Below are positions 1 to 64,000 of a stretch of DNA of 64,000 nucleotides, piece by piece; the stretch's first letter is position 1, and each line of letters starts with the position of its first letter. The DNA is taken from positions 39,208,419 to 39,272,418 of the forward strand of contig CM034239.1 in NCBI GenBank assembly GCA_019916065.1. Reading direction: 5' to 3'. Position numbers and translations under genes: made by a program. Under the pieces are notes generated by a model. It had not been told where the DNA came from, did no database searches, and was given only the letters and a program-made list of their open reading frames with translations. Source of the DNA: Vitellaria paradoxa (Eukaryota; Streptophyta; Magnoliopsida; Ericales; Sapotaceae).

Positions 1-79
1 CTTCGTTCAGGATGGCTCGGAGTACCCCAAGGACTTAACGGCAAATGAGGAGCAAAAGTGTAAAAAACAAGGCTTCTGT

Positions 80-110
80 GGTCCGGACCACCTGGCGCAC
101 GGTCCGGACC
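80..110 (+). promoter_or_regulatory. U3 palindrome pair
   Basis: Two perfect GGTCCGGACC decamers start 21 bp apart, about 67 bp upstream of the TATA box at 177. They are GC-rich words in an AT-rich LTR. A role as a promoter element is inferred from position only. Confidence 0.6.
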
Positions 111-200
111 ATAGTATGGTGGATCGTCGCACGGGCAATTTAAGTTTTAAGGTTTCTTTTACAAGATATAAAAGGACTGCTTGAGGGCCGACTAGGGACA

Positions 201-247
201 CTTCTTCTTCTTCTTCTTCTTCTTCTTATTCTTCTTCTTCTTCTTCT
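201..247 (+). repeat. (CTT)n microsatellite
   Basis: CTT triplets run without a gap except for one TAT interruption near 228. The tract lies just downstream of the TATA box, so it would be transcribed near the RNA start of this LTR. Confidence 0.9.
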
Positions 248-1631
248 TTTCTCTATATTTTTTTCATTCGTCTAGAAATTTTTGAGGGTTTGTTTTACTT
301 ACGTTGATGTTCTTACGTGGTTTCGGAGCTTTCATCGCATTCGTTTCAGCAGTTACTATTCAGCGTTTTATTTCGAAGTTTGTTTTTGAGTACGTTACAA
401 TTCTTCCTTGGATTAATGATACTATTTGAATATTCAAAATAGAGGTTTGATTGATTTCGCATGTTTAGTTTTGATTTAGTTGTTTAATAATCTTGTTTCA
501 TTGTTTGATTTAGCAAACCCTTTAAATATGTCTACGATGAATATATTTGTTTCGTTTACAAGCATGCTAGCGTAGAAACCCTAGTTCTTGATTCAACGAA
601 TCAAGAAAGGGTAGTTTACTCTAATCTATGGGATGTACGTAGACCCTTCGCAGAGTTGCGAAAGCTCATGCGTAGGGATCTACAACTTTGAGACGTTTGA
701 GTAGACCCTTCGCATGGTTTGCGAAAGCTCATGCGTAGGGATCTACACTTCTTAAAACTTAATTCAGCTCTTTCAAAAACTTTCGAAAACGAAAACCTTT
801 GACTATATTCTCTGTAATCACTGGTAAGGGTTTTCGATTACAATTTTCATAATAATTTTGAAGAACAAAAAATTCAGATTTTGAATCCTAATTTGAATTA
901 GTTTATTTCAGAAACATTCGAAAACGAAAATCTTTGACTATATTCTCTGTAATCACTGGTAAAGGTTTTCGATTAAAACTTTCTTAATAATTTTGGATAA
1001 ACTAGAAGAATTGGATTTGAATCCGAATTCGAATAGGATTGTTTGAAAATCCTTCGAAAACAGAAGTTTTTGACTATATTCTCTGTAATCACTGGTAAAA
1101 GCTTTTGATTAAAACTTTCTCAATAATTTTCGAACAAATCCTAATTTAGGTTTTAACGTAAGTATTACAACTCATCCCATAGTGAAGACGTGAACTACCC
1201 GGAATTAATAGTTGGATCAAGGACTTCTTAAATTTATTTCTTCTTAATTGAATTGCTTTCGATTGATTTAATTTAAGTAATTGCATTATAGTTTTTATAT
1301 TAGATTATTTTGAATCGCATTTAAATTAGGAAAAATTCGTTTAGCTAATATTTTATTCCTTGAAATCAAAAATCAAAATTTTAATTGCTGGAATTTTGGT
1401 AATAGGTTGTTAATTTGTTTTAGTTTACATTTTGAACTTGCAAAACCCCAGGAATTAGTTTTAATTAATTTTCAAACTTAGTTTACAATCAAATTTAGGA
1501 TTTCCGTTATAACTTAGAAACTAAATAACATAGGCTCCCTGTGAATTCGACCTCGAACTCACCGAGTTAAAACTACACCACACACCCTTGCACTTGGGGG
1601 TTAATTTAGACGCACTTTTTATTAGCGATCA

Positions 1632-3139
1632 TTTGGGTTCAAATCTGAATTAGGGGTTTGTTCAAAAATATTGAGAATATTTTAAATCCAAAAGTTAGTA
1701 CCAGTGATTTGAAACGAATATGGTTAAAAACTTTTGTTTTCGAAAGTCTTTTCAAACAAACGAAATCAGAATTGAACTTGAATCCTACTTTTAATTTGTT
1801 CAAAAGTATTAATCAATGATAATCGAAGACCAATACCAGTGATTTCAGCGAATATGATTAGAGGTTTCTGTTTTCGAATTTTTTCAAAACAAGTTAAAAG
1901 AGGTTTGAAAATAGTAGATCCTTACGCATGAGGTTTTGCAACCCATGCGAAGGGTTTGCACACATCCCATAGTGTTTTATGAACTACCCTTTCTTGATTC
2001 GTTGAATCAAGAACTAGGATTTCTACGCTAACATAACTTTAAACGAAACAAAAACAATCAACAAACTCATATTTAATAGATCTAATGAATAAAAAAGTGA
2101 AACAATATTATTAAAAGCAAAAACGAAAGTAAACATACTCTGAAATCGAATCCGAAACGTTGTAACAAAAGATTGCTATTGTAGCGAAGCTTACACAAAC
2201 TCTAAAAGTCTTCCAAGCATTCTATGAACATTAAAAATCTCTAAAAACTATCTAAAACTCTAAAAGAAAAGTGAAAAACTAAAGTAGGAATCTCCCTTGG
2301 TTCGGCTGTGCAATAGGGTTTATAAAGAGGTACGCAGAAACCCTAAAAATTACAGCTTAAACTCGCGCATGCTCGGCTACTGTGGTTCAGATCATCTGGA
2401 AGGGGGTCCGGACCACAGAATGGTCATTTTCACAATTAAGCTCACTGTGGTTTGGACCATTTGGGTGGGGGTCTGGACCACAGAACCTTGATTCCCTAAA
2501 TTCTGCTTGAAGTCGTCTCTTTCTTCTGACAGCTTTCTATCCTCAACTTCCAACGCGATTTTGACCTTGAAGACGATTGATTTAAGCTTTGGCTAAAACA
2601 CGAAAGTTATAGCTCTTCGAGTCTTCTTTCCAATCCATAAAGAATCAGGTTAATCAAAGTTGTGAGTGAGAAGATATGGTCAAAATACTGATAGGGACTT
2701 AAGCTGGAACTTCTGCTGCATACCACTTCGACCATCTTGAACCTCAGACCTTCTCCTTCTCCTTCGCAGCCATGGGAACTGATTCTATTCCTTGGGATGG
2801 TGTTTGGGACATTTGAGGAAGTCTTGGAAGTCATTGCACATGTCGGCCTTTTTGTCTTCAAGCTGTTTTCTCGATGTGTGCCAAGTGTTCGGCGAAATGC
2901 CCCAAAAGACACTAAAGCATATTCTTGCACTTCCTTACTACGGCTTGCTTTGGCTCCTCCTCACCTGCACTCTTAGTGTTATTTCAAGCTAAAACACCAA
3001 ATTATATCACCTGAACCACACCAAGAACAAGAACGCATGGAGATGAAATAATTAAGCTAAAAGCTCGCCAATAACAAGCAGAATTGCATAATTAGCATGC
3101 TCAATAGATATAAAATTATACAATAATGCATACTAATCA
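1632..3139 (-). repeat. Athila-like LTR, minus strand, truncated at left by the 1-1631 LTR
   Basis: Read on the - strand it starts TGATTAGTATGC at 3139 and has the same U3 body as the 2-kb LTRs elsewhere in the window (GGTTGGAAAGAAGACTC, AGAAAGCTGTCAGAAG). It then carries GGTCCGGACC-type palindromes (2384, 2405, 2449, 2470; spacing 21-44-21), a TATA-like TTTATAAA near 2320, the leader hairpin near 1990-2020 and tandem hairpin units (CAAAAGTT at 1689 pairing with AACTTTTG at 1729). Its U5 end is missing, presumably left of the window. It interrupts an env-like region at 3140. Confidence 0.8.
2384..2479 (-). promoter_or_regulatory. U3 palindrome cluster, 21-44-21 spacing
   Basis: Four decamers related to GGTCCGGACC start at 2384, 2405, 2449 and 2470. 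The second is perfect and the others carry one to four changes. The spacing is the same as at 16645-16740. Confidence 0.55.
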
Positions 3140-3535
3140 TGGAGCACTCACAGAAATATTCAGAATGAAGGGAGCCCGTATTACTGATGATTTACCCATA
3201 GCCGCTGGTTTGCACCCTTTCAATATCACATCTTATGTCAAATCCTGAGGCATAATCTCCCAAAAAAAGAGGAAGGTAAATGAGCCTGAAAGTCAGGGTG
3301 AACCTTCCCAAGCATTAGAGGGGCCAGAAGAGGATGAGGAGGAGGTTACTAATGACGACTTAGCTGATCAAATAGGAGCATGGCTAAGTGTATCAGTGTT
3401 ATGGAGCAAAATCAGGAAGCAGATCACAAGCTCCTTCAGCGTATCCACGAGAGCCAACAGACCCATGGACACCTCCTACAGACCATTTTGGACTACATCA
3501 GAGAGTCTCATCCACATCCACCTTCTCAGTGATTT
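3140..3535 (+). pseudogene. Athila env-like protein, C-terminal remnant
   Basis: This matches the L-element env-like C-terminus (62490-62878) in order: an ITDDLP-type segment, PLNITSYVKS-like, an acidic EEDEEEVTN stretch, DDLADQIG, a coiled-coil-like stretch and a proline/histidine tail (REPHPPP-like) ending near 3535. Stops and frameshifts break it. It is the 3' end of a + strand Athila whose 5' part lies left of the window. The family is the putative plant transposon protein found in Athila env-like frames; its function is not established. Confidence 0.6.
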
Positions 3536-3960
3536 TTCTTATTATTTTCGTATCTTTTTGAGAGTTTAGGAGAGAGATGTCTTGCTTTATTTATTGCTCC
3601 TAAAACTCTGTATTTTCCCTTTGAAATAGATGTTTATGTATATTTAACTTTGTCATTTTGATACTTTTGCTTAGTCATGTTTAATTATTCCTTCCTGCTG
3701 TCGTTTAAATTATTCTTTAATTTTTGAACTTTAATGTTATTACCTTGTGTTGAGTTATTTTGATTACCTTTGTTCTTAACATATTATTTTGTATACTCTT
3801 TGAAAATAACTGGTACATCAAGTCTAGTTCTAACCATGATCATTTTAACCAAAAGGATAATTTTAAATATTAATTGGGCATAAACGTAAATGGGAAGCAA
3901 CATCCTACCTGTCTAGTGATAGTGACTCTGAGAGTTTTGAAATTAACTATGAATGGTAGC
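3536..3960 (+). other. 3' non-coding region after env-like remnant
   Basis: The first part aligns with 62879-63238. After about 3916 (CCTACCTGTC) the copy here continues into sequence that resumes at 5715, whereas the copy at 63238 is interrupted by an LTR. No gene is seen. Confidence 0.5.
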
Positions 3961-5709
3961 TGATTACACTTGAAAAGTGTAATTACAAACTCCACATTTT
4001 GATACTCATTGATGCATTTAAGTAGTTAATTTCAAAGTTTTATCGTTATTTTATTATTTATAGTGTTTATTCTCTCAATTGCAGGTAAAAGGGGAAAATA
4101 CGTGAGATTAGCAGTGTTGAAAGTGGCTTCCGAGGAGGAAAAAAATGGTCCAAAGTTCAAGATAGTTGAAGTGGTGTGCAGCTGAAGTTCCAGCTCGACA
4201 CCTTGTCAGTATTTAGACCATAACTTTTCACTCACAACTCGGATTGACCTGATTCTTTTTGGGTTGGAAAGAAGACTCAAAGGGCTACAACTTTCGTGCT
4301 TTAGCCGAAGCTTGAATCGATCGTTTGCGAGGTCAAAATTGCAGTGGAAGTTGAGGACAGAAAGCTGTCAGAAGCAGCAAACAAGAAGCAGAACTTGAAG
4401 AACAAAGTTTCTGTGGTCCGGACCACCTGCCAAATGGTCCGGACCACAGTGTGTTATGCGCGCGTGGCTTCACTCCGTCTTTTAGGGTTTTCTTTACAAC
4501 TTCTTTATAACATCTGCTACATGGCCGACCCAAGGGAGCCCTAGTTTTTAGTTCTACATACTTTAGGAACCTCTTTTTCATATTTTCAGATACTTTGAGA
4601 GTTTTAGAATAGCTTTTTTAGAGAGTTTTCAATTACTTGTCTTGTTTATGGAGTTGTTCGATGTTTGGTTATTCTTCGCTGCACTGCTCTTTCATTACGT
4701 AGTTTCAGAGTTGCTTGCCGTGTAAGTTGACTTTCGTTTCGTTAATTTAATATATGATTTATTATTTTCTAGTGGTAGATCTAATGTTTATGCTTTCGTT
4801 TATTGCTTTCGTTTCGTTTAAAATCATGCTAGAGTAGAAACCCTAGTTCTTGATTCACTGAATCAATGAAGGGTGATTCGTTATAAGTTGAGGGATGAAC
4901 GTAGATCCTTCGCATGGGTTTTGAAAACCTATGTGAAGTGATCTACAATTTTCAAATCTGATTTGTTTGTTTAGAAAACTTTTTAACTCGAATGTTTTTA
5001 TCATAAAATATTTCCAGTTTTATTTTCCATAATGAAACGTGAGTTTAAAACTGTGTATCGAGAAATTTTGGAATCTATTCACTCCTAAATCAGATTTGAA
5101 CTCGAATGTTTTTATCATAAAATATTTCCAGTTTTATTTTCCATAATGAAACGTGAGTTTAAAACTGTGTATCGAGAAATTTTGGAATGTATTGAAAATC
5201 TTTCCCAATCTATAGATCCTTTGACGTGAACTATAGATTGTATTTTAAATCATCCCTTGGCAAAATAACGAATTACCTGGAATTGTGAAAGTTGAATCAA
5301 GAACTCTTTTAAATATTATTGTCTTAAGTTAAATCACTTTTGCTTGAATTGATTGCATTGCAAGTTCTAAATTAGAATAGCTTTTAATTTGAAAATATTC
5401 AATTCTCTTTACATTTAAGTTCAGTAACTTTAAATTGCTAAGTTATTTCAAAGTAGTTTGCATTCTAGTTTAAATATCCCTTTAATTAGTTTGTATCTTG
5501 TTTAATCCTTCAATTTGCAATTCTCTTAAATCCAATTTAATTCAATTGAAATCTCAATTCACATTTAAACCTAAAATTCATATTTGAACTTAGAAACTGA
5601 AACTTATAGGCTCCCTGTGGATTCGACCTCGGACTCACCGAGATTAAAACTACACCGCACACCCTTGCACTTGGGGGTTAATTAGCACTGCACTATTCAT
5701 AAGCGGTCA
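3961..5709 (+). repeat. Solo LTR, 1749 bp, TSD GTAGC
   Basis: A TG...CA unit starts TGATTACACTTGAAAAGTG and ends AAGCGGTCA. It is flanked by perfect 5-bp duplications GTAGC (3956-3960 and 5710-5714). No internal region or second LTR exists, so this is a solo LTR left by LTR-LTR recombination. It has the GGTCCGGACC pair (4415 and 4436), a TATA-like TTTATAAC at 4504 and the conserved U5 end. A segment of about 80 bp with TTTTTATCATAAAATATTTC is duplicated in tandem (about 4990-5070 and 5103-5180). Confidence 0.95.
4415..4445 (+). promoter_or_regulatory. U3 palindrome pair
   Basis: Two perfect GGTCCGGACC decamers start 21 bp apart and are embedded in a larger inverted repeat (CTGTGGTCC ... GGACCACAG, 4411-4449). 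The TATA-like TTTATAAC is about 60 bp downstream. Confidence 0.6.
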
Positions 5710-5854
5710 GTAGCCTGAGAGATATTTTTTAGAGAGTAATTCCCTACCTTTGCCACTTATATATCCCCCATTGATGCATGTAACTCATAACCAATTACTT
5801 GATGACCAATGGTGGAATGAAGTTAACCTTGAACTTCTGTTAGAAATGGAATAG

Positions 5855-6100
5855 GCAAAGGTAACTGTAGCTAATGAGTGGTTAGATGCACCTTCTTATG
5901 CCACTGACACTGACACTAGTATAGAGTCTAAGTTAAGTTCTTTGTCTGGATATACTGATATGCCACCTTTAGAAGATATCCCTGATATAGAAAGGGAGGG
6001 TGTTGCAATTCCCAATGAGTTAGACCAAGATGAAGCTTTTTGTACTGATTTGCAATTCCTTTTTGCATCACATCAGCTTTTAGAAGACAACATAAGGTAA
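5855..6100 (+). pseudogene. Unrecognised acidic reading-frame tail
   Basis: There are 82 open codons without a good start; an in-frame stop lies just upstream at 5852. The protein is rich in acidic residues and Ser/Thr (TDTDTSIESK, PPLEDIPDIE) and ends at TAA 6098-6100. It sits where G, M and N have the end of their Gag-like frame, but I see no sequence match to those. I do not recognise it and cannot assign a function. Confidence 0.35.
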
Positions 6101-7148
6101 TATCTTTCTTTTCTTTATTTATATTTATTCTTCTATTTGTTACAATATTCATTTTGTTATTACATTTAATTCACCAATTTCTTTAATTTAGGTTGGGGGG
6201 ACATGTTTACATAAAATTAATAATGGGTGCATGTTTACTTTATTTGTGCCCTGTTGTTCTTTATGTGATTATCACATCTTGCTCTTTATCATGCTTCCTT
6301 TACACACTACAGCCCATTCTTTTTGTTATGATTTCCACATTGAGGATAATGTGTAGTTTAAGTTGGGGGTAGAGTTTGCATGATGAATTTGTGTGAAAAT
6401 TGAAAATTGTCAAATTTTTCGAAATTTTGAGCATTCTTTTTGTGCTTAAACATATGACTTAGCACATTTAAACTTACATTTTGCCTCTTTGGTTTGGTTA
6501 ATTGTGAATTAGAGTGAAAAAGTGATAATTGAATTTTCTTCAGACTTTGATAGGAAATTTAGTTCAAATGGAATGTGTCATAACTTTGTGCACGTTTTTT
6601 TGACTATCATAGAAAAGAGCTATGTGCTTAGAAGTAGATTTTGTTTAATATTGGTTAATTGAGCATTCCTGGACTAGGTGGAGACTTACACCCCTATGGT
6701 GAGCTTTTGAGCCTTATATTCTTTTCTTAAGAGGTTGCACATGATCACAGCTTTGTGGCTCTTCACTATGAATTTCCATGCACCAATTGCATTACACACA
6801 CTTGCATGAGTATCCCTTGGTACATTATGAGTTGTTGCAAGTTTAGGACATGATGCTAGGCCTTCTTTGTTATTTTGAGCCTTCTATCTTTCTTGATATA
6901 AAATTGTCCTAGGAATCAACTTGAAGCCTTATAATAAAGTGTGTGGTAAATTTTTCTCTTCTTGGTTCACCTCTCACATGTTGTCCTTCACACCCCATTC
7001 ACACACTTTTAGCCTTGCCCTCATATGTCTTGGGTTAAGAAAGTGCCTCAAAGTCTAAGTTGGGAATGTGGGATTGGGAATGTAAGCCTTTGAGAAGTAA
7101 AGAGAGGATGAATGTTGGGATGAGAATGTATGTGAAGTTTTCAATTCA

Positions 7149-7210
7149 ATAAAAAAAAAAAGAAAAAAAAAAGAAAAAGAAAAAAACAAGAAAAAAAAAA
7201 GAGAAAAAAA
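7149..7210 (+). repeat. Homopurine A/G tract
   Basis: A nearly pure A run with scattered G lies about 0.9 kb before the 3' LTR. The same tract occurs at the matching place in G, M and N. Confidence 0.7.
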
Positions 7211-8104
7211 TATGTATTCCTTTGGTACACGAAATTGTGGGACTTATACGTTATTTGCAATATTTGAAATTGTCCCATGGGAAGTATTTAGCATGAATAA
7301 ATTTCTTGTTGGGATCCTTGTTTGGGTTAGAAAGAAAAAGGGTAGTTGGCATGTGTGTGCACTTAAACACTTTTATCCTAAGGCATGTGCTTTGATTTCC
7401 ATATCTTCCGTTGTAAACCATTACCCTTGGCCAAGTTACAACCAGAATAAAGACCTAGTGGATTCTAAGCAAGCAACTCGTATATTGTTCATGTAGTGGT
7501 CTTGTGTAGGGTGTGTGATGTGATTTCTTACATATGCATTGGAATACTTTTGTGAGTTGTCCACTTTGATCTTTGATTTGATTCACTCACTTATTTGTGG
7601 GGTTATGTGCAACTAGGATGGCATTATCTGCTAATAAGTATGTGTGAACCATTGATGAGTGAATTCCTTTATTTATGAGTGGAACCTTGTGAGAATTTGA
7701 AGTTGAAACTTAGTTCCATTTATGCTCATGAAACCATGTTGAATGAATGAAACAACTTTTCACATATGATCTTTCTATTTTGACAGTCCATGAATGAATG
7801 CTTACTACAGGGGAATTACACAAGATATTTGGATTTTGTGACTTGTTGAGTTTGAGCCTAATTCAATGTTGATCTTGTTTACTCTTTGACACATTAATAT
7901 CATGCCATAGAATTTTGTGGGCAGATTCAATGTAAACCCTCACGAGACCTTACGCGTCCACTAAGGCAAACCTAAGGGTTTAAAGGGCTTGCTGCACATA
8001 GCTAAGTGTAACCGTGTTTCCAATGAAAAGAGAAATAGGGTAGTAGTTGCATTTCATTTTAATAAAGTTATTGCTAGGGATTAGCAATGTTTAAGTTGGA
8101 GGTG

Positions 8105-8170
8105 TGATTACACTTGAAAAGTGTAATTACAAACTCTCTATTTAGATACATTTTAATTCATTTGAATGGG
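8105..8170 (+). repeat. 3' LTR (F), first 66 bp
   Basis: This starts TGATTACACTTGAAAAGTG after a polypurine-like AAGTTGGAGGTG. It is interrupted by element G; the last five bases (ATGGG) are the target duplication repeated at 16432-16436. The LTR resumes at 16437. Confidence 0.9.
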
Positions 8171-10268
8171 TGACCGACCCTAAAATGTGTTCAGGTTCTA
8201 CCTCTCAAGTGCAAGAGGGTGGTCGTAGTCTTACTCGGTGAGAACCGAGGTCATCTCCACAGGGAGGGTTGTGTTAAAAGCTCTAGACTTGTTCTCTTAG
8301 TTAGTAGGTGAATCTAAGTTAATTTAAACTAATTTTAGATTTACAAGGTGTTTGAATATGGTTGGGTTGAGAATGATGGAGTGAAGGAACTATGATATTC
8401 AATTAAGATGCAAATATTGAAAGTAAAATAACAAAAATAATCTTGGCTTCGAACCAAATCCAGTAGTGGGTAGTGGTTTACTCAAAAACGTATGATAACT
8501 TAACCTAGCAATCGCACATGCATTGCTAGGTCAGAAGATATTTCATTAAAACCTAATTTATAGAACTCAAAGTAAACGGAGGCTTTTGAAATTACTTTCG
8601 AACTCATCGAGACATTGAATCAAAAACCTAGTATGCACGAGTGTTAACTTGTAACTAGGCTTCGATTGAAACACAGATGAACCGATTTCTTAAGAAAACC
8701 TCAAGTCATGGTTTTATGAAAATAGGGTCCAAATCACCGGGCCATTGAACCAACCACTTGGTGTGCACGAGTGGCCAATCGTAACCAAGCTTCGGTTATA
8801 ACACAGGTAATTGATTTCGTAAGAAAACCTAATTTGTGTATTGGAAAATATATTTCTAACTCACTAGGACATTGAACCAAACACTTGGTGTGCACAAGTG
8901 AATACTTGTAACCAAGTTGTGGTTATAACACAAGTGAGTTGATTTTGAAAGAATCCTAGCTTACTACGAAATTCCAATTAGAAATCAAAAATATATTTTA
9001 TTGAAATAAAAACCTTTTACGTTTGAGTTCACCAAACTACCACACCACCTTCAATGGCTTGAAGCCAAGAACAAACCCTAGCCTAACATTGCGAAAGCAT
9101 AAAAATAGCCTTTCGAAAAGGAAATCATTTTCATTATGCAATCAAACACAAAAACGAAATATGTCGAATTAAGTTTAAGCAATTTCAAAAACAAATCTAA
9201 CATAAGCAATGGATGCGAAGTACTACGAAGCGAAAACAAAGAACGAAGACAGAGAAAACAAAGAACTTTTAATTAAAATGAAGTAACGAATGTAACTTAC
9301 AAAGTAATCTTGATGCGAGGATGGTAACAGCACTTGAACAACCCAAAGCAACATCAAAACCCTAACCCTAAGCACGAAGTGTAATGTAAAATTCTCTGAA
9401 AAACTCTTAAAAAATAAAGTCGTAAAAGTTACCTAGGGTTTCGAACCCTCATACATCAAAAATTTGTCCATTTATAGTGATACATAACACAAGGGCATAA
9501 GGGTAAAATTACAACTCGAACTTTATTCTGAACGTGTGCTAGAAAAGTCATCAGGGGCACCCAAGGGTAGGTGTGGGGCGCCCATGGCCAAAGTGGGGCG
9601 CCCATGCTAAGTTTTGCCCAAATCATGCTCTCAGTGGGTGCCCATCTGATGAATAGTGGGGCGCCCATGACACCTATGGGGTGCCCATGGTTGAGGTGGG
9701 GCGCCCATCTGCAACTACAGTGAATAGTTCTTCTTTGATAGCTTTTTGTCCCTGACTTCCGATGCGATTTTGACCTTCAAGATGATTGATTTGGGCTTTG
9801 GCTAAAACACGAAAGTTGTAGCCTTTCAAGTCTTGTTTCTAACCCAAAAAGAATGGCACCATTTTGAGTTGTGACGAAAATGTTATGGCTGGAAAACTGA
9901 GAGGGTGTTGAGCTGGAACTTCAACCGCACACAACTTCAACTATTTTGAACTTCAAACCACTTCCTTCTCCTTGGCACCCATGGTAGTCGATCTTATGCC
10001 TTGGGATGGCTCTTGGGAAGTTGAAGAAGTCTTGGGAGTCTTTGGACTCTTCTTGCACTTTTTTTATTTTAGCTTACTTTGGCTCCTTCTCACATGCAAC
10101 CTTGGTGTTGTTTGGGCCAAAAACACCATATTATATCACCTGAAATATACACACACCAAGAATGCATGGAAATGAGATAATCACGCTAACATATCGCCAA
10201 TAATAACTGTAAATTCATAATTTGCATGCTCAATATATATATAATTGTACAATAATGCATGTTAATCA
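8171..10268 (-). repeat. 3' LTR of element G
   Basis: On the - strand this runs TGATTAACATGC ... GGTCGGTCA. It contains the GGGCGCCC array, a TATA-like box near 9470-9480 and the tandem U5 hairpins typical of the 2-kb LTR family. It is the same family as the solo LTRs at 22692, 44697 and 47503, but a distinct subfamily. Confidence 0.95.
9555..9706 (-). promoter_or_regulatory. GGGCGCCC palindrome array, helical spacing
   Basis: Octamers (GGGCGCCC or one change) start at 9555, 9576, 9596, 9636, 9659, 9679 and 9699; spacing is 21-20-40-23-20-20 bp. The other LTR of G has identical spacing. Confidence 0.6.
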
Positions 10269-12620
10269 CACCCCTAACCTAGACATTACTAGTCCCTAGC
10301 AATGAGTGCAATCAAACCATGAGGTATAAGAACATTTGCAAGAACACCCACAACATAGAAGCTTTTATTCTAATCAAAACAAAACAAAATAAAAACTAAG
10401 GTAATGTCTATTTTCGTAGGAGGCACACGGCCACACTTAGTGTGTAAGGCAAGCCCTTTAAACCCCTAGGTTCCCCCTAGTGGACGAGTAAGGTCTCGTG
10501 AGGGTTTGCAGTGATGCTACCCACAAACATCTATGGAATAGTCTCAATATGTCCATGAGTGATTAAGGTCAACAATTAATCAGGTTCAAGCTCAACAAGT
10601 CAAAACTTAAATATCATGTGTAATTCCCAAGTGCTAAGCATGAATGCATGTACCATCAAAATTGGAAGAGCATGTGTGCAAAACAGTGTCATTTATTCAA
10701 CAAGGTTGTAAAAGCATAAATGAAACTAGGTTTTGACTTCAAAAGCTCACAAGGTACCATTCATAAAAAGGAATTCACTCATCAAGGGTTCACACTCATA
10801 CCTATGAGCATAAAATACACTCCTAGTTGCACACAACCTCACAAATAAGTGAGTGAATTGAATTGAAGTTTCGAGTGGACAGCACATACCAAAAAGTTCC
10901 AATGCCATGCAATGGATCACACCACACAACCTACACAAGACCACTACATGCACACATAAGTGTGCTTGCTTAGAATGCACTAGGTCTTTGTTTCGGTTGT
11001 AACTTGGCCAGGGGTAGTGGTTAACAATGGAAGATATAGCAATCAAAGCACATGTCTTGGGATAAAGATGTTCAAGTGCACACAAGTCTCAAACTACCCA
11101 TTTCCTTTCCAAGCCCAATAAGAACTACAACAAGAAGCTTATTCACAAACTTACAAACTACTCATGGGACATTCTCAATAATTATAATACAATGCACAAG
11201 TCCCAAAATTACATAAGCAAAAAGAAATGACAAACTTTTTTTTCGTTTTCTTTTTTTTTTCTTTTTTCTTTTCTTTTTTTTATTTTTTTATTTTTTTATT
11301 TTTTTATTTTTTTTCTTTATTTCTTGTTTTTTTTACTTTTGAAATAATGAAATATACATCAGTTGAATTCTCCACCCAATATTTCCTCTTGATATGCTCT
11401 CAAAAGTTTCCATTCCCAACCCCCGTTCACATCACTGACATTGAGGCACTTTCACAACCCAAGACATGTGAGGGTAAGGCTTAAAGTGTGTGAATAAGGT
11501 TAAGGAATAATATATAAGGTGGGAACCAAAGAAAAATAGTATATATATATCACACACTTTATTAAAAAGCTTCAAGTTGGTTCCTAGAGTAATTCATAAC
11601 GAAGAAAGGATAAGAAGGCTCAAAATAACAAAAAGGGCCTAGCATCATGTTCAAAGCTTGCAACAATTCATAATGTGCCAAGTGAAACTCATGCAAGTGT
11701 GTGTGATGCAATTGGTGCATTGAAAATCAAATTGAAGACCAAAAGAGCTATGATTATGTGCAGTCTCTCAAGAAAAAAATAATAGGCTCAAAAGCTCACC
11801 ATTAAGGGGTGTAAGTCTCCACCTAGTCCAAGAATGCTCAATCAACCAATGTCAAACAAAATCTTCTCCTAAGCACATAAGCTCTTCTTCATGATAGTCA
11901 CAAAAATACACAAGGTTATAACACACTCAACTTGAATTAGGTTTTCTATTAATGCTTGAACAAGACTCACTTATCACTCTCTCACTCAATTCTATAATCA
12001 ACCAAACCAAAAAGGGCCAACATGCAGGTACAAATGTGCTAAGTCACGTATATAAGCTCAAAGATGCTCAAAATTTAGCACAAAGTGTCATCATGCGAAC
12101 TCTACCCCCTAACCTAAACTAAACATTGTCCTCAATGTGAGAACTATGATGCATATGTGGGTCCGTAGTGTGCAAAGTGAGCATGATGATGAGCATGAAA
12201 TAATAGCCACGAAAAGCATAAAGAAGAAAATAGCATAAATCAAACCAAGCATGCACCCATTATTCAAGCCCCTTAAGGCATCACCCAAAACACCCCCAAC
12301 CTAGATTCTACAGCACTCCCAACAACAACTAGTATATATAATGGAGTACCAAAACTGAAAGTGCAAGATTAAAGAAAAAGAGAGATGAAGGGTATTACCT
12401 CAAGAGCTTTCTTATTTGAAGAAAAGAAAAAGCTATACAAGAGAAAAGGTTAGAAAGAAAATAAAAAAAATAAAGGGAAAATAAAACAAGAGAAAGAATT
12501 AGTACAAAAGAAAAAATAAGAGAAAAGAAAATAAGAAAAGAAAATCAAACCAAAAAACATAAGAAAATAAGAAAAAGAAAACTCTAATCCACTATGTACA
12601 AAGGAAACAAAGAAGAAGGG
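10269..12620 (-). other. 3' non-coding region of element G
   Basis: No coding frame is supported. Landmarks are the conserved block with paired hairpins (10448-10510), a T-rich tract (11238-11336) that is A/G-rich on the coding strand, and a polypurine-like sequence (AGGTTAGGGGTG) just before the 3' LTR. The order matches elements E, K, M and N. Confidence 0.8.
11238..11336 (-). repeat. Homopurine tract (T-rich on + strand)
   Basis: About 100 bp of T with scattered C on the + strand, i.e. A/G on the element's sense strand. The open frame here on the + strand (poly-Phe) is low-complexity, not a gene. Confidence 0.8.
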
Positions 12621-14088
12621 TTATCCAACACCCTCTCTATCCCACGCATCCACAAATGGCTTAAGAAATAAAAGATTTTTTTTGGGCCCATGAAGTACCA
12701 AAGGTGGACGCTCCTCAAGTGTAAAACACGCCGGAGGAAAGAAGGCCAGGTGAGGTTCATAAAACCTTGGATGCAGCCATAATGCAATCAAAGAGATGGA
12801 TATGGTGGGTTTAATCAGTCTCTCAATACCTAGAAAATCAATGAACTCACCCCCAATGCCTTCTACCTCTCCCCAATGATAATCGGTCATAGTGTGATCA
12901 CTCACAATCCCCAGAGTAAGACTCTCAAATGGGGCTAAGTCAAGAGGTGAGAGGTGCGCACTACTCTCAACCTCAGGTGAATAAGTGAGTGAGTAAGGAT
13001 CAACTGACTCAATGATATACTCCTCGGGCAATGGAAATTGCAACTGCTCAAAGGAGGTCAAAAGACTCTCAATAGGGCTTATGGTAGGGCAGAGCATTAA
13101 ACTCAATAGTAGGAAAGGACTGCATGTCTCCCTGACTCTCAAAAGGTGGTAAAGAAATCTCCTAAATGGGAGAGTCCACAGGGAAATGAGAAAGACACTC
13201 ATCCCAAACATCATCCCTAGTGTGGTTAGGGCAATTTTCCCACTCAGTGCCTATGGTCTCAAATTGTGCATCATAAGGTTCACTAGGCTAATAATCTCAG
13301 GGCTCCTCAGACTAGCCCTTAGTGAGTGGAACAAGGTTGGGACATACAAAATTCAAGTAATCAGGCTCCACGCATACGCTACTTCCAAGGGATGGATCAT
13401 GAGGATTAAGTGAAATAGGAGTATGCAGGAAAAGGTCGGTGTGGCTTTCAAGTACATATGGTTCAAATCTAGTTTCAAGTCGTTCCCGTGGCCTGGTGTG
13501 TTCATAGAAAAATTCAAGGAATGACCATGCCTGACCTGGTGTAAGGTCAAAAAATTCCTTCCCTAAGACTATATCAAATGCCTGGTGCAACTCATGAGAC
13601 AGAGCATTGTATAATATGGTTATGATGTCCCCTGACTCTAATCCATGACTTGGGAAAGTGTCCAAATGTATGTTAAATCTCTCCCAGCATTTATAAAATA
13701 CTTCACCCTTCTTTTAATGAAAATTTCTAATTTGAAAGCCATGGGTGAAGGTTTGATGAATGGGGAGGAATTTTTCAATAAAAGCTTGATAAAATTGTTT
13801 CCAAGTGGTTCATTCACCAAAATTATAACACCAGTCACCAGCCACACTTTGTAAAGACAAAGGAAAGAACATGAACCTAAGCCTCTTACTCATTCTAACA
13901 TCATCACATAAGCCACACACTGCCTCAAACCTATCAAGATGAAGATATGGGTCTTCCTCCTTGTGCCCAAAAAATTGGGGTAATTGGTGATAGGTCTCCA
14001 ATGTATAGTTATATCCAAATTGGTTACTTAGAGACTCAATGTAGGTTTGGGCATCAAAGGGACCATGATTGAAAGCACTAAAATCCAT
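12621..14088 (-). pseudogene. Gag-like protein of element G (broken)
   Basis: The start at 14088 (MDFSAFNHGPFDAQTYIESL) lies about 220 bp after the PBS. The N-terminal half aligns with retrotransposon Gag of Athila: PQFFGHKEEDPYLHLDRF, FFPLSLQSVAGDWC, WTTWKQF, GEVFYKCWERF and DLTPGQAWSFLEFFYEHTR. The C-terminal half is acidic and low in motifs, holds one copy of the 17-residue IDFLGIERLIKPT unit (12792-12842) and ends WDREGVG at 12621. Frameshifts (for example near 13810 and 13214) and stops make it non-functional. No CCHC zinc knuckle was seen, unlike the L Gag. The role would be capsid formation, by family. Confidence 0.75.
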
Positions 14089-14312
14089 GTCTATTATAAG
14101 AAAACAAAAATGAAAACAAAATGAGAGAAAAGAAAAACTACACTAAAATGCAACCTAACTAACATGCAAGCTAGGTTATATGATATGCAAATGAATATGT
14201 TATAATGCAAAAGAAAGAAAACTACTACGAAAGAGATAGAGGAAAGGAACAATTTACCCAATTTCTTAACTGAACTCCCCATAACTCCTAAGTCTAGCAC
14301 TAAGTTGCCCTT

Positions 14313-14328
14313 CCCGGCAACGGCGCCA
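14313..14328 (-). promoter_or_regulatory. Primer binding site, tRNA-Asp type (element G)
   Basis: On the - strand TGGCGCCGTTGCCGGG lies a few bases after the LTR end and is complementary to the 3' end of plant tRNA-Asp(GTC). This is the primer used by Athila lineage elements. Confidence 0.9.
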
Positions 14329-14334
14329 AAAACT

Positions 14335-16431
14335 TGACCGACCCTAAAATGTGTTTGGGTTCTACCTCTCAAGTAGAAGAGGGTGGTCGCAGTCTTACTC
14401 GATGAGAACTGAGGTAATTTCCACATGGAGGGTTGTGTTAAAAGCTCTAGACTTGTTCTCTTAGTTAGTAGGTGAACCTAAGTTAATTTAAACTAATTTT
14501 AGATTTACAGGGTGTTTGAATATGGTTGGGTTGAGAATGATTGAGTGAAGGAATTGTGATATTCAATTAGGATGCAAATATTGAAAGTAAAATAACTAAA
14601 ATAATCTTGGCTTTGAACCAAATCCGGCAGTGGGTAGTGGTTTACCCAAACGCGTATGATAACTCAACCTAGCAATTACACATGCGTTGCTAGGTCAGAA
14701 GATATTTCATTAAAACCTAATTTATGGAACTCAAAGTAAGCGGAGGCTTTTGAAATTAGTTTTGGACTCATCGGGACATTGAATCCAAAACCTAGTATGC
14801 ACAAGCGTTAACTCGTAGCTAGGCTCCGATTGTAACACAGATGAACCGACTTCTTAAGAAAACCTCAAGTCATGGTTTTATGAAAATAAGGTCCAAATCA
14901 TTGGGCCATTAAACCAACCACTTGGTGTGCACGAGTGGCCAATCATAACCAAGCTTTGGTTATAACATAGGTGATTGATTTCGTAAGAAAACCTAATTGT
15001 GTATTGGAAAATATATTTCTAACTCACTAGGACATTGAACCAAACACTTGGTGTGCACAAGTGAATACTTGTAACCAAGTTGTGGTTATAACACAAGTGG
15101 GTTGATTTCGAAAGAACCCTAACTTACTATGAAATTCCAATTAAAAATCAAAAATATATTTTGTTGAAATAAAAACCTTTTACGTTTGAGTTCACCAAAC
15201 TACCACACCACCTTTAATGGCTTGAAGCCAAGGACAAACCCTAGCCTAACATTGCGAAAGCATAAACAAAGCCTTTCGAAAAGGAAATCATTTTCATTAT
15301 GCAATCAAACACAAAAACGAAGTATGTCGAATTAAGTTTAAGCAATTTCGAAAACAAATCTAACACAAGCAATGGATGCGAAGTACTACGAAGCGAGAAC
15401 AAAGAATGAAGACAGAGAAAACAAAGAACTTTTAATTAAAACGAAGTAACGAATGTAACTTACAAAGTAATCTTGATGCGAGGATGGTAAAAACACTTGA
15501 ACAACCCAAAGCAACATCAAAACCCTAACCCTAAGCACGAAGTGTAATGTAAAATTCTCTGAAAAACTCTTAAAAAATAAAGTCGTAAAAGTTACCAAGG
15601 GTTTCAAACCCTCATACATCAGAAATTTGTCCATTTATAGTCATACATAACACAAAGGCATAAGGGTAAAATTATAACTCAAACTTAATTCTGAACGTGT
15701 GCTAGAAAAGTCATCAAGGGCGCCCAAGGGTAGGTGTGGGGCGCCCATGGCCAAAGTGGGGCGCCTATGCTGAGTTCTGCCCAAATCATGCTCTCGATGG
15801 GTGCCCATCTGATGAATAGTGGGGCGCCCATGACACCTGTGGGGCACCCATGGTTGAGGTGGGGCGCCCGTCTGCAGCTATAATGAATAGTTCTTCTTTG
15901 ACAGCTTTCTGTCCCTGACTTCCGATGTGATTTTGACCTTCAAGATGATTGATTTGGGCTTTGGCTAAAACACGAAAGGTGTAGCCCTTCAAGTCTTGTT
16001 TTTAACCCAAAAAGAATGGCACCATTTTGAGTTGTGAAAAAAAAGTTATGGCTGGAATACTGAGAGGGTGTTGAGCTGGAACTTCAACTACACACCACTT
16101 CAACTATTTTGAACTTCAAACAACTTCCTTCTCCTTGGCACCCATGGTAGTCGATCTTATGCCTTGGGATGGCTCTTGGGAAGTTGAAGAAGTCTTGGGA
16201 GTCTTTGGACTCTTCTTGCACTTTCTTTATTTTGGCTTACCTTGGCTCCTCCTCACATGCAACTTTGGTGTTGTTTGGGCCAAAAACACCATATTATATC
16301 ACCTGAAATATACACACACCAAGAATGCATGGAAATGAGATAATCACGCTAACATATCATCAATAATAACCGTAAATTCATAATTAGCCTGCTCAATATA
16401 TATATAATTGTACAATAATGCATGCTAATCA
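14335..16431 (-). repeat. 5' LTR of element G
   Basis: This pairs with 8171-10268. The palindrome array is at 15718-15869 (octamers at 15718, 15739, 15759, 15799, 15822, 15842, 15862). A TATA-like CTATAAAT box is near 15635 on the - strand. The U5 hairpins are present, some with G-to-A or C-to-T damage. Confidence 0.95.
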
Positions 16432-16436
16432 ATGGG

Positions 16437-17946
16437 TAAATTTAAAGTTTTGATATTATTTTATAGCTTACAAGTTTTATCATCTTATTTGTAGGGGAAT
16501 GGATGAGAAAGGCGAAGTTAATAGTATTGGAGAGGGCTTAGATGATGAAGGAGGAGTTGTGGTTCAAGCTTCATCAAAGATGTTTGGACCAACCCAAGGA
16601 CTCAGAGCGAAGGAGAAAGAAAAATAGAGCAACTAGCATTCTGGGGTCCCAACTCCTCCTCAAATGGTCCGGACCCCAGTGAGTGATCTAGAGGAAGAAT
16701 ATATTCTGGGGTCCCCACCCCTCCTTGAAGGGTCCGGACCCCAACAAAGCCCTGGGCAGGCGTTTTACTTCATTTTTCTAGGGTTTTTCTTAACCTTTAT
16801 ATGTCACTTTTGTATGATTGAGCAAGGGGACGCCTCTTTTTGATTACTACACTTTAGATTGAGAGTTAGATTAGGTTTCTGATTGATTTTAGAGTGATTT
16901 GTACGCTTGGACGTGTGGATCTATGGGGGGTTTTTGGAGTTTTCATCATTGTTTTCGCGTTACTTGTTCATCTTTTCTTTTACATCGAAGTTACACTGTA
17001 AGTTGCACTTCGATTTACTTCAATTTATTTCGATTTACTTCATAATATAATGTTTTGCTTGTTTCGATTCCCTTTTTGCATGATGGATTGTTCTTTTATT
17101 GTTTTTGTGATGTTCAAAGTAGTTATAGCATAAAACCCTAATCTTGATTCAACGAATCAAGAAAGGGTAGTTCATGAAAAGCCTTGGGGTGTTCGTAGTC
17201 CCTTCGCGAAGGTTGCGAAACTTGTTGTGAAGGGATATACCTTTCACAAATCTATTTTTTTCTCTATTTCGAAAACATTCGAATACAAAAATTTTTAACC
17301 AAATCTGTGTGAGATCACTGGTATGGATTTTTGTAACCAATTGTCAAATACTTTCGAATAGACTTAAAAATCAGATTTTGATTAATATTTTTGGTGTTTA
17401 ATTGAAAAACCCTAGGAAACAAAGGTCTTTAACCATATCCACTTGAGATCACTTGTACTGGCCTTTGTTTACAACGTTCTCAAAACTTTTCAAGTTAAAC
17501 CCTAGTTTTCAAATAAACACACCCCAAGGCAAAGTAGTGAACTACCCGGACTTAACGTTGAATCAAGATCCTTACTATTATTGAATTGCAATCCAACTTA
17601 ATTTTAGTTATAATAGAGTAACTTGAAGTTTAAATTATTTTTGTTGAATTTGTTTTAACTTCTTACCATCTAGTTTAATTCGTTCTTAAATTCTGAATTT
17701 TTTGTTTATTTTAATTTTAAGTGGTTGAAATTGAAATTGTTCTTAATTTTATTAAACCCTAGAATTTAGTAACCTTGAACTTCAAACTTGATTCTCTTTA
17801 GTTTTAGAATTCATTTCACATCCTAAAAACTAAAACACATTAGGCTCCCTGTGGAATTCGACCTCGGACTTACCGAGTTTTAAAACTACAACTGCCCTCT
17901 TGCACTTGAGAGGTAGAAACCCTATTACATATTTTAGGGTCAGTCA
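16437..17946 (+). repeat. 3' LTR (F), remaining 1510 bp
   Basis: This continues 8105-8170; together they make an LTR of about 1.57 kb ending GGGTCAGTCA. It holds the palindrome cluster 16645-16740, the leader hairpin (17135-17168), two covarying tandem hairpins (17284-17335 and 17417-17470) and the U5 hairpin CTCGG-ACTTA-CCGAG. The partner 5' LTR lies outside the window. The Tekay LTR at 17947 probably marks the insertion target. Confidence 0.85.
16645..16740 (+). promoter_or_regulatory. U3 palindrome cluster, 21-44-21 spacing
   Basis: Decamers start at 16645 (GGTCCCAACT), 16666 (GGTCCGGACC), 16710 (GGTCCCCACC) and 16731 (GGTCCGGACC), about 60 bp upstream of a TTTATATG box near 16793. Confidence 0.6.
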
Positions 17947-18509
17947 CTAATCACAATCTTGCAAAAGGAATTTGGGTTTCATGAAGGGTAGAAGGACCTA
18001 CCTTGAAATCCCTACCCGGCTTCCTCTTTGTTCTCTTTTGCTCTTCCTTTGCTTCTCCACCCGATTCTCCCCTTCCCAAGCAACTTCTCTCTCTCTATCT
18101 CTCTCTTGCATCAAATCAACAATATATATATATAAAACAATATTTTAAAGTCCTTTAACAGTAATCTTCAGGTTTCCCATCACCCCTAGCTTGGTATAGG
18201 TATTAATAGGGTGAAGCTCGGCTGAAAATTGCAGAGCAACATTTGTCTGTCAAATCCGCTGTGCCTTGGGCGCCCAAGCTCTTCTCAGGTGGGCACCCAA
18301 GACCTTGGGCACCTGTACCATGTGCGCCCAAGGTTCCCCTATTTTTCAGCACTTGGCTACAATGTCACATTTGACTGCATAACCCATTTCCTTCAAAGTC
18401 CTCAACTCTAAACACCATTAATGACCCATACCATTAAATTAACATATCTTAACTTCCAAAATACATCAAAAACCATATACTTACTTTAATACAAGTCCAG
18501 GGTATTACA
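17947..18509 (-). repeat. Tekay 3' LTR, U3 side (truncated)
   Basis: The LTR starts on the - strand at 18509 with TGTAATACCC, directly after a polypurine tract (18512-18520, AGGGGGGAG on the - strand). It has a TATA repeat (18121-18137), a CT-rich microsatellite (about 18085-18108) just downstream, and a cluster of GGGCGCCC-type palindromes (18268-18329). The far end is cut by the neighbouring LTR ending at 17946. Confidence 0.8.
18268..18329 (-). promoter_or_regulatory. Palindrome cluster in Tekay LTR
   Basis: GGGCGCCC (inside a perfect 14-bp palindrome CTTGGGCGCCCAAG), GGGCACCC, GGGCACCT and GTGCGCCC start at 18268, 18291, 18307 and 18322 (spacing 23-16-15), roughly 130 bp upstream of the TATA repeat. 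Confidence 0.55.
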
Positions 18510-18511
18510 TT

Positions 18512-18520
18512 CTCCCCCCT
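18512..18520 (-). promoter_or_regulatory. Polypurine tract of Tekay element
   Basis: AGGGGGGAG on the - strand lies two bases before the LTR start TGTAATACCC. It would be the plus-strand primer. Confidence 0.85.
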
Positions 18521-18561
18521 TCAAAAAATTTCATCCTTGAAATTTTGTACATAACATAACT

Positions 18562-19912
18562 TTAAGAAAACAAATGTAGATAGCATTCCCGCATCTCGAG
18601 TTCACGTTCCCAAGTTGATTCTTCCACTCCATGATGTTTCCATAACACTCGAACCATGGGAATTGTTCTACCTCGAAGCACTTGATCTCGAGCATCCAAA
18701 ATCTGAACTGGTTGCACTTCGTATTTCACATCTAAGTCTATTTCCAATTCAGTCCAATTCAGCACATACATAGGGTCTGGAATGTACTTATGTAACATGG
18801 AGACATGAAAAACTTCGTGCACTCCAGACATTTGGGGTGGCAGTGCTAACCGGTAAGCAACTTCCCTAACTCTTGTTAGTATTTCAAATGGGCCAATGTA
18901 TCTAGGAGATAACTTCCCTCGCTTGCTAAATCTGAACTGTCCCTTCCGTGGCAACACCTTCAGAAATACACGATCCCCCACTTGAAACTCTAAGGGCCTC
19001 CTTCTTTGATCTGCATAACTCTTCTGGCGACTGCATGTTGTTTCTAATCTTTGCCTAATTACCTTGATCTTTTCATTAGTTTCACGAACTAACTCTAGCC
19101 CAATCATGGCCGCTTCTCCAACTTGTGTCCAACACACTGGGGATCTACATGGTCTTCCATACAATGCCTCAAATGGTGCCATTCCAATGCTAGCTTGGTA
19201 ACTATTGTTGTAAGCAAACTCTACCCGTGGCAAATGATCTTCCCAACTACCTTTAAAGTCCAACACACAAGAACGAAGCATATATTCTAAAATCTGAATT
19301 GTTCGTTCCGACTGTCCATCCGTTTGGGGATGATAAACCATACTCCGCCCTTATGGCCGCTTGAAAACTCTACCAGAATCGAGAAACAAAACAAGAGTCC
19401 CGGTCTGAGACAATAGACACTGGCGTCCCATGCAACCTCATAATTTCCCGGATATACAACTGGGCCAAAGAGTCCATTGAATCCGTCATTCTCATTGACA
19501 AGAAATAAGCTAACTTGGTCAATCGATCAACAATCACCCATATGGCATCACAACCTCTTTTTGTCTTTGGCAACCCCGACACAAAATCTATGGTCACGTT
19601 CTCCCATATCCACTTAGATATTGGCAAAGGCTGTAATAATCCAGCTGGTCTTTGATGCTCTGCCTTCACTTGCTGACAAGTTAGATATTTGCTAATAAAC
19701 TCAGCCACATCTTTCTTCATTCCTGCCCAATAAAACTGCCTCTTTAAATCATGATACATTTTTGTACCCCCCGGATGCACTGCTAGCCGGGAATGATGGA
19801 ATTCCCTCAAAACTTCCTCTCTAACAGAGGAGGGCACAAAGATTCTCCCTTGGTATTTGACCATTCCATCATCACCCACTGTCCAGTCTGGAATATCCAC
19901 TCGCCCCCTTAT
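18562..19912 (-). pseudogene. Integrase with C-terminal chromodomain (Tekay), broken
   Basis: In order: H2C2 zinc-binding segment ([18 protein letters not shown] ... CQQVKAEH), catalytic core with the first Asp in [13 protein letters not shown] and the second in [10 protein letters not shown], then HPQTDGQSERTIQ with the catalytic Glu region just downstream (ILEYMLR), the YNNSYQASIGMAPFEALYGR signature, the GPF(Y)-type module (YIGPFEILTRV) and a chromodomain (VRVLWKHHGVEESTWERE). A frameshift or stop between 19341 and 19370 splits it. Chromovirus chromodomains direct integration to heterochromatin, which suits this location. Confidence 0.9.
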
Positions 19913-21685
19913 TTTAGTACAAACATCATTAGCTTCTTCATCTAACTTCTGAGCCTCAATTACCCTATTAATTAAAGCTGGCTAGGTGACAATAGTATAC
20001 AGCATCCCTCGTTCTTCTCCCTCTTTAAGTTCCAATTCAAATTCATTCAATGTCCCCATCATTTCCCATTTTTTAGTTGTTATACAAGCCATGGCACTTC
20101 TGCTCTTCCTACTCAAGGCATCTACAACCACATTAGCCTTGCCTGGATGGTAATGCAATTCAAAGTCATAATCCTACATGTACTCCGTCCACCATCGTTG
20201 CCTCAAGTTCAAGTCTCTTTGAGTAAAAATGTACTTTAAACTTTTATGGTCTGAGAACACTTCAAATTTCTCCCCATACAAGTAATGTCTCCAACTTTTT
20301 AAGGCAAAAATGACTGCTGCCAGCTCCAGATCATCCACTGGATAATTTTTTTCATAATTCTTCATCTGTCTTGACCCATATGCCACCACTCGCCCATTAT
20401 GCATAAAAACACACCCAAGTCTTTCTTGTGGCGCATCACAATACACCAAGTAACTAGCTCCCCTCTCCGGGATTATTAACACTAGTGCAGTAGTCAATCT
20501 TCTTTTTATCTCTTGAAATGATCTTTCACATGCATCACTCCATTCAAATTTGATTCCCTTTCGGGTTAATCTAGTTAGAGGGGCCGCTAATCTAGAACAA
20601 TCTGAGACAAACCTTCTATAGTATCCTGCTAACCCGAGGAAACTGCGGATCTCAAATACGGAATTTGGTTGAGACCATTCCAAAATGGCTTCAATTTTGG
20701 ATGGATCCACTGTTGCTCCTTCCTCCGAGACAACATGTCCTAGAAATTTAACCCTTCTAAGCCAAAATTCACATTTGCTCAATTTGGCATACAACTAATG
20801 ATCCTTTAACCTTTGTAGTACAAGCCTCAAATGTCTTTCATGTTCCTCTTCTGACTTTGAATACACCAAAACATCATCTATGAATACTACCACAAACTTA
20901 TCCAAATAGTCTCTGAAAACTCGATTCATCAAGTCCATAAAGACTACTGGTGCATTTGTCAAACCAAAAGGCATCACCAGGAACTCATAATGACCATACC
21001 GAGTCATGAATGCCGTCTTTGGAATGTCTTCTTCCCTTATTCTCATTTGATGATACCCAGATCGTAAATCAATTTTTGAAAACACCAACAATCCCTTCAA
21101 CTGATCAAATAAATCATCAATTCTTGGCAATGGGTATCTATTCTTGATAGTCACCCTGTTCAATTCCCTGTAATCAATGCACATTCTCAACGTTCCATCT
21201 TTCTTAGCGACAAACAATGCCGGTGCTCCCCAAGGTGATGTACTTGGCTGGATGAATCCCTTAGCTAACAACTCCTCCACTTGTGTTTTCAACTCGACTA
21301 ACTCTGCCAGTGTTAACCTGTAAGGTGGAATGGAGATGGGTTCTATGCCTGGAACTAGATCAATACAAAACTCTACTTCCCGTTCAGGTGGCAACCCAGA
21401 TATTTCTTCAGGAAACACCTCGGGAAATTCACTCACAACTCTAGGCAATTCAAGTTTCTGTTCCTCGTCCTTTTCTTCTATAACCATGCAAGCAAACAAA
21501 TTACACAATTCATCCTTTCCCCGACCTTTCATGAGTGACACGTCTCTTATTTCACACCGGTCTGTAAAGAAGCGAATTTGACCTCCCTCTGGCGTAGTTA
21601 AGGTTACCTTACGCTTATTATAGTCAATCATAGCTTGGTAAGACATAAGCCAATCCATACCAAGTATGATATGAAAATCCCTCAT
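19913..21685 (-). pseudogene. Reverse transcriptase and RNase H (Tekay), broken
   Basis: The frame holds the PR-RT linker (ILGMDWL), RT blocks ([50 protein letters not shown]), an active site reading [10 protein letters not shown] in place of the usual YxDD context, the thumb ([22 protein letters not shown]) and RNase H ([37 protein letters not shown]). It is interrupted by a stop near 20795 and another near 20172, with a third in the linker to integrase (about 19985). These look like point transitions. Confidence 0.9.
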
Positions 21686-21721
21686 CTCTAATACAATTAA
21701 ATCAAAAGTTGAGACGAACTC

Positions 21722-22045
21722 TCACCCATCAAAAACATCGGCTACTCTTAATTCACACCCCTTACACACTTGAGTCAAGGAAGAAAATCCCGCTATGGGG
21801 GTCATAACACATAAAAACAATTCCAATGGGCTAACATCTATTCCCACGGCATAGACAAATGAAGCAGCGATAAATGAATGAGTTACTCCAGTGTCTAAGA
21901 GTACAATGGCATTTGATGAGTAGGCACAAAAAATATCTCTTGTTACCATAAGCTCAGCTGGTGCCTCCTGCTGTGCCACTACAAATACTCTACCCTGTGG
22001 CTGAACATTTTGTGATCGCCCAAACCTTTGTCCTTGCAGGTTCAC
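21722..22045 (-). pseudogene. Aspartic protease (Tekay), broken
   Basis: A retropepsin with the catalytic triplet as DTG in VLLDTGVTHSFIA (family usually DSGATHSFI), followed by a hydrophobic core typical of the fold. It overlaps the gag frame end at 22042-22045 in a different frame, and ends at a stop before the RT frame. Confidence 0.8.
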
Positions 22046-22691
22046 CCTCGACTATTGTGATGTTCCAGCTTGCATCGTCCTTTGTGGGACACTCCTCTGC
22101 TAATATTACTGTTGCACTGACTGGGAGGTCGACGGGTGGGCTCCCTGTAACCACTGTCCAGGTTGTGCCATCTTTCCTCTTGTGCCTCTTTGATTTTGAG
22201 GGAAAACCTTTGAATATGCCCCATCTCTTCACATCTATCGCATGCCCTGTTCATTCCACCCTGATTACTCCTCATTGGTCCTGTTGATTCAACCTGTTTC
22301 TTATTCCTGGGACACTCCGTACTTTTGTGGCCCTCCTGTTTGCAATTAAAACATACAATTTGCCTTTGAGAGGTCCCCCTTGAACTCTCCATGGGTGCGG
22401 GTGCAATACTTCCCTGGTAAGACAATTGGACTTGTGAAGCTGACGAACTACCCCTAACCCTCTTTCTGCTAACTCCTTCTTGCGGAGTTCTTATGGTCCT
22501 ACCTCGCCGACTTTCATAAATGACTTTGGTTTCATTCAAGTCCCTTTCCACAGTCATAGCTTGATTTACCAAAGTCTCGTAATCCTCCAACCCCAACATC
22601 ACCATTTTATTCCTGAAAGTTAGTCTCAATCCTCTTTCAAATCTCCTACATTTCAAATAAGTAGTCGAGACCAACTCAGGCGCGTACTTTG
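22042..22691 (-). pseudogene. Gag, C-terminal part with CCHC zinc knuckle (Tekay)
   Basis: This holds FERGLRLTFRNKMVMLGLEDYETL and a basic, glutamine-rich linker, then the CCHC knuckle CFNCKQEGHKSTECP. A second knuckle-like CDRCEEMGHIQRF has lost its last Cys. The frame is cut at 22691 by the solo LTR and continues to the right at 24737. Confidence 0.85.
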
Positions 22692-24731
22692 TGATTAGCA
22701 TGCATTATTATACAATTATATATATATTGAGCATGCTAATTATGAATTTACAGTTATTATTGGCGATGTGTTAGTGTGATTATCTCATTTCCATGCATTC
22801 TTGGTGTGTGTATATTTCAGGTGATATAATATGGTGTTTTTGGTCCAAACAACACCAAGGTTGCATGTGAGGAGGAGCCATCCCAAGGCATAAGATCGAC
22901 TACCATGGGTGCCAAGGAGAAGGAAGTGGTTTGAAGTTCAAAATAGTTGAAGTGGTGTGCGGTTGAAGTTCCAGCTCAACACCCTCTCAGTTTTCCAGCC
23001 ATAACTTTTTCGTCACAACTCGAAATGGTTCCATTCTTTTTGCGTTGGAAAGAAGACTCGAAGCCCTACAACTTTTCTGGTTTAGCCGAAGCCTGAATCT
23101 GTCATCTTCAATGTCAAAATCGCATCGGAAGTCAGGGACAGAAAGCTGTCAAAGAAGAACTGTTCACTGTATTTGCAGATGGGCGCCCCACCTAGGCCCA
23201 TGGGCGCCCCACCACAAGCATGGGCGCCCCACCTACACCCATGGGCGCCCCTGAGGACCCTTGGGCGCCCCACTTTTCATCAGATGGGCGCCCACAGAGA
23301 GGGAGTTCTGACTGCTATTTTTTTTGCTAACTCTTTGAGGACTTCATCAAACACTTGTACCTTGGGCGCCCATGATGAATTGTCCAGCACACTTTTAAGT
23401 TAAATTTTGAATTATGAAATTACACTTTTACCCTTGAGTTATGTAATGATATAAAAGGGCAAATTTCTGATGTACAGGAGTTCGAAACCCTACGCACTTC
23501 TTCTCTTTCTCTTAGTTTAGTTTAGATTAGGGTTAGATGTTTTCATCTCGTGTTGGATTGACGGAAGCTTTATTTTTTCATCTTTGCATTAAGATTAATT
23601 GGTAAGTTTCATTCGTTACTTCGTTTTAATTAAAATTTTATTATTTTCTTTATCTTTGTTCTTTATTTTCACTTCGTAGTACTTCGTAGTCATTGTTAGT
23701 GTTCGATTTGCTTTCGAAATTGCTTTAGCTTATTTCTATATCCTTCGTTTTCGTGTTTGAGTGCTTGATAAAGGTTATTTTCTTTTCGAAAGGTTTTGTT
23801 AATACTTTCGCAATGTTAGGCTAGGGTTTGTTCTTGGCTTCAAGCCATTGAAAGTGGTGAAGTAGTTGGTGAACTCAAATGTAAAAGAGTTTTATTTAAT
23901 AAAATATATTTTGGACTTTTAATTGGAATTTCGTAGTAAGCTAGGGTTCTCTTGAAACCTACTCACCCGTGTCACAACCGTAGCTTGGTTACAAGTTTTC
24001 ACTTGTGCACACCAAGTGTTCGGTGTAATGTCCCGGTGAGTTAGAATTTGATTTTCCAAGACCCAAATTAGGTTTTCTTACAAAATCAGTCACCCGTGTT
24101 AAAACCAAAGCTTGGTTACGATTGGCCACTCGTGCAAACCAAGTGGTTGGTTCAATGGCCCGGTGATTCGAACCTTATTTTCATAAAACCAAAACATGAG
24201 GTTTTCTTAAGAAACCGATTCACCTGTGTTATAATTGAAGTCTAGTTATGAGTTGATGCTCATGCACACTAGGTGTTCGATTCAATGTCCCGGTGAGTCT
24301 GAAACCAATTTCAAAAGCCTCCGCTTACTCTGAATTCCATAAATTAGTTTTTAATGAAATATCTTCCGACCTAGCAATGCATGTGCGTTTGTTAGGTTGA
24401 GTTATAAATGCGTTTGAGTAAACCACTACCCACTACTGGATTTGGTTCGAAGCCAAGATCATTTTAGTTAGTTTATTTTCAATATTTGCATTCTAGTTTA
24501 ATATCACAATTTGCTTCGCTCCACCATTCTCAACTCAGCCATATTCAAATCACTTTGTAATTCAAAAATTAGTTTAGATTAGCTTAGGCTCACCTACTAA
24601 TTAAGAGAACAAGTCTAGTGTCTTTTAACACAGCCCTCCCTGTGGAGATGACCTCGGTTCTCACCGAGTAAGACTACGACCACCCTCTTGCACTTGAGAG
24701 GTAGAACCCGAACACATTTCAGGGTCGGTCA
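22692..24731 (+). repeat. Solo LTR I, 2040 bp, TSD CTTTG
   Basis: TGATTAGCATGC ... GGGTCGGTCA with perfect 5-bp duplications CTTTG (22687-22691 and 24732-24736). It is inserted in Tekay gag. It contains a 10-bp inverted repeat at its start (ATTAGCATGC / GCATGCTAAT), the GGGCGCCC array 23181-23371, TATAAAAGG at 23450-23458, three tandem hairpins (23984-24273) and the U5 hairpin CTCGGT-TCTC-ACCGAG. It is nearly identical to the solo LTR at 44697. Confidence 0.97.
23181..23371 (+). promoter_or_regulatory. Seven GGGCGCCC octamers, 20-21 bp spacing
   Basis: Perfect octamers start at 23181, 23202, 23222, 23243, 23263, 23286 and 23364. The first five are spaced 21-20-21-20, two helical turns, upstream of the TATA box at 23450. 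Confidence 0.65.
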
Positions 24732-24736
24732 CTTTG

Positions 24737-25391
24737 ATAAGTCTGAAAATTTTCTTTGATACTCCAACACCGACATTGTCCCTTGTATCAACTCAGTAAA
24801 TTCCTCCCTCTTAGCATCCCTTAAAAATTGAGGGAAGAAGTGATCCCTGAACTTTTCCTTGAAACTTTCCCACGTGAGGCCCACTGATCCTCTTGTGTCC
24901 TTTAAACTAAACCACCAGGCTAATGCCCTTCCCACTAGTTAAAATGCTGTCAGCGTAATGCGAGTAGAAGGATCAGTGATCTCCATTGTTACTAATATCT
25001 TGTCATACTTCTCCAAGAACTATTCTGCCACATCCATGTCAACCACACCATCATATGTTGGAGGTTTCATCCTCCTTAATTTCTCTAAGGCAGTCGGGCC
25101 TGCCTGCACTTGTGATTGGGTCCCAACTCGAGCCGCTTCCACTATTGCGGCCATGGCTGCCACCAATTGCTGCAATACTACTCCAGCATCTATAGCTGCT
25201 AGTTGCTGAGTCTCGGGTGCACTTGACTGCACCTCCTCCTCTCCTAAGTCATCTCGTGGTGCAATAGGTGGTGCCTCAGCCACTACACTTTGATGTGTTT
25301 CCCGTTTTTGTAGAATAGGCGTGTGTTTTCTTCCTCTACCCCTACCTCAACCTCGACCATTACCTCGGTCTCGGCCTCTAACTCCCATTTC
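24737..25391 (-). pseudogene. Gag, N-terminal part (Tekay)
   Basis: The probable start at 25391 (MGVRGRDRGNGRG) is typical of Tekay Gag. An in-frame stop follows at once, apparently CGA to TGA inside a Gly-Arg run. Then come an acidic/Gln segment (LAAIDAGVVLQQLVAAMAA), RMKPPTYDGVVD and the Gag core (GRALAWWFSLKDTRGSVGLT, WESFKEKFRDHFFPQFLRD, EFTELIQGTMSVLEYQRKF). It joins the C-terminal part once the solo LTR and one CTTTG copy are ignored. Confidence 0.85.
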
Positions 25392-25640
25392 ACGCGGTAG
25401 TATTTTATCTAAAGAATAACAAAGCATAAAATAAAAATATTAAATCCACATCTAAGATTATGATAGAGCATTAACTTAATCTCTTAATAACAATTCAACA
25501 GTTCAATACATCCATAAATGTTTAACATAACAACATCATCTTACTACCATTAACACTATCATAGAAGTTCCAACATTACAATATCTCAATTAATCTACCG
25601 ACTGAAGTTAAAAGAGCACATAACATAACATAGCATAACA
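25392..25640. other. Tekay leader / junction, nothing recognised
   Basis: AT-rich sequence upstream of Tekay gag. I searched for a tRNA-Met or tRNA-Asp PBS and for an LTR end and saw neither. The exact border with the pararetrovirus fragment is uncertain by about 200 bp. Confidence 0.4.
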
Positions 25641-26059
25641 AAACATAAGTCCTTGGACTATCAACCATTTCAACTACCACCAAGGGAATTGCCAGCTTAG
25701 ATCCGGTAGTCGAAGAAGCTATCGAAGGCTTATTTCCTTCTTTCTTCTGGGTCAGGAAATCCTAAAACTCTATTTTCTTCCTATTTAAGAATTCACTGAG
25801 GTCAATCATAGAGGGAGCCTCTTTTTCATCCAAGCTTAAAAATGGATTATTGCCACTGCTAAAGAGACTTATATTTCTCTGGCTGTTTGCTGAGGGGCTT
25901 ATACTCCCTCTCCTAGACTATGTGGAGGTAGAAGATATTATACCCCTGCCTCTAGCTAGGGACTTATTTCCTTTTCCACGCCCGGTGTGACGGCTAATGA
26001 GCCCTGCAAAAATTTACGAGTTAAAAAATTCAGTAATAAGTTATTCTTACCCTTAATAT

Positions 26060-26530
26060 ATTCGATTTTAAAATCAAAACAACTTAATTGAGCCTGCCAT
26101 GTAGCATATATCTGCTTTGACACAAAGTTTTTACATCCTTTTCAAGGATAAATTTAACTGCAAAGCAGTCAATACGAAGGAGAAAGGACTAATTCAATAA
26201 ATCATCTTAGAACTTGCTGATACATTTTACCACTGCAAGCATTTCCTTCTTAATAGTCGCATATATCGATTGAGTCAGGTTCCATTTGCTTGATGCATAT
26301 CACACAAGGTACTCGTGTCCGGTTTGCAAGTGATATTATCTTAAGACACCGCCATAACCAATGTTGCTGGCATCAGTCTCAACAATCTTAAACCACGAAT
26401 GATTTACAAGATAGAGACAAGGCAAGTTTATAACTCTCGGCTTTATAGTCCTTACTGCTCTTGTATGATCTTTAGTCCAAGGACTATTAGCATGTTTCTT
26501 AGATAAACGGCTATATAAAATGGCCACATC
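26060..26530 (-). pseudogene. Pararetrovirus RNase H, broken
   Basis: The first catalytic Asp region is IVETDASNIGYGGVL (26336-26385). The Glu region is YATIKKEMLAVVKC and a later IDCFAVKFIL segment fits the third acidic block. Several stops and a frameshift follow toward 26060. Sequence to about 25650 is basic and Ser-rich (GRGKGNKSLARGRG) and is not assigned. Confidence 0.65.
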
Positions 26531-26701
26531 AGCTGCCTACTCTTTATAGTAGTCTGAAATATAATTCAGACTTCCCAAAAACCTTTGTAATTGTTTAAAA
26601 TCAATGAGTTTGTCAGAGAACTTAGAAGCAAATTCAATGCTTCTAGAAATTGGAGTAATAGTGCCCTGTTGGATCGTATAACCCAAAAAACAAACTGAAG
26701 T

Positions 26702-27615
26702 TTAAAAAAGTTTCATTTTTGGGTAAGATATTGCTAACCCATTATATCTAATGATTTTCTTGAAGGTTTTTAAATGTTTGAAATGCTCTTCAAGTATCTT
26801 AGAAAATACCAAAATATCGTCAATATATACCAAAATAAATTTGGTGTAGGGATTGAAAATATTATTCATAATATTTTGAAATTCTGAAAGGCATTTTTTA
26901 AACCAAATGCCATAACATTCCATTCATAGTGCCCAAAAGGTATTGTAAAGCCCATCTTGTAATGGTCCTTTTCAGAAATCAAAATTTTCCAGTACCGAGA
27001 TTTTAAATCAAAATTTGAAAAAACATTTGCGTCATATAGGCGCGAAAGCAAATCTTTTTTGTTTGGAATGGGGTACCGAATCCATTTCAATTCCCAATTA
27101 AGAGGTTTGTAATTGATAACCAACCTACGAACCCCTCGTTCCTTTTCAGTGGCATTATTCACATAGAACGCTGTATAACTCTATGGAGAGTGTAAGGGAC
27201 GTATGAGCTCTTTTGTAGTTAAAGAATCAATTTCTTTTTTGCAAAGTTCAAGATATTCCTGATTCATTTGACATGGTCGTGCTTTTGTAGAAATATTTCT
27301 TTCATCAAAATTCTCTTCATATGGAAGAGTGACCATGTGCTGTTTTCTATCCCAAAAAGCATTCGGAATATCTAAACAAATTTTCTCTATTTCAGAGATT
27401 CTTTCTTTATGAAAAAGCTCACTAAGTTTCTTGCTTAGGTCAAGAAAACAGATTTCATTTTTTAAAAAACTAATTTGTTTTTCTTTAAGAAAAACATGTT
27501 TTACTTCATTAAGAAGTAGTGTGTGTGGATCAATAATAAATTGTAAAATAATTTTTTTATCATTATATGATCTCATGATCCCTATAGAATCAATGCACGT
27601 GATGGGCATGATCAT
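26702..27615 (-). pseudogene. Pararetrovirus reverse transcriptase, broken
   Basis: Recognisable RT blocks are KARPCQMNQEYLELCKKEID, ELIRPLHSP, INYKPLN (family usually DYRxLN), FSNFDLKSRYW, IPFGHYEWNVMAFGLKNA and the catalytic YIDDILVFS. It lies in three frames separated by a stop near 27165-27180 and a frameshift near 26870-26920. Spacing and wording match Caulimoviridae RT. Confidence 0.8.
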
Positions 27616-28120
27616 TCTTAAAAATGGAGTGCCTAATATGACATACTATGATAGATTTTTAACAAGCAAAAATGAAGTGGGAATGCATATTTCATTCACA
27701 CAAACATGTACTGATGACAACTTATAGTTGACATGTAACTTGTTGTTACTTGCGGATGAAAGAGTTTGAGTTGTCTTTTCAAAATATGGGGTTGGTACTA
27801 GACCCTCGTTAATGCAGTTTATATCTGCTCCGCTATCTACTAGGGTAGTTAAACTATCTAGTGCTAAAGTCTTGTTGATAACAAGCTTGATCTGGACATA
27901 CCATTTCTAGATGGTAAAGGTCTTTAAAGTATTAACAACTTATGAGTTGTCTATGATTGGTTTAGATGTACTAGGAGTAGATTCTAATTTATCGATCCTA
28001 TTTTTGAGACTTAAGTTTTCTAACTTTAAGAGGCCTATTTCCTCTTTTATTTCTTTCATCTTGGATTTGAGATCTTGAATTGTCACTAGACGGCTAGGAT
28101 GTCCTAAAGACATTCACCTA
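27616..28120 (-). pseudogene. Pararetrovirus coiled coil and aspartic protease, broken
   Basis: A lysine/glutamate heptad-like stretch (KSKMKEIKEEIGLLKLE) precedes the protease. The active site reads LVDSGADINCI near 27810-27845 and a flap region follows. The frame then passes into the segment before RT (MIMPITCIDSIGIMRS). Stops interrupt the linker near 27910-27950. By family, the protease would cleave the capsid-pol polyprotein. Confidence 0.65.
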
Positions 28121-28255
28121 TAGACTTCCTACATGCTGTACATATCAGGTTCTAAGGGCTTAAGCTCCTCTTTTTGGAGACATTTATCTAAGACCTATCT
28201 CTTAAGCTCAGGGTCACTAATCCTAGTGGCTAATGGCCACTCTCTAACTTTGTAG

Positions 28256-29196
28256 TGGCTCACTCTCAAGTATAGAAGGTCAATTGAGTTTAGTCTAGGT
28301 GAGTCCTAGGTCATCTCCACAGGGAGCAAGGGTGTGACTAAAATTTTGGAAAACTTATCTTTGAAAACACTTGCAAAAGTTTTAAAGAGAAAAGAGGAAA
28401 ATCTTTTTGGAGTTTTTGAACAAGGAATTTTAATGATAATTTGAAAATTGAAAACACAAGTTCAATGAAAAACGAAAATACTAAAAAAGGCAACCAATTT
28501 ATAAACTTAATAAACTACGTGAATTGAACTTAAACAAACTATGTGAATTGAAACACTTAGCTTTAACCTGATCTTGTAATGTCCTCGAAGGGTTGAATTC
28601 GGATATGTAGTTAACACAACCTAATCTTTACACATGTAATCTTAGGTCAGAAGATTCGACGTTAGAAAACCCTTTCCGTAAGGAACTTGCTATTCTAAGG
28701 TTTTGAAGTTAAGTTCGAAGTCACCAGAACATGGAAAAATTCATAAGATTATAACCGAAGTTCAAGTGTATCATGGGTGATTCGTTTTTAAAAAATTAAC
28801 CTAGAATTACAATCCTTACGTTCTTATTCAAAAGATGAAAAACCTATTCCAGTTCACATTATCCGAATTCAACTCCTTCGATTTCATTACATTCCTAGGT
28901 TAAAGCCAAGAAAAACCCTAGCCTAGCATTGTGAAAGCATATACAAAGCTTTTCAAAAAGAAATCAATCATCATCATGCAATAAAATGCAAAATCGAAAT
29001 ATGTCGAAATATTTTAAAGTGATTTCGAAACCAAACCAATCACAAACAAGTGAAGATGAATTTCTAATAAGTGAAAATGAAGAATATAAAAGAAGATGAT
29101 AATGAACTTCAAATTAAACGTAAGGAAAATCGTTGCTTACAAGATAAACCCTAGTGCGAAGATGAATTCAAGCTTCTGTAAATCCAAAATAAAATG
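28256..29196 (-). repeat. Element K 3' LTR, R-U5 part
   Basis: The terminal - strand end reads GAGAGTGAGCCA. It has the conserved CTCCCTGTGGAGATGACC block and the U5 hairpin in a covaried form CTAGG-TGAGT-CCTAG (28295-28309, + strand). It stops abruptly near 29196, where the inverted segment begins. Confidence 0.75.
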
Positions 29197-30188
29197 AAAA
29201 AAATGTCAACCCTTGAACTCGATTCACTATTGACCTTAATCATTCTTTGACATATTGAGACCATACCATAGATGTTTATGGGGAGCATCACTGCAAACCC
29301 TCACGAGACCTTACTCGTCCACTAGGGGGAACCTAGGGGTTTAAAGGGCTTGCCTCACGCGCAAAGTGTGGCCGTGTGTCTCCTATGAAAATGGACCTCA
29401 TTTTTTGTTAGAATTAGTAGTTTTTTTTTTAGATTGAATAATGTGGCTTTACTTGATACATGTTCATGTTCTTCTTGTCAGAATTCTTTCCATTCTAAGG
29501 GACTAGTAATGTCTAGGTTGGGGGGTGTGATTGTATGCAATCATTGCTATTTTTGATTTCATTTCACATTCTTTTTTGTGAACATTTTATCAAGTAAAAT
29601 ACACCTTTATCTTATTTTGATTAGTTCTATGTTTGTGTGTTTTGTAGGATAATGGAGAAACGTAACGCAAGGAAGTCAAGTTAGGGCCTAAAGTTGCAAT
29701 TCTGGAAGGAACTAGTCATCCTTGGGTACACGACTGAGCAAGGGATGGGCACCCACAGAGGCTGGAATTTGCAGGAGCTGGCTTGGAGAGCACTATGGGC
29801 GCACGAGACCTTAGGCGCCCAACTGTGCAACACATTGGGCGCCCACTGATGACCATTTTCAAAGGGGTGTCTTGAAGACCACCTTGGGTGCACGAGCACC
29901 ATGGGCACCCAATTGTGCAACACCTTGGGCATCCACAAAGGGTTGATTTTCTTGTATTTGTGAAGGGTGCAAAGCTTGGGCGCACGACCAGAGACCTTAG
30001 GCACCCATGAAAATTCTTCCAGCAAATTTTTAAGATCAAATTTGAATTGTGAATTTACTATTATACCCTTGAGTTATGTAACATTATAAATAGGACAATT
30101 TCTGATGTATTAGGGTTCTGAACCCTACGTAACCGTTCTTCGTATTGCTTTGAGAGTTGGTGAGAAGATTTTACATTGTTTTTGCACC
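29197..30188 (+). other. Inverted segment of element K (3' internal end plus U3)
   Basis: This runs + while its neighbours run -. It contains the conserved 3' block (29297-29360), a polypurine-like TAGGTTGGGGGG, then the LTR start TGATTGTATGCAATCA at 29528 and U3 to the TATA region (about 30085, TATAAATAGG). Turning it round makes both junctions continuous with the copies in G and N. Confidence 0.8.
29724..30006 (+). promoter_or_regulatory. GGGCGCCC-type palindrome array of element K U3
   Basis: Words with GGGCGCCC or one or two changes start at 29724, 29747, 29797, 29813, 29837, 29886, 29903, 29927, 29978 and 29999. The triplet 29797-29844 is repeated about 90 bp on at 29886-29934, so the array grew by tandem duplication. 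The TATA box follows at about 30085. Confidence 0.5.
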
Positions 30189-32082
30189 CACCCAATAAGT
30201 CACAAAATTCAAATATTATGTGTAAGTCCCAAGTGCTGCATTAAAGCTTAGACTATCAAAGTATAAAGAACATGTGTACAAAGGTGTTTCATTCATCCAA
30301 CAAGGTTGCAAGAGTATAAACGGAACTAGATTTTGACTTCAAAAGCTCATAAGGTACCACTCATGGAATGGAATTCACTCATCAAGGGTTCACACTCACC
30401 TAATAGCATATGAAGCTATCCTAGTTGCACATAACCCCATAAACAAGAGAGTGAACTAAATTAAAGATTCGAGTGGACAGCTCATATCAAAAAGTTCCAA
30501 TGCCATGCAATGGATCACACCACACAACCTACACAAGCCCACTACATGTACACATAAGTGTTGCTCGCTTAGAATCCACTAGGTCTTTGATCCGGTTGTA
30601 ACTTGGCCATGGGTAGAGGTTAAACAATGAAAGTTATGGAAATCAAAGCACATGTCTTGGGATAAAGATGTTCAAGTGCACACAAGTCCCAAATTACCCA
30701 TTTCTTTTCTAACCCCAAGAAGAACTACAACAAGAAGCTTATTCACAAACTTACACCTACTCCTAGGACATTCTTAGCAACTGCATTACAAAGCATAAGT
30801 CCCCCAATTGTATAAACAAAAAAGAATGAGAAGAATTTTTTTTTATTGAATAATGAACTATACAATGCATGAATTCTCATCCCAACATTCCTCCTCATTT
30901 TTTGTTCTTAAAAGCTTACATTCCCAACCCGAATTCACAACTTAGACTTTGAGACATTTTCACAACCCAAGACATGTGAGGGTGAGGCTTAATGTGTGTG
31001 AATGGGGTGTAGGGGATATCATATGTAAGGAGAACCAAGAAGAGAAAAATTTATATCACACACTTTATTGTGAGGCTTCAAGTTGATTCCTAGGGTAATT
31101 TATAACCAAAAAAAGACAAGAGGGCTCAAAATAACCAAGAGGGCCTAGTATCACTTTCAAGGATTGCAACAACTCATAACATACCAAGTGAAACTCATGC
31201 AAGTGTGTGTGATGCAATTGGTGCATTGAAAATCAAAGTGAAGAATATAAGAACTGTGATTATGTGCAAGCCCTCAAGAAAAGATAATAGGCTTAAAAGC
31301 TCACCATCAAGGGGTATAAGTCTCCACCTAGTCCAAGAATGCTCAATCAACCAATGTTAAACAAAATTGACTCCAAAGCACAAAAGCTCTTCTCCATGAT
31401 AGTTACAAAGATGCACAAGGTCATAACACGCTCAACTTGAATTAAGTTTCCTATTAATGCTTGAACAAGACTCACTTTTCACTCTCACTCAATTCCATGA
31501 TCAACCAAACAAAAAAGGGCAGACATTTAGGTACAAATGTGCTAAAATCATGAATTCAAGCTCAAATATGCTCAAAAATCTTGAAAAAAATGTTTGCCAT
31601 TTGGGCACAAAAGTCATCATGCGAATTCTACCCCACCCCCCAACCTAAACGAAACATTGTCCTCAATGTGAGAATGCAAATACAGAAGTGGGTCTGTAGG
31701 GTGCAAAGTAAGAACCACACATGGCATAAGCAAAAATATAGCACAAAAGAAACCGAACATGGACCCACAAAGTCACCTTGCAAGTAATACAGAACACCCC
31801 CCAACCTAGTGTCTACAATACTTTGAATAAAAAGCCATGATAAGAGCAACACATAGAACACAAGATTAAAAAAGATGGATATTACTGGGAATGCCGTAGG
31901 AAGAAACAAAAACTTGCTACAAAACCAACAAGAACAAAGTAAAAAGCAAAGGAAACAAAAAGGAATGAAAGAAGCTGAGACCATCATGTAAGCCCATCAT
32001 AAGCCAAAATAGTGCATTACAGAATTTAGTTTTAGGTCATACAGACCAAACATCTCAACAACATAGACCTAAATCGACACAA
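30189..32082 (-). other. 3' non-coding region of element K
   Basis: No coding frame is supported. The sequence aligns in order with the 3' regions of G, N, M and E, including the CATTGTCCTCAATGTGAGA landmark near 31650 and a short T-rich run (30836-30846). This is the link that ties the gag-only elements to an autonomous parent. Confidence 0.75.
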
Positions 32083-33275
32083 CTAGCTCAAACACAGCAA
32101 CAAGCAAGACAAAAAGTAATCCTCCGCGGGTGGAATAGCAAGATTTGGAAAAGGTGGTGATGGTGGGTGAACAACAGCAAGAATCGACTCGAGGATGCCA
32201 TGCTGCGCTCGCTGCTCAGCCTCTATAGCACCTAGTCATGCCCCTAGCGCTTGAATATCAGAACGAACCGTGGAGACCACTGAAGGACGAATCGGAAGGG
32301 TAGTAGAAGAAATGGCAGCAAAAGTGCTCTAATGCTGTGACTGAGCTAAGCTTCGTGCACGTGTGGAGCTTGATAACATCGCCAATGGCCGAACTATCTG
32401 AAACTAAGCATCAATGGAAACATGACGCTTCTCCAAAATCTTCATAATAAGCCCAGCAAATGGCAAACTATAGGGGCTCCTAGTCTGTTGCAGCCTTGCT
32501 CTCAACGCAGTCATCATCAAGGATGCTAAGTCAATAGAAACTCCAATGGTCATGGCATACATTAAACGGGCTTGATTGGGGCTGATGAAGTCATCATTAG
32601 AAACAGGTAAGATCTGAGAACAAATAAGCTCATGAAAGATTCTAAAGTTGCCACTCAACTTATTCTTTAGGAACTGACGTCTCACCCCGTATGAACGTGT
32701 CTCCCCTTCAGATAAATGTCGTGCTACCACTAGAAGTGGAGGCTCCTATGCACTAGGATAAGGATAACCTGGGTTGTGGACTTTTGGAATGTTAAGAGTA
32801 GCCCTAATGGTTAGCTGACGAATTGTGACTTGCTGCCCTCACACCATGGAAGTAACATACACCTCTTCCGATTTCTTACTTTCCACCAACGTTGAATTAG
32901 CATAGACTCTCGAATGAGGTTAGGATTGGCAGTATCTCTAAATACCATGGGGGTGGTCCAACCCCTGGTAGCCATGAGAGTCTTGAAGTCGGCTGGTTCC
33001 TGACTAAAATGATTCAAGTTAATGCCCCTCTCACAAAGTATGGCTTATTTACCCCAATATGGATCAAACAAATCGTGGGCATCCTTGCCAATAAATAGAT
33101 GAGGGTCATAATCAAGCTCATCCTCATCCTTCTCATTCTCCTCCTCTGATTGTTCATGGATTTCTTCCTCTTCTGTCTCTCCTAACTCCTGCTCCTTATC
33201 GGGCACATAATCACTATCACCCGTCGATAAAGTGGGAGAAGGTCATGTTTTGTGCTTGCTTGAGGAACGGCCCAT
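32083..33275 (-). pseudogene. env-like protein of element K, broken
   Basis: The start MGRSSSKHKT at 33275 is followed by a stop, an acidic region (ETEEEEIHEQSEEENEKDED), HLFIGKDAHDLF, the conserved core (WTTPMVFRDTANPNLIRE; SPNQARLMYAMTIGVSIDLA; SPYSLPFAGLIMKILEK), then a coiled-coil-like IEAEQRAQHGILESIL and a proline-rich tail ending at 32083. It matches the env-like frame of L. A splice acceptor-like CATTTACTTAG lies just before the start. Its role is unknown; despite the name, no clear signal peptide or transmembrane span was seen. Confidence 0.65.
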
Positions 33276-34347
33276 AGTGGAGGTCACACACAAGTGCTAA
33301 GTAAATGGGACAAAGTTGAAGTATGCTCATACAATTGAAAAACAAACCAATGCTCCCTTCTACCCTTTTCAAAATGCCCCACAATGACTTCAACTTTCTC
33401 ACAAGCAATTCATCAAACACTTGGAGTGCACAATTTCAGCTCATCATTATTCCACCCAAACCACAATGCCAAAATGCTTCCAACAATCTCTTAGCTTTAG
33501 ATGCACATTAATGAAATTCAATCCAACCCCAAACTCATGCTCCAACTCTCATGGACATTTAATCAAACAAGTGGTGTGCAAAAGGGACAAAAGAGCTGAA
33601 ATTTGAAATCAAGTTCAAAGAGTGTCCCCGAATCAACTCACTCAACAAGAGCAACAAATTCCATCTCAAATCATCAATTAAGTCCCCAAATGAGTGTTTT
33701 GACCTTACCTTTGTGAGAAGCCTTCAAACCCCAATGTTTACATCCATACTTCCACAGGACCCACAGTTGAAATAGCTTCTCTAGACTTCAAAATATTGAG
33801 TAGAAGAAGATATTAAAGTAGAGATAAGGAGCTTCGTGAGGTGAGGTAGTGGATTCAGCCATGGGGTAATGGATTCAGGCAAGGAGGGAACTCTCAACCC
33901 TTGGAGGTTACCTGACCGAACAAGTGAAGAGGGGAATGGAATGAACGGGCAAAACCATGTATTTGAACCCCTAGACATTAGCTCACGTGACTCACTATGT
34001 TGAGCATGTGACTAACCTCGGGTGCCCGATAGGGTAGTAGGCAGGCGCACACGGCTCTCGGGCGTGCATGACTTGGGCACCCAACCTCTCAGGCGCACAT
34101 GCCTCGGGCGCACAAGGTTCTACCTCACATCTAACACTCACTTGGTTAGGAATGACATCTAATGCTCAGCCCCCACACCTTCCTCAAACTAAAATAGAAC
34201 ATCCTAAACATCTTCAGACACGAACCACTTAAAGACAAGGAAAGAACAAGAGACTCTACACCTAAACCTAAACTAAACCTAGAAAATGGTGAATAATAGA
34301 AATACAAGCTCCTACTCTAATAGTGTACAACATGTCATGCAACCTTT
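33276..34347 (-). other. Spacer between integrase and env-like gene (K), possible promoter and intron
   Basis: Palindrome words related to GGGCGCCC lie at 34020-34113. Downstream on the - strand are pyrimidine-rich leader-like sequence, a donor-like AAAG/GTAAGG near 33712 and the acceptor-like CTTAG near 33295. Read together this resembles a promoter, first exon and intron for the env-like frame; this is inferred. Confidence 0.4.
34020..34113 (-). promoter_or_regulatory. Palindrome cluster upstream of env-like gene (K)
   Basis: Words start at 34020 (GGGTGCCC), 34043, 34060, 34075 (GGGCACCC), 34091 and 34106. They are the same word type as in the K U3, and spacing (23-17-15-16-15) resembles the Tekay LTR cluster. 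Confidence 0.45.
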
Positions 34348-34964
34348 CTACTCAAATGAGAGAGGGTCTGATAGGTCCCAAGTCTCAATCTCAGCCACAA
34401 AGTTCTCTAAATACGGCTTGAGACAACGGTCATTCACCTTAAAAGTGGTGTCATTACAGGGGTTGTAAACTTCATATACACCATATTCTGAAATTCTGGT
34501 GATGACAAAAGGACCCGACCACCTAGGCCTAGGCTTCCCAAGAAAAAGATGCAACCTTGAGTTATATAAGAGAACTTTCTGGACAACTTGGAAGGATTTT
34601 CTAAGAATGTGCTTATCGTGCAAATCCTTCATCTTTGCCTTGGCAATATTCGCATTCTCGAAAGCATTATTCCTTAACTCTTCAAGTTCATTCAATTGAA
34701 GCTTTCTAAGAATGTCGGCATCATCTATACTTTCATTGAATTGCCGAATTGCCCAATATGCTCTATGTTCCAATTCAATGGGTAGGTGGCAAGCCTTGCC
34801 AAAAACAAAGCGATAGGGAGACATACCTAAGATGGTTTTATAAGTTATTCGGTACGCCCACAATGCATCGACTAGTCTCAAAGACCAATCCTTACGAGTA
34901 GGATTGACGGTCTTTTCCAAAATACCCTTTATCTCCCTATTTACCAGCTCAACTTGGCCACTAT
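34348..34964 (-). pseudogene. Integrase C-terminal part (element K), interrupted
   Basis: Athila integrase from the end of the core: [54 protein letters not shown], then the [11 protein letters not shown] module and [10 protein letters not shown]. It is open for over 190 codons, so it is less decayed than most frames here. It stops at 34964 where L is inserted, exactly at the point that in L reads into the HSQNSGQVE motif. Confidence 0.85.
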
Positions 34965-36518
34965 TGATTACACTCAGAAAGTGTAATTACAAACTCCCTA
35001 ATTTAACACTTAGTAATGCATTTGAATAATTAAAGTTGAAGTTTTATGGTTATTTTGTCACTTATTCTTCCATTTTTCCAATTGCAGGGAAAAGGGCAAA
35101 GAAGTTGAAGTTTATAGCTATGGAAATGGCCTAGAGGATGAAGAAAAATTCATGGTTCAAACCTCACCTTGGATGGTCAAGACTAGCCCAAATACCCAAC
35201 ATGAAGGAGGAATAGAAGCAACACAAAACATACTCGTTGGTCCGGACCCCCATATCAAATGGTCCGAACCATAGTAAGCTATTCTGGCCGAAATCAAAGT
35301 GAATAGCCGAAATCAAAGTAGAGGCCATTCTGTGGTTCAGACCACCAAGTACCTAAAAGCGTGATTTTAAAACATATCTTCTAGGGTTTTCTTGGAGATA
35401 TATATTCCTTATGAGCAGTCGCACGGGGGAGAACCCTTTTTCATTATTCTTCAGATACTTTGAGAGTTAGATTAGTTTGAGATTAGTTTGGAGAGTGTTT
35501 TTAAGTTCAGGAAGATTGTCCATGGATGCGTTTGGAGCTATTTTATTGATTGTTGCTGTGATATTTCATTATTATCTTTCTGAACAATTTACATCATAAG
35601 TTCTATTATGTTTCATTCTTTAATACAATGATTCGTTTATTTCAAGTGATAGATTGAATGTTTGAATGCATGTTTATTGCTTTAATCGTATTTAAAATGA
35701 TAGTAGTGTAAACCCTAGTTCTTGATTCAACAAATCCAGAAAGGGTAGTTCACGAAAACCACCTTGGGATGTTCATAGTTCTTTTGCATGGGTTGTAAAA
35801 CTTAGTGCATAAGGATCTACTCTTTCTAAACTTATTTCAACTTGTTTCGAAAACATTCAAAACCAAAAATCTTTAACCACATTCGTTTGAAATCGCTGGT
35901 ATGGGTTTTTGATTAAAATCATTCAAACACTTTCAAACAAGATTAAAAATAAGATTTGAATTCACGCCTTCTTTCATTTGTTTGAAAAACTTTCAAAAAC
36001 AGAGGTCTTTAACCATATTCACTTGAAATCACTGGTATTGACTATTGATTTAAACATTCTTAACACTTTTCGAACTAAACCCTAATCTAGATTTGAATCT
36101 AAACATCGTAAGGTGAAATAGTAAGCTACCCGGACTTGAAGTTGAATAAAAAACCTAGTTCATATTAAATTTGCAATACGATTTAATTTTCATCACACTT
36201 ACTTTACTTTGAAATTTAAAGTAGTGTTCTTAAATTTAGATGAATTTCTTGAGATATTGCTTAGTTCATTAAAACCCTGAATTCTTAAGTTTATTAGTTT
36301 AATTGCTTTAAATTGAATTCCAACTTTGCAAACCTAGGATTTAGTAAAAACTGAACTCCAATCCTTACTTGAACTCAAATTTAGAATTTCCTTCATAACC
36401 TAGGAACTGAATAACATTAGGTTCCCTGTGAATTCGACCTCGGACTCACCGAGTTTAAAACTACAATTGCCCTCTTGCACTTAAGAGGTAGAACCTAAAC
36501 ATATTTTAGGGTCGATCA
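34965..36518 (+). repeat. 5' LTR of element L
   Basis: TGATTACACTCAGAAAGTG ... GGGTCGATCA, 1554 bp. Palindrome words lie at 35239, 35261 and 35334, a TATATATT box near 35398, a leader hairpin near 35720, tandem hairpins at about 35870-36060 and the U5 hairpin CTCGG-ACTCA-CCGAG at 36439-36453. The 5-bp target on the left is ACTAT (34960-34964); its copy lies outside the window. Confidence 0.9.
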
Positions 36519-36524
36519 AGTTTT

Positions 36525-36542
36525 TGGCGTCGTTGCCGGGGA
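36525..36542 (+). promoter_or_regulatory. Primer binding site, tRNA-Asp type (element L)
   Basis: TGGCGTCGTTGCCGGGGA begins six bases after the LTR and differs by one C-to-T change from the complement of the tRNA-Asp(GTC) 3' end. Confidence 0.9.
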
Positions 36543-36624
36543 GCCAAAATTTAGTTTTTAGGTTATTTTTAATTTTATTTCTTTTTAAGTTAGTTTAAAC
36601 CCTAAAAAAAATTATCTGAAGTGT

Positions 36625-38185
36625 ATGCAACTTAGATCAAGTAGGATAATTATAGTAGAACCTGAATTAGAAGACCCTTCCTATTGTCCTGAATCTTTTT
36701 CCACAAATTCATATTCCAGAGTCTCATTCACCACCTCATCTTTTCACTCAATGGCAGAAGTAAGAGGGGAGGGTAGTGTGCATAGGGACAATGATCCCCA
36801 AGAGGTTCTAGGTTTCATTCCTTTGAGAGATATCACATTAACCCTGTTAGGCAGACTACACCATCATACATAATCTTGCCTTTGAATAGGGGAAACTTTA
36901 CTCATAGGCCAGGAATTATCCAACTTCTTCCCACTTTCCATGGCCTTGATTCTGAAAATCCCTACAACCATCTTAGGGGATTTGAGGAAGTGAGCAACAC
37001 ATGTGTAGATCACAATGCCAATGAGGATGTAGTGCGTCTTCAACTTTTCCCCTTTTCTCTAAAGGACAAAGCCAAGTTTTAGTGTAATTCCCTTCGTCTC
37101 TATTCTATTGGAACGTGGCGTGAAATGCAAACTAAGTTCCTTGAGAAATATTAATTTTCCAAACCATAAAACTCAATACTATAGGTGACAGATTACCACT
37201 TTTTCTTGCAAACCTAATGATAATTTCTATCGAGCCTGGGAAAGGTTTAAGGACCTCTTGATGGCTTGTCCTCACCATGGTTTTGAACCATGGAGGTTAG
37301 TTAGCATCTTCCATGAATCCCTCACTCCTAGTCTTAAGCAACTAGTTTCTACCATGTGCAATGGTACCCTGTTTGATAAGACTACGAAGGATGCCATGGA
37401 CTTTTTTGACATGGTAGCTAAGGGCTCTAATGATTGGGAAATTGGACCACCTTCTTCCTTAGAGCATAGAAATCCCACACCTAATAGGCACTTGGAGTTG
37501 AGTGAGAGCGATGATCTATGGGCTAGAATAGCCGTATTGTAGCATAAGCTCGATTCTTTAGAGTTTAAGAATAAAGAGAAATTGGTTGAGGTAAACGTGA
37601 TTTGCATTGCATGTGACCAGATGGGGCATAACACTAATTCATGCCCCGAAATACCCTTGCTGAGAGAGATTGCCTATGGTCAAGCCTATGTCAATAACGC
37701 CCCTAACCGTCCATTTCACAATAGGGGCCAAGGAAATGTCTCTTACCCACTAGGTGGGAATGTTACTTATCCAGGGGGAAACCAATCTTCCAATGCTTAT
37801 CCCCCGGGGTGGAGGAACCATCCTGGTTTCTCGTGGAGGAATGAGAATTCAAGTCAATCATTTCAGTCACCGCCTCCCTTGCCACCACCCCAATACCAAT
37901 AACCCAGTCTTGTTGCATACCAACCTCCACATAAGAGACCTCTTGAGGACACTCTTGATCACTTCATGTAACAGCAGCTAAACATCAATAACTAAGTGAC
38001 TTGGGCTTTAGATGACATTAGGGTTCAAGTTTCCAAGTTGACACAGGCCATAAGTACCACTCAGAGTGGTAAACTCCCGTCACAACCTTTTCCCAACACG
38101 AAAGGCCAGGCAAACATGACAGAGTTGTCGACCTGGGGTGCCACCCCACATGAGCAAGTTCAAGCTGTCACCACTTCGCGGAATG
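36625..38185 (+). pseudogene. Athila Gag with CCHC zinc knuckle (element L), broken
   Basis: Start at 36625 (MQLRSSRIIIVEPELEDPSY), 100 bp after the PBS. A frameshift near 36840 joins to PSYIILPLNRGNF and the Athila Gag core (LLPTFHGLDSENPYNHLRGF, LFPFSLKDKAKF, TWREMQTKFLEKY, CPHHGFEPWRLVSIFHESL). The zinc knuckle CIACDQMGHNTNSCP lies at about 37605-37650, followed by a Gly/Asn/Pro-rich tail (GGNVTYPGGNQSS). Stops near 37081, 37541, 37900 and 37970 look like TGG or CAG transitions. It is cut at 38185 in EQVQAVTTSR and resumes at 56670 (SGKIIQKPTDP). Confidence 0.85.
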
Positions 38186-38904
38186 TGATTACACTTGAAA
38201 ACTGTAATTACAAACTCCTTAATTCAACACATATTAATGCATTTAAAAAAGTAAAGTTGAAGTTTTAGTATTATTGTATTACTTTTACTTTTATTGTTTT
38301 ATTTGCAGGAAAAATGGCAAGGATGTTGAAGTTTATAGCTATGGAGAGGGCCAAGAAGATGAAGAAAAAGTCATGGTTCAAACCTTACCTTTGATGGAAA
38401 AGACTAGCCCAAAGACCCAACCTAAAGGAGGAAGAAAAGCAAACCAAGAGATACCAGGGGGTCCCGACCATCACCTCCAGACGGTTGGGACCACAGTGCA
38501 CTTAAATTGAAGAAATAGCTTTCTGTGGTCCTGACCCCCCTCCAGACGGTCAGGACCACCGTGACCTTTGTAGCCCGGGTGAGAAGCTTATCTTTTAGGG
38601 TTTCTTTGTGTCTTTATAAAGACCCATTGCACGGCCATGAGGGGGATGCCTCCTTTGAAGATTCCACAACTACATTGAGAATTAGATTAGGTTTGAGAGT
38701 GATTTGTACGTTTTAAAGTTTTGTTGATGGATGTTTTTAGAGTTTTATTCTTCATCTTTGCGTTGTTAGTTCATCTCTTCTTTTACGCACAAGTTATATC
38801 GTAAGTTGTATTTCGTTTCACTCTTTAATATGATGTTTCATTTATTTTAATTACTAATTAGCATGATTGAATGTTCGTTTATTGTTTTTGTGATGTTTAC
38901 AATG
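38186..38904 (+). repeat. 5' LTR of element M, first part
   Basis: This starts TGATTACACTTGAAAACTG; the palindrome cluster at 38460-38557 has spacing 23-44-21 (GGTCCCGACC type). It is interrupted after CAATG (38900-38904) by element N and resumes at 50181. Confidence 0.92.
38460..38557 (+). promoter_or_regulatory. U3 palindrome cluster of element M
   Basis: Decamers start at 38460 (GGTCCCGACC), 38483, 38527 and 38548. Each pair forms an inverted repeat. The 3' LTR copy (55466, 55489, 55533, 55554) keeps the spacing. Confidence 0.6.
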
Positions 38905-40387
38905 TGACTGACCCAAAAAAGTGTTTCGGGTTGTACCTCTCAAGTGCAAGAGGGCAGTCATAATTTTAAAACTCGGTGAGTCCGAGGTCGAATCTACAGG
39001 GAGTGATTTGTTAAAAGCTCTAGACTTGTTCTCTTAGTTAGTAGTTGAACCTAAATTAATTTAAACTAATTTTTCAACAACTCAAACTTTTGTTTTAGGT
39101 TCTAACTGAATTAAATATTAATTAAAGAAATTCTATTTAATTTTAAAGTGCAACAAAGCATTTACTCTAAATTCTAAAGTGAATAAATTAACTCATAAAT
39201 TAAATTAAATAACAATCACAATACTAAAAAGGTTCTTGATCCAACTTTCAAGTCCGGATAGTTCACTACTTTACCTTGGGATGTTTTTATTCAAAACTAG
39301 ATTAAGGTTTAATTCGAAAAGTGTTAAGAACATTTTAATCAAAGGTCAGTACCAGTGATCTCAAGCGGATATGGTTAAAGACCTTTGTTTCCAAAAGTTT
39401 TTCAAACAAACGAAACTAGAAATGAATTCGAAACCTAAGTTTAACCTTGTTCGAAAGTATGTAAACGGTTATATTTGAAAACCCACACCAGTGACTTCAA
39501 ACGAGTGTGGTTAAAGATTTTCGGTTTTGAATGTTTTCGAAACAAGTTAAAATAGATTTTAATATGGTTGATTCTTACGCATGAGCTCTCACAACCCATG
39601 TGAAAGGTTTATGAACATCCCAAGGTTTTTCGTGAACTACCCATTCTTGATTTGTTGAACCAAGAACTAGGGTTTTACGCTACAACTAGTTTAAACATCA
39701 CAAAGGCACCAAAATAACACTCAATCATGCTATTTAATAATTGAAATAAACCAAACATTGTATTAAAGGATGAAACGAAAATAACTTACAAGGTTTGTGC
39801 GTAAAAGAAGAGATGAACTACGAATGCGAAGATGAATAATAAAACGCTGACAATATCCACGAACAGTCTTCACGAACAAAAACTCTCTAAAAACTAATCT
39901 AAACTTCAATGGAATGGTAGAAACTTCTAAGGAGGCGTCCCCTTTCATAGCCATCCCATGGCTCTTTAAAAATATGCCACAAAACCCTAGAAGAGGAGCT
40001 TTCACGCGGCTGTTGTAAATCACGGGTGGTCCCGACCGTCTGGAGAGGCGGTTAGGACTGTCTGAAGTTTTGTACTTTCTGTGGTCCCAACCATCTGGGT
40101 GATGGTGGGGACCGTTTAGTATCTCTTTCATTGCTTTCTTTCCTTCTCTTGGTTAGGTCTTTGGGCTAGTCTTTTCCATCAAAGATAAGGTTCGAACCAT
40201 GACTTTTTCTTTGTCTTCTTGGCCCTCTCCATAGCTATAAACTTCGACATCCTTGCCCTTTTTCCTACAAATAAAACAATAAAAGTATAAGTAACACAAT
40301 AATACTAAAACTTCAACTTTACTTATTTTAATGCATGAATAAGTGTTGAGTTAGGGAGTTTGTAATTACACTTTTCAAGTGTAATGA
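38905..40387 (-). repeat. 3' LTR of element N
   Basis: On the - strand this runs TCATTACACTTGAAAAGTG (first T-G changed to T-C) to GGGTCAGTCA. The palindrome cluster is at 40028-40113 with spacing 22-33-21. Tandem hairpin CAAAGGTC / GACCTTTG-type units and the U5 hairpin are present. Confidence 0.93.
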
Positions 40388-42672
40388 CACCCCCCAACTT
40401 GAACATTGCTAGTCGCTTAGCAATTCTCTTTATTAAAATGAAATGCATGATGTTCTTTATTAAAATGCAATGCAACTACTATCCTATTTCTCTTTTCATT
40501 GGAAACACGGCTACACTTAGCTACGTGTAGCAAGCCCTTTAAACCCCTAGGTTTCCCCTAGTGGACGAGTAAGGTCTCGTGAGGGTTTGCAATGAATCTA
40601 CCCACAAAATTCTATGGCATGGTGTTAAGGTGTCAAAGAGTGATCAAGATAAAAAATGAATTAAGTTCAAGCTCAACAAGTTACAAAATCCAAATATCAT
40701 GCGTAATTTCCAAGTGCTAAGCATAAATGCATGGACTATCAAAGTAGAAAAAATATGTGTGCAAAATTGTTTCATTCATTCAACAAGGTCTCAAGAGCAT
40801 AACTGGAACTAAGTTTTGACTTCAAAACCTTACAGGATTCCACTCATAGAAAGAAATTCACTCATTCAAGGGTTCACACATTCCTAATAGCATATAATGC
40901 TATCCTAGTTGCACACAACCCCGCAAACAATAGTGTGAACTAAAATGAAATTCAAAGTGGACAGCTCATAACCATGTTCCAATGCATGTGTAAAAAATCA
41001 CACTACCCAAACTACACAAGACCACTACATGCACAATGTAAGAGTTGCTTGCTTAGAATCCACTAGGTCTTTGTTTTGGTTGTAACTTGGTCAAGGGTAA
41101 TGGTTAACAATGGAAGATATAGAAATCAAAGCACATGTCTTGGGATAAAGATGTTCAAGTGCACACAAGTCCCAAACTACCCATTTCCTTTCCAACCCCA
41201 AGAAGAACTACAACAAGAAGCTTATTCACAAACTTACAAACTACTCATGGGACATTTTCAATAATTATAATACAATGCACAAGTCCCAAAATTACACAAG
41301 CAGAAAGGAATGACAAACTTTTTTTTTCTCTTTTTTTTCTTTTTTTTTTTCTTTTCTTTTCCTTTTTTTTTTCTTTTTTCTCTTTTTTTTTTTTTTGAAA
41401 ACTTCACATACCTTCTCATCCCTACATTCATCCTCCATTTACTTCTCAAAAGCTTACATTCCCAATCCCCCATTCCCAACTTACAATTTGAGGCACTTTC
41501 TTAACCCAAGATATATGAGGGTAAGGCTAAAAGTGTGTGAATAGGGTGTAAGGGACAACATGTGAGAGGTGAAGCAAGAAGAGAAAAATTTACCACACAC
41601 TTTATCATGAGGCTTCAAGTTGGTTCCTAGGACAATTTCATATCAAGAAAGGTAAAAGACTCAAAATAACAAAGAAGGCCTAGCATCATGTCCTAAATCT
41701 ACAACAACTCATAATGTACCAAGAGATACTCATGCAAGTGTGTGTAATGTAATTGGTGCATGGAAATTCATAGTGAAGAGTAACAGAGCTGTGATCATGT
41801 GCAACCCCTCAAGAAAAGAATAAAAGGCTCAAAAGCTCACCATAGGGGTGTAAATCTCCACCTAGTCCATGAATGCTCAATTAACCAATATTAAACAAAA
41901 TCTACTCCTAAGCACATAATTGTTTTCTATGATAGTCAAAAATTTGCAAAAGGTCATAACACACTCAACTTGAATTAAGTTTCTTATTAATGCTTGAAAA
42001 AGATTCACTTATCACTTTCTCACTCAACTCCACAATCAACCAAACCATAAAAGGGGTAACATGTAGGTATAAATGTGCTAAGTCATGTATTTAAGCTAAA
42101 AAATGCTCAAATTTTGAAAAATTTGACAATTTTAGCACAAAGTGTCATCATGCAAACTCTACCCCCTAACCTAAACTAAACATTGTCCTCAATGTGAGAA
42201 CTATGATGCATAAGTGGGTCTGTAGTATGCAAAGTGAGCATGATGATGAGCATGAAATAATAGCCACAAAAAGCACAAGTAAGAACATAGCACAAATTAA
42301 ACCAAGCATACACCCATTATTCAAGCCCCTTAAGGCATCACCCAAAACACCCCCCAACCTAGATTCTACAGCACTCCCAACAACAACAATTATGTATAAT
42401 GAAGTACCAAAATTGAAAGTGCAAGATTAAATAAGAAGGAAATGAAGGGTATTACCTTAAGAGCTTCCTTATTTGAAGAAAACAAAAGAAACTATTCAAA
42501 AGAAAATGTTAGACATAAAATGAAATGAAAATAAGACAAGAAAAAAGTTAGTACAAAAGAAGAAATAAAAATAAAATAAAATAAAGGAAGAGAATCAAAT
42601 TAAAAAGAACTATGAAAATAAGAAAAGGAAAAAGCTAATCTACTATGTACAAATGAAATGAAAACAAAAGTA
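40388..42672 (-). other. 3' non-coding region of element N
   Basis: No coding frame is supported. It contains a polypurine-like AAGTTGGGGGG just before the LTR, the conserved block (40530-40592), a T-rich tract (41318-41396, A/G on the sense strand) and the CATTGTCCTCAATGTGAGA landmark (about 42180). Confidence 0.8.
41318..41396 (-). repeat. Homopurine tract (T-rich on + strand)
   Basis: About 80 bp of T with scattered C on the + strand, in the place equivalent to 11238-11336. Open frames through it encode only poly-Phe or poly-Lys and are not genes. Confidence 0.8.
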
Positions 42673-44390
42673 TTATCCAACACCCTCTCTATCCCATGCA
42701 TCCACAAATGGTTTACGAAATAAAATGTTCTCTGCAGGCCCACAAAGCACTGAATATGGATGCTTTCCAAGTGTAAAACACACCGGGGAATGAAAGGCCA
42801 AGTGAGGTTCTTGAAACCTCAGATGTGGCCAAAGTGTAAGTGCAGGTGTGGACATGGTTGGCTCAATTAGTCTCTTGACACCCAAGAAATCTACGAATGT
42901 GGAAATGGTGGGTTCAATAAGTCTTTCAATGCCCAAGAAATTTATGGGTGTAGAAATGGTGGGTTTGAATGACCTCTCAACACCCAAGAAGTCAATGCAA
43001 GCTTTCTCTATGTCTACTACCTCTCCCCAGTGATGGTTGGTGTTATGATAGTCACTCACAATCCCTGTAGTAAGACTCCCAGATGGGACTGAGTCAAGAG
43101 ATGAGAGGTGTGCACCACTCTCAACCTCGATTGTGTAGTGGAGTGAACTAAGGTCAACTGACTCAATGATATGTTCCTCGGGCCATGTGGCATTCAAATG
43201 CTCAATTGAAGTTAAAGGATTCTCAATACGATCTGGGGTGGTTAGGGTAGGTTGAGCGTCAAGCTCGGTAGTAGGAGATGATTGCATGTCTCTTAGACTC
43301 TCAGTAAGTGGTAGAGAAGTGTCCTGAATGTGAGAGTCTAAAGGGAAATGAGGAAGATGCTCGTTACAAACATTATTCCTAATGTGGTTAGGACAATTGT
43401 CCCACTCAATGCCTATGGTAGTGCCTGAAGTTGATGACTCAATCATGCTTATTGCTTGTGTCAACAACCCAGAAATTTGCTCTGTGAGGTCATTTAAAGC
43501 CTAGTTAACATCGTTATTGAAGCTCAACTGTTGTTGAATGAATTGATGAAAAGTGTCCTTGAATTGGGCATCATTAGGTTCACAAGGCCAATAATCCTAA
43601 GGTTCCTCATGCTGGCCCTCAGTGAATAGAACAAGGTTGGGATAGACACAATAATCAGTCTCCATGCATGTGCTACTTCTAAAGGATGGATCATGAATAT
43701 CAAGTGAAGTAAGAGTATATGGGGAAGGTTTGGTGTGACTTTCAAGTGCATGAGATTCAAAACTAGGCTTAAGTCTTCCCTGTGGCCTGGTGTGTTCATA
43801 GAAAAATTCGAGGAATGACCATGCCTCACCTAGGGTAAGGTCAACAAATTCCCTATCCAAGACTTTATCAAATGCCTGGTGTAAACTACTAGGTAAAGCA
43901 TTATATAATATGGCTACAATGTCCCCTAGCTCTAATCTGTGACTTCGGAACATGTCCAAAAGTATGTTAAACCTCTCCCAACATGTATAAAATACTTCAT
44001 CCTTCTTTCGATAAAAATTTTTTATTTGAAGGCCATGGGTGAAGGTTTGATGAATAGGGAGGAAATGTTCAATAAAAACTTGATGAAATTGCTCCCAAGT
44101 ATAGACCCATTCACTTACGACACAACACTAGTCACCAGCCACACTTTGCAATGATAAAGGGAAAAAATAAGCCTAAGTCTCTTACTCATTCTAATATCAT
44201 CACATAAGCCACACACTGCCTCAAACCTATCAAGGTGAAGACATGGGTCTCCCTCGTCATGCCCGAAGAATTGGGGCAATTGGTGATAGGTCTCTAACAT
44301 ATAGTCATATCCAAATTGGTCACTTAGAGACTTTATGTAGGCTTTGGCATCAAAAGAACCATGAGTGAAGTCACCAAAACCAATATCCAT
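42673..44390 (-). pseudogene. Gag-like protein of element N, broken
   Basis: Start at 44390 (MDIGFGDFTHGSFDAKAYIK). The Gag core is PQFFGHDEGDPCLHLDRF, CDDIRMSKRLR, SSLHQAFDKVLDREFVDLT and GEAWSFLEFFYEHTRP. The C-terminal half is acidic (ESSTSGTTIGIEWDNCPNH) and carries three 17-residue repeats (IDFLGVERLIEPTISTP type, 42844-42996), ending WDREGVG. Frameshifts occur near 44150 and 43597 and stops elsewhere. It is closest to the M frame. Confidence 0.78.
42844..42996 (-). repeat. 51-bp coding minisatellite, three units
   Basis: Three in-frame 51-bp units (17 codons) lie in the Gag-like frame. Element M has four units (52599-52802), G has one. Confidence 0.85.
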
Positions 44391-44617
44391 GATAAGAAAG
44401 CAAAAATAAAAACAAAATGAAAGAAAATAGAAAAAAAAATTACACTAAAACGCAACCTAAATTAATTAACATGCAAGCTAGATTAGATGATATGCAAATG
44501 GATATGTTATAATGCAAAAGAAAGAAAACTACTAATAAAGAAATGGACAAAAGAAAAATTCACCCAATTTCTCAAGTGAACTCCTCCTAACTCCCAAGTC
44601 TAGCGCTTAGTTGCCTT

Positions 44618-44634
44618 CCCCGGCAACGGCACCA
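44618..44634 (-). promoter_or_regulatory. Primer binding site, tRNA-Asp type (element N)
   Basis: TGGTGCCGTTGCCGGGG on the - strand has one change from the tRNA-Asp complement and lies eight bases from the LTR end. Confidence 0.9.
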
Positions 44635-44642
44635 AAAAAACT

Positions 44643-44696
44643 TGATCGACCCTAAAAAGTGTTTCGGGTTGTACCTCTCAAGTCCAAAAGGGCAAT
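44643..44696 (-). repeat. 5' LTR of element N, segment 1
   Basis: The outermost U5 end (TGATCGACCC on the + strand). It is cut after GCAAT (44692-44696) by solo LTR O and continues at 46740. Confidence 0.9.
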
Positions 44697-46734
44697 TGAT
44701 TAGCATGCATTATTGTACAATTATATATATATTGAGCATGCTAATTATGAATTTATAGTTATTATTGGCGATGTGTTAGCTTGATTATCTCATTTCCATG
44801 CATTCTTGGTGTGTGTATATTTCAGGTGATATAATATGGTGCTTTTTGCCCAAACAACACCAAAGTTGCATGTGAGGAGGAGCCATCCCAAGGCATAAGA
44901 TCGACTACCATGGGTGCCAAGGAGAAGGAAGTGGTTTGAAGTTCAAAATAGTTGAAGTGGTGTGCGGTTGAAGTTCCAGCTCAACACCCTCTCAGTTTTC
45001 CAGCCATAACCTTTTCGTCACAACTCGAAATGGTTCCATTCTTTTTGCGTTGGAAAGAAGACTCGAAGCCCTACAACTTTGCTGGTTTAGCCGAAGCCTG
45101 AATCTGTCATCTTCAATGTCAAAATCGCATCGGAAGTCAGGGACAGAAAGCTGTCAAAGAAGAACTGTTCACTGTATTTGCAGATGGGCGCCCCACCTAG
45201 ACCCATGGGCGACCCACCACAAGCATGGGCGCCCCACCTACACCCATGGGCGCCCCTGAGGACCCTTGGGCGCCCCACTCTTCATCAGGTGGGCGCCCAC
45301 AGAGAGGGAGTTCTGATTGCTGTGTTTTGGCTAACTCTTTGAGGACTTCATCAAACACTTGTACCTTGGGCACCCATGATGACTTGTCCAGCACACTTTG
45401 AAGTTAACTTTTGAATTATGAAATTACACTTTTACCCTTGAGTTATGTAATGATATAAAAGGGCAAATTTCTGATGTACAGGAGTTCGAAACCCTACGCA
45501 CTTCTTCTCTTTCTCTTAGTTTAGTTTAGATTAGGGTTAGATGTTTTCATCTCGTGTTGGATTGACGGAAGCTTTATTTTTCATCTTCGCATTAAGATTA
45601 ATTGGTAAGTTTCATTCGTTACTTCGTTTTAATTAAAAGTTTATTATTTTCTTTATCTTTGTTCTTTATTTTGACTTCGTAGTACTTCGTAGTCATTGTT
45701 AGTGTTTGATTTGCTTTCGAAATTGCTTTAGCTTATTTCTATATCCTTCGTTTTCGTGTGTGAGTGCTTGATGAAGGTTATTTTCTTTTCGAAAGGCTTT
45801 GTTAATGCTTTCGCAATGTTAGGCTAGGGTTTGTTCTTGGCTTCAAGCCATTGAAAGTGGTGAAGTAGTTGGTGAACTCAAATGTAAACGAGTTTTATTT
45901 AACAAAATATATTTTAGACTTTTAATTGGAATTTCGTAGTAAGCTAGGGTTCTCTTGAAACCTACTCACCCGTGTCACAACCGTAGCTTGGTTACAAGTT
46001 TTCGCTTGTGCACACCAAGTGTTCGGTTTAATGTCCCGGTGAGTTAGAATCTGATTTTCCAAGACCCAAATTAGGTTTTCTTACAAAATCAGTCACCCGT
46101 GTTAAAACCAAAGCTTGGTTACGATTGGCCACTCGTGCAAACCAAGTGGTTGGTTCAATGGCCCGGTGATTCGAACCTTATTTTCATAAAACCAAAACAT
46201 GAGGTTTTCTTAAGAAACCGATTCACCTGTGTTATAATTGAAGCCTAGTTATGAGTTGATGCTCATGCACACTAGGTGTTCGATTCAATGGCCCGGTGAG
46301 TCTGAAACCAATTTCAAAAGCCTCCGCTTACTCTAAATTCCATAAATTAGTTTTTAATGAAATATCTTCCGACCTAGCAATGCATGTGCGTTTGTTAGGT
46401 TGAGTTATAAATGCGTTTGAGTAAACCACTACCCACTACTGGATTTGGTTCAAAGCCAAGATCATTTTAGTTAGTTTATTTTCAATATTTGCATTCTAGT
46501 TTAATATCACAATTTGCTTCGCTCCACCATTCTCAACCTAGCCATATTCAAATCACTTTGTAATTCAAAAATTAGTTTAGATTAGCTTAGGCTCACCTAC
46601 TAATTAAGAGAACAAGTCTAGTGTCTTTTAACACAGCCCTCCCTGTGGAGATGACCTCGGTTCTCACCGAGTAAGACTACGACCACCCTCTTGCACTTGA
46701 GAGGTAGAACCCGAACACATTTTAGGGTCGGTCA
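44697..46734 (+). repeat. Solo LTR O, 2038 bp, TSD GCAAT
   Basis: TGATTAGCATGC ... GGGTCGGTCA with perfect GCAAT copies (44692-44696 and 46735-46739). Octamer array at 45186, 45207, 45227, 45248, 45268 and 45291, then TATAAAAGG at 45454-45462. Almost identical to solo LTR I, so both are recent. Confidence 0.97.
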
Positions 46735-46739
46735 GCAAT

Positions 46740-47502
46740 TGTAGTTTTAAAACTCGATGAGTCCGAGGTCGAATCTATAGGGAGGGATTTGTTAAAAGCT
46801 CTAGACTTTTCTCTTAGTTAGTAGCTGAACCTAAATTAATTTAAACTAATTTTTCAACAACTCAAACTTTTGTTTTAGGTTCTAACTAAATTAAATATTA
46901 ATTAAAGAAATTCAATTTAATTTTAAAGTACAACAAAGCATTTACTCTAAATTCTAAAGTGAATAAATCAACTCATAAATTAAATTAAATAACAAGCACA
47001 ATACTAAAAAGGTTCTTGATCTAACTTTCAAGTCCGGATAGTTCACTACTTTACCTTGGGATGTTTTTATTCAAAACTAGATTAAGGTTTAATTCGAAAA
47101 GTGTTAAGAATATTTTAATCAAAGGTCAGTACCAGTGATCTCAAGCGGATATGGTTAAAGACCTTTGTTTCCGAAAGTTTTTCAAACAAACGAAACTAGA
47201 AATGAATTCGAAACCTATGTTTAACCTTGTTCGAAAGTGGTTATATTCAAAAACCCATACCAGTGACTTCAAACGAGTGTGATTAAAGATTTTCAGTTTC
47301 GAATGTTTTCGAAACAAGTTAAAATAGATTTTAATATGGTCGATTCTTACGCATGAGCTCTCACAACCCATGCGAAGGGTCTATGAACATCCCAAGGTTT
47401 TTCATGAACTACCCATTCTTGACTTGTTGAACCAAGAACTAGGGTTTTACGCTACAACTAGTTTAAACATCACAAAGGCACCAAAATAACACTCAATCAT
47501 GC
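46740..47502 (-). repeat. 5' LTR of element N, segment 2
   Basis: The U5 and leader part with tandem hairpins and leader hairpin. It is cut after CATGC (47498-47502) by solo LTR P and continues at 49518. Confidence 0.92.
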
Positions 47503-49512
47503 TGATTAGCATGCATTATTGTACAATTATATATATATTGAGCATGCTAATTATGAATTTACAGTTATTATTGGCGATGTGTTAGTGTGATTATCTCATT
47601 TCCATGCATTCTTGGTGTGTGTATATTTCAGGTGTATAATATAGTTTTTTTGGCCCAAACAACACCAAGGTTGCATGTGAGGAGGAGCCATCCCAAGGCA
47701 TAAGATCGACTACCATGGGTGCCAAGGAGAAGGAAGTGGTTTGAAGTTCAAAACAATTGAAGTGGTGTGCGGTTGAAGTTCCAGCTCAACACCCTCTCAG
47801 TCTTCCAGCCATAACGTTTTCGTCACAACTCGAAATGGTTCCATTCTTTTTGTGTTGGAAAGAAGACTCGAAGCCCTACAACTTTTCTGGTTTAGCCGAA
47901 GCCTGAATCTGTCATCTTCAATGTCAAAATCACATCGGAAATCAGGGATAGAAAGATGTCAAAGAAGAACTGTTCACTGTAGTTGCAGATGGGTGCCCCA
48001 CCTACACCCATGGGCACCCCTGAGGACCCTTGGGCACCCCACTCTTCATCAGATGGGCGCCCACAGAGAGAGAGTTCTGACTGCTGTTTTTGGCTATCTC
48101 TTTGAGGACTTCATCAAACACTTGGGCGCCCCACCTCAGCCATGGGCGCCCATGAGGACTCTTCCAGCACAAGTTTAGAATAAGTTTGAGCCATGTTTTT
48201 ACCTTTATGCCCTTGTAATATACGTTGATATAAAAGGTTAAAAATTTGATGTAGGAGGGTTCGAAACCCTACGCACTTCTTCTCTTTCTCTTAGTTTAGT
48301 TTAGATTAGGGTTAGATGTTTTCATCTCGTGTTGGATTGACGGAAGCTTTATTTTTCATCTTCGCATTAAGATTAATTGGTAAGTTTCATTCGTTACTTC
48401 GTTTTAATTAAAAGTTTATTATTTTCTTTATCTTTGTTCTTTATTTTCACTTCGTAGTCATTGTTAGTGTTTGATTTGCTTTCAAAATTGCTTTAGCTTA
48501 TTTCTATATCCTTTGTTTTCGTGTTTGAGTGCTTGATGAAGGTTATTTTCTTTTTGAAAGGCTTTGTTAATGCTTTCGCAATGTTAGGCTATGGTTTGTT
48601 CTTGGCTTCAAGCCATTGAAAGTGGTGAAGTAGTTGGTGAACTCAAATGTAAACGATTTTTATTTAATAAAATATATTTTGGACTTTTAATTGGAATTTC
48701 GTAGTAAGCTAGGGTTCTCTTGAAACCTACTCACCCGTGTCACAACCGTAGCTTGGTTACAAGTTTTCACTTGTGCACACCAAGTGTTCGGTTTAATGTC
48801 CTGGTGAGTTAGAATATGATTTTCCAAGACCCAAATTAGGTTTTCTTACAAAATCAGTCACCCGCGTTAAAACCAAAGCTTGGTTACGATTGGCCACTCG
48901 TGCAAACCAAGTGGTTGGTTCAATGGCCTGGTGATTCGAACTTTATTTTCATAAAACCAAAACATGAGGTTTTCTTAAGAAACCGATTCACCTGTGTTGT
49001 AATTGAAGTCTAGTTATGAGTTGATGCTCATGCACACTAGGTGTTCGATTCAATGTCCCGGTAAGTCTGAAACCAATTTCAAAAGCCTCCGCTTACTCTG
49101 AATTCCATAAATTAGTTTTTAATGAAATATCTTCCGACCTAGCAATGCATGTGCGTAATGCATGTGCGTTTGTTAGGTTGAGTTATAAATGCGTTTAAGT
49201 AAACCACTACCCACTACTAGATTTGGTTCGAAGCCAAGATCGTTTTAGTTAGTTTATTTTCAATATTTGCATTCTAGTTTAATATCACAATTTGCTTCAC
49301 TCCACCATTCTCAACCCAGCCATATTCAAATCACTTTGTAATTCAAAAATTAGTTTAGATTAGCTTAGGCTCACCTACTAATTAAGAGAACAAGTCTAGT
49401 GTCTTTTAACTCAGCCCTCCCTGTGGAGATGACCTCGGTTCTCACCGAGTAAGACTACGACCACCCTCTTGCACTTGAGAGGTAGAACCCGAACACATTT
49501 CAGGGTCGGTCA
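47503..49512 (+). repeat. Solo LTR P, 2010 bp, TSD CATGC, mosaic
   Basis: TGATTAGCATGC ... GGGTCGGTCA with perfect CATGC copies (47498-47502 and 49513-49517). The octamer array is rearranged (47991, 48012, 48032, 48055, 48124, 48144). The stretch 48165-48265 around TATAAAAGG (48229-48237) resembles the G LTR more than solo LTRs I and O. A short tandem duplication (TGCATGTGCGTAA) lies near 49145-49168. Confidence 0.96.
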
Positions 49513-49517
49513 CATGC

Positions 49518-50175
49518 CATTTAATAATTGAAATAAACCAAACATTGTATTAAAGGATGAAACAAAAATAACTTACAAGGTTTGTGCGTAAAAGAAGAGA
49601 TGAACTGCAAATGCGAAGATGAATAATAAAACGCTGACAATATCCACGAACAATCTTCAAGAACAAAAACTCTCTAAAAACTAATCTAAACTTCAATGGA
49701 ATGGTAGAAACTTCTAAGGAGGTGTCCCCTTTCATAGCCATCCCATGACTCTTTAAAAATATGCCACAAAACCCTAGAAGAGGAGCTTTCACGCGGCTGT
49801 TGTAAATCACGGGTGGTCCCGACCGTCTAGAGAGGGGGTCAGGACCGTCTGAAGTTTTATACTTTCTGTGGTCCCGACCGTCTGGGTGATGGTGGGGACC
49901 GTTTAGTATCTCTTTCATTGCTTTCTTTCCTTCTCTTGGTTGGGTCTTTGGGCTAGTCTTTTCCATCGAAGATGAGGTTCGAACCATAACTTTTTCTTTG
50001 TCTTCTTGGCCCTCTCCATAGCTATAAACTTCGACATCCTTACCCTTTTTTCCTACAAATAAAACAATTAAAGTATAAGTAACACAATAACACTAAAACT
50101 TCAACTTTACTTATTTTAATGCATGAATAAGTGTTGAGTTAGGGAGTTTGTAATTACACTTTTCAAGTGTAATCA
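49518..50175 (-). repeat. 5' LTR of element N, segment 3
   Basis: The U3 part with a palindrome cluster (49815, 49837, 49870, 49891; spacing 22-33-21) and the LTR start TGATTACACTTGAAAAGTG at 50175. The join with 47502 matches the intact copy at 39720. Confidence 0.93.
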
Positions 50176-50180
50176 CAATG

Positions 50181-50943
50181 GTTGTAGTGTAAAACCCTAA
50201 TCTTGATTCAACGAATCAAGAAAAGGCATTTCACAAAAATGCCTTAGGTTGTTCGTAGTTCCTTCGCATAGGCTGCGAAACCTTTTGCGAAGATCTTTCA
50301 CAAATCCATTTTTATCTATTTCGAAAACATTCAAATATGAAAACCCTTAACCATATCCATTTGAGATCACTAGTTTGGATTTTCATGACTAATTGTTTAA
50401 ACACTTTCGAATAGGATTAAAAATCAAATTTAAATTCACTTCTCGTTTGTTTAATTGAAAAACCTTCGGAAACAAAGGTCTTTAACCATATCCGCTTGAG
50501 ATCACTGGTACTGACCTTTGATTAAAATATTCTTAATACTTTTCAAATTAAAGCCTAATCGAGATTTAAATAAACACATCCCAAGGCAAAGTAGTAAACT
50601 ACCCAAACTTGAAAGTTAAATCAAGAACCTTTTTAATATCATGCTTGTTATCTAATTTAATTTCTGAGTTAATCAATTTGCTTTAAAATTCAATTTTATT
50701 GCATTTGAATTTAATATCACAATTCCTTCACTCCAATATTCTCAACCCAACCATTCTCAGACATCCTATAAAATCCAAAATTAGTTTAAATTAATTTAGG
50801 TTCACCTACTAGCTAAGAGAACAAGTCTAGAACTTTTAACAAAACCCTCCCTGTGGATTCGACCTCAGACTCATGGAGTTTAAAACTATGACTGCCCTCT
50901 TGCACTTGAGAGGTAGAACCTAAACATATTTTAGGGTCCGTTA
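50181..50943 (+). repeat. 5' LTR of element M, second part
   Basis: This continues 38904 without loss: the joined order equals the uninterrupted 3' LTR near 55905. It has the leader hairpin (about 50196-50226), tandem hairpins (50336-50390; 50473-50520) and the U5 end GGGTCCGTTA, with transitions compared with GGGTCGGTCA. Confidence 0.92.
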
Positions 50944-50949
50944 AGTTTT

Positions 50950-50967
50950 TAGTGCCGTTGCCGGGGA
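50950..50967 (+). promoter_or_regulatory. Primer binding site, tRNA-Asp type (element M)
   Basis: TAGTGCCGTTGCCGGGGA has two transitions from the tRNA-Asp complement and is seven bases after the LTR. Confidence 0.88.
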
Positions 50968-51191
50968 GGGCAACTAAGTGCTAGACTTGGGAGTTAAAAG
51001 GGAGTTCACTTGAGAAATTGGGTGAATTCTTTCTTTTTTCTCTATCTCTTTATTGGTAGTTTTCTTTCTATTGCACTGTTATATATTCATTTGCATATCA
51101 TATAATCTTGTTTGCATGCTAGTTAACTTAGGTTGCATTTTAGTGTAGTTTTTCTCTTTTCTTCTTTTATTTTCATTTTTATTTTTTGATC

Positions 51192-52973
51192 TTGGACATA
51201 GAAGTTGGTGATCTTGTACATGGCCCTTTTGATACTCGAGAATACATAGAGTATCTAGGTGGCATGTTGGATATGCTTTGACATTAGACACCTATAGTAT
51301 GCTTCTCCAATTCTTTGGGCATGAGAAGGAAGACCCATGTCTTCATCTCGATAGGTTTGAGGCAGTGTGTGGCTTATGTGATGATTTTAGGAAAAGTGAA
51401 AGAATTAGGTTCATGTTTTTCCCTTTGTCTTTACAAAGTGTGGCCGATGACCGGTGTTATAATTCTAGTGAATGGACCACTTGGGAACAATGTTATCACG
51501 CTTTTATTGAAAAATTCCTCTCTGTTCATCAAACCTTCACCCATGGCTTTCAAATTAGAAATTTTTATCGAAAGAAGGGTGAAGTATTTTATAAACGTTG
51601 GGAGAGATTTAACAATCTTTTGGAAACATTCCTAAGTCACGGATTAGAGTTAGTGGACATTGTAGCAATCTTATTTAATGCTCTACCTAATGACTTACAC
51701 CAGGCATTTGATGAAGTCTTAGGTAGGGAATTTCTTGACCTAACCCCAGGTGAGGCATGGTCATTCCTTGAATGTTTTTATGAACACACTAGGCCAGAGG
51801 GAAGATTTAAACCTAGTTTTGAATATCATGCACTTAAAAGCCACACTGAACCTTCCCCATATACTCCTACTTCACTTGATCTTCATGATCCATCCTTTAG
51901 AAGTAGCATATGCATGGAGACTAATTATTGTGCCTATCCCAACCTTGTTCCACTCACTGAGGGCCAGCATAAGGAATCTCAGGATTATTGGCCTTATGAA
52001 CCTAATGATGCACAATTAGAGGACATTTTTTTATCAATTAATGTAACAATAGTTGAGCATTAATAACGACTAGAACTAGGCCCTAGATGACTTGAGAGAG
52101 CAATTTTCTATGATAACACAAGCTATGAGCACCATTCTAAGTGGTAACATGACTGAGACGTCGACCTCAGACACTATTATAGGCACTGAGTGGGACAATT
52201 GCCCTAACTACATTGGGGATAACATTTGCAATGAGCATCTTTCTCATATTCCTTTGGACACTCCCATTCAAGATGTTCTTTTACCACTTGCTGAGAGTCA
52301 GGGAGACATAGAATTCTTTCCTACTACCGAGCTTGATGTTCAACCTACCCCAACCACCCCAGACTTTATTGAGAGTCCTTTGACTCCAACTGAGCATTTA
52401 AATGCCACATGGCCCGAGGAACATATCACTGAGTCGGTTGACCCTAGTTCACTCCATTACACAACCGAGGTTGAGAGTGGTGCAAACCTTTCATCTCCTG
52501 ACTTAGTCCCATCCAAAAATCTTACTATTGGAATTGTGAGCGACTACCAGGAGATCGACCATCATTAAGGAGAGGTAGTAGACATGCGGAAGGCTTACAT
52601 TGACTTTTTGGGTGTTAAGAGATCATTCAAACCCACCATTTCCACACTCGTAGATTTTTTAGGTGTTAAGAGTTCATTAGAGCCCACCATTTCTACACCC
52701 ATAGATTTCTTGGGCGTTGAAAGACTTATTGAACCCACCATTTCCATATCCATAGATTTCTTGGGTGTTGAGAGACTAATTGAGCCAACCATGTCCACAC
52801 CTGCATTTACACTTTGGCCACATCTGAGGTTTCAAGAACCTCACTTGGCCTTTCATTCCCCGATGTGTTTTACACCTAAAGAGCGTCCATCTTCGGTGTT
52901 TCATGGGCTCGAAGAGAACATTTTATTTCTTAAACCATTTATGGATGCATGGGATAGAGAGGGTGTTGGATAA
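51192..52973 (+). pseudogene. Gag-like protein of element M, broken
   Basis: The start codon has become TTG at 51192 (DIEVGDLVHGPFDTREYIEY follows), then a frameshift near 51275 leads into the longest intact Gag-like stretch of the three copies (51278-52063): QFFGHEKEDPCLHLDRF, FFPLSLQSVADDRC, WTTWEQCYHAFIEKFL, GEVFYKRWERFNNLLETFL and GEAWSFLECFYEHTR. A frameshift near 52065-52090 and a stop near 52568 (Trp to stop in DHHWGEV) follow. The C-terminus has four 17-residue repeats and ends WDREGVG. No zinc knuckle was found. Confidence 0.8.
52599..52802 (+). repeat. 51-bp coding minisatellite, four units
   Basis: Four in-frame 51-bp units encode (I/V)DFLGV(E/K)RLIEPTIST-type repeats. Stops are absent within them. 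Confidence 0.88.
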
Positions 52974-55191
52974 CCCTTTTGTCTTCATTTCATTTGTACA
53001 TAGTAGATTAGATTTTTCATTTTCTTATTTTTATTGTTTTTTTTTTAATTTGATTCTCTTCCTTTATTTTCTTTTACTTTATTTCTATTGCTTCTTTCGT
53101 ACCAACCCTTTTTCTTGTCCTATTTTTATTTCATTTTATGTCTAACCTTTTCTTTTGAATAGTTTCTTTTGTTTTCTTCAAATAAGGAAGCTCTTAAGGT
53201 AATACCCTTTCTCTCCTTTTTATTTAGTCTTGCACTTTCAATTTTGGTACTCCATTATATATAATTGCTGTTGTTGGGAGTGCTGTAGAATCTAGGTTGG
53301 GGGTGTTTTGGGTGATGCCTTAAGGGGCTTGAATAATGGGTGCATGCTTGGTTTAATTTGTGCTATGTTCTCAGCTGTGCCTTTTATGGCTATTATTTCA
53401 TGCTCATCATCATGCTCACTTTGCACACTACAGACCCACTTATGCATCATAGTTCTCACATTGAGGACAATGTTTAGTTTAGGTTGGGGGTAGAGTTCGC
53501 ATGACACTTTGTGCTAAAACTGTCAAATTTTTCAAAATTTGAGCTTTTTTTAGCTTAAATACATGACTTAGCACATTTATACTTGCATATTGGCCTTTTT
53601 TGGTTTGGTTGATTGTGAAATTGAGTGAGATAGTGATAAGTGAATTTTGTTCAAGCATTAATACGAAACTTAATTCAAGTTGAGTGTGTTATGACCTTGT
53701 GCATTTTCGTGACTTTCATGGAGAAGAGCTTATGTGCTTAGGAGTAGATTTTGTTTGTCATTGGTTAATTAAGCATTCTTAGACTAGGTGGAGACCTATA
53801 CCCCTAATGGTGAGCTTTTGAGCCTATTATTTCTTTTCTTGAGGGGTTGCACATATTCACAGCTCTTTCATTCTTCACTTTGGTTTTCAATGCACTAATT
53901 GCATCGCACACACTTGCATGAGTTTCACTTGGCACATTATGAGTTGTTGCAAGCTTTGAACATGATACTAGGCCATCTTTGCTATTGTTTGGCCTTTTTA
54001 TCCTTTCTTGATATGAAATTGCCCTAGGAACCAACTTGAAGCCTTTTTAATAAAGTGTGTGATAAATCTATATATTTTTTCTTTGGTTCTGACCTTATAT
54101 ATTGTTCCTTAACCTCGTTCACACATTTTTAAGCCTTACTCTCACATGTTTTGGGTTATGAAAAGTGCCTCAATGTCAGTGATATGAGTGGGGGTTGGGA
54201 ATGGAAACTTTTGAGAGCATATTGAGAGGGAATATTGGGTGGAGAATTTAGCTTATGTTTATTTCATGATTTCAAAAAAAAGAAAAAAAAAAGAAGAAAA
54301 AAGAGAAAAGAAAGAAAAAGAAAAAAAAGAAAAGAAAAAAAAGTTTGTTATTCCTTTTTGCTTGTGTAATTTTGGGACTTGTGCATTTTATTATAATTAT
54401 TTAGAATGTCCTATGAGTAGTTTGCAAGTTTGTGAATAAGATTCGTGTTGTAGTTCTTCTTGGGGTTGGAAAAGAAATGGGTAGTTTGGGATTTGTGTGC
54501 ACTTGAACATCTTTATCCCAAGACACGTGCTTTGATTTCCATATCTTCTATTGTTAACCATTACCCCTGGCCAAGTTACAACTAAAACAAATACCTAGTG
54601 GATTCTAAGCAAGCAACTCTTGTATCGTGCATATAGTGGTCTTGTGTACGTTGTGTGATGTGATCTTTTGCATATGCATTGGAACATTATCATGAGCTGT
54701 CCACTTTGAACTTCAATTCAGTTCACTCACTTGTTTGTGGGGTTATGTGCAACTAGGATAGCATTTTATGCTAATAGGAATGTGTAAACCCTTGAGAAGT
54801 GAATTTCTTTCTATAAGTAGAATCCTGTGAGCTTTTGAAGTCAAAACTAGTTCTGTTTATACTCTTGCGACTTTGTTGAATGAATGAAACAATTTTGCAC
54901 ACATGTTTTTTCTACTTTGATAGTCCATGTATTTATCCTTAGTACTTGGAAATTACACATGATATTTGGATTTTGTGGGTAGATTCACTGCAAACCCTCA
55001 CGAGACCTTACTCGTCCACTAAGGGGAACCTAGGGGTTTAAAGGGCTTGCTACACGTAGCTAAGAGTAGCTGTGTTTCCAACAAAAAGAAAAATAGGATA
55101 GTAGTTGTATCTCATTTTAATAAAGAACATCATGTATTTCATTTTAATAAAGAGCATTGCTAGGGGCTAGCAATGTTCAAGTTGGGGGTTG
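52974..55191 (+). other. 3' non-coding region of element M
   Basis: No gene. Landmarks are AGGTTGGGGG words near 53295 and 53482, CTCACATTGAGGACAATG (about 53455), an A/G tract (54275-54342), the conserved double-hairpin block (54986-55050) and AAGTTGGGGGTTG immediately before the 3' LTR as the likely polypurine tract. Confidence 0.8.
54275..54342 (+). repeat. Homopurine A/G tract
   Basis: About 68 bp of A with scattered G, 850 bp before the 3' LTR, matching tracts in E, G and N. Confidence 0.8.
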
Positions 55192-56669
55192 TGATTACAC
55201 TTGAAAAGTGTAATTACAAACTCCCTAATTCAACACATATTAATGCATTTAAATAAGTAAAGTTGAAGTTTTAGTGTTATTGTATTACTTTTACTTTTAT
55301 TGTTTTATTTGCAGGGAAAAGGGCAAGGATGTCGAAGTTTATAGCTATGGAGAGGGCCAAGAAGACGAGGAAAAAGTCATGGTTCAAACCTCACCTTTGA
55401 TGGAAAAGACTAGCCCAAAGACCAAACCTAAAGGAGGAAGAAAAGCAAACTAAGAGATACTAGGGGGTCCCGACCATCACCTCTAGACGGTTGGGACCAC
55501 AGTGCACTTAAATTGAAGAAATAGCTTTTTGTGGTCCCGACCCCCCTCCAGACAGTCGGGACCACCGTGACCTTTGCAGCCCACGTGAGAAGCTCCTCTT
55601 TTAGGGCTTCTTTGCGTCTTTATAAGGACCCATTGCATGGCCATGAGGGGGATGCCTCCTTTGAAGATTCCACAACTACATTGAGAATTAGATTAGGTTT
55701 GAGAGTGATTTTTACGTTTTAAAGTTTTGTTGATGGATGTTTTTGGAGTTTTATTCTTCATCTTTGCGTTGTTAGTTCATCTCTTCTTTTACACAAGTTA
55801 TATCGTAAGTTATATTTCGTTTCGCTCTTTAATATGATGTTTCGTTTATTTCAATTAATAAATAGCATGATTGAATGTTTGTTTATTGTTTTTGTGATGT
55901 TTACAATGGTTGTAGTGTAAAACCCTAATCTTGATTCAAGAAAAAGTAGTTCACGAAAATGCCTTGGGGTGTTCGTAGTTCCTTCTCGTAGGTTGCGAAA
56001 TCTCTTGCGAAGGGATCTACCTTTCACAAATCCATTTTTATCTATTTCGAAAACATTCGAATACGAAAACCCTTAACCATATCCATTTGAGATCACTGGT
56101 ATGGATTTTCATAACTAATTGTTTAAACACTTTCGAATAGGATTAAAAATCAGATTTAAATTCACTTCTCGTTTGTTTAATTGAAAAACCTTCGGAAACA
56201 AAGGTCTTTAACCATATCCGCTTGAGAACACTAGTACTAACCTTTGATTAAAATATTCTTAATACTTTTCAAACTAAACCCTAATTGAGATTTAAATAAA
56301 CGCATCCCAAGGCAAAGTAGTGAACTACCCAGACTTGAAAGTTGAATCAAGAATCTTTTTAATATCATGCTTGTTTTCTAATTTAATTTCTGAGTTAATC
56401 AATTTGCTTTAAAATTCAATTTTATTGCATTTGAATTTAATATCACAATTCTTTCACTCCAACATTCTCAACCTAACCATTCTCAGACATCCTATAAAAT
56501 CCAAAATTGGTTTAAATTAATTTAGGTTCACCTACTAGCTAAGAGAACAAGTCTAGAGCTTTTAATGAAGCCCTCCCTGTGGATTTGACCTCAGACTCGC
56601 TGAGTTTAAAACTACGAGTGCCCACTTGCACTTGAGAGGTAGAACCCAAACATATTTTAGGGTCGGTCA
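55192..56669 (+). repeat. 3' LTR of element M
   Basis: TGATTACACTTGAAAAGTG ... GGGTCGGTCA, 1478 bp, pairs with the split 5' LTR. Palindrome cluster 55466-55563. The U5 hairpin is in a compensated form CTCAG-ACTCG-CTGAG (56590-56604). In the first 150 bp I count about seven differences from the 5' LTR, so the insertion is not very recent. Confidence 0.94.
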
Positions 56670-57720
56670 GAGTGGTAAAATCATTCAAAAGCCTACTGAC
56701 CCTAGAGCTAATGCCCTTAGTGAGAAGTCAGGTTCAAATGGTAATGGGGAGGTTGAAAAGGTGAGTGATGGAAAGGGAAAAGAGAAAGAGAAGAGGAGAG
56801 TAAATGTTGAGAAAGAGAATGGAGGGATTGAAAAAGAGAGTGAGGAGGAAACTAGTGAGGGGCCATTGGTTAGACCAATTAACCATCCTGTTGAGAATAT
56901 GCCTAGACCACATTTTCCCCAGATATTAGCAAAGGGCAAGAATGAGGTGTTGAACTCAAAAATTTATGAGATTTTTAAACAAGTGAGAATCAACATCCCA
57001 TTACTTGAAGCTATCAAGCAGAATCCCTCTTATGCTAAGTTTCTTAAGGATATATGCACTATGAAGAGGAAGCTCAACATCAAGGAAAAAGCTTTCTTGA
57101 CGGAACAAGTGAGTGTAATAATCCAGCGTGACACACCTCCTAAGTATAAGGATCCTGGATGTCCAACCATTTCATACATCATAGGGAATCACATTGTTGG
57201 TAGAGCTCTACTTGACCTAGGTGCTAATGTCAACCTTTTACCTTACACTGTTTATCAGCAACTAGGCTTAGGTGAGCTGAAACCCACCAGAGTGACATTG
57301 CACTTGGCTGACCGATCAGTCAAAATGCCCAAGAGTGTGGTGGAAGACGTATTGGTCCAAGTAGACAAGTTCTACTTTCCGGTTGACTTCATCGTATTGG
57401 ACACCCAACCAATTCTAAGCCCTACCCAATCCATTCCAGGCATTCTTGGTAGACCCTTTCTTGCTACGTCCAATGCAGTGATCAATTGTAGGAGTAGGGT
57501 AACTTTCTCTTGGGAATATGACCATGGAGATGAATATCTTTCGGGTAAGAAAGCAAATGGGAGAGTGTGAGGATATTAGGGAGGTGGATGTGATCCATGC
57601 TTTGAGTGAGAAGTATTTTGAGAAGTCTTATTTGGAGGATCCTCAAGAGAATGCTTTAGTGAGGAGTGAAAGATGTGAAGTGTTGGATGGAGAAAAGTGC
57701 ATGGATTTTGAGTATTGATA
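56670..57720 (+). pseudogene. Athila Gag C-terminus and protease (element L), broken
   Basis: This continues Gag from 38185. A long charged linker (GKGKEKEKRRVNVEKENGG) is followed by PHFPQILAKGKNEVLNSKI, the Athila-specific ENKAFLTEQ-like block (KEKAFLTEQVSVIIQ) and the protease: GRALLDLGANVNLLPY (active site DLGA instead of DSGA), PTRVTLHLADRSVKMPKSVV, FPVDFIVLD and GILGRPFLATS. The frame shifts near 57505 to NMTMEMNIFRVRKQ, ending near 57717. Confidence 0.85.
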
Positions 57721-58940
57721 GATATGAGGGAGGATGTTATGGCACTTAGTGGCTGGGTGCCCATGTTTGAACCTTTAGAACCATCTTTAACCAAACCTAA
57801 GCCATCCGTTGAATGTCCTCCATGCCTTCCTAGGAAACCTTTGCCCAGTGAACTGAAATATGCATTTCTAGGAGAGGGTAAGACATTCCTAGTGGTTATT
57901 TCCTCGAGGTTAGAAGAAGTTCAAGAAAAGAAGTTATTAGCAGTCTTGAGTGCGCACTGAAAAGCTTTAGGTTGGATAGTGGCTGATCTTCAAGATATTA
58001 GTCCTCTTGTGTGTACTTATCATATATACCTTGAAGACGAGGCCAACCAATAAGGCAAATGCAAAAAAAACTAAACCCCAACATAAAAGAAGTGGTAAAA
58101 GGAGAAGTACTTAAACTACTTGATGTGGGTATCATTTACCCTATCTCTGACTCAAAGTGGGTGAGCCCTACTCAAGTGGTTCCTAAAAAGTCTGGTATCA
58201 CTGTAGTTGAGAATGAGAAAGAAGAGTTAGTACCTCAACGTACCCAGACTGGATGGCGTATGTGTATTGACTATAGGCAGTTGAATGCAGTGACCCAGAA
58301 GGACCATTTTCCACTTCCTTTTCTAAACCAAGTACTTGAGAGAGTAGCGGGGAGATCTTTTTATTATTTTCTTAACGGGTACTCAGGATATAATCAGGTT
58401 GAGATAGCACTTGAAGATCAAGAGAAAACCACATTCACATGCTCTTTTAGCACCTTTGCATATAGGCAAATGCCATTTGGGTTATGCAATGCACCTGCGA
58501 CCTTCCAAAGATGTGTAATGAGCATCTTTAGTGATATGGTTGAGCTATTTTTAGAGGTTTTCATGGATGATTTCTCTGTATATGGGGATACATTCGATGA
58601 ATGCTTAACCAACCTTAAAAAGGTGTTAGTACGATGTGAGGAGAATCACTTGGTGTTAAATTGGGAAAAGTGCCATTTCATGGTACAGCAGGGAATTGTT
58701 TGGGGCATATACTATCATGTCGAGGAATTGAGGTAGATAAAGCTAAAGTGGAACTTATTCAAAACTTACCTACCCCTCGATGTGTGAAGGACGTAAAGTC
58801 ATTCTTGGGACATGCTAGGTTTTATCAGTGATTCATTCAGTCCTTTAGCTCTATTGCTCGTCCCCTATGCTCTCTATTGTCTCATGATGTTCCATTTGAT
58901 TAGATAGCATCATGCCAAAAGGCATTCGATAGACTTAAAC
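57721..58940 (+). pseudogene. Athila reverse transcriptase (element L), broken
   Basis: The pre-RT segment (LPSELKYAFLGEGKTF, ISSRLEEVQEKKLLAVL) has stops near 57958 and 58050. RT blocks follow in one frame from 58059: VGIIYPISDSKWVSPTQVVP, MCIDYRQLNAVTQKDHFPLP, FYYFLNGYSGYNQ (Asp lost: usually FLDGYSGYNQ), MPFGLCNAPATFQRC and VFMDDFSVYG. A frameshift near 58700 leads to the thumb (SFLGHARFY). The change of the first catalytic Asp to Asn by itself would abolish polymerase activity. Confidence 0.88.
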
Positions 58941-58942
58941 AA

Positions 58943-59602
58943 TTGCTTACCACTACTCCTATTATGCAAAGCCCGGATTGGTCTTTACTATTTGAGCTTA
59001 TGTGTGATGCTAATGATTTTACAGTGGGTACGCTTTTACGGCAACGAAGAGAAGGAACACCTTATGTTATTTACTATGCTAGTAAGACCTTGAATGAAGC
59101 TCAAGTTAACTATACCATCACTGAAAAAGAGCTTCTAGCGGTAGTTTTTGCCCTAGACAAGTTTAGGTCGTATTTGGTAGGTTCTCATGTCACAGTGTTT
59201 ACGGACCATGCAGCCTTGAAATATCTTCTTTCCAAACAAGAGGCAAAACCCCGTCTAATTAGATGGATGCTACTCCTCCAAGAATTTGATTTGGAAATCA
59301 AGGACAAGAAAGGAGTAGAAAATATGGTAGCTGACCATTTGTCTAGATTACCTCATCTTGTGTCCAACTCTAGTGACCTACCAATTAATGAGCATTTTCC
59401 TGATGAGCATATCATGCATATTAGCACCAATCCTCCAATCCAACCTCCTTGGTATGCAGATATTGCTAACTTCTTAGTAACTGGCCAGATGCCTTCACAT
59501 TGGACAAAGATTGATAAAGGTAAATTCTTACGTAATGTTCATAATTTCTTTTGGGATGAACCTTACCTTTACAAGTATTGTCCAAATCAAATTGTGAGAT
59601 GA
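58943..59602 (+). pseudogene. Athila RNase H (element L)
   Basis: [18 protein letters not shown] (first Asp), [20 protein letters not shown] (Glu), [14 protein letters not shown] (Asp) and [13 protein letters not shown] are in one frame, followed by the connection ([20 protein letters not shown]) to integrase. It ends in a stop at 59600, most likely CGA to TGA. All catalytic residues of the fold are visible. Confidence 0.88.
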
Positions 59603-60740
59603 TGCATTCCTGATGATAAAATCCATAGCGTTATTGAGTTCCGTTACACTTTAGCCTGTGGAGGTCACTTTTCTTCAAAGAAAACTACCGCTAAAATTAT
59701 TCAATGCGGACTTTATTGGCCTTCCATGTTTAAGGATGTGCATGACTACTGTTTAAGATATGACCGTTGCCAACGCTTAAGAGCCCTATCTAGACGTAAT
59801 GAGATGCCTCAAAACCCGGTAATCATATTAGAAATTTTTGATTGTTCAGGGATAGACTTCATGGGACCATTCCCTAAGTCGTTTGGTTTTGAATATATTC
59901 TAGTGGCTATAGACCATGTGTCAAAATAGGTAGAGGCCATTGCCACTCACACCAATGACCACCGAGTAGTGGTCAAGTTCTTAACAAAACATATCTTTTC
60001 TTGTTTTTGGGATGCCAAGAGCAATCATTAGTGATGGAGGTAAGCATTTTTGCAATAAACCCATTGGTATCCTAATACACAAATATGGTGTGATGCACAA
60101 AGTGGGAACTGCTTATCACTCACAAAATAGTGGCCAAGTTGAATTAGCAAATAGGGAGATTAAGAGTATTCTTGAAAAGACCGTCAATCCCACTAGAAAA
60201 GATTGGTCTTTCAGATTAGTTGATACATTGTGGGCACACCGGATGGCTTATAAGACCATTTTGGGTATGTCTTCGTATCGTCTTATTTTTGGCAAGGCTT
60301 GCCACTTACCCGTTAAGATGGAACATAGGGCTTATTGGGCAATCCAGCAATTTAATGGGAGTATAGATGATGCCGGTGTTTTTCGAAAGCTTCAACTCAA
60401 TGAACTTGAAGAATTAAGAAATGATGCTTTTGAAAATGCAAAATTTGCAAAGGCTAAGATGAAGGAATTACATGACAAGCATATTCGTAGGAAATCCTTT
60501 CATGTTGGCCAAAAGGTTTTAATATATGATTCAAGGTTACATCTTTTCCCAGGGAAGCTTCAATCTAGGTGGTGTCGTCCTTTTATTATCCTTTCCGTCT
60601 CAGGACATGGTGTGTGTGAGATACACAACCCATGAAATAACACCACTTTCAAGGTTAATGGCCATCGTCTCAAACCATATTTAGAAAACTTCATGGTGGA
60701 AATTGAAACGTGGGATCTTTTAGATCCCGTCCCTTACGAG
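59603..60740 (+). pseudogene. Athila integrase (element L), broken
   Basis: The zinc-binding HHCC region is degraded (GGHFSSKKTTAKIIQCGLYW ... YDRCQRL). Core: DCSGIDFMGPFPKSFGFEYI (first Asp), [12 protein letters not shown] (second Asp), [19 protein letters not shown] (Glu), then [39 protein letters not shown] and the [12 protein letters not shown] module ending near 60740. Breaks lie at 59929 (Trp to stop), 59930-60011 and 60635. Confidence 0.87.
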
Positions 60741-60892
60741 TAAAAAAGAATTAGGACGTGGTCGTAGTTGTATCATAGTTAAGATTAGGCTAGGTTTAAT
60801 CTTTTCTTTGTTTTAGGATTTTGATTTTTAGTTTAGGTATTCTTTCGTTATTAAAAGCTAAACCTTAACAATTTGTAAAAATCCCACTTAGT

Positions 60893-61002
60893 TGTCCGGA
60901 CCCCCCAGACCAAACGGTCTAGACCACAGTATATATGCTTAGCCAAAGTTGTGAGGGGGACTAATCTGTGGTCTACACCCCCCACCCCGGACGGTCCGGA
61001 CC
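60893..61002 (+). promoter_or_regulatory. Palindrome cluster upstream of env-like gene (L)
   Basis: TGTCCGGACC, GGTCTAGACC, GGTCTACACC and GGTCCGGACC start at 60893, 60916, 60970 and 60993. This is the same 2+2 layout and word as in LTR U3 regions of GGTCCGGACC-type elements. Confidence 0.5.
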
Positions 61003-61470
61003 CTGCAACTTTTAAAACCCCCGATTCGGCCACTCTTTGCCTTAATTCCCCTCTTCTAACTCCAAATACTCTCAAGCTCCTTCTCTTTACTCGGTGCTCT
61101 CTTCAAGAATTAAGGTTCCTGACGGTTGTCAAGCATCTTCAACCCTTCTTCTTCGAGTATAAGCTACCCAAGGTATGCTTTCTTGTACATTTCAAACCCT
61201 AGGTAGTTAGTAATTCCATTACTCTTCAAACCCGAGCTTCCAAGCTTCAAGGGTTTCAGATTTCTTGTGAGAAGAAGCTTTATTTCAAGTCTTTAACAGG
61301 GGTAGGAAGTAATTAATCCATTTAAGTGAATTCCTTCACTCCTCACTCTTTCTTCCTGTGTGGTTCACAAATTGGGTCCAAGGGTTCAAAAACCCACCAA
61401 TATTTGAGCTCAATTACTGATTTTCAAAGCTTTCCTTTGCAATTTTCATTGGAAATTTGTTAATTGAATT

Positions 61471-61651
61471 CATGGTAGATGTTGCATGGCCACCGAAATT
61501 GTGGAATGGACTCTCTTTGGGTGGATGTTGTATGGCCACCTAGAGGATTGAATTTGTGGAACCTATCTTGGGTGGATGATGTATGGCCACCATGAGGTTT
61601 AAAATTGTTGAATTAGTTGCAAACATTCATGGTGGATGTTGTATGGCCACC
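61471..61651 (+). repeat. Four dispersed copies of a 21-bp hairpin repeat
   Basis: GGTGGATGTTGTATGGCCACC-like units end at 61494, 61540, 61591 and 61651. Each has GGTGG at one end and CCACC at the other, with ATGGCCA inside. Spacing is 46-60 bp. Confidence 0.75.
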
Positions 61652-61782
61652 TAATTTTGTCTATTGTTAATACATTTATTTTGATTTTCATGTACATCTT
61701 TCATTAGAACAGGCCACTGAACTTGTGTGGCCATAAGGTTGGCAGAGCTAATCATTGAATATTTGCTATTGTATTTGTAGCT

Positions 61783-62878
61783 CCCGTGGCCCCAAGAACT
61801 AAGAAGCTACAATTAGGGACCACATCATTTGATAGAAGTCGATTTTGAAAGGGATAAGCTGAACAGAAATATGATGATACTTTGGGAAATAAGTCAATGG
61901 TGATTGAGCATTTTTGGAAAATCGATCAATTTAGGCATAGTGAATTCATGCTTGAACAAAATTTTAAAGGGAGGTAGTGGATGAATGTGACAAAATTTCA
62001 TGCTTATTGTATAGTTGACTTGGTCAAGGAATTTTATGCCAATTTCAAAGAAAGATCGATTATAAGGCAAAGGGGTAGAGAACGACTTATTAGTTGGGTC
62101 AGGGGAGTTGAAATTACACTTACACTGGATGACTTTGCGGTAGTATTTCAAGTACCTAGAGTTGCCAACCCAGAATTTACTTATCCAGCTGAGGGTACTC
62201 CTCATTTCCCAACTGTGGTGTCAGAAATCTTAGCAGAGGGCCAAGAATAGGATGGGGAATATAGGAAACCCGCATCAGTGCTGAAAGATAAATACTAGGC
62301 GTTACACATGTTCTCCTGTTACCTCAAAATAGAAACTCTGACTGTACTCCTCTTAGAGCCAAACTTATTTATGCGATTGGAACTAGGATGACAATTGACT
62401 TACCCTCATATATTTGGCACCAAATAGCATATACTTGTGAACACCCTAGAGCTCTAGCAGCCTTACCTTTTGGCGGAGCACTCATGAGATTTTTAGAAAA
62501 AAATGAGTTCATATCACAGATGACCTACCCATAGCCTCAGGGCTTCAACCATTTAATATCACATCCTATGTCAAATCCAGAGGCTTGATTTCAAAGAAGA
62601 AAATGAGGGTAGAGGAGTCTAAGGAAGAGGGTGAACCATCCCATGTCCAAGAGGAATGAGAGGGAGAGGCAGATAAGGATGAAGAGGAGATTACTAATGT
62701 TGAATTGGCCAATCAGATTGGAGCTCGGGCCGAACATCTTAGTGTCATGGAATAGAATCAAAAAGCTGACCACCAGCTCCTGCTGCGCATACACCAAAGC
62801 CAGCAGACTTAGGGCCACCTCTTACAAAGCATCTTGGATTATATCAGAGAGCCTCATCCACCACCACCCCCACTGTGA
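61783..62878 (+). pseudogene. env-like protein (putative plant transposon protein) of element L, broken
   Basis: In order: KKLQLGTTSFDRSRF, NKSMVIEHFWKIDQFRHSEF, then the longest open piece 61981-62250 (MNVTKFHAYCIVDLVKEFYA, RGRERLISWVRGVEITLTLD, FAVVFQVPRVANPEF), LRAKLIYAIGTRMTIDLPSY, PRALAALPFGGALMRFLEK, an acidic stretch (EEGEADKDEEEITN), NQKADHQLLLRIHQSQQ and a REPHPPPPPL tail ending at 62878. It matches K (32083-33275) and the tail at 3140-3535. At least three frameshifts and several stops are present. Athila frames at this place are called env-like; no membrane span is evident here. Confidence 0.75.
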
Positions 62879-63238
62879 TTGATTTTATGTTTCTTTTCTC
62901 TCTGAGAGTTTAGGAGTGAGCCTTTTGCTTATTTTGTAATCCTAAAACTCTTTATTTCACTTTAGCCAGTGGGATGAATGTATACTTATGCTCTTTTAGT
63001 TTAATTTGACATTTTGAGTTTATTTTACATTTTATTGGTATTGTTCTTTTGATTCTTGAGCATATTGATGTTACTTTGTGTTGGATTGTGGGTTGCTTAT
63101 GTTCTTAAAATTCTATTTTCCTATGCTCTGCAAAGAACAGGTATTTCAACTCTGGTCCAACTGACAATAAATGTAAACAAGAGGAACCTAGTAACTTGAT
63201 TATGTGTAAGAAACGTAAGTGGGATGACATAACCTTTC
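62879..63238 (+). other. 3' non-coding region of element L
   Basis: Aligns with 3536-3916. No gene seen. It is cut at 63238 by an LTR. Confidence 0.6.
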
Positions 63239-64000
63239 TGATTACGCTTGAAAAGTGTAATCATTTTCTTAATTTCCTATTGTTATTAATAAAGGTTTAG
63301 AGTTAATTCATTTAATTTAATAACATTTCAAGGTTTTTGCTTAATTTCTTTTTCTTATGCAGCAAATGTGTTTAGAAGCAAGGAAAGGATCCAAAATTGA
63401 CATCAAAGGCTCGGAGGGACGTAAGGAAGACTGGGAAAAGCTCGAAAAAGATGAAGATCAAGCAAAAAATGAATGATAAGGTGCCTGAGTGCGTTGAAAC
63501 CTGAATAGAAGCTGAAAGCAGCAGAAGAAAAGAGGCTACTGCCCCCTACCGTCCCGACGCCGCAAGTCCAAGAAGTCAGTTTTAGCGTTTTTCAGTTGCC
63601 TATATATACATACTTTGTACCCAACCTAAAGGGGGAACACACGATTTAGGGTTTATTTTTCTGAGAGTTTTTCTTTACTTTCTGAGAGTTTTCTTTAACT
63701 TTGGATTGAAGATTTGGATTCAAGCGGAGTTTTACATAGCAGTTAATTGAAGTTGCAAATTTTATTCATCAATGAAGTTTGCTTTCTTTATCTCTTCTTT
63801 TACTTTCTGTTTTGTTTATTCTATTAACATGCTAGCGTAGATTCGTTCTTGATTCAACCCATCAATGATGGGTGAATCTTTATTTGAATGTTGGATGTGA
63901 TTGAATTCAAGCATGCAACGTAAAAATTGCATGTTTAGGTTCTTGTTTTTTTTCCAAGACAGTTTCAGGTGTTTTCAAAACCTTCGAAAACTTGTGTAAT
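63239..64000 (+). repeat. LTR of a further Athila-like element, first 762 bp
   Basis: This starts TGATTACGCTTGAAAAGTG (same terminal hairpin type). The rest diverges from all other LTRs in the window, including L's 5' LTR. A degenerate palindrome CGTCCCGACG is near 63549. A TATATATA box is near 63600, a leader with CTGAGAGTTTTTC repeats follows, then TTCTTGATTCAACCCATCAA. The presumed 5-bp target is CTTTC (63234-63238); the other side is outside the window. Confidence 0.75.

What the first reader, a model, noticed from the sequence alone, without database searches (positions are those of the whole stretch)
16645..16740. Four-palindrome U3 module with fixed 21-44-21 bp spacing
Seen directly: decamers around GGTCCGGACC start at intervals 21-44-21 in LTR F (16645, 16666, 16710, 16731) and in the opposite-strand LTR at 2384-2479; 23-44-21 in both LTRs of M; 22-33-21 in both LTRs of N; 21 alone in the LTRs at 80 and 4415; 22 and then 73 in L. 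These are close to multiples of 10.5 bp. The palindromes have drifted in sequence but the spacing holds, and the N-family difference from M is 11 bp, one helical turn. The words sit 60-130 bp upstream of a TATA box. Inference: paired sites on one face of the helix for a dimeric DNA-binding protein, possibly a host factor.
Basis: partly seen in the sequence, partly recalled or inferred. Interest (0 to 1): 0.75.

Follow-up and report, generated by a model that had tools for sequence, protein, structure and literature searches.

The report
Phased palindromes in retrotransposon promoters
Many families of a plant's LTR retrotransposons carry the same small palindromic DNA word in pairs two helical turns apart, often at a fixed distance from a telomere-like box and a TATA box, which looks like a shared promoter design built from binding sites for a two-part host protein.

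Summary
Each "21" pair is one ~39-bp unit, CTGTGGTC-nn-GACC, 11-bp linker, GGTC-nn-GACCACAG; "21-44-21" is two units. In the 667-Mb host assembly GGTCCGGACC occurs 3934 times (reversed control 85). With spacings of 10-40 bp allowed there are 944 pairs (control 0), and 47 of the 50 listed lie 20-22 bp apart. Between units, with 23-53 bp allowed, there are 353 matches (control 0), and all 50 listed lie at 44-45 or 51-53. In 29 sampled families inter-unit distances gather at 33-35, 42-44, 51-56, 60-61 and 64-65. This fits helical phasing, but few classes are independent (p 0.02-0.06). New: a telo-box TAGGGTTT follows in 62 of 85 sampled modules (14 of 29 families); in 99 of 100 listed genome matches it lies 34-39 bp (mode 37) after the last palindrome, and a TATA box usually follows. 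Arms do not covary significantly, which argues against a conserved hairpin. Best reading: U3 promoter sites for a dimeric host factor. Class II TCP is the leading, unproven candidate: GTGGTCC is in 82 of 85 modules, but not in module F, the one reported. The layout resembles site II/telo-box promoters.

The parts
16641..16679 (+). F, upstream unit: sites 16645-16654 and 16666-16675, 21 bp apart; arms CTGGGGTCC / GGACCCCAG
16706..16744 (+). F, downstream unit: sites 16710-16719 and 16731-16740; the 41-bp stretch 16703-16743 is 88% identical to 16638-16678 (period 65)
16779..16786 (+). F, telo-box TAGGGTTT, 38 bp after the last palindrome
16796..16801 (+). F, TATA-like word TTTATA
76..114 (+). 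single unit, sites 80 and 101; telo-box variant TAAGGTTT 148-155; TATAAA 167
2380..2483 (-). two units, sites 2384, 2405, 2449, 2470 (LTR on the minus strand); telo-box 2338-2345; TATA 2321-2326
4411..4449 (+). single unit, sites 4415 and 4436, both exact; telo-box 4483-4490; TATA 4504-4509
No recognisable partner of the third site
60893..61002 (.). module not in the finding: sites 60893, 60916, 60970, 60993 (23-54-23), no telo-box found

Best explanation
The module is the upstream part of the LTR promoter: one or two (up to four) copies of a unit made of two palindromic sites, GGTC-nn-GACC, about 21 bp apart, with a conserved extension CTGT/ACAG on the outer sides. In about half of the sampled families it is followed by a telo-box at about 37 bp and a TATA box some 16-23 bp after the start of the telo-box. 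Shown: words, order, spacings, their recurrence in many LTR families, and that spacers diverge while lengths hold. Inferred: each palindrome is bound by a dimer of a sequence-specific host protein; two dimers sit on one face of the helix in a unit and further units are added at about whole turns, so that they can act together on the core promoter. Leading candidate factor (about 0.35 on its own): a TCP protein of class II, because the outer half-site is GTGGTCC(C), the published class II site and the geminivirus conserved late element; together with the telo-box this would resemble the promoters of genes active in cycling cells.
For: 3934 exact palindromes against 85 reversed; 944 pairs within 10-40 bp against 0, 47 of 50 listed at 20-22 bp, 21 of 23 distinct linkers at 20-22. 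Inter-unit: 353 against 0, all 50 listed at 44-45 or 51-53 of 23-53 allowed, 36 distinct stretches. Out-of-sample: in 20 loci picked only for the two inner half-sites, a partner site with at most 2 mismatches lies 20-23 bp away upstream in 18 of 20 and downstream in 17 of 20 (ties were broken toward 21). Telo-box: 62 of 85 modules; 627 genome matches (330+297) against 0, 99 of 100 listed at 34-39 bp of 24-54 allowed; TATA-like word in 50 of 52 telo-box modules. Spacers of equal length (36-38) differ: mean ungapped identity 0.56, 185 of 373 pairs below 0.5, and the region is not generally conserved. Outer flank C-T-G/A-T conserved on both sides without having been selected for. GTGGTCC in 82 of 85 modules, exact GTGGNCCC in 24 of 85, controls 0 and 1 (20 of the 85 were fetched by a pattern that contains it). 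TCP24 binds GTGGTCCC (PMC11288445, passages); the same word enhances a minimal promoter (PMC554758, passages).
Against: No binding, expression or chromatin data. Module F itself, and the modules at 35175-35261 and 60893, have no GTGGTCC, and most sites have G, not C, at the eighth position of the class II site. Class I word GGNCCCAC in 0 of 85 and site II TGGGCY in only 4 of 85 modules. 15 of 29 sampled families had no telo-box module by the criterion, notably the 51-53 class (1 of 11 loci). Families share ancestry, so the counts are not independent; lumped spacing classes give p 0.02-0.06 and fit a period of 10 slightly better than 10.5. Two families have 60-61 and one window LTR has 73.
Confidence: 0.6

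Rival explanations
1. Shared descent alone: the LTR families inherited the words and their spacing from one ancestor and there has been too little time for indels; no function of the spacing.
For: The families are related (window LTRs are 60-95% identical), and many copies are near-identical, so raw counts overstate independence. Lumped spacing classes are few.
Against: Module-to-TATA stretch is no more conserved than the rest of the LTR and has as many or more gap openings (id 0.67-0.82 against 0.69-0.83; 3.6-8.8 against 1.7-6.3 per 100 columns), yet word distances hold; spacers of equal length are often below 50% identical; L010/L012 share the LTR 3' end with window LTRs but have a rebuilt U3 whose L010 copy is an array of five sites, each 21 bp from the next; a 40-bp unit is shared at 88-97% between LTRs whose flanks do not align.
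Confidence: 0.2
2. A hairpin: each unit is an inverted repeat that acts as an RNA stem-loop in the 3' end of the genomic RNA, or as a DNA cruciform.
Against: Over 84 distinct units the centres of the two arms match as reverse complements no more than when shuffled (0.702 against 0.678, 263 of 2000 shuffles as high); with 56 distinct decamer pairs 0.527 against 0.477, 146 of 2000. L046, L056 and L067 have uncompensated or direct-orientation centres. L010 has no inverted arrangement with outer CTGT arms. The M-family change can be two CpG transitions.
Confidence: 0.08
3. Sites for a protein encoded by the retrotransposons themselves, such as an anti-silencing or trans-activating protein that recognises short repeated words (as recalled for VANC proteins of VANDAL elements).
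For: The word is 46 times commoner than its reversed form in this genome, and the places looked at are mostly LTRs, which suits a word that spreads with the element; outer and inner flanks differ, so the recognised unit may be longer than known plant motifs.
Against: No candidate DNA-binding protein was found or looked for; four window ORFs gave only protease, reverse transcriptase and integrase-tail domains, or nothing. The telo-box and TATA context points to host transcription.
Confidence: 0.1

Closest known systems
Site II / telo-box promoters of ribosomal-protein and other translation genes (PMC3022908, abstract and passages seen; Tremousaygue 2003 seen only as a reference-list entry)
   Same: Telo-box AAACCCTA/TAGGGTTT downstream of repeated TCP-type words, near a TATA box or start site; fixed topological order.
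   Different: Here the upstream word is the palindrome GGTCnnGACC with GTGGTCC halves, not TGGGCY (TGGGCY in 4 of 85 modules); distances are far tighter; the owner is an LTR retrotransposon.
Geminivirus conserved late element, GTGGTCCC, bound by class II TCP24 (PMC11288445 passages; PMC554758 passages)
   Same: Same core word GTGGTCC(C) in the promoter of a parasitic genome; direct-repeat forms of it enhance a minimal promoter.
   Different: Here two outward-facing copies in a palindromic, phased unit, present one to four times; eighth base mostly G; no viral transactivator known.
U3 BII boxes of tobacco Tnt1 (PMC3316501 passages; repeat structure recalled)
   Same: Repeated short boxes in the U3 of a plant LTR retrotransposon, stated there to bind defence-induced DNA-binding factors.
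   Different: Different superfamily (Copia, recalled), different word, no telo-box or phased palindromes reported in the passages seen.
as-1-like elements bound by TGA factors (two palindromes at fixed spacing; title seen only in the reference list shown)
   Same: Two palindromes at a fixed spacing read by dimers.
   Different: Word TGACG (recalled), closer spacing (12 bp between centres, recalled), no multi-unit array with telo-box.

Membership tests
Class II TCP binding site (GTGGNCCC) | exact GTGGNCCC | tested here: inconclusive
   Exact in 24 of 85 modules (4 of 10 window modules scored); the 7-letter GTGGTCC in 82 of 85; absent from module F. 20 of the 85 were fetched by a pattern containing CTGTGGTCC.
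Class II TCP binding site (GTGGNCCC) | bound by a class II TCP protein | not testable with these tools
   No binding data for this plant.
Site II / telo-box promoter | telo-box AAACCCTA near the TATA box | tested here: met
   62 of 85 modules, 14 of 29 families; exact TAGGGTTT in 8 of 10 window LTR positions checked, one-base variants in 2.
Site II / telo-box promoter | redundant site II words TGGGCY | tested here: not met
   4 of 85 modules. So it is like such a promoter, not filed as one.
Conserved hairpin / inverted-repeat structure | compensatory change between the arms | tested here: not met
   No significant excess over shuffles, although single units fold better than shuffles.
Helically phased array | distances between palindromes at multiples of about 10.5 bp | tested here: inconclusive
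   By family R(10.5) = 0.72-0.77, p below 0.0001 against uniform; classes counted once p = 0.02-0.06.
Athila-type Ty3/Gypsy LTR retrotransposon | reverse transcriptase placed in that lineage | not tested
   LTRs of about 1480 bp with TG...CA ends and a primer-site-like word beside one LTR and an Asp_protease_2 domain in the ORF overlapping the end of the LTR at 55189-56669; the lineage name is recalled.

The most novel reading that the evidence does not exclude
A retrotransposon promoter grammar convergent with geminiviruses and with proliferation genes: outward-facing class II TCP half-sites in palindromes, two per unit at two helical turns, units stacked at whole turns, then a telo-box at 37 bp and a TATA box. 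It would tie expression of many otherwise diverging LTR families to dividing cells through one cooperative TCP/telo-box complex, and the module would be kept, duplicated or rebuilt while the rest of U3 turns over.
Probability: 0.25. Interest if true: 0.75.

Novelty: new variant of a known kind. Interest (0 to 1): 0.6.

Why it matters
Repeated boxes in plant LTR promoters are known, but a spacing code shared by many diverging families in one genome is a natural experiment on how enhancer grammar is constrained. If class II TCP factors and telo-box proteins read it, it would explain when these elements are transcribed, link them to the same host factor used by geminiviruses, and predict that LTRs bring ready-made meristem-type promoters near genes. 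The spacing rule makes this testable with few constructs.

Tried and rejected
Considered and set aside: (1) four equal sites: the pair is one unit, duplicated. (3) Coding repeat: the 21-bp array of L010 also reads as 7-codon repeats, but no long ORF supports it. (4) Overall LTR conservation: not supported (the TATA ends of two of the six LTRs were set some 20 bp off, which changes little). (5) LBD-type site TCCGGA: centre varies between families; the motif is recalled.

Paper searches that gave nothing usable: (0 papers; 8 papers with GGTCCGGACC, none on plant LTRs by title; 0; 0 papers with telo-box + LTR retrotransposon + promoter; 3 papers, listing only), (listings only). Only the open-licence PMC library was searched, so no claim is made that this is unpublished.

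Sampling limits and dropped rows: the genome search prints only the first places, nearly all on contig C1 (50 unique places of 944 and of 353; 100 of 627). The 85 modules come from the window, 4 + 20 + 20 + 12 + 20 + 20 loci; they need two sites with at most one mismatch each within 70 bp, so weaker sites (16645, 2384, 40050) and the 73-bp pair at 35261/35334 are left out there; distances within 2 bp of a commoner one in a family were merged. Orientation was chosen by the better telo-box side, which favours finding one; others (both sides counted, controls; pattern search) do not have that bias. The nulls take distances as uniform. In 200 kb of arbitrary places only 30 sites within 2 mismatches were found, 11 in one piece. 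Planned counts for direct-orientation halves, for the free-gap inverted unit and for inter-unit gaps above 53 bp did not complete.

Full report
WHAT IS THERE. The window lies in a 667-Mb plant-type assembly of 71 contigs and is full of nested LTR retrotransposons. All palindromes and spacings of the finding were found at the stated places. GGTCCGGACC within two mismatches occurs 38 times in the window; 100 shuffles give a mean of 7.0 and a maximum of 17. In the whole assembly the exact word occurs 3934 times, its reversed form 85 times.

ANATOMY. In F a 41-bp stretch is repeated with 88% identity at a period of 65. Each copy is an inverted repeat: CTGGGGTCC ... GGACCCCAG in F, CTGTGGTCC ... 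GGACCACAG in most other LTRs. So 21-44-21 is two units. With gaps of 0-60 allowed between the outer halves (at most 3 mismatches in all), 44 hits in the window and the first 44 loci fall at gaps of 21 (28), 22 (4), 20 (2), 24 (1) and 37 (1), plus 8 at gap 0 that lie inside a single palindrome; first-order random sequences give 0.8 hits in all. Over 84 distinct units the outer flank C-T-G/A-T is kept on both sides and the two central bases vary most (the other eight bases were used for selection).

SPACING INSIDE A UNIT. GGTCCGGACC with a free gap to a second copy (10-40 bp start to start): 944 places, reversed control 0. Of the 50 listed, 39 are at 21, 5 at 22, 3 at 20, 2 at 19, 1 at 17; among 23 distinct linkers 14, 4, 3, 1 and 1.

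SPACING BETWEEN UNITS. GGACCACAG with a free gap to CTGTGGTCC (23-53 bp): 353 places, control 0. The 50 listed fall at 44 (32), 45 (1), 51 (3), 52 (1), 53 (13); 36 distinct stretches; at 70% identity they form 7 groups, three at 44 and four at 53. In 85 modules, 29 families at 80% identity, the inter-unit values are 33, 35, 42 (2), 43 (2), 44 (4), 51 (2), 53 (7), 54 (4), 55 (2), 56, 60, 61, 64 (3), 65 (2). The resultant length at period 10.5 is 0.72 (0.71 at 10, 0.69 at 11), with no random set as high in 20000; the same in the earlier set of 65 modules. Families are related, so I also counted each spacing class once: p = 0.06 for 8 classes, 0.02 for 6 classes in telo-box families, 0.03 for 13 distinct integers, and the lumped sets fit a period of 10 a little better than 10.5. 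Helical phasing is therefore likely but not settled.

OUT-OF-SAMPLE CHECK. Twenty loci were fetched only because they hold the two inner half-sites. The predicted partner site (at most 2 mismatches, searched at 12-40 bp) lies at 20-23 bp upstream in 18 of 20 and downstream in 17 of 20; the reversed word reached 2 mismatches in 1 of 20 on the upstream side, the only side checked.

TELO-BOX AND TATA. Downstream of the last palindrome, on the LTR's strand, stands TAGGGTTT. Counting both flanks of 65 modules, it occurs (at most one mismatch) 52 times at 33-39 bp against about 1 per 7 bp elsewhere; control words 0-3. Genome-wide GGTCCGGACCACAG followed by TAGGGTTT with a free distance of 24-54 bp gives 330 + 297 matches, control 0; of 100 listed, 65 are at 37, 15 at 35, 14 at 38, 2 at 36, 2 at 39, 1 at 34, 1 at 43. 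A TATA-like word follows in 50 of 52 telo-box modules. The telo-box is not universal: 62 of 85 modules and 14 of 29 families; of the 20 out-of-sample loci all 9 of the 44 class have one (38-40 bp) and 1 of 11 of the 51-53 class.

IS IT JUST LTR CONSERVATION? In 15 pairwise comparisons of six window LTRs the module-to-TATA part has identity 0.67-0.82 (rest 0.69-0.83) and 3.6-8.8 gap openings per 100 columns (rest 1.7-6.3). Spacers of equal length between the last palindrome and the telo-box have a mean ungapped identity of 0.56; 185 of 373 pairs are below 0.5. So words and distances hold where the rest does not. L010 and L012 share the LTR 3' end with window LTRs but have another U3; in L010 five sites follow each other at 21 bp. 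L054 and L067 have a third site added at 22 and 21 bp.

HAIRPIN? Single units fold better than shuffles (z -2.2 to -7.2, five units), as any inverted repeat must. But the arms do not covary significantly. I rate the hairpin low.

WHICH FACTOR? The outer half GTGGTCC is in 82 of 85 modules and the full class II TCP site GTGGNCCC in 24 of 85; controls 0 and 1; class I GGNCCCAC 0; site II TGGGCY 4. Module F, the subject of the finding, has GGGGTCC instead, which weakens the TCP reading there. Published: class II TCPs bind GTGGNCCC, TCP24 binds the geminivirus element GTGGTCCC (PMC11288445, passages); direct repeats with this word enhanced a minimal promoter, while most spaced inverted repeats tested did not (PMC554758, passages), a point against reading too much into the inverted arrangement. 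Telo-boxes with site II words mark ribosomal-protein promoters (PMC3022908, passages); telo-box binding proteins co-occur with TCP motifs at some sites, though TCP proteins were not enriched in their complexes (PMC13132431, passages).

VERDICT. A real, genome-wide promoter module of LTR retrotransposons with preferred spacing; most likely binding sites for a dimeric host factor, TCP class II being the best candidate; a new variant of the known kind of repeated U3 boxes. The telo-box at 37 bp is the firmest new fact.

Noticed in passing
L010:1097-1293 and L012:1122-1213 (C1:13.7 Mb and 23.9 Mb): LTRs whose U3 is rebuilt: L010 has five strong palindromes in a row, each 21 bp from the next, not in the inverted unit; the LTR 3' end still matches window LTRs.
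   Followed up: partly
L046 (four units, 21-53-21-35-21-53-21): Module amplified to four units; its 40-bp unit is 88-97% identical to units of LTRs (L047, L049, L070) whose flanks do not align, as if units were exchanged between families.
   Followed up: partly
L027, L001, L005, L024, L050, L067, window 35154 and 16581: A weaker, degenerate further unit or site about 63-65 bp upstream of the first strong site in many LTRs (often with its own 21-bp partner).
   Followed up: partly
LTR ends, e.g. window 55190-55216 and 38184-38210: The LTR 5' end itself is a near-palindrome (TGATTACACTTGAAAAGTGTAATTACA).
   Followed up: no
window 16742-16778, 4446-4482 and other spacers: Several spacers between the last palindrome and the telo-box hold a GCGCG-type word.
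   Followed up: no
   Followed up: no
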